NCBI GenBank assembly: GCA_017962495.1
Contig: JAGCVH010000022.1
Coordinates: 1 to 46,919, forward strand
Length of the DNA stretch: 46,919 nucleotides
Direction of reading: 5' to 3'
Source: Bacteroidaceae bacterium
GTDB taxonomy: Bacteria > Bacteroidota > Bacteroidia > Bacteroidales > Bacteroidaceae
In this document: positions 1 through 46,919 of the stretch, one piece after another
Numbering within the stretch: position 1 is the stretch's first letter
How the letters are laid out: the number at the start of each line of letters is the position of its first letter
Translations under genes and position numbers: made by a program
Notes under the pieces: model-generated
The model's input: the letters and a program-made list of their open reading frames with translations, nothing else
Told to the model about the DNA's origin: nothing
Databases searched by the model: none

Positions 1-1
1 T

Positions 2-1552
2 GATGAGGACAATATGAAGACGCTGAAAGATGTGGTGGATGGTCAGCGCGAGATTATTGAACGTGTGTATAAGAAACCAGCCAGTGAGGTTCCACAATTG
101 TGGGCCATTTTCACCGAGGTACAACGCTATTACGATGCAGGTTTCACTGTGCCTGATGATGTTACTCTCCTCTTCTGAGACAACAATTGGGGATACATCC
201 GTCGCACAGGACCAGAGAAGGAACAGACACGCAAAGGTGGCATGGGTCTGTACTACCACATTGACATGAACGGAGGTCCATGGAATGACCGATGGATAAA
301 TACTACGACAGCCGCAAAGATTCGAGAACAACTGAATCTGGCATACCAGACGGGCATTGACCGTATCTGGATTATCAATGTAGGCGACCTCAAACCAAAG
401 GAAATGCCTATAGACTTCATTATGCATTACGCCTGGAATCCAGACGATTATCCTGCCGACAAGATAGACCAGTACATGGTGGACTGGGCACGGAGCATCT
501 TTGGTGGCGAATATGCAAGAGAAATTGCTGACATTGTCACGGAGTATTCAAAAATGAATCTGGAGCGAAAGCCCGAAGTACAGCGTGTTGGCATTTATAA
601 TGTTGAGACGGGTGAAGCTCAACGCATGTATGACCGGTGGGACGAACTGGAGAAACGCACACTGTTGCTCAGCAAGAAGATGCCTTACGAAATGCAGGAT
701 GCATTCTATCAACTTGTAGAATACCCCGCTGTGGCAAGTGCCGGCTTAGCCAAAATCTACTTGGCGGCAACCATGGGTGATTCGGTTACTATGCAGACTC
801 TTTTTGAACGCGACAAGCAGATGACCGACAAATATAATAAGATAATTGCTGGAGGCAAGTGGGATGGTATGATGCTCGACAAGCATATTGGTTACCGAAT
901 GTGGTCAATGCCTGATGACAACACACTTCCGATGGTTAGTAAAGTAAAGAATAAAGAGATTGTCGAACCATCGGAAACGGCAATCATGGCACATGACTAT
1001 ACACGTAGAACAGACTCAGGTGACGCACGATGGACTTTTCTCCCGGGTCTTGGACGTGGAAAAGGTAACATGGGTATAGAACCAGTTACGGCAAAGAGTC
1101 GTCCTGATGGTGATGGTGCCACATTAGAATACGATGTCACTTTCTCACAAAGTGGTAAGCAGAAACTTGCACTTGGCATCTTACCGACCAATGATGTCAA
1201 TCCTGCCCGTGGTCTCCGTGTAGGCATTCGTATTGATAATGGGCAGATGCATACCATCGATGCTCGGCAAGGGTATGTAGATACCTTCAACGAATATACA
1301 AAAGAGAATATAGCACGTTCGAAAGTGCTAAAACCACTTCCTCGTCCTGCAAACGATATTTATCTATCGGGATTCCGTCAACCCATGCGTAGCGAAGTAT
1401 TTGACAATCTCCGATGGCTCAGCATTGACATCGATGTCCCTACTGATGGCAAGCATACGATTAAGGTTGTAATGATAGACCCAGAGATTGTTGTCGAGAA
1501 ATTAATAATTAATCCAGACAATGAACATCCATCATACCACGGGAAAGAATAA
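2..1552 (+). pseudogene. GH115 xylan alpha-glucuronidase, 3' part, interrupted by in-frame TGA
   Basis: The reading frame is open from the window edge and encodes a GH115-type protein whose upstream part lies outside the window. Family members remove (methyl)glucuronic acid from xylan side chains. After the segment ending VTLLF there is a TGA at 176-178, and the same frame then resumes with DNNWGYIRR and runs to a TAA at 1550-1552. The downstream part has the GH115 signatures GGPWNDRWINT and RIWIINVGDLKP and a C-terminal beta-sandwich domain (roughly codons 330-515 of the visible frame). Homologues, as I remember them, have Cys in the stop position, so one base change from TGC/TGT would explain it. 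An ATG at 242 could restart translation, but the product would lack much of the catalytic domain. Either a genuine nonsense mutation or a sequencing error; the family assignment is firm. Confidence 0.85.
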
Positions 1553-1557
1553 AATAT

Positions 1558-2145
1558 TTATTTCACAACCTTTTTGCCATCTTTGATGAAGATGCCCTTC
1601 GTTGGTTCTTGCATAAGTTTGGTGCCGTTCAGGGCATATTTCTTTCTGCTCTTTCTGTCGGTTGGAAGTTGGGTAATAGCAGAACCTTCTGCAAGTGATA
1701 GCGTGACGCTGATACGGCCTTGACCAGCTTTCAGGAAAGTCTTTAATTCATCGAGAGACTGATATTCGATGCGTCCTAAACGGGTGTAACTCCAAGAATT
1801 ACTACCATAGAACAGTACAATCTGATTGCCGTTGTAGAGAATAACGTCACCGGCCTCCGTTGTGATTTGTGAATTGCTCGTTGGAAGTGAACGTCCCAAT
1901 GCACCCACTTTCTCAAAGCCTCCGTAATCATCAGCCTCGTAGGTGATGGATGCTTGCTGGAGGGCAGCCACCAGTTCGCGTGTAGCAGTGTTATCAACCA
2001 AGTGTATGGGCATTGTTTTGCCGTTGATTGTGATATTGATATCCATATACGTTGTCAATGATTGCGCATGTGCCTCCTCATAGGAGCAGGGAATGGTAAA
2101 CAGTACGAAGACTGTCAACATTAAGTAGGATGCGATTCTATTCAT
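1558..2145 (-). CDS. secreted cyclophilin-like domain protein with Prevotella-type C-terminal tail
   Basis: A 195-residue protein with an N-terminal signal peptide (cleavage near AHAQ, residue 28). Residues about 33-150 resemble the small cyclophilin-like fold found in Bacteroidota proteins: an INGKTMPIHLVDN opening, a helix of the type TRELVAAL, then YNGNQIVLFYGSNSWSYTRL. The last ~30 residues (KKYALNGTKLMQ ... GIFIKDGKKVVK) look like the tail 'Y-LNG-...-KGIYI-GKKV' common at the C-terminus of exported Prevotella proteins, which is probably a sorting or anchoring signal. Its stop lies 5 bp from the convergent GH115 stop. Upstream is the hydrolase at 2224-3351, 78 bp away across a strong stem-loop, so the two may be co-transcribed. 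The substrate is unknown. Confidence 0.7.
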   Translation of the reverse strand: MNRIASYLMLTVFVLFTIPCSYEEAHAQSLTTYMDINITINGKTMPIHLVDNTATRELVAALQQASITYEADDYGGFEKVGALGRSLPTSNSQITTEAGDVILYNGNQIVLFYGSNSWSYTRLGRIEYQSLDELKTFLKAGQGRISVTLSLAEGSAITQLPTDRKSRKKYALNGTKLMQEPTKGIFIKDGKKVVK

Positions 2146-2160
2146 TATTAAACTATCAGT

Positions 2161-2198
2161 AGAGCCTGCTCACGCTCGGAAAAACATGAACAGGCTCT
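2161..2198. other. strong intercistronic stem-loop
   Basis: Bases 2161-2174 pair with 2185-2198 over 14 positions (two G-T wobbles in one orientation), with a 10-nt loop that contains five A on the + strand. It lies between the stop of the alpha/beta hydrolase and the start of the cyclophilin-like gene, both on the minus strand. No T-run follows on the minus strand, so it is a poor intrinsic terminator. It could act as an mRNA stability or processing hairpin between two cistrons. Confidence 0.6.
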
Positions 2199-2223
2199 GT
2201 TCTTCTCTCACTTAATCGTAGCC

Positions 2224-3351
2224 TTAAAGATTCTTGTTGAAGAAGTCTGCCAACTTATCCCAAGGAATCAGGTTCTTTGGAGCGCCCTTACCTTCCGCTT
2301 CTTCATAGCCACCATCGTAGAGGTCGCAATGCGAGGCATCTGGAATGATGAGCAATTCTTTGTTCTCCGGATTAGGATTGGGCTTCACAACCGTATTGTA
2401 CCCCTCTGCTTTCCCATCCACCATATAGTGATAGGCAGCCTCGCCGAAATAGCGCGAATGCGCATAAGCGCCGTGCATGATGAGGACTGCAGAGCGAATC
2501 TCGTTGATGTAATAGAGGAAACGCGTGTTGGCGTATGCTTGTGTGCCGATGGTGCGCCAACCGTCGTTCGAATTACCACTGCGAACGTGATAGCCGCGTG
2601 TCGTTTTGTAATAATCATGGTAGTCCTTCACGAACTGTGGTGCTTGGTCAGGAACAGGATCGATGACACCGCCAGCCATCGCTGTTGGGTCAGAGAGTCG
2701 CTGTTGGGAGAGCGCCTCACGAGCAGTGTGACGAGCCTCTTCGTTGTCGAAAGCATCATTGTAGTTATTACCACTCACACGACTCATATCATACATTGTT
2801 GAGGCAACAGTAGCCTTGATGCGAGTGTCGCAAGCGGCAGTATTCAGGGCAATACCTCCCCAACCGCAGATTCCGATAATACCAATCTTCTCTGCATCTA
2901 CATTCTCCTGCTTTGACAAGAAATCAACGGCAGCCATAAAGTCTTCTGTATTGATGTCAGGCGATGCCGTGCGACGTGGTTCACCGCTACTCTCACCTGT
3001 ATATGATGGGTCAAAGGCCAGCGTAACAAATCCTCGTTCTGCCATCCTCATGGCATAAAGCCCACTGCTTTGTTCTTTTGTTGCTCCAAACGGTCCACTC
3101 ACGGCTATAGCAGCAATTTTACCCCTTGCCTCCTTCGGCGTATAAAGGTCTGCCGCTAATGTAAATCCATACTGCGTCGGGAACGTCACCTTCTTGTGAT
3201 TCACCTTCTCACTCAATGGGAACACCTTGTCCCACTCTTGCGTCAATTCAAGCTTTTTCATTTCGTTATCTCCTTTTTCGTTTGTTGTTTTTTGTGTGCA
3301 AGCCGTAAGCATTCCAAGCACGAGCATTGCCGATAAAAAAACTTTCTTCAT
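2224..3351 (-). CDS. lipoprotein alpha/beta hydrolase (YcjY/dienelactone-hydrolase-like)
   Basis: A 375-residue protein starting MKKVFLSAML with a lipobox ending at Cys18 (MLTAC), so a likely membrane-anchored lipoprotein. The alpha/beta-hydrolase fold begins near residue 55. The nucleophile elbow reads GIICGW-like, with the line IGIIGICGWGG at about 156-166 placing Cys162 where most esterases have Ser; dienelactone hydrolases also use Cys. A C-terminal DASHCDLYDG segment supplies the likely catalytic His. Homologues are usually annotated as alpha/beta hydrolase or YcjY-type. The physiological substrate cannot be read from sequence. The gene is divergent from the GH29 gene and has its own -7 box at 3435-3442. 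Confidence 0.8.
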   Translation of the reverse strand: MKKVFLSAMLVLGMLTACTQKTTNEKGDNEMKKLELTQEWDKVFPLSEKVNHKKVTFPTQYGFTLAADLYTPKEARGKIAAIAVSGPFGATKEQSSGLYAMRMAERGFVTLAFDPSYTGESSGEPRRTASPDINTEDFMAAVDFLSKQENVDAEKIGIIGICGWGGIALNTAACDTRIKATVASTMYDMSRVSGNNYNDAFDNEEARHTAREALSQQRLSDPTAMAGGVIDPVPDQAPQFVKDYHDYYKTTRGYHVRSGNSNDGWRTIGTQAYANTRFLYYINEIRSAVLIMHGAYAHSRYFGEAAYHYMVDGKAEGYNTVVKPNPNPENKELLIIPDASHCDLYDGGYEEAEGKGAPKNLIPWDKLADFFNKNL

Positions 3352-3434
3352 CCCTTTTATAGCTTTTTAATTGTTTATCATCTGGTCACAAGCATAATCT
3401 TTTGCTTTATTTCCCATATATGTTCATTCTTTGG

Positions 3435-3442
3435 CAAAATTA
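3435..3442 (-). promoter_or_regulatory. -7 box for the 2224-3351 hydrolase
   Basis: On the minus strand the sequence reads TAATTTTG, matching the Bacteroidota -7 consensus TAnnTTTG, about 84 nt before the start codon. The -33 region is not clear. It shares the 216-bp divergent region with the GH29 promoter. Confidence 0.5.
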
Positions 3443-3513
3443 CAAAAATATCTCAAGATACGAGTCGTTTTCAGGTATTAATTAAAGCAAACTTATTGAA
3501 TAAACGCTAACTT

Positions 3514-3546
3514 TTAGAAATATGTATAGTAAAAATTGTATCTTTG
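3514..3546 (+). promoter_or_regulatory. promoter of GH29-GH43 operon
   Basis: TATCTTTG at 3539-3546 is a perfect TAnnTTTG -7 box, with a weak TTAG about 21 nt upstream. The expected transcription start near 3552 leaves a leader of only ~15 nt before the ATG at 3568. This rules out the in-frame TTG at 3544, which lies inside the box. Confidence 0.7.
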
Positions 3547-3567
3547 CAAGGAACTAATATCGTAAAC

Positions 3568-5550
3568 ATGAAAGTCTATCATTTACTGACAGTCGTCGTC
3601 CTGACGATAACGATAGGTCACACAAAAGCGCAAGACTCTATCGACATTTGGAATCTACCGCCTCTCAGCATAGAGCAAGGTCGTTATACAACGGACTGGA
3701 ACAACTTGAGCAGACAATATAACACTCCTGCATGGTGGCGTGAGGCTAAGCTGGGTGCTTGGTCGCATTGGGACCCTCAATCGATGCCAGAGGATGGCGA
3801 CTGGTATTCGCGTGGTATGTATATGGAGAACCATCCTCAAGGAAGATACCATCGAGAGCATTTCGGTCATCCTTCGGAGTATGGCTATAAAGAAGTATGC
3901 CGCGATTGGAAGACAGACCTCTGGGACCCTGAAGACCTGATGACGCTCTACGAAAAGATGGGAGCGCGATACTTCTTGGCCTTAGGCAATCATCACGACA
4001 ACTTCGACTGCTGGGATAGTAAATATCAGCCTTGGAATTCCGTAAATATTGGGCCACATCTGGATATAGTTGGCATTTGGAAAGAAGTAGCCAGGAAGCA
4101 CGGAATGCCCTTCGGAATTGGATTCCATAACACTCCAGCTCGCACATGGGGACAATTTATGCCCGTCCGCTTCACAAGCGACAAAAGAGGCGAGAAAGCA
4201 GGTGTACCCTATGATGCCATGCTGACAAAAGAAGATGGTTACAAGCCCAATGCCGATGGTATGGATAAGTGGTGGAAAGGTATGAACCCGCAAGACCTTT
4301 ATGGTTTGATTCACCATGACGGACGCAATTCGCTGGAGAGTCCTTTCGCCAACCAATTTATGTGGCGCGTAGATGATGCCATTCGCAAATACCAACCCGA
4401 CATGATTTACTTTGACGATCATGCTGGTGACTCACAAGTGGACTTGGGCATAAACATGGGACTTGGAAAACTGACGCCTCAAATCATTGCCAACTTCTAC
4501 AACATTGCCGACAAACGGACAAAAGGAAACAGAGAGGTTGTAGCAACACTCAAAGGCGTAGGTGGCCGTTACAATAGTTTTCAGCACAACCCCGAAATGA
4601 TAGGCATCGTTGACCGATCATTAGTGAAAAGTACCGAACTCTACACCGAAGACGACATAATGGCTTTTCCTTTCCAAACGGAGGTGAGTCTTCAGGAATG
4701 GCATTACAAACAAGGAGGAAGGTATCGCAGTTCTGAAGAGATTATCACTCGTCTGATGCAGAATGTCTCACGCAATGGTTGTCTGCTCTTGAATATCACA
4801 CAACGCGGAAGAGGCAATATCGACGATGAGGCACGGCAGATATGTCTGGACATAGGTCGATGGATTGACATCAACAAGGAGGCCATCTATAGTGCGCGTC
4901 CCTTCACGCAATGGGGAGATGATCAAGTAATCTACACTCGTCAGGGTGGATACATCTATGCAACCATCTTGCACCCTTCCTCCGAAGACCTCGTTCTGCC
5001 TGCACTATCCAACCAGTCTGCTTCAGTAGGAAAAATCAAGAAGGTGGAATTGGTGGAGAATGGTCAAGCAATTCCTTTCTCGCAAACTGACAAAGGTCTC
5101 ACCCTCCAAATGGGCACTCCCATAGTTACACAAGGTATTAAAGACAAGAATCTGACAACGGGTTACAAAGTGGTAAGAATCTGGCACGATAAAGCCTGGT
5201 TTAACGATGACGACCCGGGTGTGCGCACTTATGGATGGGACAGGAGTTGTAACACGAATGAAGGCGACTTCAACAACGACCTTTCGTTCAGCAATCAAGT
5301 GGGCGATACCTGGACGACAACCCTCGAAGCAAAGAAGGTTAGCATCGTTGCTCCACAAGGCAAGTACCAAGGTGTGATGGAAATCCTTATCGACGGCAAG
5401 CACGCAGGCGAGGTTTCGTTTGCCGAAAGCCAGAACGTGAAGCATCAGGCAGTGGTCTTTACATCCAAGAAACTAAAAAAGGGAAAGCACGAAATACAAT
5501 TGATTAATAAAAGCGGAACGATTGCCCTCGATGCAATCATCATTCAATAA
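3568..5550 (+). CDS. GH29 alpha-L-fucosidase family protein
   Basis: A 660-residue secreted protein (signal peptide ending near HTKAQ, residue 22). The GH29 barrel is recognisable from WWREAKLGAWSHWDP, the GNHHDNFDCWDS segment (His142-His143-Asp144), and IYFDDHAGD. Asp283 in the last motif sits where the family's catalytic nucleophile is found (usually WFDG). The Trp-to-Tyr and Gly-to-Asp changes around it suggest a divergent subfamily, so substrate could be a fucoside or a related 6-deoxy or galacto-sugar. The C-terminal ~90 residues form a beta-rich domain (NNDLSFSNQVGDTW ...) resembling an accessory carbohydrate-binding module. The GH43 gene follows after 12 bp, which implies one transcript. 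The ATG at 3568 is chosen because the promoter overlaps the upstream alternative. Confidence 0.88.
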   Translation: MKVYHLLTVVVLTITIGHTKAQDSIDIWNLPPLSIEQGRYTTDWNNLSRQYNTPAWWREAKLGAWSHWDPQSMPEDGDWYSRGMYMENHPQGRYHREHFGHPSEYGYKEVCRDWKTDLWDPEDLMTLYEKMGARYFLALGNHHDNFDCWDSKYQPWNSVNIGPHLDIVGIWKEVARKHGMPFGIGFHNTPARTWGQFMPVRFTSDKRGEKAGVPYDAMLTKEDGYKPNADGMDKWWKGMNPQDLYGLIHHDGRNSLESPFANQFMWRVDDAIRKYQPDMIYFDDHAGDSQVDLGINMGLGKLTPQIIANFYNIADKRTKGNREVVATLKGVGGRYNSFQHNPEMIGIVDRSLVKSTELYTEDDIMAFPFQTEVSLQEWHYKQGGRYRSSEEIITRLMQNVSRNGCLLLNITQRGRGNIDDEARQICLDIGRWIDINKEAIYSARPFTQWGDDQVIYTRQGGYIYATILHPSSEDLVLPALSNQSASVGKIKKVELVENGQAIPFSQTDKGLTLQMGTPIVTQGIKDKNLTTGYKVVRIWHDKAWFNDDDPGVRTYGWDRSCNTNEGDFNNDLSFSNQVGDTWTTTLEAKKVSIVAPQGKYQGVMEILIDGKHAGEVSFAESQNVKHQAVVFTSKKLKKGKHEIQLINKSGTIALDAIIIQ

Positions 5551-5562
5551 ACAACCTATCTT

Positions 5563-7113
5563 ATGAAACAAACGATTTTTGCGCTTTGCAGTATGCTGTT
5601 TGCCATATCGGCTTCAGCACAATATTCTCTGAAAGACTGGAATATTGAGGGAGTGGACGAGAACTCGACGCTGGAACTAAACGTCAGAGAGTACAAACTC
5701 AACTTCAACCACCCGTTGCCGTATGCCGATTGGCAGAAGTGCTGGACGGTGAAAGCCGACTTACGTTGTGGCACACTCGGAACGGAGCAGGTGTTTATCT
5801 GCAAGGAAGGAAAAGCGAGTCATCTCATTGGCCGTAATTCGCTCAATGGCGATATCTCCATCGGATTCGACAACATGCACGGACAATTCTTCGTTGAGGT
5901 CATCGACAAGAACGAACAGCCTCATCGCCTCTGTGCTGGTCCGAAAGTGGAGAAGGGACGATGGTACAAGGTGGAGGCTCATGCGGAATACGACGCCCGC
6001 AAGGATGTTTCTACAGTAAGGTTGTTGGTCGATGGAGAGTCCGGGCAACTCACTTATCCGGGCAAAGCTTTGCGTCATAATTGTTCGCAATGGGTTATTG
6101 GTCGAGGCTTCCCAGGTGGTTTCTCCAATGCCTTGCAAGTTCGCAAAGGTGCCTTGCGCAATTTGTCTCTTAGTGGAGAAGCTCTGCCAAGGGTGGAAGG
6201 ACAAAATCCCTTGTTCCCGGGCGTCTTCACTGCCGACCCAGCGTTTACCATTGAAGGCAACACGGTATATGCCTATGTGGGCGAGGACAAAGCAGGTGTG
6301 GGAGGATGGTTCAACATGCCTCATTGGCTATGCTATTCGTCCACCGATATGATACACTGGACTTCGCACGGACCGGTCCTCTCTGCAGGAGACTTCCCCT
6401 ATGCTCAGCCTCATGGTTCATGGGCAGGTCAGGTGGTAAAGGGTGCCGACGGCAAGTTCTACTACTACGTGACACTCGACCGAAAGGATAATCGTCAGCA
6501 CACCATTGATGTGGCGGTGAGCGACTCCCCTACCGGTCCTTTCCGTCCTGCTCGCAAGGATGGTACGCCACTTATCACCGACGATATGACTCCCGACTCT
6601 CATCGTGCAAATGCCGACATAGACCCCACCGTACTCATCGATGACGACGGAACACCTTGGATGGCTTGGGGCAATGGCGATTGCTATATGGTGCGGCTGA
6701 AGAAGAACATGATTGAGTTGGATGGTGAAGTCAGGAAAGTGCCTATGCGCAACTATTCCGAAGGTCCTTGGCTCTTCAAGCGTGGAAAACTATACTATAA
6801 TGTCTATGCCTCCGATGCCCCTGGTGTGCAGCCTGAGCAGATGGCTTATTCGTATGCGGAGAACATAGAAGGACCTTGGACTTACGGCGGATTTATCAGC
6901 ACATCAGCCAATCGCGGCTTCACGATTCACCCCTCCGTCATCGAGTTCAAGGGTAAGTGGTATTATATCTACCACGATGGTTCCTATAGTCAGAACGGAG
7001 AGCCCGGTGGCGATTGCCGTCGAAGCGTTTGTGCCGAGTACTTGCATTTCGACAAGTCTGGCAAGATTAAATTCATTCCTCTCACACAAGAGGGAATTAG
7101 TCGGAAAAAGTAA
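5563..7113 (+). CDS. GH43-family glycosidase with N-terminal LamG-like domain
   Basis: A 516-residue secreted protein (signal peptide to about SASAQ, residue 20). Residues ~35-205 form a concanavalin/laminin-G-like beta-sandwich of the kind that often precedes catalytic modules. Residues ~215-505 form a five-bladed GH43 propeller. The expected acidic triad is visible: Asp225 in FTADPAF (base), Asp354 in ADIDPTVLIDDDG (pKa modulator) and Glu400 in YSEGPWLFKRG (acid). Family activities are alpha-L-arabinofuranosidase, beta-xylosidase or galactan-active exo-enzymes, and the specific one cannot be assigned here. Coupled to the upstream GH29 gene by a 12-bp gap. Confidence 0.88.
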   Translation: MKQTIFALCSMLFAISASAQYSLKDWNIEGVDENSTLELNVREYKLNFNHPLPYADWQKCWTVKADLRCGTLGTEQVFICKEGKASHLIGRNSLNGDISIGFDNMHGQFFVEVIDKNEQPHRLCAGPKVEKGRWYKVEAHAEYDARKDVSTVRLLVDGESGQLTYPGKALRHNCSQWVIGRGFPGGFSNALQVRKGALRNLSLSGEALPRVEGQNPLFPGVFTADPAFTIEGNTVYAYVGEDKAGVGGWFNMPHWLCYSSTDMIHWTSHGPVLSAGDFPYAQPHGSWAGQVVKGADGKFYYYVTLDRKDNRQHTIDVAVSDSPTGPFRPARKDGTPLITDDMTPDSHRANADIDPTVLIDDDGTPWMAWGNGDCYMVRLKKNMIELDGEVRKVPMRNYSEGPWLFKRGKLYYNVYASDAPGVQPEQMAYSYAENIEGPWTYGGFISTSANRGFTIHPSVIEFKGKWYYIYHDGSYSQNGEPGGDCRRSVCAEYLHFDKSGKIKFIPLTQEGISRKK

Positions 7114-7117
7114 AAGG

Positions 7118-7162
7118 TTCTTGCTCCGCTTTGCTACGCAAGTGTCCCTGCGGGCCGAGCGA
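7118..7162 (+). repeat. dispersed hairpin-rich repeat, single copy
   Basis: The stretch beginning TTCTTGCTCCGCTTTGCTAC matches, with a few changes, the start of the 47-bp unit repeated at 12762-12949 and the degenerate copy at 13051-13095. It carries the dyad CCC-TGC-GGG where the other copies have different self-complementary bases. It lies directly after the GH43 stop codon. Confidence 0.6.
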
Positions 7163-7165
7163 AAA

Positions 7166-7189
7166 GGTTAAAAGGTTAATGGGTTAATT
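7166..7189 (+). repeat. octamer tandem repeat GGTTAANN, 3 units
   Basis: Three contiguous 8-bp units (GGTTAAAA, GGTTAATG, GGTTAATT) lie just before the acyltransferase gene. The same octamer family recurs at 25727-25758. Confidence 0.7.
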
Positions 7190-7211
7190 GAGAGAAACAA
7201 TTGTTATAGGA

Positions 7212-8366
7212 ATGAAAACAAGAACAAATACTTATCTGGAATCCAAACCCCGTTTCGAGATACTTGACGGTCTCAGAGGCGTAGCGGCTTTGGGCGTGGT
7301 GATGTTTCACATCATGGAGTGCTATCCCTACGCCGTTACTCGATGGGTAATGCCTCACGGCTTCATGTCCGTCGATTTCTTCTTCGCACTCAGTGGTCTC
7401 GTGATTGGTTATGCTTATGACGATCGTTGGAATAGGATGAGCACATGGGCGTTCTTCAAGCGTCGTATCACACGACTCCAGCCTATGGCAGTAATGGGTG
7501 TTCTGATAGGAATCTGTTTCTTCTACTATTCGGGTGGTCCCACCTTCGACCTGATCGACTCCGCCCCTTGGTATATGATGTTGCTCGAGGCGTTGCTGCT
7601 GATATTCATGATACCTTTGCCTAAGTCGTTGGACATACGCGGATGGGGCGAACTCACAAGCATCAATGGTCCCATTTGGACACTCATGTATGAGTATGTT
7701 GCCAACATCCTCTATGCGCTCTTCCTGCGTCGAACGGGTAAGATTCTATTGGGGATTATCGTTGCCTTTTGTGCCTTGCTCACTGCCGATCTCTGCCTGC
7801 AACTCAATCTTTGGGGCAACCTCCTTGATGATAACTTCCAGTACACGGTCAATGGTGGATTTATCTGCAATCCCGAACATGTCTATCGTGCTATGGTGCG
7901 CCTGATGTTCCCGTTCACGATGGGACTTCTGCTTTCGCGCCTCGGACGATTCATCTCCATCAAGGGAGGCTTTGCAGTGGCTTCGTTGCTGATTGTCGCT
8001 ATGGTTTCCACCCCGATGCTGACCGACTTGAGTCCACTTCACGAAGGCGTCTTCGAACTCCTTTGCATCTTACTCCTTTTCCCGCTCATCCTCTCGATAG
8101 GAACCGGAAGTCGACTGCAGGGCAAACGGGCAACGCAGATATGCACTTTCGTGGGTCAACTTTCCTTCCCGCTCTACATCACGCATTATCCCGTTATGTA
8201 CATGCACTTTAGTTGGGCGGAAACGCACATGGATTCGCCTCTGGGAACGCACATCCTCGTGGGCGTTGTCACCATATTGATGTGCATCGCGATAGCATGG
8301 GCTTGCCTGAAACTCTACGACGAACCCGTTCGCAACTGGCTGAAAGAGAATTGGTTGAAACGATAG
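7212..8366 (+). CDS. acyltransferase-3 family integral membrane protein
   Basis: A 384-residue polytopic membrane protein with about ten hydrophobic helices. The family signature is present: FEILDGLRGVAALGVVMFHI with the His of helix 1, then SVDFFFALSGLVIGYAYDDRW and FFKRRITRLQP. Members move acyl groups (often O-acetyl) onto extracytoplasmic sugars, lipids or surface glycans. The ATG at 7212 is preferred over an upstream TTG at 7188 because that TTG overlaps the octamer repeat. The stop at 8366 directly abuts the stop of the convergent HD gene, with no spacer. The acceptor substrate is unknown. Confidence 0.88.
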   Translation: MKTRTNTYLESKPRFEILDGLRGVAALGVVMFHIMECYPYAVTRWVMPHGFMSVDFFFALSGLVIGYAYDDRWNRMSTWAFFKRRITRLQPMAVMGVLIGICFFYYSGGPTFDLIDSAPWYMMLLEALLLIFMIPLPKSLDIRGWGELTSINGPIWTLMYEYVANILYALFLRRTGKILLGIIVAFCALLTADLCLQLNLWGNLLDDNFQYTVNGGFICNPEHVYRAMVRLMFPFTMGLLLSRLGRFISIKGGFAVASLLIVAMVSTPMLTDLSPLHEGVFELLCILLLFPLILSIGTGSRLQGKRATQICTFVGQLSFPLYITHYPVMYMHFSWAETHMDSPLGTHILVGVVTILMCIAIAWACLKLYDEPVRNWLKENWLKR

Positions 8367-8960
8367 TTACCGGTTTTCTATCGTCTCCATCTCCTTTGTT
8401 ACCTGCTCTTCGCAGTCCCTCATGGCTTCAATGGTCCTTTGAAGCACTTCGTCAAGGGGCCATCCCAGCATTTCTGCGCCCTTTTCAATCACTTCGCGAG
8501 AGCAACCGGCAGCAAAGCCTTTCGACTTGTACTTCTTCTTGAGCGACTTCAGTTCCATGTCCTGCACGCTCTTCGACGGACGCATCAGAGCCGTTGCCCA
8601 TATCAGTCCAGTCAGTTCATCGGTAGCATAGAGCACTTTCTCCATCAGGTGTTCAGGCTTAACATCCACATTGATGCCATAACCGTGACTGCAGATAGCA
8701 TGTATCATGTCATCGCCCACGCCTCCTTCGCGCAGCAGTTCGGGTGCCTTGATGCAATGCTCATGAGGATATAGTTCAAAGTCGATGTCGTGAAGCAGTC
8801 CCACCAATCCCCAGAAATCCACTTCATCGGCAAAACCCAGTTGCTCGGCATACCAGCGCATAACACCTTCCACCGTGAGTGCATGCTGCAGGTGAAACAA
8901 GTCTTTGTTATACTTTCTCAGCAGTTCCCACGCTGCCTCTCGTGTAATGCGACTTTCCAT
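8367..8960 (-). CDS. HD-domain phosphohydrolase-like protein
   Basis: A 197-residue cytoplasmic protein. HD-domain residues are visible: His26 in LFHLQHALTVE, His57-Asp58 in LVGLLHDIDFE, and a further His-rich stretch (PHEHCIKAPELL) followed by ICSHGYG, which matches the small 'HD family hydrolase' proteins with metal-binding His/Asp. Members hydrolyse phosphate esters of nucleotides or related metabolites, and the substrate here is unknown. It is the last gene of a six-gene minus-strand operon whose internal gaps are 2-23 nt. Confidence 0.8.
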   Translation of the reverse strand: MESRITREAAWELLRKYNKDLFHLQHALTVEGVMRWYAEQLGFADEVDFWGLVGLLHDIDFELYPHEHCIKAPELLREGGVGDDMIHAICSHGYGINVDVKPEHLMEKVLYATDELTGLIWATALMRPSKSVQDMELKSLKKKYKSKGFAAGCSREVIEKGAEMLGWPLDEVLQRTIEAMRDCEEQVTKEMETIENR

Positions 8961-8983
8961 TTCTCTTCGTCTTTTGTTATTAC

Positions 8984-9280
8984 TTAGTTACTAACGCGTT
9001 CTCCCTGGGCATAGACCACATTCATGCGCTCGACGGTAATCCGTTCCCAGACATGTTCGGTGACATAGTCTTCATGGGCGAGGTATTCGTCCACATCCTC
9101 GCGGCTCTGGAACTCCATCACGAGGACTGAACCCTTCAGATTACCGGCATCATCCAGCAGACCGCCTGCACAAACGAGATGCTCCTTCAGTCGTTCCATT
9201 CCTTCCAGGTGAAGAGGTCGAACCTCCATTCGTTTGGCCAGCATTCCTTCGCCGTCGTAAGCCGTTATAACGAATTGCAT
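8984..9280 (-). CDS. YCII/EthD-like small protein
   Basis: A 98-residue ferredoxin-like alpha+beta protein of the YciI family, with the usual opening MQFVITAYDGEG, R-x-x-HL (VRPLHLEGM) with a conserved His, and the GSVLVMEFQSREDVDEYL segment. YciI proteins are dimeric, with a His/Asp pair that may catalyse a dehalogenase- or isomerase-like step, but most are uncharacterised. The gene lies 23 nt upstream of the HD gene and 21 nt after the GNAT gene within the same operon. Confidence 0.85.
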   Translation of the reverse strand: MQFVITAYDGEGMLAKRMEVRPLHLEGMERLKEHLVCAGGLLDDAGNLKGSVLVMEFQSREDVDEYLAHEDYVTEHVWERITVERMNVVYAQGERVSN

Positions 9281-9301
9281 AATGATGATATTTTAGTGTG
9301 A

Positions 9302-9733
9302 TTACAGATTCTTTTCCATCTTGAAACAAGTAAAAGTCTCGCCTTCAATCTTCCGTTTAAAGTTTGCTACATAACCTATTGTCTCATAAAACTGTATCTT
9401 ATTGTCACGACTCTCGACAACCGACACCTTGAAACCCATTTCCCTCGCCCACTCTTCTGCTTCTGCGACGACTCGCGTACCGATGCCCTGATGGCGATAT
9501 TCTGGCAGGACGACGATGCGTCCCAGCATGATGTGTTCCTCGTCCAAGGGATAGAGTCGACAGGTGGCTATGGGCAGATAATCGTCCACGGCTACGATAT
9601 ATTTCGTGTCTGGCGTATCGTGTTCGTCGAACTCCACTTCGAGCGAAATCCGATGCTTGCGAGCCATCGCCTGAATGCGCACATAGTAGGCTCCTGCCCG
9701 CGTTGCCGTAGTTGTTGCTCTAAGGATTTTCAT
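9302..9733 (-). CDS. GNAT N-acetyltransferase
   Basis: A 143-residue GNAT-fold protein. The acetyl-CoA pyrophosphate-binding motif A is clear: IVVLPEYRHQGIGTRVVAEAEEWA, followed by KVSVVESRDNKIQFYETIGY (motif B). The ATG at 9733 gives MKILRATTTATRAG and leaves a 2-nt gap to the SDR stop at 9736. A longer reading frame to 9844 exists but would overlap the SDR gene, so it is rejected. The acceptor amine is unknown. Confidence 0.85.
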   Translation of the reverse strand: MKILRATTTATRAGAYYVRIQAMARKHRISLEVEFDEHDTPDTKYIVAVDDYLPIATCRLYPLDEEHIMLGRIVVLPEYRHQGIGTRVVAEAEEWAREMGFKVSVVESRDNKIQFYETIGYVANFKRKIEGETFTCFKMEKNL

Positions 9734-9735
9734 GT

Positions 9736-10443
9736 CTATTGTTCCAATGTCCAACCGTTGTCGCCGTGATAAATCATCTGACGGGTCATACCGCCGTCGA
9801 TGCAGATGTTCTCGCCCGTGATGAAACCCGCTTTGTCCGAGCAAAGGTAGAGCACCATGTTGGCGATGTCCAATGGATTTCCCACGCGCCCTGCTGGTTG
9901 CTGAACGGCGTCAGGACCTTCATAAACGGTGTACGCGGTATCTATCCAACCAGGCGAAATGGAGTTGACGCGCACCCTTCCTGCAAGGCTGACCGCCAAA
10001 GCATGGGTCAGCGCTGCAATACCGCCCTTTGCCGCCGTATAACTTTCCGTCTGGGGTTGACTCATGCGATCGCGCGATGAAGATATGTTGACGATAGCCG
10101 CACCCTCGGCAAAATGCGGAGCAAAGAGTTTGGCAAGGTAGAACGGAGCCGTAACACCCACACTCAGAGCATATTGGAACTCCTCGTAACTGCACGTGTC
10201 GATTCCTTTCATCAGCGGCAGAGCATTGTTGATGAGATAGTCCACATGCCCGTGCTTATCGATCACATCTTTTGCAAACTCTTCCAACACTTGTTTGTCG
10301 GCAAGGTCGCCTACGAAGTGGTCTCCCTGCTGAATATCTATCACGCAAACCCTTGCGCCTGCCTTCCGAAATTCATCGGCAATACAGCGCCCGATGCCTT
10401 GAGCACCTCCCGTAACGACGGCAACTTTATCCTTGAAATCCAT
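9736..10443 (-). CDS. short-chain dehydrogenase/reductase (classical SDR)
   Basis: A 235-residue NAD(P)-dependent oxidoreductase. The Rossmann motif TGGAQGIG is at residues 11-18. DLAD at about 46-49 and NNA at 72-74 follow, and the catalytic set Ser122, Tyr135, Lys139 is in SSSRDRM...SYTAAKGG. The C-terminus has the FITGENICIDGGMT signature. Asp at the end of strand 2 (VIDIQQG) favours NAD(H). It may act on a sugar, polyol or 3-oxoacyl substrate, which sequence alone does not settle. Sits between the carbonic anhydrase and GNAT genes. Confidence 0.9.
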   Translation of the reverse strand: MDFKDKVAVVTGGAQGIGRCIADEFRKAGARVCVIDIQQGDHFVGDLADKQVLEEFAKDVIDKHGHVDYLINNALPLMKGIDTCSYEEFQYALSVGVTAPFYLAKLFAPHFAEGAAIVNISSSRDRMSQPQTESYTAAKGGIAALTHALAVSLAGRVRVNSISPGWIDTAYTVYEGPDAVQQPAGRVGNPLDIANMVLYLCSDKAGFITGENICIDGGMTRQMIYHGDNGWTLEQ

Positions 10444-10458
10444 AGTTCAATGCCTTTC

Positions 10459-11001
10459 TTACACGATTTCCTCCAAAGCACCTGTTTCGGAGTCGATGAT
10501 GAAGCCCCGAACCACGATGTCCTTCGGCACGAGAGGATGGGTCTTGATGGTCTCAACGGTCTTGCGGACTGATTCGGGAGTGTCCTTGAAGCCCTCCAGC
10601 CAGTGATGCAGGTCTATACCGCACTTCTGTATGGTGTCGAGCGTCTCGTCAGTAACGCCTCGCGCTGTCATCTCGTGATGGAAATGACTGAAACTCATGT
10701 GGCAGGCACCGCAATGCGAATGGGCAACGACCATGATTTCCTCCACGCCCAGCTCGTAGATGGCCACAATCAGGCTTCGCATAGCCGAGTCGAAAGCCGA
10801 AATGACCAAGCCTCCCGCGTTCTTAATAATCTTTGCGTCGCCGTTCTTCAGTCCCAGTGCTGCCGGCAGCAGTTCGGTCAGGCGGGTGTCCATGCACGAC
10901 AGTACAGCAAGTTTCTTGTCGGGGTACTTGTCCGTGATATACTTCTCGTAGCCTTTTTGCTCTACGAAAGTCTTATTGAAATTGATAATCTGGTCTATCA
11001 T
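10459..11001 (-). CDS. beta-class carbonic anhydrase
   Basis: A 180-residue zinc enzyme that interconverts CO2 and bicarbonate in the cytoplasm. The Zn site motif SCMDTR holds Cys36, Asp38 and Arg40; HSHCGAC at 94-100 supplies His94 and Cys97. The length is short, as for the compact type II beta-carbonic anhydrases. Gut Bacteroidota need bicarbonate for PEP carboxykinase and fumarate-succinate metabolism. Second gene of the minus-strand operon. Confidence 0.93.
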   Translation of the reverse strand: MIDQIINFNKTFVEQKGYEKYITDKYPDKKLAVLSCMDTRLTELLPAALGLKNGDAKIIKNAGGLVISAFDSAMRSLIVAIYELGVEEIMVVAHSHCGACHMSFSHFHHEMTARGVTDETLDTIQKCGIDLHHWLEGFKDTPESVRKTVETIKTHPLVPKDIVVRGFIIDSETGALEEIV

Positions 11002-11019
11002 AGTTGAGATTTGTTGGTA

Positions 11020-11460
11020 TTACGCTTTAGTCCAAGTCATCCGGATGTGAGGGATACCGTCGAGCATGAAGGTGTCTGACGACTGCCTGAAGCCCACGCT
11101 CTCATAGAATCCCCGAGCATACTCCTGCGCCTCTATGTCGATGCGCGTGGCTCCGAAGTGGGCTATGGCGGCGTCTATGGCGTGAAGCATGATTTGCTTG
11201 CCGTAGCCCTTCCCGCGTTCAGTGGTGACTACTCTGCCGATGGACACCTCGTCAAGATGCGTTCCGGCAGGACACACACGAGCCAGGGCAACCACCTTAT
11301 CGCCGACGGTCAACCACAGGTGGATGGAATCCTGGTCATCGCCGTCCATATCCTGATAGACGCAGTTCTGCTCCACAACAAATACCTCGCTTCTCACCCG
11401 CAGCAGTTCGTAGAGTTCGTCGAGCGTCAGTTTCCCGTATGGTTTCTCGTGTAGCGTCAT
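11020..11460 (-). CDS. ElaA-family GNAT acetyltransferase
   Basis: A 146-residue protein matching ElaA: LYELLRVRSEVFVVEQNCVYQDMDGDDQD near the N-terminus, then VSIGRVVTTERGKGYGKQIM (acetyl-CoA site) and IDIEAQEYARGFYESVGF. Members acetylate an unidentified substrate. First gene of the operon, downstream of a -7 box at 11504-11511. Confidence 0.9.
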   Translation of the reverse strand: MTLHEKPYGKLTLDELYELLRVRSEVFVVEQNCVYQDMDGDDQDSIHLWLTVGDKVVALARVCPAGTHLDEVSIGRVVTTERGKGYGKQIMLHAIDAAIAHFGATRIDIEAQEYARGFYESVGFRQSSDTFMLDGIPHIRMTWTKA

Positions 11461-11503
11461 CAGTCCGATAGTCTTATTTGGCTCAATGTCTGTCTATTAG
11501 GTG

Positions 11504-11511
11504 CAAAGTTA
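11504..11511 (-). promoter_or_regulatory. -7 box for the six-gene elaA-HD operon
   Basis: The minus strand reads TAACTTTG, a match to TAnnTTTG, 43 nt before the ElaA start codon. This is the only clear promoter ahead of the six genes, so they are probably co-transcribed to 8367. Confidence 0.6.
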
Positions 11512-11635
11512 GTAAGAATTGGGAGGATAACCAAATTATCGGTTTGGAATGTGCATAATCACAATAATAATGCCCGTCGGGGCAATTTGTCGCGTGCCTG
11601 ATGCGTTATATAGTTAGAAAGAAATTGTCACGACT

Positions 11636-12730
11636 ATGAAGAAGCTCATCCTCGCCCTTTTGATGGCCTCCGCAGCCATCGGCCTCATGGCACAGACACG
11701 CTGGTACAATCCCTTGGAAGCAGGCGAAAACACGATTCACGGACGCTGGTGGAACAGCGAGTTGAAGGACACCTATCACCGCATGACGCCCCGCGCAGAG
11801 AACATTGTCCGCAATGCCGTATGGAACCTCTCCAAGCAGTCGGCAGGCCTCTCCATCTGTTTCCACACCAATGCCCCAAGCGTGAAGGTGCGCTACAAAG
11901 TGAAGGGCGGACTGAACATGTTCCACATGCCCACGACGGGAGTCTCCGGTCTCGACCTCTATGCCACCGACGCCAACGGACAATTGCGCTGGTGCGCCAG
12001 CAAATTTAACCTATCGTTCAAGGACACCATCAATTACGAATTCAAGGACCTGACCTACTTCACGGGAATAGATCGCGGCTACGACTTCGAACTCTTCCTG
12101 CCCCTCTACAACGAGGTCTCCTGGATGCAGATTGGCGTGACTGAAGGTTACGAACTGCGCTTCATCCCCACCTCCTCCGAACGTCCCATCGTTGTCTATG
12201 GAACCTCGATAGCACAAGGCGCATGTGCCTCGCGCACAGGTATGGCGTGGACGAATATCGTACACCGCGAGAGCGGTTATCCCGTCGTCAACCTCGGCTT
12301 CTCGGGCAATGGACAATTGGATGCAGAGACTTTCCAATTCTTGGCAGAGATAGATGCAAGGCTATTCATCATCGACTGCCTGCCCAATATGGCAACGGAA
12401 CGGACTGAACTCATCTACGACCGTCTACTCAAGGGAGTAAACATCCTGCGGCAGAAGAGCCAGGCCCCTATCCTACTCGTTGAACACAACTACGCCAACG
12501 GCACTAGTTCACAGCAAAGTCTGGATTGGTACACCCATTCCAACGACGAGCAACGCCGCGCTTACAAGGCCATGAAGGCAAATGGTGTCAAGCACCTCTA
12601 TCTGCTCACCCACAAGGAACTCTCCTTCACACAGGAGTCGATGGTCGAAGGCATCCACCCCAACGACCTCGGTATGCGCCAGTATGCCGATGCCTACCTC
12701 CGTAAAATCCGCAAGATCCTGCGACGCTAA
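11636..12730 (+). CDS. secreted SGNH/GDSL esterase with N-terminal GxDLY domain
   Basis: A 364-residue secreted protein (signal peptide to about GLMAQ, residue 20). Residues ~30-175 form the beta-sandwich GxDLY domain, with the name motif GLDLY at 105-109. Residues ~180-360 form an SGNH hydrolase: block I VYGTSIAQGACASR with Ser191, block III GFSGNG, and block V EGIHPNDLG with His341. Relatives are carbohydrate acetylesterases acting on xylan or other hemicelluloses, which fits the neighbourhood. Block V has Glu338 where Asp is usual (DxxH), so the triad deviates slightly. Confidence 0.88.
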   Translation: MKKLILALLMASAAIGLMAQTRWYNPLEAGENTIHGRWWNSELKDTYHRMTPRAENIVRNAVWNLSKQSAGLSICFHTNAPSVKVRYKVKGGLNMFHMPTTGVSGLDLYATDANGQLRWCASKFNLSFKDTINYEFKDLTYFTGIDRGYDFELFLPLYNEVSWMQIGVTEGYELRFIPTSSERPIVVYGTSIAQGACASRTGMAWTNIVHRESGYPVVNLGFSGNGQLDAETFQFLAEIDARLFIIDCLPNMATERTELIYDRLLKGVNILRQKSQAPILLVEHNYANGTSSQQSLDWYTHSNDEQRRAYKAMKANGVKHLYLLTHKELSFTQESMVEGIHPNDLGMRQYADAYLRKIRKILRR

Positions 12731-12761
12731 AACTTATTTGACGATTGAACATTTGACATTT

Positions 12762-12949
12762 CTTGCTCCGCGTTGCTACGCAAGCGTAGGACTTTGTCCG
12801 TCCGATTACTTGCTCCGCGTTGCTACGCAAGCGTAGGACTTTGTCCGTCCGATTACTTGCTCCGCGTTGCTACGCAAGCGTAGGACTTTGTCCGTCCGAT
12901 TACTTGTTCCGCGTTGCTACGCAAGCGTAGGACTTCGTCCGTCCGATTA
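12762..12949 (+). repeat. 47-bp tandem repeat, four units
   Basis: Four head-to-tail units (12762-12808, 12809-12855, 12856-12902, 12903-12949). The first three are identical by eye; the fourth has two substitutions. Each unit contains two dyads: CTACGC-AA-GCGTAG and GGAC-TTT-GTCC (GGAC-TTC-GTCC in unit four). A degenerate fifth unit begins at 12950. The array is preceded by degenerate 7-bp units (12738-12760). Spurious open frames arise here because the unit contains no stop in several frames. Confidence 0.95.
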
Positions 12950-13043
12950 CTTGTTCCATTGCTCTACGCCGCTCAGCGATTGCAATGCTTTTACCAAGCG
13001 AAGCGACTGAAAGAACGCGTCCCTGCTTCGCAGATGCCGAGCG
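12903..13043 (+). repeat. left arm of 141-bp inverted repeat
   Basis: This arm consists of the last 47-bp unit plus ~94 bp of further hairpin-forming sequence. It is the reverse complement of 13534-13674 with about five mismatches counted by eye (roughly 96% identity), and no gap. The last ~55 bp, from TTTTACCAAGCGAAGCG to GCCGAGCG, are identical. The arms flank about 490 bp. Confidence 0.92.
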
Positions 13044-13050
13044 AGGCATT

Positions 13051-13095
13051 CTTGCTCCGTTGTTCTACACAAGCGTCCTTAAGGACGAGCGAGCG
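13051..13095 (+). repeat. degenerate copy of the dispersed repeat
   Basis: It starts CTTGCTCCGTTGTTCTACAC and ends with GTCCTTAAGGAC, a perfect 12-bp palindrome, followed by GAGCGAGCG. It aligns with the copy at 7118-7162 and with the start of the 47-bp unit, but the internal dyad bases differ. Confidence 0.6.
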
Positions 13096-13352
13096 TTGGG
13101 GAGTTTGCGACGGAGGAAAGGGAGAGGGGTCTTCTTTTATCTTATTTCACCTCAAAGATACAAAAAAACGTGACCAATGTGACAAATTTGGGAGAGCCAT
13201 TAAGGCTCCCCCCAATCGCTAAAAATCAACTTTACTTCGGCATGTGTGAAAGTGCGCCTGCCTAGTTGGAGCATAGGGGAAAGGCGGGGTTGATACTGAT
13301 TCTTCCCGCGCAAAATTTTTCTCATTATTATGCCGCAAAAATATATAATATT

Positions 13353-13384
13353 TTTGGCCATGTCGAATAAATTTACTATCTTTG
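13353..13384 (+). promoter_or_regulatory. consensus promoter with no gene downstream
   Basis: TTTG at 13353-13356, a 20-nt spacer and TATCTTTG at 13377-13384 make a textbook Bacteroidota promoter. AT-rich sequence lies just upstream (13334-13355), including an A-run/T-run dyad. Transcription would start near 13390 and run rightward. No protein gene lies on this strand before the terminator at 13749-13783. Confidence 0.8.
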
Positions 13385-13533
13385 CAATAAGGTTGAGAGG
13401 CAGAAGCCTCTGGCGAGAATGGAAAGCTGGCTCGATGATAAATCAACAATTGTTCGGTGCGCAACGAATGAGCGTTCGATGACACGAGAACCTAAGGGCC
13501 CTTAAGCGCGATGCACCAGCATCGCTAATGAAG

Positions 13534-13674
13534 CGCTCGGCATCTGCGAAGCAGGGACGCGTTCTTTCAGTCGCTTCGCTTGGTAAAAGCATTGCAAGCG
13601 CTGATCGGCGTAGAGCAACGGAGCAAGTAATCGGACGGACGAAGTCCTACGCTTGCGTAGCAACGCGGAGCAAG
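13534..13674 (-). repeat. right arm of 141-bp inverted repeat
   Basis: Reverse complement of 12903-13043. It holds one 47-bp unit (13628-13674), against four in the left arm, so the two arms have diverged in unit number but not much in sequence. Read on the + strand it forms part of the predicted RNA. Confidence 0.92.
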
Positions 13675-13695
13675 AAATGTAAAATGTAAAATGTA
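13675..13695 (+). repeat. heptamer tandem repeat AAATGTA, 3 units
   Basis: Three exact 7-bp units (13675-13681, 13682-13688, 13689-13695) directly flank the outer end of the right inverted-repeat arm. Degenerate units of the reverse-complement type (ACATTTG, ACATTTC) flank the outer end of the left arm near 12750, so the flank appears to belong to the element. Confidence 0.75.
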
Positions 13696-13748
13696 AAATC
13701 AGGCAGTTATAAGTTTCTAGTTTAAGTTGTTTCATGGTTGGCTGCCTG

Positions 13749-13783
13749 CGGTTCCGAAGCTTGCTTCGGGACCGATTTTTTTT
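13749..13783 (+). terminator. intrinsic terminator of the candidate RNA
   Basis: A 12-bp stem (CGGTTCCGAAGC with GCTTCGGGACCG, one wobble) closes on a 2-nt loop and is followed by GA-like spacing and eight T (13776-13783). This is the strongest intrinsic terminator in the gene-free region and points rightward. Confidence 0.88.
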
Positions 13784-13785
13784 GC

Positions 13786-13829
13786 TGAAAAATAAAGATT
13801 AAGAGAGACGCTAGATGCGGCTCTCTTAA
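13786..13829 (-). terminator. possible terminator for the 13886-14677 hydrolase
   Basis: A 9-bp stem (13799-13807 with 13821-13829) is extended by CGC/GCG across one mismatch with a TAGAT loop. On the minus strand it is followed by a T-rich stretch (13786-13798) rather than a pure T-run. It lies 57 nt past the stop codon. Confidence 0.4.
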
Positions 13830-13885
13830 GTGGTTTCGGGAGAAGGATTTGTAGTTGAGGGGAACACTACATTATGCTTTCAAAC

Positions 13886-14677
13886 TTAGTAATTGCCGAG
13901 GAAAGCTTTAATCTGTTCGAGAGACTCCTGAAATTCCTCGGGTTTGAAACCGTGGCCGGCACCTCGGATGACGTGTAGGCGGGCATTCGTGTAAATCTTA
14001 GCGGCACGTTCGGAACTGGCCAGGGGCACCACCCTGTCTGCATCGCCCTGAAGGATGAGAACGGGCTTGTCGTAACGGCCTATACGGTCGAAAGCATGTA
14101 CGTCGCGTAGTTCAAGATAGAAGCGCTTGCCGAGGGGTACGCCCCAGACGCGTGTAGTATCAGGCATACTTTCAGCTGGACGAGTATCCCTGCTGTCACC
14201 AAGCCCGATGGCGGGGAAAACGAGGATGAGGCGATAGATGTCGTCGGGCTTATTGGCAGCGGCGAGGGCCGCCACGAGTCCGCCCTGACTCTCGCCAACG
14301 AGCACGATACGGTTGGCATCGATGTCGGGATGTCGCCGGAAATAGGCTACGATGGCTTCCAGGTCGCGTTGCTCGTCGAGAACCGACATCTCCATCGTGT
14401 TATTGCCGCTGCGGCTGCCTACGGAACCGTTGGGAAAGTCGAAGGTATAACAGGCATACCCCATCGAGGCCAGCATGTCGAAGTAGTTGCACCCCCAGTC
14501 ATGGGTCCCGTTGAACCCATGTACAATGATGACCAATGGATGCTTCTGAGCCTTTTCAGCGGGCTTGTTGAGAATGCCGAAGATGTGGCGGCTACCATTG
14601 TCGATCCAAAGTTCTTCTCGCGTTTGTGCACTGACTCCCGTAACGACGAAAAGAAATGCGAGGAAAATGATTCTCAT
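13886..14677 (-). CDS. secreted alpha/beta hydrolase (esterase/lipase type)
   Basis: A 263-residue protein with a signal peptide (cleavage near GVSAQ, residue 18). The fold is clear: VIIVHGFNGTHDWG oxyanion region, nucleophile elbow LVGESQGG with Ser120, LILQGDADRVVP with the acidic residue at 202-204, and GAGHGF with His232. The elbow is followed by a small cap-like stretch. Related Bacteroidota proteins are annotated as alpha/beta hydrolase or acyl-CoA:diacylglycerol-like esterase, and the substrate may be an acylated sugar. The ATG at 14677 is preferred over a TTG two codons upstream. Divergent to nothing nearby; the CE1-type gene lies 76 nt upstream on the same strand. Confidence 0.82.
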   Translation of the reverse strand: MRIIFLAFLFVVTGVSAQTREELWIDNGSRHIFGILNKPAEKAQKHPLVIIVHGFNGTHDWGCNYFDMLASMGYACYTFDFPNGSVGSRSGNNTMEMSVLDEQRDLEAIVAYFRRHPDIDANRIVLVGESQGGLVAALAAANKPDDIYRLILVFPAIGLGDSRDTRPAESMPDTTRVWGVPLGKRFYLELRDVHAFDRIGRYDKPVLILQGDADRVVPLASSERAAKIYTNARLHVIRGAGHGFKPEEFQESLEQIKAFLGNY

Positions 14678-14753
14678 AATCAATAATACTTAAATAGTGC
14701 AACACTTATTTAACTGTCTTTATAAGCCACGGGACAACACAAAAAAGTTACTC

Positions 14754-15653
<900 letters not shown>

Positions 15654-15673
15654 TTAAAATGTAAATATCAGTG

Positions 15674-15681
15674 CAAAGTTA
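15674..15681 (-). promoter_or_regulatory. -7 box for the CE1-type esterase
   Basis: The minus strand reads TAACTTTG, 35 nt before the start codon at 15638. The rest of the 297-bp divergent region (15639-15935) holds the GH92 promoter and otherwise only AT-rich sequence in which I see no further structure. Confidence 0.6.
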
Positions 15682-15800
15682 ATCCTTATCGCAGAATAAT
15701 TATCATTTTTCCGCAACTTTTTACGCAAACAATCGGAAAATCCCTCACTCGGGAGTAATAATAAAGAATACGGCGCGCGTGAGGAATTTCATGCCGAAAG

Positions 15801-15833
15801 TTGTTCACTTATTACAAATTATTCGTATTTTTG
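15801..15833 (+). promoter_or_regulatory. promoter of the modular GH92 gene
   Basis: TATTTTTG at 15826-15833 fits TAnnTTTG, with TTG 22 nt upstream (15801-15803). The predicted start near 15840 leaves a leader of about 95 nt before the ATG at 15936. Confidence 0.55.
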
Positions 15834-15935
15834 CAACATGTAACTGTCGATGTGTCACACACCTAACGAAGAATTGGAACGATTTGAGCTTTGGGTAGAA
15901 TTCTTGCGTGGGTGAATTAACCTTCAAGCCGAGCG

Positions 15936-18900
15936 ATGTTATCAATGAACGCGAAAACGATAAGACCATTTCTTGTAGCCTTCTTGATGTCGGTAGCCCC
16001 CTCTGCATGGGCCGACGGACATGTGATTTGGAAGATAGGAGAAAGCGATAACGCGACGCGAGAGTTCGCCCTATCGCCAGCAGGATACAAGGACTTTATC
16101 CGTGAAGATTTCGGGTACGAGGACCGCTATTTCATCGTTGGCCATTCCGATGCGAAGAAGGATTTCCCCTATGTCCTTCCCGGACCTGACGATGTGTGGG
16201 CGGGTTCGTCGGGCTTGTCGGGATGCAGGACGCAGGTGCTGAACATTCTGTTCGCACTCGAGGAGACAGGCGAAGAGCCGAATGCCGTGCTTACGATAGA
16301 CTTGGCAGGCATGTTCTGGGGCAGATCGGTGGTGAAGACAAACATCAACAATGCCGTTTCGTACCACGAAGTTGCCAATGGTGCAGACCGCGTGATTTCG
16401 GGCGACATCAGGCCAGAGGACGAGCGCATCATTACGATTTCCATCCCACAAGGCACCCTGAGGAAAGGAGGTAATCAGATCACACTCACCATCTTGGAAG
16501 GTGCCTGGATTGCGTTCGACCAAATTCGTCTGGAAGGACCATCGGAAATGCGACTGAAGGCGGTCAGTCCTTCGGCATTCGTTCGTTCCGTAAAAGCAGC
16601 CGACTACGAACTCAAGGCCGAGCAACGCATACAACCCCTGTTGGTGGACATAGAACACCTGGGACAATTCGAGGCGTTGAACATCGACTTGGACGGTAAA
16701 AGGATATATTCGACGCATCTCGACTCAGCGCGATATGTGCTGGAAGTCCCCATGAAGGCGGTGAAGAAGCGCATGACTTCGCATTACCAGATATGGGCAG
16801 ACGGCGACTTGCTGGAGGAAGGCGATGTGGAACGCACTCCGCAAAGGCTGCAGACGCCTGCAGACTATGTAGATACGAGAATGGGAACGGCTCACTCACG
16901 ATGGATGATTGCTCCAGGTCCGTGGATGCCTTTCAGTATGGTAAAACTGAGTCAGGACAACGAAAACGCAGGGTGGCAATCGGGTTACCAGCCCAGCGTG
17001 GAGAGCGTGGGATGCTTTTCACATATCCACGAATGGACGATGGCGGGACTGGGCATTATGCCGACAAACGGACCATTGCAGACGCAAGTGGGCGACCAGA
17101 AGAGACCTGACGAAGGCTATCGCTCGCGCATAGACAAAGCATCGGAGGAAACGCCTCTGGGCGTCTATCGCGTCTTCCTTTCTGACACTAAGATACAGGC
17201 AGAACTGACGGCAACGGAACGAGCATCGCTGATGCGTTACACCTTTCCGCAAGACAAGGACGGACGAATCATGATAGACTTGCAGATACCTGCCGAATAC
17301 AATTACGAGTTGGTGGATGTGGACATGCGTCAGGTTTCTGACCATCGCATCGAAGGAATAAGCCATCAACTGACGCCTCATGTGTGGAGCAACGACGCCG
17401 ATCAAGATTACACGCTGCACTTCGTAATCGAGTTCGACGCCCCCATCAAGAAGGCGGGCGTGTGGAAAGGCGATGAGGTGCTCCAACAAAACTGGTTGAA
17501 GGGTAAAGACTTGCCGGATGGAGGGATGTTCGTGGAGTTCGATACGAAGCGCCATCAGACGGTGCAAGTGCGTACGGGCATCTCATTGGTAAGCCTCGCG
17601 AATGCCGACTTGAACCTGCGAACGGAGATAACGAATCCCTTCGGATGGGACTTTGAGGCGGTGGTAAATCATCAGCGTGCTGTCTGGAACGATATTCTCG
17701 AAAGAATCGACATCTCCACCGACGACCGGCAGGAGAAGGTGAGATTTTATACCAACATGTATCGGGCGCTTTGCAGGAACACCTGGAGCGATTTCAATGG
17801 GGATTGGGTGGCTCCTGACGAACAAGTCAGACATGCTTCCAATGCAAATCAGGTGGCACTCGGATGCGACGCTTTCTGGAACACATTCTGGAACCTCAAT
17901 CAATTCTGGAACTTAGTCACGCCCGAATGGAGTTCGCGTTGGGTGCGTTCGCAAATGGCGCTCTATGATGCATGCGGTTGGTTGGGTAAAGGACCAGCAG
18001 GAATGGAATACATCCCCGTTATGGTGGCAGAACACGAGATTCCGCTCATGGTTTCGGCCTATCAAATGGGCATCAGGGACTACGATGCCAAGCACATGCT
18101 CGAGGCAGTATGCAAGATGCAGACGACGCCTGCAACACATGTGGAGGGAGGTTTTGCAGGAAATCGCGACCTCGAGCCTTACCTGAAGTATCATTATGTG
18201 CCTTACGAAATGGGACTCTTCTCCAACACTTTGGAGTACGCCTACGATGACTGGACCGTCTCTCAATTGGCAGAAGCCCTCATGGAGACTCGGGTGGCAG
18301 CAGACTTTGCCGAACGCGGTACTTGGTGGCGTAATGCCATTAATCCCTCGACGGGCTTTGCACAATTGCGCGATACCATGGGGCATTTCGTTTCCGACTT
18401 CGACCCCTTCCGCACGGGTGCCAATTCGCAGTATGTCGAGGGGAATGCCTGGCAACTAAGTTATTTCGTGCCGCATGATGTGCCTGCCTTGGTAGAGATA
18501 ATCGGTAAGCAGGCGTTTGCCAACCGATTGGACGAAGGATTCCGAAAGTCCGAACCCTTCCGCTTCAATGCCATCAACGAGGAGTATTGGGCCTATCCTG
18601 TAGTTCACGGCAACCAGCAAAGCATGCACTTTGCCTACCTATTTAATTGGGCGGGCTATCCTTGGCTCACGCAGAAGTGGGTTAGGTCGGTGGCAGAGCG
18701 ATATTACGGTTCGGGAGTGTCGAATGCCTATCTGGGCGATGAGGACCAAGGACAAATGAGTGCCTGGTTCGTTATGGCAGCTTTAGGACTATTCCAAACA
18801 GATGGGGGGTGTCGCGTGAGTCCCATCTATGAGATAGCCAGTCCCATGTTTCGCCGTTCGGTCATACATCTCGACAAGCGCTATGGCAGAGGGAAAAACT

Positions 18901-19070
18901 TCATCATCGAAGCGCATAATGCCACGCGACAAAACATCTATGTACAAAGTGCGAAACTGAACGGGAAAGCACTCGACACCTTCCACTTCCCTGCCTCCGA
19001 ATTGCTGAAAGGAGGAAGGTTGGTTTTGGAGATGGGACCATTGCCAAACAAGCAATGGGGCAAACCGTAA
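15936..19070 (+). CDS. modular GH92 alpha-mannosidase-family protein with N-terminal lyase-type domain
   Basis: A 1044-residue secreted protein (signal peptide to about PSAWA; ATG at 15945 is an alternative start). Residues ~28-205 (VIWKIGESDNATREFALSP...FGYEDRYFIVG...GAWIAFDQIRLEGP) match the carbohydrate-binding-like domain known from rhamnogalacturonan lyases. A linker follows, then the GH92 catalytic region from YVDTRMGTAHSRWMIAPGPW (~290) to the C-terminus, with the conserved GDEDQGQMSAWFVMAALGLFQ. Family enzymes are Ca-dependent inverting exo-alpha-mannosidases. The usual HGNEPSHH is here HGNQQSMH (891-898), so the Glu is Gln. This may alter specificity away from simple alpha-1,2-mannosides or remove activity. 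First gene of a + strand run with an esterase and GH51. Confidence 0.87.
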   Translation: MLSMNAKTIRPFLVAFLMSVAPSAWADGHVIWKIGESDNATREFALSPAGYKDFIREDFGYEDRYFIVGHSDAKKDFPYVLPGPDDVWAGSSGLSGCRTQVLNILFALEETGEEPNAVLTIDLAGMFWGRSVVKTNINNAVSYHEVANGADRVISGDIRPEDERIITISIPQGTLRKGGNQITLTILEGAWIAFDQIRLEGPSEMRLKAVSPSAFVRSVKAADYELKAEQRIQPLLVDIEHLGQFEALNIDLDGKRIYSTHLDSARYVLEVPMKAVKKRMTSHYQIWADGDLLEEGDVERTPQRLQTPADYVDTRMGTAHSRWMIAPGPWMPFSMVKLSQDNENAGWQSGYQPSVESVGCFSHIHEWTMAGLGIMPTNGPLQTQVGDQKRPDEGYRSRIDKASEETPLGVYRVFLSDTKIQAELTATERASLMRYTFPQDKDGRIMIDLQIPAEYNYELVDVDMRQVSDHRIEGISHQLTPHVWSNDADQDYTLHFVIEFDAPIKKAGVWKGDEVLQQNWLKGKDLPDGGMFVEFDTKRHQTVQVRTGISLVSLANADLNLRTEITNPFGWDFEAVVNHQRAVWNDILERIDISTDDRQEKVRFYTNMYRALCRNTWSDFNGDWVAPDEQVRHASNANQVALGCDAFWNTFWNLNQFWNLVTPEWSSRWVRSQMALYDACGWLGKGPAGMEYIPVMVAEHEIPLMVSAYQMGIRDYDAKHMLEAVCKMQTTPATHVEGGFAGNRDLEPYLKYHYVPYEMGLFSNTLEYAYDDWTVSQLAEALMETRVAADFAERGTWWRNAINPSTGFAQLRDTMGHFVSDFDPFRTGANSQYVEGNAWQLSYFVPHDVPALVEIIGKQAFANRLDEGFRKSEPFRFNAINEEYWAYPVVHGNQQSMHFAYLFNWAGYPWLTQKWVRSVAERYYGSGVSNAYLGDEDQGQMSAWFVMAALGLFQTDGGCRVSPIYEIASPMFRRSVIHLDKRYGRGKNFIIEAHNATRQNIYVQSAKLNGKALDTFHFPASELLKGGRLVLEMGPLPNKQWGKP

Positions 19071-19140
19071 CGAATGACTGACCAGATTATCATGAAACAC
19101 GATTAATCTTTATAACAATTTATGTGTCAAACAAAAGAAG

Positions 19141-19154
19141 CACTCTTAAGAGTG
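19141..19154. other. perfect 14-bp palindrome upstream of the esterase
   Basis: CACTCTTAAGAGTG is fully self-complementary and lies 22 nt before the ATG at 19177. It could be an operator or a small leader hairpin. No second copy was seen next to it. Confidence 0.35.
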
Positions 19155-19176
19155 GTAACCATAATAAGCCATTAAC

Positions 19177-19986
19177 ATGAATACTATCTGGAAACCTCTT
19201 CTGATATGTATTGTCGTTTTCGTGTACTCGGGCATCACGAAGGCACAATACCAGCAGGTCAATGACATCTTGTACACGGAGTCGGACGATGCCTATGCCA
19301 AGGAACGCTGCAAGCTCGATGTTTATTATCCCACCGAACTGAAGGATGCACCCGTGGTAGTGTGGTTTCACGGAGGTGGCATTGAGGGTGGCAACAAACA
19401 CATCGATAGAGAGTTGAGGAACAGCGGACTTGTTGTGGTTGCCGCAAACTACCGCTTATTGCCCAAGGCAAATATAGAAGACATCTTCGACGATGCCGCT
19501 GCAGCAGTGGCTTGGACTTACAAGAACATCGAGAAATATGGAGGCAGTAGGCGAAAGATATTTGTTGCAGGACACTCGGCTGGAGGCTATCTGCTCGACA
19601 TCATCGGTTTGGACAAGAAATGGCTCGCCCGCTATGGGGTGGATGCAGACTCGCTTGCAGCACTTATTCCTTTCAGTGGGCAGTGTATAACGCATTACAA
19701 CATCCGCAAGCAACAGGGCATAGGCCCTCTGCAACCTACTATCGACAAGTATGCTCCCCTCACTTATGTCCGTCCGGACGCGCCTCCAATCATCATCATA
19801 TCAGGAGACAGGGAACTGGAACTCTACGGACGATACGAAGAGCAGGCTTACTTCTGGCGCATGCTGAAGTTGGTCGGGCATAAGGATGTAACACTCTACG
19901 AGATGCAGGGCTACGATCACGGAGCTATGCCCCACCCTGCTTACTATATCCTAAAACAGCACATCCGTCGGCTAACCTCTAAATGA
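19177..19986 (+). CDS. secreted alpha/beta hydrolase (HGGG-type carbohydrate esterase)
   Basis: A 269-residue secreted protein (signal peptide to about ITKAQ, residue 24). It has the HGGG oxyanion motif at 65-68 (VVWFHGGGIEGG), nucleophile elbow AGHSAGG with Ser134, SGDRELELYGR with the likely Asp, and YDHGAMPHP with the likely His. The pattern is that of the hormone-sensitive-lipase/BD-FAE group, which includes feruloyl and acetyl-xylan esterases from gut Bacteroidota. It follows the GH92 gene after 106 bp and precedes GH51 by 71 bp, so co-expression is plausible. Confidence 0.85.
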   Translation: MNTIWKPLLICIVVFVYSGITKAQYQQVNDILYTESDDAYAKERCKLDVYYPTELKDAPVVVWFHGGGIEGGNKHIDRELRNSGLVVVAANYRLLPKANIEDIFDDAAAAVAWTYKNIEKYGGSRRKIFVAGHSAGGYLLDIIGLDKKWLARYGVDADSLAALIPFSGQCITHYNIRKQQGIGPLQPTIDKYAPLTYVRPDAPPIIIISGDRELELYGRYEEQAYFWRMLKLVGHKDVTLYEMQGYDHGAMPHPAYYILKQHIRRLTSK

Positions 19987-20057
19987 CGGAGGCGTAACCC
20001 AGATATCATTCCCCGCGAGAAATCAAACTTAATCAACAAAATAACTAACAAAGATTT

Positions 20058-21923
20058 ATGAAAAGATTATTTGCATTGATGGCAGTGATGTGCGCAAACG
20101 CACTCATGCTCCAAGCTCAGCAGTTGACACTTAAGCTTGACAAGGCCGAAAAGGAGGTTAGTCCCATGCTTTATGGTCTGATGACTGAGGAAATCAATTA
20201 TTCTTATGAAGGCGGGCTTTATACCCAACTGGTTCCGAACCCTTCGTTTGCCGACATGTTCAATCCTAGAGGACAGCGTCGGGGCGGACAACGACCTGCC
20301 GGAAACGCACCACGATTCACCGTTAGACCTGAACGCTGGCAACTCACAGATACCGTTAAAGTGCGCGTACGTCAGAATCGGCAGAACGGCATTAACGATG
20401 CCAATCCCACTTCCCTCATCGTGAACTTCGAGCAGGCTGGACTTGGAATCGTTAGCGAAGGCTATTGGGGATTCCCCATCAGGAAGGCTACCACCTTCAA
20501 GGGTGGAATTTATGTAAAGAATGCGTCTGCAAACAACAACGAGACAACAACCCCCGTGAAATCGCTCACCATAGCCTTGAAGAGCAGCGATGGAAGCAAG
20601 ACTTACGCGGAGACGAAAGTGAGTGGCTTCTCGAACGAGTGGAAGAAGTTCGACATACAATTGACCACCTCACAAAGCCAAAGCGAGACGAAGGATGCAC
20701 GCCTGTTCATCATTGCCGACGAAGCAGGAAGCATCGAACTGACACGAGTGACGCTATTTGCTCCAAGCTACAAGAATAGAAAGAACGGTCTGCGTGTGGA
20801 CCTCATGGAGATGATGGCAGAGATGAAGCCTAAGTTCGTGCGCTTCCCTGGTGGCAATTACTTGGAGGGAAACAACTTTGCCAACAGATTCGATTGGAAA
20901 CAGACCATCGGCAATCCCGACGAGCGTCCGGGACATCAAAGTCCTTGGGGTTATCGTTCGACAGATGGATTAGGCCTGCTGGAGTTCTGCCAATGGGCAG
21001 AGGACACCGGTGGAGAGCCGGTAGTAGGCGTATTTGCCGGATATGTGTTGAACGGAGACCACCTGGATGGTGAATACATAAAGCCTTTCATTCAGGATGC
21101 CCTCGACGAGATAGAGTATATCATGGGCGACGCCTCCACAAAATGGGGTGCAGTTCGTGCGAGAGACGGTCATCCCGAGCCCTTCCCCTTGCATTATGTA
21201 GAGATAGGTAACGAGGACTTCTTCGACCGCAGTGGTAGTTATCCCAACAGATTTAAGATGTTCTACGAGGCAATAAAGGCTCGCTATCCTCAACTCCAGA
21301 TTATCTCGACGGTCGGATATAATGCGCTGAAGTCGAATGCCATTCCCAATCCAGTTGTGGATGTAATCGATGAGCACTACTATCGCAATGCTTTCGACAT
21401 GTATCGTAATGCCTTCCAATACGACAGATATGACCGCAATGGTCCGAAGATATTCTGCGGTGAATGGGCAACACGCGAAGGAAGTCCTACGACCAACATG
21501 AATGCAGCACTCGGAGACGCGGCTTGGATGACTTGTATGGAACGCAATTCCGACATCTGCATAATGTCGTGCTACGCTCCTCTCTTTGTCAATGTGGAGC
21601 CAGGGGCCATGCAATGGGCAAGCGACCTAATCGGATATGATGTGCTGAACGCATACGGCTCGCCTTCATATTGGGCTCAAGTGATGTTCTCTCAGTATCT
21701 TGGCGACCGCATAGTACCCGTTGAGGCATCGGATATTCCCAAGCAGAAGCTGGACCGTAACGATGAGGCGAATGCCGTGTTCTATACTGCTACGAGTGAC
21801 GCGAAGACGGGCAAGACCTACCTGAAGCTTGTCAACGCCGTAGGGAACAACCAGAAGCTTACCATCAAACTTGATGGCGCGAAGACGATGAAGTCGAAGG
21901 CAAAGAAGATAGAACTGAAGTAG
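20058..21923 (+). CDS. GH51 alpha-L-arabinofuranosidase, truncated by premature TAG
   Basis: A 621-residue secreted protein (signal peptide to about LQAQ, residue 21). A CBM4-like beta-sandwich (~80-235, after FADMFNPRG) precedes the (beta/alpha)8 barrel. Catalytic residues are present: Glu386 in VEIGNED (acid/base) and Glu469 in FCGEWATREG (nucleophile). FVRFPGGNYLEGN is the usual substrate-loop signature. The enzyme removes arabinofuranosyl side chains from arabinoxylan or arabinan. The frame ends at TAG 21921-21923, but the next 43 codons in the same frame encode the normal GH51 C-terminal strands. The truncated product keeps all catalytic residues but lacks the last strands of the C-terminal beta-domain. 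Confidence 0.88.
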   Translation: MKRLFALMAVMCANALMLQAQQLTLKLDKAEKEVSPMLYGLMTEEINYSYEGGLYTQLVPNPSFADMFNPRGQRRGGQRPAGNAPRFTVRPERWQLTDTVKVRVRQNRQNGINDANPTSLIVNFEQAGLGIVSEGYWGFPIRKATTFKGGIYVKNASANNNETTTPVKSLTIALKSSDGSKTYAETKVSGFSNEWKKFDIQLTTSQSQSETKDARLFIIADEAGSIELTRVTLFAPSYKNRKNGLRVDLMEMMAEMKPKFVRFPGGNYLEGNNFANRFDWKQTIGNPDERPGHQSPWGYRSTDGLGLLEFCQWAEDTGGEPVVGVFAGYVLNGDHLDGEYIKPFIQDALDEIEYIMGDASTKWGAVRARDGHPEPFPLHYVEIGNEDFFDRSGSYPNRFKMFYEAIKARYPQLQIISTVGYNALKSNAIPNPVVDVIDEHYYRNAFDMYRNAFQYDRYDRNGPKIFCGEWATREGSPTTNMNAALGDAAWMTCMERNSDICIMSCYAPLFVNVEPGAMQWASDLIGYDVLNAYGSPSYWAQVMFSQYLGDRIVPVEASDIPKQKLDRNDEANAVFYTATSDAKTGKTYLKLVNAVGNNQKLTIKLDGAKTMKSKAKKIELK

Positions 21924-22055
21924 GCGCGTCCGGAAGATACCAACTCCATCGACAACCCACGCAACATCGTTCCGCAGGAATCCACGCAGAAGGTGGGCAA
22001 GCAGTTCCCCATCACGTTGGCTCCATATTCCATCACCGTTTTGGTATTGGAATAA
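21924..22055 (+). pseudogene. detached C-terminal codons of GH51
   Basis: These 43 codons plus TAA continue the GH51 frame beyond the internal TAG. The peptide includes EDTNSIDNPRNIVP and ends LAPYSITVLVLE, both typical of the GH51 C-terminus (the final strand 'APYSITVL'). There is no start codon of their own, so they are a remnant of the original gene or the product of readthrough. Confidence 0.8.
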
Positions 22056-22091
22056 GGGAGGAAACACTTAATTAATCCAACTCAAACAATC

Positions 22092-23069
22092 ATGAACGCA
22101 TCGTTTCGGAATCTATTACTGACAGCATTTGTCCTATGTGGAAGTGTGCTCCATGCTCAGTTGCCCAATGAGAAGTTCGGCAAACCATCAGGCCTGGAAT
22201 GGGATTTTGTGGGATGGGGAGATGCACTCGACGCCGACGCCATCGTTCTGTGCAAGACGATGAAGGCTTCGTATCAACTTTCCGATTATGTGAACTCCAA
22301 CAACAAGACCACCACAGAAGTCAGCTATGACAATCTTATGGACTTCGGCAAGAACGAGCTTGACCTGTGCAACATTCTCGTTAAATATGAGTTCAGACTT
22401 CGCACCAAGATTCTTAAGCCTGAGGGCGCGAAACATGCCAATATCGACATCACTTACTTCAATGCGAGCAACGACCTGAAAATCAATGCCGACGAGTTGG
22501 CGGACATGAGGGTTCGAGTCTTCACGAAGAACGAGAAGGGAAAGGTGGAAAGGAGGAATGTTGACACCAGTTCCTTCGTTCAAGAGCGAATAGATGACAA
22601 TTATGTGGTGATGCATGTGGTGGTGCCAGATGTAGAGCCCGGAAGCATCATCGAGTACCAATATAATATCACGAGCACCCGACCGACTTTCCTCTACGAT
22701 TGGGTATTCCAGGAGTGCATCCCCACCGTGCGTTCGAAATGCGACATAGATATACCTGCGTTCCTCCAGTTCAACATGAATGTGCCTATCAACAAACTCA
22801 TCCGATCGAGCGTGGAAGCAGGCCGACTGCAATACGACGCTAATAGGTCGGACATGAAGAAGGCGAAGACATGTCCCACGAATCACTATGTAATTGTTGG
22901 CGACTACATTCTTCCTGAAGGTCATGCGGTCAAGCACAACCAGAACAATACTGATGGCAAGAACGATACGGCTATAAAGATTGCCGACTTCACCAGCAGG
23001 ATTCTAACTCCAGACACAACTCCTCCTGCCTATCTGCCTGATGGCAGAACGCATCTGAAAGTCAAGTGA
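22092..23069 (+). CDS. secreted DUF3857-domain protein
   Basis: A 325-residue protein with a signal peptide (to about LHAQ, residue 23). Residues ~45-290 match the DUF3857 domain: VVPDVEPGSIIEYQYNITS is the hallmark, followed by FQECIPTVRSKCDIDIP. Many DUF3857 proteins go on to a transglutaminase-like domain and are over 600 residues, but this one ends just after the first domain with YLPDGRTHLKVK. It follows GH51 by 36 nt counted from the original TAA. The function of the domain is not established. The transcript ends at the terminator 23081-23116. Confidence 0.78.
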   Translation: MNASFRNLLLTAFVLCGSVLHAQLPNEKFGKPSGLEWDFVGWGDALDADAIVLCKTMKASYQLSDYVNSNNKTTTEVSYDNLMDFGKNELDLCNILVKYEFRLRTKILKPEGAKHANIDITYFNASNDLKINADELADMRVRVFTKNEKGKVERRNVDTSSFVQERIDDNYVVMHVVVPDVEPGSIIEYQYNITSTRPTFLYDWVFQECIPTVRSKCDIDIPAFLQFNMNVPINKLIRSSVEAGRLQYDANRSDMKKAKTCPTNHYVIVGDYILPEGHAVKHNQNNTDGKNDTAIKIADFTSRILTPDTTPPAYLPDGRTHLKVK

Positions 23070-23080
23070 CAGCAAACGAG

Positions 23081-23116
23081 AAAAGGGCTTCGGGATTGAC
23101 TCCTGAGGCCCTTTTT
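23081..23116. terminator. bidirectional terminator between convergent operons
   Basis: A 15-bp stem (23081-23095 with 23101-23115, two wobbles) with a 5-nt loop. The arms begin with four A and end with five T, so it can act for the + strand GH51/DUF3857 run and for the minus-strand TlpA run, whose stop is at 23141. Confidence 0.88.
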
Positions 23117-23140
23117 CTTATGGTCTAATACCTTATTATC

Positions 23141-24244
23141 TTAGTTATTAGGACACCAACCAATCGTTCGATTAAATAATTCCCCAAGAAAGGCATCTAA
23201 TTCGTCCTTATTATCGCGTGCAATAATCTCTCCTGTTTTGCAATCTATCAGCACGAAAGTAGGAATGCCAGAAAGCGCATAATCATACCAAGCCTTGCTT
23301 TCTCTTCTTCCAGGCTTATCGTCCTTAACATTAATCCAAGTCATCTGGTTTTTCGAGACGAAAGATTTCCAATTCTTTTCGTCAACATCCTCTGACACGC
23401 TGTAAATCTCGAAGCCTTTTGCGTGATACTTAGCATATAGTTCCTTTAGAAGAGGAATAGAAGCGACGCAAGGACTACACCAAGTTGCCCAGAAATCGAT
23501 GAGGACATAACGGTTATTAGGATTTCTTACAACAGAACTCAAACTTACGGCTTTCCCATTTACATCAGGGTACGTCATATCGATGAACAAGGGAATAGCG
23601 TCGCTCCCCTCCATTCGGGGTTCTGTCTTCACTCGTCTTGTAAGTTCCTCCCTTAATTTCGCAACAAAAGGCCTCTTGGCCAAATCCGGCGACAAACGGT
23701 CCAAGGCACTCAGAGCCTTTACGGAAGAGTTGCAAACATTAGCAGCAAACAACAAAGCCAAAGGTCCGGTTTGCTCAGCATTTAGGACTTCGTACATAAG
23801 TGAATCTGCCGCTGCCTTGTTGCCGCTCGTTTCAAGTTCATTTCTCTTCCGCCCTAAATCATTCGAAGGTGTACCTGTTGCCCATAACTCTAAATCCTCC
23901 TCGTCGTCAGCATCCACATCAGCAACAATCGTTCCAGGTTCGAGAATGAAATCCTTCAGTTGAATGCCGTCTTTAGTGTACAGATAGGCGTGCGTTGGCT
24001 CACTTATGCGAGGATGAAACTCATATTTCCCGTCAGCTACCACACTTTTGTCAATCACTTCGAAATTGTTCCAGGCATCTTGCAAGACAAGTTTCGTGCC
24101 GTCTTTGAGACCCTTAATACTGCCTTTAACCGTGCAATACTCAGGCAGTTGGCTCTCGTTCGCTTTCTTCTTTTCGTAAACAAAGAACGCAATCAACAAG
24201 CAACCAAGAATCACAAGTCCCTTGATTAAATTACTTTTCTTCAT
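23141..24244 (-). CDS. TlpA/ResA-like thioredoxin with N-terminal DUF4369-type domain
   Basis: A 367-residue protein anchored by an N-terminal membrane segment (residues 8-23). Residues ~35-125 form a beta-rich domain like those found in Bacteroidota TlpA proteins (CTVKGSIKGLKDGTKLVLQD). A helical stretch follows, then a thioredoxin domain from ~225 with the redox motif WCSPC (Cys256 and Cys259) and the cis-Pro site GIPTFVLID. Such proteins reduce or rearrange disulfides outside the cytoplasm. It may be co-transcribed with the peroxidase-nitroreductase fusion upstream, but the 312-bp gap holds a 22-bp-period repeat array. Confidence 0.87.
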   Translation of the reverse strand: MKKSNLIKGLVILGCLLIAFFVYEKKKANESQLPEYCTVKGSIKGLKDGTKLVLQDAWNNFEVIDKSVVADGKYEFHPRISEPTHAYLYTKDGIQLKDFILEPGTIVADVDADDEEDLELWATGTPSNDLGRKRNELETSGNKAAADSLMYEVLNAEQTGPLALLFAANVCNSSVKALSALDRLSPDLAKRPFVAKLREELTRRVKTEPRMEGSDAIPLFIDMTYPDVNGKAVSLSSVVRNPNNRYVLIDFWATWCSPCVASIPLLKELYAKYHAKGFEIYSVSEDVDEKNWKSFVSKNQMTWINVKDDKPGRRESKAWYDYALSGIPTFVLIDCKTGEIIARDNKDELDAFLGELFNRTIGWCPNN

Positions 24245-24282
24245 ATTTTTATTCTAATAATCTATATATCCTTTATCCATAA

Positions 24283-24501
24283 CCCCTAGGCCTTATCGCC
24301 GAAGCCCTAAGCCTTATTTCGGAAGCCCTAAGGCCTTCGGACGGAAGACCTAAGGTTCGAAGTGCTTTGAATATAGGTTCGAGGCGTCTCGAATATAGGT
24401 TCGATGTGTCTCGAATATAGGTTCGATGTGTCTCGAGCATAGGTTCGATGTGTCTCGAGCATAGGTTCGATGTGTCTCGAGCATAGGTTCGTTTTCAAGA
24501 A
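24283..24501 (-). repeat. 22-bp-period palindrome array, about ten units
   Basis: Ten units of 22 bp (one of 21 bp) fill most of the 312-bp gap between two minus-strand genes. The first (24283-24304) begins CCCCTAGGCCTTAT; units 5-10 read AATATAGGTTCGATGTGTCTCG or AGCATAGGTTCG variants. Each unit is centred on a short dyad: CCTAAGG-type in units 1-4 and TCGAA-TATAGG-TTCGA in units 5-10. Period and phase are kept across the change of sequence. Two further degenerate units may extend to 24545. The same first 17 bases (TAACCCCTAGGCCTTAT) occur at the 36.8-kb array. Confidence 0.93.
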
Positions 24502-24556
24502 GACTTTAGCCTTGTTGATGTCGAACCCAGGGAGATGCTCACTGACAAAGGAATTC

Positions 24557-25705
24557 TTACTTGATATACTTCACTTTACCCTCATCGCGAGGCTTTGCAT
24601 CGGGCTGCTCGTCAGGATATCCGATAGCGAGGATATAGTTGAGTCGGTAGCCCTCAGGAATATCAAGACTATCGATGAAGAACTTTGCCTTCTCATTCGA
24701 AACGAGGAAGCGAACGGGACCTCCAAGGCAGCAAGTGCCAAGACCGATAGCTTGTGCAGCAAGCATCATGTTTTCGCCAAGCAATCCGGCATCCAAGTCA
24801 CCACTTCCGTTCGTAGGTGTGCAGACGCAGATAATGTTGGGCGCATTGCGGAACATATTCTTAAAGTCGGGGTCACGCCTAACCTGCTCGGCATTCTCTT
24901 TCTTATACACCTCATTGATGTCGGATATGAGCTTCTGGTCCTCCACTACTCGAACAATCCAAGGCTGGCGATTCACACCACTCGGAGCATTGATGCCTGC
25001 ACGAACGACAATGGCAAGTTTCTCATGCTCAACAGGTTTGTCGAGGTATTTACGAACGGAACGGCGAGCCATGATATTGCTCAGGACGGGATTAAGTTCA
25101 AGGCAGATGTCCGTCTCTATGTCGTCTATCTTGTCGGTAGGCTCATATCTCTTGAGCACCCTACCATCGCGCGACACAAGGAACTTGGTGAAGTTCCACT
25201 TGATGTCCGCTTTCTTGGCGTAGTCGGCGTCTTGTCTTGAGAGCATCTCGTTCATCATCTTACCGCGATTGTCATTCAGGTCGAAACCGCTAAAAGCCTT
25301 TTTCGATTTCAAATAGGTGTATAGCGGATGGGCATTCGCACCATTGACCTCTATCTTATCGAATTGCGGGAAATGGATGTCGAAATTAGCCGTGCAGAAC
25401 TCATGAATCTCTTTGATTGAACCTGGTGCCTGCTGACCGAACTGGTTGCAAGGGAAGTCGAGAATCTCGAAACCTTCGGCTTTGTATTTCTCATACATGG
25501 CCTCCAACTCCTTGTACTGAGGCGTAAAGCCACAACGCGTTGCTGTGTTGACGATCAGCATTACTTTGCCTTTGTAATCAGCAAGGGAGACCTCCTTGCC
25601 GACATCGTCCTTAACCTTGAAGTCATAAATGCTCTGGGCTGATGCCATAAGCACACACACGCTTGCAAACAAGCAAGTGAACACGATTCTTTTTAATTCT
25701 TTCAT
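24557..25705 (-). CDS. glutathione-peroxidase/nitroreductase fusion protein
   Basis: A 382-residue protein with two complete enzyme domains in one frame. After a signal peptide (to about SAQ, residue 24), residues 25-203 are a glutathione-peroxidase-fold thiol peroxidase: peroxidatic Cys58 in NTATRCGFTPQY, FPCNQFGQQ with the catalytic Gln, and KWNFTKFLV with Trp170-Asn171. Residues ~207-382 are a nitroreductase: MARRSVRKYLDKPV, INAPSGVNRQPW (FMN site), GLGTCCLGG and ILAIGYP. The first would reduce peroxides using thioredoxin, and the second is an FMN-dependent NAD(P)H oxidoreductase. The domains are joined by ~4 residues. The signal peptide suggests an extracytoplasmic location, which is odd for an FMN nitroreductase. 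Confidence 0.88.
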   Translation of the reverse strand: MKELKRIVFTCLFASVCVLMASAQSIYDFKVKDDVGKEVSLADYKGKVMLIVNTATRCGFTPQYKELEAMYEKYKAEGFEILDFPCNQFGQQAPGSIKEIHEFCTANFDIHFPQFDKIEVNGANAHPLYTYLKSKKAFSGFDLNDNRGKMMNEMLSRQDADYAKKADIKWNFTKFLVSRDGRVLKRYEPTDKIDDIETDICLELNPVLSNIMARRSVRKYLDKPVEHEKLAIVVRAGINAPSGVNRQPWIVRVVEDQKLISDINEVYKKENAEQVRRDPDFKNMFRNAPNIICVCTPTNGSGDLDAGLLGENMMLAAQAIGLGTCCLGGPVRFLVSNEKAKFFIDSLDIPEGYRLNYILAIGYPDEQPDAKPRDEGKVKYIK

Positions 25706-25726
25706 AATACTTTATTTTATATAATG

Positions 25727-25758
25727 GGTTAACAGGTTAATAGGTTAACGGGTTAATC
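25727..25758 (+). repeat. octamer tandem repeat GGTTAANN, 4 units
   Basis: Four contiguous 8-bp units (GGTTAACA, GGTTAATA, GGTTAACG, GGTTAATC) lie between the start of the fusion gene and the stop of GH43. Same octamer family as 7166-7189. Confidence 0.75.
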
Positions 25759-25795
25759 TTCTTCTCCCTAAAGGGGCAAGAAGAGGGGGCTTTTC

Positions 25796-27364
25796 TCATT
25801 TTCTAATTCTCCCCGGTCCGTCAAACCGATACACGAAATCATCAAAGTAGGCATAACCGCTTGGCAACGATTGTGTGTAGGTGAACAGACCTATGCGATA
25901 ACCTTTCCAATCAGAGTCTTCTTCTGCAAACTCCTCACCTATAGGCGTGAAGGACTTGCCGTCGAAGCTATAGCTAAAGTGGTGCGTGTTCTTCACATCG
26001 TCAATCGAGAGTCGCAGGAAAACTATACTTTTGCCTTTGGAAGGAATCTCGCCTACCAGCTTTGCCTCACCATCGCGTTCGACATAAAGACATCTCGAAC
26101 CATCGTTCTTAATTTCCACTCCTGCCGCATAACGGACTCTTCCCAAGCAAGCCATTCCTGCCCTTTGTCCGACATTCATTTCGTCGTAATCCAGCATTAC
26201 CGTTGCCTCGCCTGTGTATCCCATCGTCTTTTGTGTCAAGCAGTTGCGTGCCGAACGGACATTGCTTGCCTTTAAGGCACGAAGCGCTAACCAACCCTTC
26301 CGTTGGCTAAGCGACCAACAACTATCGACTGGATTATGATTCCACGCCCACTGAGGGCTCAACCTCTTTCCCTTGAATTTGTCTGAGGCTTGAGGCGCAA
26401 ATATCTTCGAACGCTTACCTGTGTTCGGCTTCTTCCACACCTTAACGGGTTCGCCAACGCCATTGCCGTCAAAATCTTTTCCGATTAGAGGGAACCCATC
26501 GGCTTGCCACACAACAGGTTGCATGTGTACTACCCTGCCCTGCGGCGAATGACTTTGGAAGTGATAGAACCACCATTCTCCATCGGGCGTATCCACTAAT
26601 GCGCCTTGATGCGGACCATTTACCTTTGTGCTTCCCATCTCGAGGCATCGTCGTCCTTCGTACGGTCCGTAGATGTTCTTGCTTCGTAACACCATCTGCC
26701 AACCCGTGGAGACACCGCCTTCAGGAATACTTAGATAATAGTATCCGTCGCGTTTCAGGAACTTTGTTCCTTCGGCAACTGGTCCTTCATAAATCTTTTG
26801 CCCGTCGTCCAACAATTGCTTTCCGTCGGGAGACATCCGATGCAGGATGATTGGACCTGCACCCAGAACGCTGTGACCCAAATAGGCATTCCCATCGTCA
26901 TCCCAAAGGGGGCATGGGTCTTCCCAATTACGAATGTCTTTCACATGATATAGTGGTTCCCAAGGTCCCTCGGGACGAGTGGCTGTGGACATATAAAGTC
27001 CTGTGTTTGGCATACATACAAACATCCAGAACTTGCCGTCGTGATAGCGCAAGGTCGGAGCCCAAGTGCCGTCTCCATACCCATTCATCGTGTCGAACCT
27101 CTCCAAATCAATGCGATTGAATATTTGTCCGATGATGCGCCAATTTACCATATCATCGCTTTCCAATATGGGCATACCCATAAAGTGGAACTCCGAACAT
27201 GTCATGTAGTACTTCTTTCCAACCCTTATCACATCGGGGTCGCTGTAGTCTGCTAATAGTAAAGGATTGGCGTAAGTCCCATCGCCTAAGTCGCCCCAAC
27301 GCGTATCCGTCTGACTCCAGGCATTTGTGCAAACGAGCAACAGCAAAAGGAAGAACTTTCTCAT
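25796..27364 (-). CDS. GH43 beta-xylosidase/alpha-L-arabinofuranosidase with C-terminal beta-sandwich
   Basis: A 522-residue secreted protein (signal peptide to about AWSQ, residue 18). The five-bladed propeller (~30-310) carries the acidic triad: Asp42 in ADYSDPDVIR, Asp149 in NWEDPCPLWDDDG and Glu198 in VAEGTKFLKRDGYYYL. Residues ~330-520 form the concanavalin-like C-terminal domain typical of subfamily-12-type xylosidases (FKGKRLSPQWAWNHNP...). It would remove xylose or arabinose from xylo-oligosaccharides. Divergent from nth, with its own -7 box at 27396-27403. Confidence 0.9.
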   Translation of the reverse strand: MRKFFLLLLLVCTNAWSQTDTRWGDLGDGTYANPLLLADYSDPDVIRVGKKYYMTCSEFHFMGMPILESDDMVNWRIIGQIFNRIDLERFDTMNGYGDGTWAPTLRYHDGKFWMFVCMPNTGLYMSTATRPEGPWEPLYHVKDIRNWEDPCPLWDDDGNAYLGHSVLGAGPIILHRMSPDGKQLLDDGQKIYEGPVAEGTKFLKRDGYYYLSIPEGGVSTGWQMVLRSKNIYGPYEGRRCLEMGSTKVNGPHQGALVDTPDGEWWFYHFQSHSPQGRVVHMQPVVWQADGFPLIGKDFDGNGVGEPVKVWKKPNTGKRSKIFAPQASDKFKGKRLSPQWAWNHNPVDSCWSLSQRKGWLALRALKASNVRSARNCLTQKTMGYTGEATVMLDYDEMNVGQRAGMACLGRVRYAAGVEIKNDGSRCLYVERDGEAKLVGEIPSKGKSIVFLRLSIDDVKNTHHFSYSFDGKSFTPIGEEFAEEDSDWKGYRIGLFTYTQSLPSGYAYFDDFVYRFDGPGRIRK

Positions 27365-27395
27365 AGTTAAGTTGTTACGGCGTTAATTACGGCTA

Positions 27396-27403
27396 CAAAT
27401 ATA
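27396..27403 (-). promoter_or_regulatory. -7 box for the GH43 gene at 25796-27364
   Basis: The minus strand reads TATATTTG, matching TAnnTTTG, 32 nt before the start codon at 27364. It lies in the 167-bp divergent region shared with nth. Confidence 0.6.
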
Positions 27404-27463
27404 CAAATTATTATTTATATATGCCTGAAAATGACATATTTTAGTAAAACGAACAAAAGATTA

Positions 27464-27495
27464 TTTGGCAATGCCTTTTCATTTTAATATCTTTG
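27464..27495 (+). promoter_or_regulatory. promoter of nth
   Basis: TTTG at 27464-27467, a 20-nt spacer and TATCTTTG at 27488-27495. The start codon at 27532 is 36 nt downstream. This rules out the in-frame TTG at 27493. Confidence 0.8.
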
Positions 27496-27531
27496 TATGG
27501 TTTTTCAACATACAAAAGCATTACGATTGAC

Positions 27532-28164
27532 ATGAAACGAAAAGAACTGTACCAGAAAGTGATTGCTTACTTCGAGGAAGCCATGCCTGTGGCCGAGACG
27601 GAATTGCATTACGATAATGCCTTTCAACTATTGGTTGCTGTCGTGCTGAGTGCTCAGTGCACGGATAAGAGAGTTAATATGGTGACGCCTCATTTATTTG
27701 AGGATTATCCGACGCCCGAGACTATGGCATTAGCCACGCCTGAAGTCATCTACGAATACATCCGCAGTGTCTCATATCCGAACAATAAGGCGAAGCATCT
27801 TGTATCTCTATCCAAAACATTACTATCTGATTATCAAGGCGAAATACCCGATAACTTAGAGGAATTGATAAAGTTGCCTGGAGTAGGCCGAAAAACGGCA
27901 AATGTCATTCAGGCAGTATATTTCAACAAGGCCGCAATGGCGGTTGACACTCATGTATTCAGGGTGTCGCATAGGATAGGTCTCGTCTCTTCCAAATGCA
28001 CAACTCCGTACGCCGTCGAGCGAGAATTGGTGAAGAATATTCCGGAAAAGATTATACCCAAAGCCCACCATTGGCTCATCCTTCACGGACGCTATGTATG
28101 CCAAGCACGCAAACCAAAGTGTGAATCGTGCGGATTATTGGGCATTTGCCAGAGAAAAATTTGA
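27532..28164 (+). CDS. nth: endonuclease III, DNA glycosylase/AP lyase
   Basis: A 210-residue base-excision-repair enzyme that removes oxidised pyrimidines. The helix-hairpin-helix LPGVGRKTA is at 115-123 with catalytic Lys121, and Asp139 is in VDTHVFRV. The C-terminal [4Fe-4S] site is complete: Cys-x6-Cys-x2-Cys-x5-Cys in CQARKPKCESCGLLGICQ. Length matches E. coli Nth (211). Transcribed from the promoter at 27464-27495. Confidence 0.97.
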   Translation: MKRKELYQKVIAYFEEAMPVAETELHYDNAFQLLVAVVLSAQCTDKRVNMVTPHLFEDYPTPETMALATPEVIYEYIRSVSYPNNKAKHLVSLSKTLLSDYQGEIPDNLEELIKLPGVGRKTANVIQAVYFNKAAMAVDTHVFRVSHRIGLVSSKCTTPYAVERELVKNIPEKIIPKAHHWLILHGRYVCQARKPKCESCGLLGICQRKI

Positions 28165-28259
28165 GTGTTTCCATTAAACATTAGACCCTTTTCCTTTCTC
28201 TGCAATATTTGTCGCAAAGATGCTCCCTCTCGGCATTGCAAAGAAAAATGTATTTTCCC

Positions 28260-28290
28260 TTTGCATTACTCTCGTTTTTTCGTATCTTTG
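28260..28290 (+). promoter_or_regulatory. promoter of pgk
   Basis: TTTG at 28260-28263, a 19-nt spacer and TATCTTTG at 28283-28290. The pgk ATG at 28332 is 41 nt downstream, excluding longer in-frame starts. Confidence 0.82.
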
Positions 28291-28331
28291 TACGCGTAAA
28301 TTGTCAAACCATTAATAACAAGGTATTATTT

Positions 28332-29600
28332 ATGACTATTAAAGATTTCAATTTTGCTGGTAAAAAGGCAATCGTGCGCGTTGACTTCAACGTGCCCCTG
28401 GACGGTAACGGTAACATCACTGACGACACTCGCATCCGCGGTGCTCTGCCTACCCTGAAGCACATCCTCGAGCAAGGTGGTGCACTCATCATCATGTCGC
28501 ACATGGGAAAACCGAAGGGTAAGGTTAACCCCAAGATGTCTCTGGGTCAGATCAAGGATGCCGTAGCAAAGGCTCTGGGTGCAGAAGTGAAGTTTGCTCC
28601 CGACTGCGCTAACGCTAAAGCAGAGGCCGATGCCCTGAAGATGGGCGAAGTACTGCTCCTGGAAAACCTTCGTTTCTATCCCGAAGAAGAAGGCAAGCCC
28701 GTTGGTATCGAGAAGGATGCTCCCGAGTACGAAGATGCAAAGAAGGCCATGAAGGCAAGCCAGAAGGAGTTTGCCAAGACGCTGGCTTCTTATGCCGATT
28801 GCTATGTTATGGATGCATTTGGTACGGCTCACCGCAAGCATGCTTCCACCGCTGTCATCGCCGACTATTTCGATGCCGACAACAAGATGCTCGGTTTCCT
28901 GATGGAAAAGGAAGTACAGGCTGTGGACAATGTTTTGAACAACATCAAGCGCCCATTCGTTGCCATCATGGGTGGTTCTAAGGTTAGCACCAAGATTGGT
29001 ATCATCGAGAACCTGTTGGGCAAGGTTGACAAACTCATCCTTTGTGGCGGTATGACCTATACCTTTATGAAGGCTCACGGAGGCGAGATTGGCAACTCTA
29101 TCGTAGAACTCGACAAGCTCGACGTGGCCCTTGGCGTGGAAGAGCTCGCAAAGAAGAACGGCGTGGAACTCGTTCTCGCTGAAGACAGCGTATGCTGCAC
29201 GGGTTACGACTTCGGAACCTTCTCCGTTAAGCCTGGAGCAGAGATTAAGATTTTCCCATCCAATGCCATTGAGGAAGGTTGGGATGGACTCGACGTTGGT
29301 CCTAAGAGCCAAGCCAAGTTCGCGAAGGCAATCGAAGGTGCAAAGACTATCTTGTGGAACGGTCCTGCAGGTTGCTTCGAGTGCGACGACTTCGATAAGG
29401 GTAGCCGTGCCGTAGGCGAAGCTGTGGCAAAGGCAACTGCCGAAGGCGCCTTCTCACTCATAGGTGGTGGCGACTCTGTTGCTTGTGTCCACAAGTTCGG
29501 TTTGGAGGACAAGGTAAGCTACATCAGTACTGGTGGTGGTGCTCTGCTTGAGGCCATCGAGGGTAAGGTACTTCCTGGAGTAGCTGCCATTAAGGGTTAA
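28332..29600 (+). CDS. pgk: phosphoglycerate kinase
   Basis: A 422-residue cytoplasmic glycolytic enzyme transferring phosphate from 1,3-bisphosphoglycerate to ADP. Signatures: [20 protein letters not shown] near the N-terminus, SHMGKPKGK (the usual SHxGRP with a Lys), [21 protein letters not shown] and the C-terminal [10 protein letters not shown]. Length is normal for Bacteroidota. The lipoprotein gene starts 4 nt after its stop. Confidence 0.98.
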
Positions 29601-29604
29601 TCTC

Positions 29605-30570
29605 TTGAAAGTATTAAGTTATACCATCTTCACTATCCTGCTCCTTTTGGCTTCGTGTCAGAAGGAGCAGGTATTGCTTTCACCTGAGGACGTCGCCTCA
29701 CGTGATTCCTTGGCATTGCACGTCGGTGTTGTGCCAGTCAGTGCATGCTTGCCCATATACTTTGCAATGGAGACAGGCATGTTCCAAGACGAAGGTGTGG
29801 ATGTAAGGCTACATGAATTCCTTTCTCAGATGGATTGCGACACAGCGTTGCAGAACAATTGTGTACACGTTGCTTTTACTGATCTTCCACGCCTGCTTGA
29901 AATGCAAGGTGAGGCGGCACCTTATCGTTCCATTGCAAGCATAAATGCGCCCATGAGCCTGATAATGGCAAAGAAGTTACGCATCCGCAACTTAAAGCAC
30001 CTCGATGAACGCATGATTGCTCTCGACCGCCTGAGTGCTTCCGACTATTGGAGTGATGAGATTATGCGCGAGGCAGGCTTGTCTTCGACAGCCATATATA
30101 GACCTCAAATCAATAATGTGCAGTTGCGAACCCGTATGCTAACGGAACAGATGACCGACGGAGCTATACTCCCAGAGCCGTATGCAACGGAAGCAGAGAT
30201 GCTCGGACATAAGCGTCTGTTCACAAGCGACACCACAACCATCCTCTTTTGCTTAGCTTCAACGCAGAATGTACTTACCGACACGATGCGGAACGCCCAA
30301 GTGCAGAAGTTCATGAAAACATATAACAAGGCCGTAAGTCAATTGAACAACGGCACTAACCCCCAGGTTCTACGCGACCTCATTACTAAGCAATACGGTA
30401 TTTCTCCGCAGATTGCCGACTCCCTGCAATTAACAACCATTTATCCTTTATCCCTTACTCGTGAAACCGATGCCGATAAAGCGATGACTTGGATGCGGAA
30501 GCGCGAACGCAGAATAACATCGAAAGCACGAACCCAACTCCTATGGAGCGAAAAGCTTTTCAGCAATTAA
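29605..30570 (+). CDS. ABC-type substrate-binding lipoprotein (NMT1/ThiY-like)
   Basis: A 321-residue protein beginning at a TTG codon; no ATG precedes the signal peptide KVLSYTIFTILLLLASC, whose lipobox ends at Cys18 or 19. The mature part has the NMT1 fold: LHVGVVPVSACLPIYFAMETGMFQDEGVDVRLHEF, then CVHVAFTDLPRLL and DGAILPEPYATEAEML. Relatives bind thiamine precursors, sulfonates or similar small molecules for an ABC importer. No permease or ATPase is adjacent, so the ligand is unknown. Only 4 nt after pgk, so probably on the same mRNA. Confidence 0.8.
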   Translation: MKVLSYTIFTILLLLASCQKEQVLLSPEDVASRDSLALHVGVVPVSACLPIYFAMETGMFQDEGVDVRLHEFLSQMDCDTALQNNCVHVAFTDLPRLLEMQGEAAPYRSIASINAPMSLIMAKKLRIRNLKHLDERMIALDRLSASDYWSDEIMREAGLSSTAIYRPQINNVQLRTRMLTEQMTDGAILPEPYATEAEMLGHKRLFTSDTTTILFCLASTQNVLTDTMRNAQVQKFMKTYNKAVSQLNNGTNPQVLRDLITKQYGISPQIADSLQLTTIYPLSLTRETDADKAMTWMRKRERRITSKARTQLLWSEKLFSN

Positions 30571-32603
30571 CGGCAAGCATAGAAGAGGATTTGATAAAAG
30601 GAAGGCTTAGGAACGCACAAACCACACTATCAAATCTTCTTGACGTCCTGAAAGCACCTGTTCTCGGTAGAGAACTGACAAACCTTCAGGCCGACTACGA
30701 ACGCTTGCTTTCGTATATGATAGAATCGGCCGACGACCCACAGCGTCCGAAGATTCATGCCCGTTTGCTGCAAAAGACCTTCCGAGTTCTGCAGAACCTG
30801 CGACGCATATTCCATATCGACAACGATGAGGACATCTACACCCTCACTGCCCGTTCGCTATCAAGTACGTGGAAGGAGCAATACGACAGCTTGGTTGCTA
30901 ATCCAGCATTGGACGCAGACGTTCAGGACCAGCGCTTTACTGTCATCTGGGTTTCACCTCAGCTCAACATCAATGAAGAACGCTTGCTACGCCTGAGTCT
31001 CCTTGGTTCCGATACGATTTCGCGTCGATACATGCTCAGCGCCATTATATTATCCCTGTTCCATTACTTCGATGTTGCCAAAGTGCGACTATTGTTCGAA
31101 TACTCCGACTCCTCGGATGATGACGAACGAGCCTATGCCATCGTCGGTTTGATAATTGTTTGCCTGCTCTATCCCCAAATCTTTAAGATCTATCCTGCTA
31201 TAAACGAGCAATTATCACAATTGCTCACCAACAAACGCATCATCGATGAGGTTACCCGCACTCAGCACCTCTTTAGCTTGTATCAAGAGTCTGAACAGTT
31301 GCGGAAAAAGATGGAGAACGAAATATTCCCTGCTCTCATCAAGGCCGCACAAGAGCGCAAGCGACTTGGTTTCGATACGGATGAGATAAACATCGACGAC
31401 CCGGATATCGGCTTAAACTTGAGCAAGGAAACGCGAAAAAGTATTTCGGAAAGTGCTCAACAAATGTTCAACATGTTTAAGGAAGGCGCCGACGTCAATC
31501 TACACACTTTCAGTGCACTCAAGCGATTCCCGTTCTTCCGTCATGTAGGGCATTGGCTGGCACCTTTCGACCCGCAAAGGAAAGAGGTTGCACAAGCGCC
31601 TAAGTTCATCCATAGGCTTCAACTCTGTGACAACGACCTATATTCGATTGCCCTCCTTCTATTAACCGTACCCGAAGAGCAACGCAAACAGATGACGGAG
31701 GCCTTAACCCAGATTCCTGAGGAAGAAGAGAAGCAACGCATCAACAGTTACTCGAATGTGGTGCAATGCCTCTATCGCTTGCTTCACAGGTCTCCTTGGC
31801 AAGCCTTGTGGTCGGAAATTTTCACGTCGCAGTACTTTATTGACAATCCCATCTTAGGACCGTTGCTTAACCATCAAACGCGTTTCCTCCATCCTATCGC
31901 CCAGACTCTATTGCGACACAATCATTTTGCTCAGGCAGAGAAACATATGCAAAAGATTGTCAAGCAAGAGGGCTCCAACGCTGCAATACTTTATCAGTTG
32001 GCTTTCAGTCAAATGCATCAAGGCAACTTCTCGGCGGCTTTACGCAATTTGCAGCAGGCTCACTTGCTGGAACCCGAGCAGAAGCAGATAACACTAAACT
32101 TGCAACATTGCTATGCAAGGCTTGGACGATATGAGGAACAACTCGAATGCCTGCAGGAGTTAGAAGAGAAGAATCCGGATGACGTACATATCCAAACGGA
32201 GACAGGCCTTTGTCTGATACAACTCGAACGATGGGAAGAAGCACAAAAGCGCTTCTATCGTCTGGAATATCGCGGTCACAGAGTCCTGCCTTCACAAAGG
32301 GCCGTTGCTTGGTGCGCCCTTCGCATGGGCGATTATGTCGTAGCAAAGAGGTATTACGAACGCATACTCACAAATCCGCAAGCCAAATGGGAAGACTATC
32401 TCAATATGGGTCATGTGCATTGGTTGTCAGGTGAAACGGCAAAAGCACTTCCGCTCTATCACGAATATGTCCGCCGTTACGCTATAAGCAACCCAAAGAG
32501 TAACGACCTGATGATTCCGTTCGACCAAGACTTCGAAGTGCTGCAACAACTTGGGAAATCGGCAACAGACATTGCAATCATGCGAGACCTCATCATCGCA
32601 TAA
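30543..32603 (+). CDS. large TPR-repeat protein
   Basis: A 686-residue protein without a signal peptide. The N-terminal ~350 residues are helical and not recognised. The C-terminal ~330 residues hold tetratricopeptide-like pairs, such as AEKHMQKIVKQEGSNAAILYQLAFSQMHQGNFSAALRNLQQA and AWCALRMGDYVVAKRYYERIL. It probably acts as a scaffold for protein-protein contacts. The ATG at 30543 overlaps the lipoprotein gene by 28 nt, suggesting translational coupling. Function unknown. Confidence 0.78.
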   Translation: MERKAFQQLTASIEEDLIKGRLRNAQTTLSNLLDVLKAPVLGRELTNLQADYERLLSYMIESADDPQRPKIHARLLQKTFRVLQNLRRIFHIDNDEDIYTLTARSLSSTWKEQYDSLVANPALDADVQDQRFTVIWVSPQLNINEERLLRLSLLGSDTISRRYMLSAIILSLFHYFDVAKVRLLFEYSDSSDDDERAYAIVGLIIVCLLYPQIFKIYPAINEQLSQLLTNKRIIDEVTRTQHLFSLYQESEQLRKKMENEIFPALIKAAQERKRLGFDTDEINIDDPDIGLNLSKETRKSISESAQQMFNMFKEGADVNLHTFSALKRFPFFRHVGHWLAPFDPQRKEVAQAPKFIHRLQLCDNDLYSIALLLLTVPEEQRKQMTEALTQIPEEEEKQRINSYSNVVQCLYRLLHRSPWQALWSEIFTSQYFIDNPILGPLLNHQTRFLHPIAQTLLRHNHFAQAEKHMQKIVKQEGSNAAILYQLAFSQMHQGNFSAALRNLQQAHLLEPEQKQITLNLQHCYARLGRYEEQLECLQELEEKNPDDVHIQTETGLCLIQLERWEEAQKRFYRLEYRGHRVLPSQRAVAWCALRMGDYVVAKRYYERILTNPQAKWEDYLNMGHVHWLSGETAKALPLYHEYVRRYAISNPKSNDLMIPFDQDFEVLQQLGKSATDIAIMRDLIIA

Positions 32604-32647
32604 AGGTTTCATCGTTTGCGAATACAATTTCATTGCAACACAAGCCT

Positions 32648-33262
32648 ATGAGCAACATCAATCCAGAACTACAAGCCTACATCGAAGCCGAGATTCTGCC
32701 TCGTTACGACGCATTCGACAAAGCCCATCAACAAGGGCATGTGCAGATGGTAATACGCCAAAGCCTGGAATTGGCCGAGCGATTGGAGGCTGACGAAAAT
32801 ATGGCTTATACCATTGCGGCTTATCACGATACAGGTCTCTCGGAAGGACGTGAACTCCATCATAAGGTTTCGGCAAGAATCATTCGGAATGACAAATGCC
32901 TAAGACGATGGTTCACAGAGGATCAAATCGAGGTGATGGCAGATGCCGCAGAGGACCATCGTGCTTCAAACGAGAAGCCTCCACGCACCATATATGGACG
33001 TATCGTGGCAGAAGCCGACAGATTCATCGACCCGGAAGATATTATCCGACGCACCATACAATTTGGACGCGACCACTATCCCACTCTTTCGCGTGAGGAA
33101 CACTATAATCGCATGGTTCAGCACTTGCACGAGAAATATGGCAGGAACGGATATCTGCGTCTTTGGTTTCCTAATTCTCCGAACACCCAAAGGCTGGAAC
33201 AACTGCGATGCATCATAGACGAAGAATCACAACTGCGCAAGTGGTTCGACATCTGCTTCTAA
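32648..33262 (+). CDS. HD-domain hydrolase
   Basis: A 204-residue cytoplasmic protein. HD metal-binding residues are visible: His31 (QQGHVQMVIR), His60-Asp61 (IAAYHDTGLSEGRELHH), and Glu-Asp-His at AEDHRAS followed by EADRFIDPED. It belongs to the YedJ/small-HD phosphohydrolase group; the substrate may be a nucleotide. The ATG at 32648 is chosen over an upstream TTG. Last gene of the nth-pgk run. Confidence 0.83.
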   Translation: MSNINPELQAYIEAEILPRYDAFDKAHQQGHVQMVIRQSLELAERLEADENMAYTIAAYHDTGLSEGRELHHKVSARIIRNDKCLRRWFTEDQIEVMADAAEDHRASNEKPPRTIYGRIVAEADRFIDPEDIIRRTIQFGRDHYPTLSREEHYNRMVQHLHEKYGRNGYLRLWFPNSPNTQRLEQLRCIIDEESQLRKWFDICF

Positions 33263-33277
33263 ACGATACGAAAAACG

Positions 33278-33365
33278 AACATAGGTACGATGCATCTCGA
33301 ACATAGGTTCGATGCGTCTCGAATATAGGTTCGACTACAATAAGGCATAGGCTCGAGTTCAATTG
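33278..33365 (+). repeat. 22-bp-period palindrome array, four units
   Basis: Units at 33278-33299, 33300-33321, 33322-33343 and 33344-33365, the first three close to AACATAGGTTCGATGCNTCTCG. The dyad TCGAAC-ATAG-GTTCGA is perfect in unit two. It lies in the convergent gap between the HD gene and PAP2 gene and is the shortest of the four arrays. No T-run terminator was seen in this gap. Confidence 0.88.
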
Positions 33366-33398
33366 GGTCTATGTCTTGTTATTATGGAAAGGAAGCAA

Positions 33399-34094
33399 CT
33401 ACCAAGCCGCCAAAGGAATGGCTAACACCACGATAGTTGCATAAGTGAGCATGAGCATAAAGGTTATCAACTGCATATCGCTGTGCAGGAAACCCGAAGT
33501 GGTGTATGCTGTGGAGAAATAAACGCGGTCGTTGTTCAGGTTGCTATTGATGAAATTATAGAACCAATAGGTCAAACACCCCACGAGCAAGCCAAGAACA
33601 GCACCACAAAGGATGTCGCCAGGATAGTGAACACCCAGATAGATGCGTGAGTATGAGGATATTGCTGCCCAGACAAATAGCCAAAACGTCAGAAGACGAC
33701 TGCGCATAATGAGGGACAATAGGGCGAAGAGTGCGAAAGTATTAGCAGCATGACTGCTGACGAAACCATATCGTCCTCCTGTGTATGAGAATACGGTATC
33801 GACTGATTCTGCAAGCCCTGCGTCGTGAGTCGGACGCCAACGCATAACGAGCGGTTTGATGACACTACTTGAAAGCTGATCGGCAAGTGCGACAGCAATC
33901 GCCATAGAGAAGATGATCAATAGGGCTTGACGCCAACCCGTATTTTTCAGAATCACATACACAAGGATAAGAAGCAAGGGAATCCAAGTTACAGTCTTGG
34001 TAACGAGCCACATCACAGCGTCCCAATAGGCAGAATCACTGCCATTGAGCATAAGAAACAGCTTGCTGTCGATCTCGTTTAAATGTTCTAACAT
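33399..34094 (-). CDS. PAP2-family membrane phosphatase
   Basis: A 231-residue integral membrane protein with about six hydrophobic helices. The PAP2 motifs are in order: KPLVMRWRP (C1), GFVSSHAANT (C2, SSH in place of PSGH) and SRIYLGVHYPGD (C3), which carry the catalytic His pair. Members dephosphorylate undecaprenyl pyrophosphate, lipid A 1-phosphate or related lipids. Downstream of the bat genes, 84 nt after BatE. Confidence 0.9.
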   Translation of the reverse strand: MLEHLNEIDSKLFLMLNGSDSAYWDAVMWLVTKTVTWIPLLLILVYVILKNTGWRQALLIIFSMAIAVALADQLSSSVIKPLVMRWRPTHDAGLAESVDTVFSYTGGRYGFVSSHAANTFALFALLSLIMRSRLLTFWLFVWAAISSYSRIYLGVHYPGDILCGAVLGLLVGCLTYWFYNFINSNLNNDRVYFSTAYTTSGFLHSDMQLITFMLMLTYATIVVLAIPLAAW

Positions 34095-34110
34095 CTTCTT
34101 TTATTCCCCT

Positions 34111-34174
34111 TTAACTCCTGAGCCAAAGGCTCTTAACTCCTTGCTCGAAGAGCATTAACTCCCTTTTTAACTCC
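34111..34174 (-). repeat. TTAACTCC direct repeats separated by small hairpins
   Basis: Four copies of TTAACTCC (34111, 34133, 34155, 34167). The first two are separated by GAGCC-AAA-GGCTC, the second and third by TGCTC-GAA-GAGCA. The first three copies are exactly 22 bp apart. The stretch lies between batE and the PAP2 gene, both on the minus strand. Confidence 0.7.
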
Positions 34175-34177
34175 CCT

Positions 34178-34939
34178 TCAAATCACTTCAATATTCTTCT
34201 TTTCAATCCAACCTTGTTTGCCGTCGGCAAGTGAGACCTCCGTCCATTCGTTAAGCGTGTTGTCGCGAACTTCCACTCGAGTTCCCTCGTGCAAGACAAA
34301 GAGGTCGCTTCCAGAATGGGCTGGCGTGCTCTTCACAACGGCAGACGAAGAGATGACAATAGCACCCGTGCGACTCTGCTGTCTATTGCTTTGCGACCAA
34401 GCACAGATGTTGCCGACAAGTGTCGCAAGCAGGAAGAGGATGGCAAGTGTGAAGCCCGTCTTTCGAAGCCATATCTGCTGGCCATAGATATAGATAGCAA
34501 GACTAAGGAGGCATAATATGAAGAAGGCAAGCGACAAGCGTCCCCAAGCGTCGGCACTCATCAGGTTTGTCATCGAACGATACCACGTGACGAAGAAGAA
34601 TTCATGTCGAGGAGTAACGCGGTCAATCGTCTTCGAACGCGCCATATCGAGGTTGAAGCGTATGTCTTCGTCACCAGGACTCAGCAATGCAGCACGCTCG
34701 TACCAAAGGATTGCTCTCGCGATGTCGTCCATGCGATAGTAACAGTTGCCGAGATTATAGCAAATGGCAGCACTCTCCCCGGTCTTTGCAATGCGAAGAT
34801 ATTGTTTGCAGGCACCTTCATAGTTCTCTTTGGCGTATAGGCTATCGGCTTCTGCCTTTAAGCTATCCACCGGAAGCGCAAAAGCATTAACTATAAAGAA
34901 GATGTGTAAAAGCGCGAATGATATGATTATCCGTTTCAT
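34178..34939 (-). CDS. batE: BatE: TPR plus SH3-like membrane protein
   Basis: A 253-residue protein with a signal peptide (to about AFA, residue 21). TPR-like repeats occupy ~25-100 (YNLGNCYYRMDDIARAILWYERAALLSPGDEDIRFNLDMA). Two membrane segments follow (~137-152 and 160-180), then a C-terminal bacterial SH3 domain (~195-250; VVKSTPAHSGSDLFVLHEGTRVEV). This order matches BatE of Bacteroides. It overlaps batD by 4 nt, so the two are translationally coupled. Role inferred from the bat cluster: periplasmic stress or oxygen tolerance. Confidence 0.85.
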   Translation of the reverse strand: MKRIIISFALLHIFFIVNAFALPVDSLKAEADSLYAKENYEGACKQYLRIAKTGESAAICYNLGNCYYRMDDIARAILWYERAALLSPGDEDIRFNLDMARSKTIDRVTPRHEFFFVTWYRSMTNLMSADAWGRLSLAFFILCLLSLAIYIYGQQIWLRKTGFTLAILFLLATLVGNICAWSQSNRQQSRTGAIVISSSAVVKSTPAHSGSDLFVLHEGTRVEVRDNTLNEWTEVSLADGKQGWIEKKNIEVI

Positions 34940-36777
34940 AGTTGTCCGTCTAATTGATTAATGACTTCCGAAGCATCGGCATAAAGCTTGTCCATAGTTG
35001 CTGAAGGGTCGCCAGGTGCATATTGCGCGAACTCGCAATCACTGAGGACATGGAAGAAGCGTTCCAATGACTCCTCTCCCACTCCGCGTTGCGCCAGCTG
35101 TTCGCTTACGTTCTCCTTCGACAAGTCCTTAACAGGCAGGTTCAGCTTATCTCCGACATATCCCCATAAAGCATGGGTCAATTCCTCGTAGAACGCTTTT
35201 GCATTGCCTTGCTTCAGCAATTTCGAGGCATTCTTCAAGCGCCGTGATGCTGCCTTGCTCGCTTTCTTACCACGCTGACGAGCTATGTTCGAATTTGCCT
35301 TCGCCTGACGATAGAACAAGGCCACAAGCATGAGGAAGAGCAACAAAGCACCGACATAGGAAAGTATGTACGCAGGCTTGGCGAAGAATGTAGTTCCAGA
35401 CGACTTCACTCGTGCCTGTGCTGTCTTAATGTATCGAATATCGCTATTGAGCACGGTCAAGTCCTCCTGATTGGTGGCACGCCTCGACACACTGCCAATT
35501 GTCTTTGCAACCGCGACGTGGAACGAATCGGTTCGGATGGTACGATACGATTTTGAATTGGTATCGAAATAACAGAACTCGACGGGAGGAATCGAGTAAT
35601 GACCGCCGTGACGAGGTACTGCCGTGTAATCATATACAATATTTCCCGAAGCTCCATTCGTGCCTACACGCGTCTTGTCATTAGTCTTGGGGTCATAACT
35701 TTCAAAGTCCTTTGGCCACTGAACCGTTGGTGCCTTCATCAGCTTCATGTTTCCGACACCATTCACAACCAATCGCAATGAGATGACATCATTGGCATCG
35801 ACCTGCTCGGGCGTAAGCGTTCCACTAATGTTAAACTGACTTCCAACGGCACCAGAGAAATTAGCAGGTCGTGTGGGCAAGGGATCGACTTGCAGTTCAA
35901 CTGCAGGTGCAACGATAGTCTTATTGATGTGAACAATCGAAGACCCTCCATTGAAGAAAGCATCGAAGGGGTCTATGCTACGGTCTTGCTGCACTACATC
36001 GGCCTCGAAGTTAATGGCTGGAACAGTAAGCTTACCTGTCTTCTGTGGGAAAAGTACATACTGACTCCATACAACAGTTCCATAGTTGCGACCGTTTACC
36101 CGTTCGTACTTGATAGTCTTCTGTTGCGGAAGGTCTATCTCCTGAGTATGGAAGCCATCGAGGTCAGGCATGTTGCCCCTGCATTGACTGATGGACACGA
36201 GGGTGTAAAGCTTGTATGTAAGCAAAACCGCTTCTTGCTCATAAAGTCTACGCTTTGATGCAGTGACGGTAATGAAGAGGTCATCCTTCGTAATCTTCTC
36301 ACCTACGTTCTGCAGACGCTGGCGTGTTGGCGCTTGAGCACTCGATTGACCTGACTGACCTGACGCTCCAGCTCCACCCGGATTATCGCTTTTCAAAATC
36401 TCGATACTTGCCTGATTGCTCTTATATGATTGTCCTCCCGACTTCACTGTTGCTATGGGCAATTTGTAGGTTCCTGCCTTCTGCGCCATAAGCGTATAGG
36501 TGAATGTCATCTGACTTGAATGCGTGGTCTTTCCGTTCACCATCGAGAAACTGCTCGACGTAGATTTGCTGGGACCAAATAAAAGGTCGAAACCTGGGAA
36601 ATCGCCCACCTGAATGTCTTCAACATCTTGTGTGTTGACAACATAACTTACGCGGATGCGTTGTCCTTCCTCCGTTTGAGAAGGCGCTTGCACCATTACG
36701 CGTACTTGCGAGAACGCAAGCATGTGGGACAATGATAATATGAGTAATAATAAGATTCGCTTCATATCGTAATTCAT
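34936..36777 (-). CDS. batD: BatD, oxygen-tolerance family protein
   Basis: A 613-residue protein with an N-terminal signal peptide and a large extracytoplasmic beta-rich BatD region (VMVQAPSQTEEGQRIRVSYVVNTQD..., ~20-430). A single membrane helix (~475-495, AYILSYVGALLLFLMLVALF) leads into a basic cytoplasmic tail with a helical region. BatD is thought to be part of a complex of vWA and TPR proteins at the inner membrane. ATG at 36765 is an alternative start (MKRILLLL). Upstream, between batC and batD, the operon is interrupted by a 22-bp-period repeat array. Confidence 0.9.
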   Translation of the reverse strand: MNYDMKRILLLLILSLSHMLAFSQVRVMVQAPSQTEEGQRIRVSYVVNTQDVEDIQVGDFPGFDLLFGPSKSTSSSFSMVNGKTTHSSQMTFTYTLMAQKAGTYKLPIATVKSGGQSYKSNQASIEILKSDNPGGAGASGQSGQSSAQAPTRQRLQNVGEKITKDDLFITVTASKRRLYEQEAVLLTYKLYTLVSISQCRGNMPDLDGFHTQEIDLPQQKTIKYERVNGRNYGTVVWSQYVLFPQKTGKLTVPAINFEADVVQQDRSIDPFDAFFNGGSSIVHINKTIVAPAVELQVDPLPTRPANFSGAVGSQFNISGTLTPEQVDANDVISLRLVVNGVGNMKLMKAPTVQWPKDFESYDPKTNDKTRVGTNGASGNIVYDYTAVPRHGGHYSIPPVEFCYFDTNSKSYRTIRTDSFHVAVAKTIGSVSRRATNQEDLTVLNSDIRYIKTAQARVKSSGTTFFAKPAYILSYVGALLLFLMLVALFYRQAKANSNIARQRGKKASKAASRRLKNASKLLKQGNAKAFYEELTHALWGYVGDKLNLPVKDLSKENVSEQLAQRGVGEESLERFFHVLSDCEFAQYAPGDPSATMDKLYADASEVINQLDGQL

Positions 36778-36798
36778 ATATATGTCTTTTACCTGTAA

Positions 36799-36952
36799 CC
36801 CCTAGGCCTTATTCATTAAGCCCTTAGGTCTTAACTCCGAAGCCCTTAGGCCTTATTGCACTCGAACCTATGTTCGTTTGTCATCGAACCTATATTCGTT
36901 TATCATCGAACCTATATTCGACAGACGTTGAACCTATATCCAATTACCTTTA
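36799..36952 (-). repeat. 22-bp-period palindrome array, seven units, inside the bat operon
   Basis: Seven exact 22-bp units from 36799. Units 1-3 are CCCCTAGG-type (CCCTTAGGNCTT); units 4-7 are AACCTATNTTCG-type, the reverse-complement orientation of the core at 24.4 kb. Dyads: CCTAGG (1), CGAAC-CTAT-GTTCG (4), TCGAA-CCTATA-TTCGA (6), TTG...CAA (7). The phase is constant across the change. Because batC and batD are on the same strand with only 210 bp between them, this array is probably transcribed. Confidence 0.94.
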
Positions 36953-36987
36953 TACGTAAAACATTTAAACGTTAAACTTTTATACCA

Positions 36988-37668
36988 TCACCATTGCTTC
37001 TGCAGTCGACGCTGTTGGGCATTTTGCACTTTCTGCTTCACTTTGTCTTGCGTTTGCCTTTCGTTCTGCATGGCAGCATTCAGCATCTGTTCTGCGTTCT
37101 CCTTGCTCATCTGACTCTCTTGCTCGCGTTGCTTTTGCTGTTTGTCATCCTTCTTTTGCTGTTGCTGCTGTTGATCTTGCTTCTGCTGGTCTTTGTCTTG
37201 TTTATCGCCTTCCTTGTTATCTTGTCCGCCACCCTGAGGCTGATTCTTCAAGAGACGCTGACAAAGCACAAGATTGTAACGGGTCTCGTTGTCTGTGGGG
37301 TCACAACGTAGGGCTTCCTTGTAATATTCAATGGCGCGAGCATAATCTTGCCCGGCTTGCAGAATCACTCCTATATTGTGGCATATCTGATGACGGCGAA
37401 TGGGATTAGCCTCCATCTTAGACGTTTTGTCCAAGAGTTGCAGAGCCTCCTTGGGTTGACCTTGGCGCATGAGCGTGTTAGCCAGATTGTAATTGATCTG
37501 AACACTATTCGAGTCGAGTTCGAAACCCTTTTGGTACTGCACTTGAGCCTTATCGTAGACCGTATCGCGAAAAGAGCGATTGCCGCGACGAATATAGTCG
37601 CGATAGTTCTGTGCCGAAAGGGTAAGCACGAAACACGAAAGGAAATATATTAGCGACAAACGTTTCAT
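36988..37668 (-). CDS. batC: BatC: TPR protein with Gln/Lys-rich tail
   Basis: A 226-residue protein with a signal peptide (to about LSAQ, residue 19). TPR repeats occupy ~20-130 (VQYQKGFELDSNSVQINYNLANTLMRQGQPKEALQLL and YARAIEYYKEALRCDPTDNETRYNLVL). The C-terminal ~85 residues are very rich in Gln, Lys, Asp and Glu (runs such as QQQQQKKDDKQQKQ), a low-complexity feature typical of BatC homologues. 2 nt after batB. Confidence 0.86.
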   Translation of the reverse strand: MKRLSLIYFLSCFVLTLSAQNYRDYIRRGNRSFRDTVYDKAQVQYQKGFELDSNSVQINYNLANTLMRQGQPKEALQLLDKTSKMEANPIRRHQICHNIGVILQAGQDYARAIEYYKEALRCDPTDNETRYNLVLCQRLLKNQPQGGGQDNKEGDKQDKDQQKQDQQQQQQKKDDKQQKQREQESQMSKENAEQMLNAAMQNERQTQDKVKQKVQNAQQRRLQKQW

Positions 37669-37670
37669 AG

Positions 37671-38693
37671 TTACTTCTTAAATAGATGGAACTTCTTCAA
37701 AAAATGGTTCTTGCGCTCCAACAAGCATACGTCGGCAATGAGGAATACAAGTGCAAGGATAAGGAAGCCCTGATACTGTTCGTCGAACTCGCTATATACT
37801 TGCGACTCGAGCTTAGCCTTTGCCAACTTATCGACGTATTTCGAGAGTTCACGCTGTGCCGAACTGCTGTTATCGACATATATGTATGCACCATTACCAG
37901 CGCGGGATATCTGTCGGCACATATCTTCACTTAGGCGCGATACAATAGGATTGCCTTGCTCGTCAATAAAATATTGAGTAGTTCCGGGTATAGGAACATG
38001 AGCTCCCTCTGGGCTTCCCACGCCAAGCACATATACATGTATGCCCTGCTTTGCTGCTGCTTTTGCGGCGTCAACAGCTCCGCCTTCGTTGTCTTCACCA
38101 TCGGTGATGAGGAAGATAGCCCTTGACACATCCTTCTTCTGAGTAAAGCTCTTGGCGGCAAGGTCGATAGCTGTGGCGATGTCGGTTCCTTGCATGTTAA
38201 TCATCGAAGGGTCGATACCCTCAAGGAACATCTTGGCACTAACGTAGTCGTTGGTAATAGGTAGTTGCACAAAAGCTTGACCCGCATAGACAACCAATCC
38301 AATCTTATCGTTCGTCATCTCGTCCACCATGTTCGAAACAAGCATCTTCGACTTCTCAAGCCTCGAGGGACGAACGTCGTTAGCCAGCATTGAATTGCTG
38401 ACGTCCATAGCTATAATGGCCTCAATACCATTGCGTTCGGTGGTGTCAATCTTTGTTCCGAACTGCGGACGTGCAGCTGCAATGATAAGCGAAGTTAAAG
38501 CCAACAGGGCAAGCCATATCTTTATCTGAGGACGCCACCACGAAACGTCAATCATAAGTTCCTTGAGGAGAGCAGGGTCTCCATATTTCTTGATGCGTTT
38601 CCTTCGGCGATACTCGCTGTAATAGAAGAGCAATGCCAAAACGGGAATCGCTATAAGGAAGTAGAGATATAATGGATTTTCGAACCTAAACAC
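37671..38693 (-). CDS. batB: BatB, von Willebrand factor A membrane protein
   Basis: A 340-residue protein with two N-terminal membrane helices, a vWA domain (~85-290) and a C-terminal helix (~308-325). The MIDAS motif is MDVSNSM (Asp97, Ser99, Ser101), with TDGEDNEGG as a further metal-binding loop. Members bind divalent metal and probably other Bat proteins. Homologous to BatA next to it, suggesting duplication. Confidence 0.9.
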   Translation of the reverse strand: MFRFENPLYLYFLIAIPVLALLFYYSEYRRRKRIKKYGDPALLKELMIDVSWWRPQIKIWLALLALTSLIIAAARPQFGTKIDTTERNGIEAIIAMDVSNSMLANDVRPSRLEKSKMLVSNMVDEMTNDKIGLVVYAGQAFVQLPITNDYVSAKMFLEGIDPSMINMQGTDIATAIDLAAKSFTQKKDVSRAIFLITDGEDNEGGAVDAAKAAAKQGIHVYVLGVGSPEGAHVPIPGTTQYFIDEQGNPIVSRLSEDMCRQISRAGNGAYIYVDNSSSAQRELSKYVDKLAKAKLESQVYSEFDEQYQGFLILALVFLIADVCLLERKNHFLKKFHLFKK

Positions 38694-38705
38694 GACTATC
38701 TATAT

Positions 38706-38733
38706 AATTAAAAATTTAAAATTAAAAATTAAA
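38706..38733 (+). repeat. heptamer tandem repeat AATTAAA, 4 units
   Basis: Four contiguous 7-bp units (AATTAAA, AATTTAA, AATTAAA, AATTAAA) fill much of the 64-bp gap between batA and batB. Confidence 0.7.
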
Positions 38734-38757
38734 AATCTAGGTTGAATAAGCTGATTA

Positions 38758-39756
38758 TTAGGGAATACGTTTCAGTACAGTTATACGCAGGAGTATTTCG
38801 AGCAAGAGAGCAAGCACTGCTCCTAAAGCATAGGGGACGAATGCTTCATAGCGACGGGAGAACTTCTTCACATTGAGTTTTGTCTTCTCCAATTTATCGA
38901 TTTGCTGATAGACTTCATGCAAGCTCTTGGTATCACGTGCACGATAGAACTCACCATCAGTCTTGGAGGCGATGCTTTGGAGGGTCTTCGTGTCTATCTC
39001 AACTGGCACTTGTATGTACTGAACGCCACCGGCAACAGGCATCGGATAGCGTGCCAAGCCGTTAGTGCCCACACCAATCGTGTAAACCCTAATCCCAAAA
39101 CTCTTCGCAATCTCAGCCGCCGTCAAGGGAGAAATATCACCACGATTATTGGAACCGTCAGTAAGCAGGATGATGACCTTACTCTTGGCTTTGGAGTCCT
39201 TCAATCGAGAAACTGCAGAAGCAAGTCCCATGCCGATAGCAGTTCCGTCCTCAATCATTCCCTTTGCCGTCATATCGCACTGCATCCCTTGAAGCATGTT
39301 GATAAGTACTGCGTGGTCAACCGTCATCGGGCATTGTGTGAAGGCCTCACCCGCAAAGAGAGTAAGACCTATGTTATCGTTCGGGCGACCTGAGATAAAC
39401 TCAATAGCCACCTCACGAGCGGCTTTAACACGATTGGGACGAAGGTCTTCGGCAAGCATGGAAGTAGAGACATCCATGCAAAGCATAATATCGATACCTT
39501 CCACGTCCGTTTGCTTCCAGTTGTTCGTCGTTTGTGGGCGAGCCAAGGCAATAACTGCGAGCACATAACAAGCCATGCGAAGAAGGAAGGGAGCATGGAT
39601 GAGATATTCCTTCCAACTGCGTTTAACGCCCTGAAAGGCATAGGTACTGCTCACTTGCATAACGGGATGCGAGCGACGCCACTTAATCACATACCATATT
39701 ATATAAGGTAAGAGCAGGGCAAGCAGTATGAAATATAGTGGATTGGCAAATATCAT
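38758..39756 (-). CDS. batA: BatA, von Willebrand factor A membrane protein
   Basis: A 332-residue protein with membrane helices at ~7-25 and ~59-72, a vWA domain (~88-290) and a C-terminal helix (~310-327). MIDAS is MDVSTSM (Asp95, Ser97, Ser99) with TDGSNNRGD as the second loop. It overlaps the preceding gene by one base, so they are coupled. Confidence 0.9.
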   Translation of the reverse strand: MIFANPLYFILLALLLPYIIWYVIKWRRSHPVMQVSSTYAFQGVKRSWKEYLIHAPFLLRMACYVLAVIALARPQTTNNWKQTDVEGIDIMLCMDVSTSMLAEDLRPNRVKAAREVAIEFISGRPNDNIGLTLFAGEAFTQCPMTVDHAVLINMLQGMQCDMTAKGMIEDGTAIGMGLASAVSRLKDSKAKSKVIILLTDGSNNRGDISPLTAAEIAKSFGIRVYTIGVGTNGLARYPMPVAGGVQYIQVPVEIDTKTLQSIASKTDGEFYRARDTKSLHEVYQQIDKLEKTKLNVKKFSRRYEAFVPYALGAVLALLLEILLRITVLKRIP

Positions 39757-40835
39757 TATCTTAACAAATCAATCATTCTGTATATTATCCAACCAAGCAT
39801 GCAAGCGGCAACGATACTAGCCACAACAATGGTGACGCGCATGCTCCAGATGGTGGCACGCTGACGACGAGCCTCCGGAGTCACAATCACCTCTTCCTGA
39901 GGTTGATTGGGGTCTTCCTCTTGCTTGGTTTGATTAATGTATTCAAGTGCAGTCATCAGGTTGGCATCATTCTCATTGATGAGTGTTGTCCATTTGGCAA
40001 ACTTCACGAGGTCGGCCGTTTGGAACAGCTCACGCAATTCTGCAAGAGCCTCTTCATCATTTTCTTCAGTCAGTCGCTCAATGATTTCCCCACTGGTCAT
40101 CTCCATTGCGTTGAAGCCATATCGCTCTTGTATGTAATTGCGAAGCGTATCGGTCAACTGGGTATAATACTCTTTCGAGTCCTCCTGAGCCCAAGTACGT
40201 TCGGTCTTGATTCGTTCTATCTCGGAAAGAGCAACCTTGTGAGCGGGCTGCTTGCGCTTTCGTCTGATGATGCGAATAATGGGCTTACCCGTGTGCAACG
40301 ATATAGCAAGCACTCCTATGCATAGGAACAAGAGCAAGAACAGCATACTGCAAATGACAACCATCCGCCAATCTTCCCAGGCAAAAGGCGCTTTCATCAC
40401 CGTTTTAGGGCCGAAGAATTGGTCGGCGTGCAAGGTATCAACGTCAATCGTATATATCTTCAACGCCAGATTGTTGGTTTGATACTCCTTACCATCAACC
40501 TTAACCGCGATAGGAGGAATATAGCAGAAAGCCGAATCCCATGCAGTCACGATATACCTTTGGGTTACTTGCATGCTTTGTCCTCCGTCGAGCATCGTTG
40601 TGTCGGCAGGAAGCATGTTCACAAGTTCAATACCAGGCACGACTTCCTGTCCGCGCTGACCCATTGGCAACTCCACTCTCGAACCAGCCTTACAAGTTAC
40701 GCTTACGGTTAAGTCCGTCTGCTCGCCCACGAATATCTGAACCGCACCAATGCGAGCCTCAGCCGTAACTTGAGCACTCACGTGAATGAGAAAATGAGAA
40801 AATGAGAAAATGAGAAATAGTATGATTCTTTTCAT
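39756..40835 (-). CDS. Bat-cluster membrane protein with Ig-like N-terminal domain
   Basis: A 359-residue protein found between the DUF58 gene and batA in Bacteroidota. It has a signal peptide (to about VSAQ), an extracytoplasmic beta-rich domain (~25-140), a central membrane helix (~157-180), a helical cytoplasmic part (~200-300) and a final helix (~330-352). No catalytic motif was seen. Codons 7-17 contain four perfect 8-bp repeats (40786-40817), so a gain or loss of one unit would frameshift the gene near its start. 2 nt after the DUF58 gene. Confidence 0.8.
   Translation of the reverse strand: MKRIILFLIFSFSHFLIHVSAQVTAEARIGAVQIFVGEQTDLTVSVTCKAGSRVELPMGQRGQEVVPGIELVNMLPADTTMLDGGQSMQVTQRYIVTAWDSAFCYIPPIAVKVDGKEYQTNNLALKIYTIDVDTLHADQFFGPKTVMKAPFAWEDWRMVVICSMLFLLLFLCIGVLAISLHTGKPIIRIIRRKRKQPAHKVALSEIERIKTERTWAQEDSKEYYTQLTDTLRNYIQERYGFNAMEMTSGEIIERLTEENDEEALAELRELFQTADLVKFAKWTTLINENDANLMTALEYINQTKQEEDPNQPQEEVIVTPEARRQRATIWSMRVTIVVASIVAACMLGWIIYRMIDLLR
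40786..40817 (-). repeat. octamer tandem repeat inside coding sequence, 4 units
   Basis: Four exact ATGAGAAA units on the + strand (TTTCTCAT on the coding strand) lie within the signal-peptide codons of the 39756-40835 gene, starting 18 nt after its ATG. 8 is not a multiple of three, so changes in unit number would switch the gene off or on. Confidence 0.85.
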
Positions 40836-40837
40836 CT

Positions 40838-41707
40838 TCAGTTTCGTTTAGCAAAGAGATTCATTAAGGCCGTAACATAGTCCTGATCTGTGCGAACGCT
40901 TACGGAGTCGACATTGCTTCTGGTAAAGGTATCATACAGATATTCGGCACGTTCCTTCCACCATTTACGCTGTGCTTCTCTTATACGTTTGCTGCTGGTA
41001 TCGATAAAGCGTTCAAAGCCGGTCTCGGCATCGCGAACCTTCATGAGGCCAACATCGGGCAAATCCTCTATGCGACGGTCATAAACCTGAATGGCAACCA
41101 CATCGTGCTTCCTGTTTGCGATGGTCAAAGGTTGGCGGAAATCACGTTCGTCCATAAAGTCGCTTATGACGAAGGCCGTACACCTACGCTTCTGGGCTTG
41201 CGTGAGATATTGCACCGCTTGGGCAATGTCCGTGCGACTGCTCTCGGCATGAAAGTCCAACAATTCGCGTATGATGTAAAGGATATGCTTGCGTCCTTTC
41301 TTGGGAGGAATGAACTTCTCGATGCGGTCGGAGAAGAAGAGTACGCCAATCTTATCGTTGTTCTGAATGGCAGAGAAAGCAAGGGTAGCCGCAATCTCAG
41401 TCACCATGTCGCGCTTCATCTGGCTTTGTGTACCGAAATGCAGCGAACCACTGACATCAATCAAAAGCATTACCGTGAGCTCGCGCTCTTCCTCGAACAC
41501 TTTCACGAAGGGTTTGTTAAAGCGAGCCGTAACGTTCCATTCTATGTCGCGTATGTCGTCGCCATACTGATACTCGCGCACCTCGGAGAAAGCCATACCA
41601 CGACCTTTGAAGGCACTATGGTATTCGCCCGCAAAGATATTGCTGGAAAGGCCACGCGTCTTTATCTCAATCTGACGAACCCGCTTTAATATCTCAGATG
41701 TTTCCAT
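40838..41707 (-). CDS. DUF58 (vWA-like) protein of the bat cluster
   Basis: A 289-residue cytoplasmic protein. The DUF58 core is visible: GRGMAFSEVREYQYGDDIRDIEWNVTARFNKPFVK, and a vWA-like metal site LLIDVSGSLHFG (Asp, Ser, Ser). Adjacent MoxR AAA+ ATPases commonly act as chaperones for DUF58/vWA partners. The ATG at 41707 is used rather than an upstream TTG. It follows moxR by 63 nt. Confidence 0.9.
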   Translation of the reverse strand: METSEILKRVRQIEIKTRGLSSNIFAGEYHSAFKGRGMAFSEVREYQYGDDIRDIEWNVTARFNKPFVKVFEEERELTVMLLIDVSGSLHFGTQSQMKRDMVTEIAATLAFSAIQNNDKIGVLFFSDRIEKFIPPKKGRKHILYIIRELLDFHAESSRTDIAQAVQYLTQAQKRRCTAFVISDFMDERDFRQPLTIANRKHDVVAIQVYDRRIEDLPDVGLMKVRDAETGFERFIDTSSKRIREAQRKWWKERAEYLYDTFTRSNVDSVSVRTDQDYVTALMNLFAKRN

Positions 41708-41736
41708 CAATTATCAAATAGAACAATCGTCTAATT

Positions 41737-41768
41737 AATTGTCAAATCGTGAAATCGTCAAATTGTCA
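41737..41768 (+). repeat. octamer tandem repeat AATYGTSA, 4 units
   Basis: Four contiguous 8-bp units (AATTGTCA, AATCGTGA, AATCGTCA, AATTGTCA) occupy the gap between the DUF58 start and the MoxR stop. A fifth, partial unit overlaps the MoxR stop codon. Confidence 0.75.
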
Positions 41769-41770
41769 AA

Positions 41771-42766
41771 TCATGGCACTTCCACCTTATTGATAATCTG
41801 GCTTATGATTTCCTCACTCACAATATTGTTGGCTTCTGCCTCATAGGTCAGGCCGATGCGATGGCGCATAACATCGTGAGCAACAGCACGCACGTCCTCT
41901 GGGATTACATAACCGCGACGCTTGATGAAAGCATAAGCACGTGCTGCCAAAGCCAGGTTGATGCTGGCACGAGGAGAAGCACCAAACTCGATGTAGTCTT
42001 TCAGTTCCTTCAGGTTGTACTTTTCGGGGAAGCGTGTTGCAAAGACGATATCTGTGATATATTGCTCTATCTTCTCATCGATATAAACCTGACGCACAAC
42101 CTCGCGTGCTTCACGGATGTCTTCCGTACGCAGGATGGGCTTCACGGCCTCGCGATCGCCACCGATGTTCATACGGATAATCTTCTTTTCCTCTTCCAGC
42201 TTCGGATAGTCGATTACGACCTTCAGCATGAAGCGGTCTACCTGCGCCTCGGGCAAGGGATATGTTCCCTCCTGTTCGATTGGGTTCTGGGTAGCAAGCA
42301 CGAGGAAGGGGTCGGGCAACTGATAGGTTTGCTTACCGATGGTAACTTGGCGTTCCTGCATGGCCTCGAGCAATGCCGACTGCACCTTTGCCGGCGCACG
42401 GTTGATTTCATCCGCCAATACAAAGTTGGCGAACACAGGACCTTGCTCTACAACAAACTTTTCGTCCTTCTGGGAATAAATCATGGTTCCCACCACGTCG
42501 GCAGGAAGCAAGTCGGGAGTAAACTGGATGCGGCTAAACTTAGCGTCCACCAGTCCTGCCAAGGTCTTAATGGCTTGCGTCTTAGCAAGACCGGGTACAC
42601 CTTCGAGCAACACATGGCCATCGCTCAACAAACCGATAAGCAGGCTTTCCACCAAATGTTTCTGCCCTACTATCACTTGCGCCATACCAGTCTGCAAGTT
42701 GGTCACGAAGGCACTCTTTTGTTCAATCCGCTCGTTCAGTTCGCGGATGTCGATAGATTCATTCAT
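41771..42766 (-). CDS. MoxR-family AAA+ ATPase
   Basis: A 331-residue cytoplasmic ATPase. Walker A is EGVPGLAKTQ (Lys62-Thr63), Walker B is VLADEINRAPAKVQSALLEAMQER, sensor 1 is FLVLATQNPIEQEGTYPLPEAQ with DRF following. The C-terminal AAA lid contains SPRASINLALAARAYAF. MoxR proteins are chaperone-like partners of vWA proteins, so its likely clients are the DUF58 and Bat proteins encoded downstream. First gene of the operon; promoter at 42800-42830. Confidence 0.95.
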   Translation of the reverse strand: MNESIDIRELNERIEQKSAFVTNLQTGMAQVIVGQKHLVESLLIGLLSDGHVLLEGVPGLAKTQAIKTLAGLVDAKFSRIQFTPDLLPADVVGTMIYSQKDEKFVVEQGPVFANFVLADEINRAPAKVQSALLEAMQERQVTIGKQTYQLPDPFLVLATQNPIEQEGTYPLPEAQVDRFMLKVVIDYPKLEEEKKIIRMNIGGDREAVKPILRTEDIREAREVVRQVYIDEKIEQYITDIVFATRFPEKYNLKELKDYIEFGASPRASINLALAARAYAFIKRRGYVIPEDVRAVAHDVMRHRIGLTYEAEANNIVSEEIISQIINKVEVP

Positions 42767-42799
42767 ATTCTTACTTATATTTGTTTAGATATTCGGGTG

Positions 42800-42830
42800 C
42801 GAAGATACTGCTTTTCTGCCGTATAGCCAA
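42800..42830 (-). promoter_or_regulatory. promoter of the moxR-bat operon
   Basis: On the minus strand TTGG (42827-42830), a 19-nt spacer and TATCTTCG (42800-42807), one base from TAnnTTTG. It lies 34 nt before the MoxR start codon. The flanking 42831-42915 is AT-rich and shows no other feature. Confidence 0.6.
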
Positions 42831-42915
42831 TTTTAAAGTTTTAAAAAAAGTTATAAAATGGGTAGATGATGCATAATCGAAAAGTGATAGGAAAGAAATC
42901 AACCGATTTTAGGGC

Positions 42916-43223
42916 AAAACAAGTGCTTGCGAGCATATAATAGCATGCAAGCCATCGAGATTGCTCAAGCAAGGCTTCAAGGTTGTACAACCTCAGTACG
43001 ATGCTTGGGCAAGCGCGACACCATGCTTGTACAACCCTGAGCACATGCAATATACAATCGCCAGCCGAAAGACTTAAGTCTTATCACGGAAGGCCTTAGG
43101 TTCGATGTACGTTGAACCTAGGCTCGATGCTCATTGAACAAGCGTTCGATGGCAATCGAATATAGGTTCGATGTTAGATGAACAAAGGTTCGATGCAAGA
43201 CGAACATATGATCGAGCGTAAAC
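42916..43223. repeat. 22-bp-period palindrome array, fourteen units
   Basis: Fourteen exact 22-bp units fill most of the 524-bp gap between GH125 and moxR. The sequence at each dyad differs: GTTG-TA-CAAC (unit 4), CTTG-GG-CAAG (5), TTG-TA-CAA (6), GACTT-AAGTC (8), GAACCTAGGCTC (10), GAAC-AAGC-GTTC (11), CGAA-TATAGG-TTCG (12), GAAC-AAAG-GTTC (13), CGA-ACATATGA-TCG (14). Units 9-14 belong to the AGGTTCGATG type seen elsewhere, while 1-6 have TTG/CAA arms. The array ends exactly where the GH125 terminator's T-run starts (43224). Confidence 0.92.
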
Positions 43224-43257
43224 AAAAAAAGCACCCACAACATTCAGTTGCAGGTGC
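43224..43257 (-). terminator. intrinsic terminator of the GH92-GH125 operon
   Basis: On the minus strand an 11-bp stem with two wobbles and a TGAAT loop (43231-43257) is followed by seven T (43224-43230), 33 nt after the GH125 stop codon. Confidence 0.88.
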
Positions 43258-43290
43258 CAGTCTTCATACTCGCTATTTCAAGAAGAGGAG

Positions 43291-44667
43291 TTACTCGAAT
43301 ATGTGCAGAACAAGTTCGCCAAAGAGACCATTTGCCCAAGCAAACCAAGAGCGAGTGAACTTCGCGGGATTGTCCTTGTCAAAGGATTCGTGCATCAGTC
43401 CTTTACCGCCATCGGTGCGAAGCAATTGCACGAGGCAAGCCTTCTGTTCGTCTCGGTCAGTAGTCGTAAGACCTTTCATGATGATGGACATAGGCCAGAT
43501 TTGGTCGAGACCCGTGTGCTGACTGCCAATGCCTTGAGCGGCTTTGCCCACAAAGAAATAAGGGTTCCACTCGCTCCAAACCATTCGACGGGTGTTCTGA
43601 TAGATGGGGTCGTCAGCAGAAACATCGGTTAGATAAGGCAAGGAGAGCAAGGAGGGCGCATTGGCATCGTCCTGCAAGATGCAACCACCAAAGCCATCGA
43701 CCTCGAAGGCATAGATGCGACCGAACTGAGGATGATTTACAATGGCATGCTCTTGTAGGGCAATGGACACCTCCTCGGCCAAATCACGACATTCCTGAGC
43801 AAGGGATTTCTCGTGATTAACATCTTCGAGGATGACAGCAGCCTTACGCAAGACAGAGACAGCAAAGAAGTTGCTGGGGATGAGGAAAGGCATGATGCAA
43901 GCATCGTCGGAGGGACGGAAGAAAGAAGCTATAAGTCCGCACGGACGAACGGGATGTCCATAGCCACCGTTTGCTACAGTATCATGCATGGCTGCGGTCT
44001 TTCGCTGGAAGGTGTAACTGGTCTTGTTGCCTCCCTTGCGCTGTTGCTCGCGGAACACCTTAAGCGTCTGGCGGATTGCTTCCAACCAAGTGTCGTCGAA
44101 GATAGAGGAATCACCGGTGAGCAACCAATACTCAAAGGCAAGGCGAAGAGGATAGCAAAGGCTATCGATTTCATACTTTCGTTCATGCAGAATAGGTTGC
44201 ATCTTGGTTATATCCGACTCCCATTGACTCCCTGTTGCAGCAAAGTTAAAAGCATTAGCATAGGGGTCGATGGTCATATAGCGGAACTGACGACGAAGAA
44301 GTCCGCGAATCATGTGACGCAGGTGAGCATCATCCTTCAGGAAACGCATATAGGGCCATACCTGAGCTCCAGAGTCGCGAAGCCACATGGCCTCAATGTC
44401 ACCAGTAATGACAAAGGTATCGTCGTCACCATTTTCGTCTTTCAGATAGCGGACAGTAGTGTCGAGCGTGTTGGGATAGCAGGCTTGGAACATCTGCCAA
44501 AGGCGTTCGTCGTAAGCACGAAGGCGACTTTCCATCTTGGCAATAAGGGCATCAACCGACTCACTACGGAAACTGCGCTTCTCTGGTTCGGGACGCTGTG
44601 CAAAGCAATTGACAGTTGGCAATTGGCAACTTGCAATTAAGGATAGGATTAAAAGTATTCTCTTCAT
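43291..44667 (-). CDS. GH125 exo-alpha-1,6-mannosidase
   Basis: A 458-residue secreted or lipid-anchored protein. The N-terminus has a lipobox-like IASC (Cys14), or a cleavage near FAQ at residue 24. The GH125 (alpha/alpha)6 barrel is clear: FVITGDIEAMWLRDSGAQVWPY, FNFAATGSQWESDITKMQP, YEIDSLCYPL with the likely acid Asp168, and GLMHESFDKDNP with the likely base Glu427. It releases terminal alpha-1,6-mannose, working with GH92 (31 nt upstream) on mannan or N-glycans. The signal-peptide codons overlap a 7-bp repeat (44602-44636). Confidence 0.92.
   Translation of the reverse strand: MKRILLILSLIASCQLPTVNCFAQRPEPEKRSFRSESVDALIAKMESRLRAYDERLWQMFQACYPNTLDTTVRYLKDENGDDDTFVITGDIEAMWLRDSGAQVWPYMRFLKDDAHLRHMIRGLLRRQFRYMTIDPYANAFNFAATGSQWESDITKMQPILHERKYEIDSLCYPLRLAFEYWLLTGDSSIFDDTWLEAIRQTLKVFREQQRKGGNKTSYTFQRKTAAMHDTVANGGYGHPVRPCGLIASFFRPSDDACIMPFLIPSNFFAVSVLRKAAVILEDVNHEKSLAQECRDLAEEVSIALQEHAIVNHPQFGRIYAFEVDGFGGCILQDDANAPSLLSLPYLTDVSADDPIYQNTRRMVWSEWNPYFFVGKAAQGIGSQHTGLDQIWPMSIIMKGLTTTDRDEQKACLVQLLRTDGGKGLMHESFDKDNPAKFTRSWFAWANGLFGELVLHIFE
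44602..44636 (-). repeat. degenerate heptamer repeat in GH125 signal-peptide codons
   Basis: Five 7-bp units on the + strand (AAAGCAA, TTGACAG, TTGGCAA, TTGGCAA, CTTGCAA), two of them identical neighbours. They code for part of the signal peptide (ASCQLPTVNC). Seven is not a multiple of three. Confidence 0.6.
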
Positions 44668-44698
44668 ATCTCATCAAATTATTAATCGCAAATGGTAT

Positions 44699-46849
44699 TT
44701 ATTTCTTAACGGGCTTGTTCGACATATAGAAGTCAAGCGTTCCGCCAGCAATGATATCGGAATAAAGTATGTGGTTCTGCGTGAGACGCTTTCCGTTGAG
44801 ACGAACTTCGCGAACATAGATGGCACGATCGGAATTGCCATGAGTGCGGACAGTAAAGGTCTTGCCGTCGCCAACATTGATAGCCGCCTCCTCAACGATG
44901 GGGCTACCCAACTGATATCGCCCACCGCATGGTTCCACTTGATATAGGCCCATAGCGGAAAGCAAGTACCAAGCCGACATCTGACCTACGTCTTCATTGC
45001 CACAAAGGCCAGCCGGCTGGTCATTATAAAGTTCGGACATGACCTGACGAGCACGCTGTTGCGTCTTCCAAGGCTGACCTACATAATTATACATATATAT
45101 AATGTGGTGGCTGGGTTCATTACCATGAGCATACTGACCAATAAGTCCCGTAATATCGGGATTAGCATTCTCGCCCAGATCACTATCAGCTTCGAAGAGT
45201 CCATCGAGGCGCTTGATGAAGGCTTCCTTAGAAGGGAAGCAGGAGACGAGGCCAAGCACATCGTGGGGAACAAGCCAAGTGTACTGCCAAGGATTGCCTT
45301 CTGTGTAATCACGTGTCTGATGTCCTGGGTTGAAGTCGGGTTCATTACGGAACTTGCCTTCAGTACTCAAGGCACGCATGCATTGTTTCTCGGGGTCGAA
45401 CATGCGTTTGTAGTTCATACTGCGATTATAGAAATATGCGCTATCTTCCTTTTCTCCTACAAGGCCTGCCACCTGAGCACAACTCCAGTCGGCAAGGTAA
45501 TATTCAAGACTCTTAGCCACAGCTTCGCCATCGCCTTGGTCCCAGGGCACCCATCCATAACGTTTCATCTTATCGAGCTGGCGATTGTCCTTAAGCAGAC
45601 TTTCTTTCATGGCACGGAAGGCGTGCTTGTAATCAACACCTTGAACGCCCTTCAGTACCATATCAGCAAGAACGGGAACTGCCGGGCAACCAACCATGCA
45701 ATATGTCTCGTTTGACATCAAATGCCATACAGGAAGTTCACCTTGTTCTTCATATATATGAATCATGGTCTTTGCCAAATCGGTCAACTGGTCACGCAAG
45801 ATAATGGTAAAGAGAGGATGGGCTGCACGATAGGTATCCCATAGGCTCCAAATCGTGCGGTTCTGAAAGTCTGCGGCATGACGAATGCGACCATCACTAC
45901 CCATGTAGTCTCCATTCACATCATTCCAGATAACTGGTGCATAGAACAAATGGTAAAGTGCTGTATAGAAAATGCGGCGGTCGTGCTCGTTTCGGAAGGT
46001 AGCTTTAATGCGACCAAGTTCCTCGTCCCATGCTTGGAGGGCTTGTTCCTGAACTGCCTTGAAGTCCCAATCAGGCATTTCTATAGCCATATTCAATCGA
46101 GCATTCATCTCATTAGTTGGAGAAAGAGCAACCTTTGCCATAACCGCTTCACCTGCACCTACCTCAAAGGTGGCTTGTACGACTCCTGACGTCAAACCAT
46201 CGCACAACCAATTATGTATGGGCTTTGAGAATTGAATGACAAAGTAAACCTGCTGGCGATTAGCCCAACCATGACTAACTCGATAGCCTGCCAAAGTAAA
46301 CTCGTCGAGCTTATAGATGCGGGATTCCATACGCGAATCATCAACGGCATTTTCAAGGTCGATAATAATACGGGCGTTGTTGGAACCACGAGGGAAGGTA
46401 TAACGATGAAGAGCCACACGCTGGGTTGCAGTCATCTCACAACGTATCTTGTCGCGATCAAGAACAACGCTGTAATAGCCTGGACGCACAACCTCGTTAT
46501 CATGACTAAAGGTTGTTGCCAGACCCTCTCGCGTAAGTTCCAAATCCTGAATTGTGGGCATAAGGGCAATATCGCCAAGGTCACTGCAACCCGTACCCGA
46601 AAGATGCATTTGACCAAAACCAACAATCTTCTTGCCATCATAATGATAACCAGAACACCAGTCCCAACCCCTTTCTAACTGAGTAGGACCAACATTAACC
46701 ATGCCCATTGGGACATTAGCTCCTACAAACACATGGCCATGATCGCCCGAACCAATCAAGGGGTCAACGTAGTCAGTAAGCCTTTGTGCTTGAACCGTCG
46801 CAATAGCGAAACTTACTAATAAGGTAAGAATGAAAGAAATTTTCTTCAT
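44699..46849 (-). CDS. GH92 exo-alpha-mannosidase
   Basis: A 716-residue secreted protein (signal peptide to about TVQAQ, residue 22). The full family set is present: YVDPLIGSGDHGHVFVGANVP, GFGQMHLSGTGCSDLGD, HGNEPSHH at 575-582 with Glu578, and GNEDVGQMSAWYLLSAMGLYQ. Length is typical. The intact HGNEPSHH fits an active alpha-mannosidase, commonly alpha-1,2. Forms an operon with GH125. Confidence 0.95.
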   Translation of the reverse strand: MKKISFILTLLVSFAIATVQAQRLTDYVDPLIGSGDHGHVFVGANVPMGMVNVGPTQLERGWDWCSGYHYDGKKIVGFGQMHLSGTGCSDLGDIALMPTIQDLELTREGLATTFSHDNEVVRPGYYSVVLDRDKIRCEMTATQRVALHRYTFPRGSNNARIIIDLENAVDDSRMESRIYKLDEFTLAGYRVSHGWANRQQVYFVIQFSKPIHNWLCDGLTSGVVQATFEVGAGEAVMAKVALSPTNEMNARLNMAIEMPDWDFKAVQEQALQAWDEELGRIKATFRNEHDRRIFYTALYHLFYAPVIWNDVNGDYMGSDGRIRHAADFQNRTIWSLWDTYRAAHPLFTIILRDQLTDLAKTMIHIYEEQGELPVWHLMSNETYCMVGCPAVPVLADMVLKGVQGVDYKHAFRAMKESLLKDNRQLDKMKRYGWVPWDQGDGEAVAKSLEYYLADWSCAQVAGLVGEKEDSAYFYNRSMNYKRMFDPEKQCMRALSTEGKFRNEPDFNPGHQTRDYTEGNPWQYTWLVPHDVLGLVSCFPSKEAFIKRLDGLFEADSDLGENANPDITGLIGQYAHGNEPSHHIIYMYNYVGQPWKTQQRARQVMSELYNDQPAGLCGNEDVGQMSAWYLLSAMGLYQVEPCGGRYQLGSPIVEEAAINVGDGKTFTVRTHGNSDRAIYVREVRLNGKRLTQNHILYSDIIAGGTLDFYMSNKPVKK

Positions 46850-46883
46850 GTTATAAAAAGATTTTGAATTGTAACAAGTATGG

Positions 46884-46891
46884 CAAAGTTA
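46884..46891 (-). promoter_or_regulatory. -7 box of the GH92-GH125 operon
   Basis: The minus strand reads TAACTTTG, a match to TAnnTTTG, 34 nt before the GH92 start codon. The -33 element is not clear before the window ends. Confidence 0.6.
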
Positions 46892-46919
46892 CAAATAAAT
46901 CTTAATCCTTAATTAGCAA

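Follow-up and report, generated by a model that had tools for sequence, protein, structure and literature searches.

Intergenic arrays of near-palindromic dyads at a period near 22 bp, with lineage-specific dyad sequence, in a Bacteroidaceae genome and its relatives

The window, by which we mean the whole stretch of 46,919 nucleotides of Bacteroidaceae DNA analysed here, contains between the genes of a GH125 alpha-mannosidase and a MoxR-like AAA ATPase a run of short inverted repeats. From the letters alone, it had been read as fourteen units of exactly 22 bp, each centred on a dyad whose sequence changes from unit to unit. What is kept in such an array, the sequence of the dyads, their bare self-complementarity or their spacing, and what could the array be for?

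The array behind the GH125 gene and its sisters

The features of the locus are the following.

42916..43223, no strand: 22-bp dyad array, a mosaic of types (lag-22 identity 0.53; arm pairing versus shuffle)
42916..43069, no strand: left block with CTTG/CAAG and GTTGTACAAC-type dyads in steps of ~20-22 bp (direct sequence reading)
43070..43081, no strand: AGACTTAAGTCT dyad, a perfect palindrome (sequence; two more copies, both inside one array of L191)
43092..43223, no strand: right block, one unit of a B and an A half, then A-type and F-type (GAACAAGCGTTC) units (sequence; arm-pairing analysis; 97% block match)
43230..43258 (43258-43230), minus strand: terminator-like hairpin behind the GH125 gene, its T-run touching the right end of the array (consensus scan)
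41771..42766, minus strand: MoxR-like AAA ATPase, the next gene downstream of the array (AAA_3, 8.6e-67)
43291..44667, minus strand: GH125 alpha-mannosidase, the gene upstream of the array (Glyco_hydro_125, 3.9e-167)

The autocorrelation by which the original prediction was to be checked has its peak at lag 22, and the periodicity spans 42916..43223, with an identity of 0.53 at lag 22 and of 0.44 at lag 44, the remaining lags within 15-49 giving 0.14-0.33. Dyads are present and vary along the array: 51 of 112 arm cells are paired versus 30% with the right arms shuffled among the units (none of 2000 shuffles reached 51). That every unit measures exactly 22 bp turned out to be wrong. The array is in good phase over two blocks (42981-43049 and 43073-43235), the dyads at its left end follow each other, on direct reading of the sequence, in steps of ~20-22 bp, the left end being shifted by 1-2 bases, and the unit near 43053 has no clear dyad on direct reading or in the arm-pairing analysis. 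The unit near 43097 is a hybrid with halves from two dyad types (B and A); such two-type hybrids stand where dyad types meet. The array is a mosaic of dyad types and not a row of fourteen equal units. A 62-bp block of it (43112-43173) matches another locus of the same genome, G000:C103:10802-10863, at 97% identity. At 10.5 bp per helical turn a 22-bp step advances by ~34 degrees per unit, and the predicted position of the dyads on one face of the helix is therefore only approximate.

The genome of the window (G000; 2.95 Mb, assembly 85% complete) was sampled over 447 kb, partly chosen around known matches, with genes taken from open reading frames predicted by an in-house script. The window contains four arrays in all and the sampled pieces of G000 contain 43. 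The three sisters in the window are:

24267..24510, no strand: sister array, a B-type part (21/22 bp) followed by an A-type part (periodicity and repeat scans)
33260..33356, no strand: sister array between convergent genes (periodicity scan and gene layout)
36792..36951, no strand: sister array in the gap between a TPR (BatC-like) gene and BatD (periodicity scan and domain matches)

In the 447 kb, 25 of the 108 intergenic gaps of at least 100 bp carry an array, among them 7 of the 21 gaps between convergent genes, 15 of the 61 between co-directional genes and 3 of the 26 between divergent genes. Nineteen of the 21 co-directional arrays of G000 are closer to the upstream stop than to the downstream start, some overlapping the stop, and another scan of G000 and the genomes G008 and G076 gave 22 of 27 arrays nearer the upstream stop. 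The preference is not taken as general because, of the 15 co-directional arrays at the genus and order loci, just 8 lie closer to the stop; the samples are non-random, many stretches surrounding MoxR or earlier matches. The array behind the GH125 gene does end at the T-run of the terminator-like hairpin of the consensus scan, but the suggestion that such DNA is mostly untranscribed does not carry over to other arrays, neither to those near or over the upstream stop nor to those inside the gap of the bat operon.

Kinship with Prevotella is not shown by MoxR, whose top five named matches are Bacteroidaceae/Prevotellaceae MAGs (87-93% identity), Prevotella-labelled matches having ~74-81%. The nearest relative by MoxR is G017 (94%). 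With a similar filter, the 447 kb of G000 gave 28 lag-22 arrays and 451 kb of G017 gave 5. Three of the 43 arrays of G000 could be placed on stretches of G017, where the corresponding gaps are array-free.

Period, half-sites and spacers in the genome and its relatives

G000 and the sampled relatives have intergenic arrays with a period fixed near 22 bp, near-palindromic dyads, freer spacers and a dyad sequence that is specific to the lineage. The search for arrays covered lags 15-40 in the non-coding DNA of 447 kb of the own genome, 746 kb of the genus and 1.70 Mb of the order (the order set may include members of the genus), after removal of L091 and L107 (duplicates of L174 and L187), of repeats with short-period or N content, of those with more than half of their length inside predicted ORFs and, for lags of 25 or less, of those with fewer than 2.9 units. 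Lag 22 accounts for 28 of 32 own, 28 of 35 genus and 6 of 21 order arrays, lag 23 for 0, 2 and 6, respectively. Versus column permutation, dyads were found at p<=0.05 in 24 of the 28 own lag-22 arrays, which are not independent because they share families, in 14 of the 28 of the genus, half of which thus fail the test, and in 3 of the 6 of the order. The dyad test was passed by 50 of the 75 arrays at lags 21-23 and by none of the 13 outside these lags.

The dyad is a real repeated feature, recurring in related species with the same period and other sequences. Pairs of ACACGT cores spaced exactly 22 number 267 in G008 and 192 in G076, versus 0 and 1 for the reversed pattern, and 13 of 121 genomes have at least 49 sites of this family within one mismatch, the other 108 having at most 16. 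Species-specific examples are AAGACGGGCGTCTT (L175), AGGATTACTAATCCT (L172, 23 bp), CAGCGGGCGCTG (L115) and CTCAAAGTTTTTGAG (L109, 23 bp). G005 has three arrays within 20 kb with differing dyads (dyad p 0.010, 0.079 and 0.089), which one strict protein would not explain. Also within 20 kb, L109, from a Prevotellaceae MAG, has three 23-bp arrays with three different units (1550-1780, 8867-9015 and 9002-9148). Degenerate 22-bp repeats around TCCGAACCG were seen beside an N stretch in L112 (3050-3338; Tannerella sp. MAG), with a dyad p of 0.44 for the part tested.

Inside the units the dyad is better kept than the spacer. For own arrays with p up to 0.05 and others with p up to 0.1, the match to the next unit is 0.74 within 7 bp of the dyad centre versus 0.49 beyond 8.5 bp in the own genome (22 of 24 arrays), 0.73 near the centre versus 0.58 away from it in the lag-22 arrays of the genus (16 of 20), and the centre is kept better in 24 of 31 genus and order arrays at lags 21-23. 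In chains of A-type units, some of which are chance matches, neighbours are identical to 0.83 in the arms, 0.70 in the core and 0.44 in the spacer (118 neighbouring pairs). Of their 146 spacers, 117 are distinct; the spacers measure ~4-6 nt. Half-sites are conserved over spacers, as in an array of protein-binding sites. Taking the spacer as centre of the true dyad was rejected, the core-centred reading being better in the own arrays (z 4.4 versus 2.0).

Whether self-complementarity rather than a fixed sequence is kept, as the original prediction had it, received a divided answer. With right arms shuffled within arrays of dyad p up to 0.1, pairing of the arms was favoured in the own arrays (593 of 904 cells paired; 0 of 2000 shuffles) and only weakly so in the genus (113 of 2000) and the order (97 of 2000). 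In the A family the TCGA pair is CG in 178, CA in 57, TG in 56 and TA in 6 cases, and the paired cells (1705) are fewer than the shuffle mean (1812), mainly via an asymmetric core (a unit may count on both strands in both figures). The changes in this family being mostly one-sided, it is the sequence that is kept there, not bare self-complementarity. The asymmetry of the A core is seen in the chains as CTAT 68 and ATAG 43 versus CTAG 12 and ATAT 2. The 52 ACACGT units of G008 do not covary (z 0.4), and the 47 of G076 do to some extent (z 3.8 genome-wide, 1 of 3000 shuffles; 2.0 within arrays, 119 of 3000). Among the 150 ACACGT matches listed, one inner arm pair shows covariation inside genomes (86 of 150 versus 69.2, 1 of 5000; 55 of 107 distinct strings, z 2.5); the next arm pair does not (87 of 150 versus 84.3).

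Pairing kept through change was seen at the BatC-BatD gap, which was measured in 26 of the 32 genomes of the genus. It is at most 64 bp or an overlap in 17 and long but array-free in 3. In the other 6 it is occupied by a 22-bp array, the carriers besides G000 being G005, G008, G012, G024, G036 and, in degenerate form, G028. Five of these arrays are of the ACACGT type and measure 116, 138, 138, 138 and 137 bp; the array of G000 is of the A/B type, and in G017 the same gap is 10 bp long, in G001 13 bp. The ACACGT arrays persist in this gap over five species, in which 19 compensatory species pairs (both sides changed, pairing kept) were counted versus 8.2 expected (2 of 3000 shuffles) and 135 of 216 cells are Watson-Crick versus 128.2 (47 of 3000). 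Another 112 species pairs are one-sided, and 35 are two-sided with pairing absent in one or both; the species pairs are not independent because G012 and G024 are close (BatD 0.91).

In a comparison of G012 with G024 over alignments of more than 1000 columns, identity is 0.938 for the aligned arrays (400 bases, gapless), 0.940 for the remaining aligned intergenic DNA and 0.844 for third codon positions. The arrays are no more constrained than the neighbouring aligned intergenic DNA. Three of the four arrays detected in G024 have an aligned counterpart in the sampled DNA of G012 and one has none.

The A-type core GAAYATAGGTTCGA has 306 sites within two mismatches in G000 versus 28 for the reversed pattern; within one mismatch the count is 152 in G000, and none of 60 other genomes has more than 7. 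Of 61 genomes searched, 58 lack the B-type AAGGCCTAAGGCYTTNNG (within one mismatch), which has 27 sites in G000, 8 in G017 and 1 in G026. Since G017 is the nearest relative by MoxR and has the B-type, the A-type seems from these counts to be the younger of the two in G000. In the sampled non-coding DNA of G000 outside the window we found 73 A-type, 12 B-type and 4 F-type (GAACGCTTGTTC) sites, and two sites each of GGTTGTACAACC, GCTTGTACAACC and AGACTTAAGTCT, both AGACTTAAGTCT sites lying in one L191 array. Plain CTTG-NN-CAAG has only one other non-coding place in this DNA and is for this reason not counted as a recurring type. Most of the differing dyads of the array behind the GH125 gene are types used elsewhere in G000.

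Genome-wide, TTGA or TCAA frequently replaces the TCGA half-site of the A-type (a C-to-T change on either strand), seldom both in one unit; these variants may be due to deamination at TCGA.

Known repeat systems

The ~22-bp repeats of plasmid origins (iterons) are spaced by about two helical turns and are bound by an oligomeric protein. They sit at origins, are not dispersed in intergenic DNA and as a rule are not dyads; the present arrays share the ~22-bp spacing and differ in being spread intergenically and dyadic. For the ACACGT clade a parS-like nature was also considered. A link to mobile replicons was rejected: plasmids and phages gave no match to 42880-43240 of the window, and viral contigs none to paired A cores at a spacing of 22, in collections from which records near this genome may be absent. 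Spacers of guide length, as in a CRISPR array, were not found, the spacers of the arrays having ~4-6 nt.

Closest in clade and unit length is BrickBuilt, described in PMC4596501 as a minisatellite/MITE of Porphyromonas gingivalis with a 23-nt unit and 19 loci in one strain, whose leader and tail segments have 12-nt terminal inverted repeats; the same paper mentions 22-nt repeats reported earlier from strain W83, with no locations given there. The likeness extends to Bacteroidales, intergenic position, tandem arrangement at a near-equal unit length, several loci per genome and imperfect units, and also to the unit-sized copy changes between strains and the possible dyad stem-loops (PMC4596501). 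The present arrays are likewise intergenic and tandem, with a period of 22 in G000 and of 23 in some relatives; they differ from BrickBuilt in that no shared ends were seen, in having more loci and in combining several dyad types in one array. In the 85 flanks of 43 own arrays no common end was found, the most enriched 8-mers being B-type dyads or ACGCTTGC (4 flanks), and a MITE of the BrickBuilt type with terminal inverted repeats, leader and tail was rejected on this ground.

REP/BIME elements are, according to PMC3733652, short high-copy palindromes that are species-specific, lie mostly downstream of genes and occur in clusters; they carry a GTAG or CGTC tag, the GTAG REPs often together with a RAYT. 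The present arrays resemble this description in being short high-copy palindromes, in a position mostly behind genes, in species specificity and in clustering, and differ from it in units that follow head to tail at 22 bp, in that no tag was seen and in that G000 has no match to a Y1 transposase. In the 6-base stretches adjoining 66 oriented A units (A family only) GTAG and CGTC occur once each, and the reverse complements CTAC and GACG 0 and 13 times. The RAYT transposase (PF01797) has 0 matches in G000, whose assembly is 85% complete, which led us to reject a RAYT-driven REP. Searches of open-licence papers brought up no report that describes 22-bp dyad arrays from these bacteria; the papers on BrickBuilt and REP come nearest.

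Possible roles of the arrays

We tentatively favour, at somewhat less than an even chance, that the arrays are dispersed, helically spaced sites for a putative lineage-specific protein or enzyme that binds dyads. Each dyad would be the recognition site of a putative two-fold symmetric DNA-binding protein or enzyme, and neighbouring sites ~two turns apart would let copies of the protein bind side by side, which would explain why period and half-sites are kept while the spacers drift. The site sequence would turn over with the specificity of the protein, leaving older B-type beside dominant A-type dyads in the same arrays. The original prediction had proposed binding of an oligomeric protein; the sites at ~two turns fit the data, and the binding itself is what we infer. 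The most likely role would be local DNA packaging or a boundary near gene 3' ends, comparable in kind to BIME/REP arrays. A packaging or boundary function for the host is preferred only slightly over selfish dispersal, because the constraint equals that of neighbouring intergenic DNA and because the number of arrays differs so much between G000 and G017.

Selfish dispersal, which we regard as rather unlikely, would have a transposase or other enzyme recognise the dyad and copy blocks of units into intergenic DNA in the manner of REPs, with no function for the host. It would account for the A-type being abundant in G000 only (306 sites versus 28 for the reversed pattern, and 152 versus no more than 7 in any of 60 others), for the array-free gaps of G017 opposite the three mappable G000 arrays (of 43) and for the 62-bp block with 97% identity at another locus, but fits poorly with the absence of a PF01797 match in G000 (85% complete), of a common end in the 85 array flanks and with the persistence of the BatC-BatD arrays in five species.

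Dyad binding could extend to a genus-wide system, an extension that we consider unlikely: a putative oligomeric DNA-binding protein would decorate a large share of the intergenic regions, its specificity and the dyad would co-evolve fast, and each lineage would have its own site, by analogy with the satellite DNA of eukaryotes and the proteins that bind it.

Sequence is what usually defines dispersed palindromic repeats; in the present arrays it is replaced from species to species, and what recurs is the spacing and the two-fold symmetry. Whether the DNA-contacting residues of a putative binding protein differ between species with different dyads is directly testable. If a protein were found, an uncultured gut/rumen lineage would gain a chromosome-wide DNA-binding factor; if an enzyme, it would be a mobiliser of repeats without RAYT.

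We think it quite improbable that the arrays are neutral minisatellites in which slippage yields 22-bp copies, intramolecular template switching keeps the palindromes and nothing is selected. Some neighbouring units do share identical spacers, and eight arrays have their outermost A unit inverted with the phase kept, an outcome that template switching at a hairpin could produce. This reading leaves unexplained why unrelated sequences have one period, why the dyads are conserved over the spacers and why the aligned arrays of G012 and G024 have low divergence and no gaps. The flipped units stand at array ends in L002, L021, L027, L031, L045, L048, L050 and L208; in L002 the unit preceding the flipped end is ambiguous.

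For a role as RNA elements, in which hairpins at the 3' end of a transcript would protect, process or terminate the message, the proximity to the stop (19 of 21 own co-directional arrays; 22 of 27 in G000, G008 and G076) and the poverty of divergent gaps in arrays (3 of 26, versus 7 of 21 and 15 of 61 for convergent and co-directional gaps) could be cited, as could a mild excess of G.T over A.C mismatches (112 versus 86, about p 0.07) in co-directional arrays read in sense orientation. Against this, only 8 of 15 co-directional arrays at other genus and order loci lie closer to the stop, the sense strand folds lower in just 17 of 33 arrays (mismatches and folds were taken from arrays with a dyad score of at least 0.55), the core orientation is inconsistent (sense/antisense 4/11 in own arrays, 4/3 in G008, 2/2 in G076), and the array behind the GH125 gene follows a terminator-like hairpin. 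Selection at the RNA level was set aside since mismatches and folds gave no clear signal, and a known structured RNA was rejected since the window has no Rfam match at gathering score. We hold the reading as RNA hairpins to be very improbable; the evidence leans towards a DNA-level rather than an RNA feature.

A further repeat was observed in the window at 12758-12957, where a 47-bp unit with CTACGCAAGCGTAG and GGAC-TTT-GTCC dyads is present in 4.3 tandem copies. Its 12-mer TACGCAAGCGTA has 7 copies in the non-coding 447-kb sample, the window counted, and pieces resembling the 47-bp repeat adjoin some 22-bp arrays (L002, L013 and L057).
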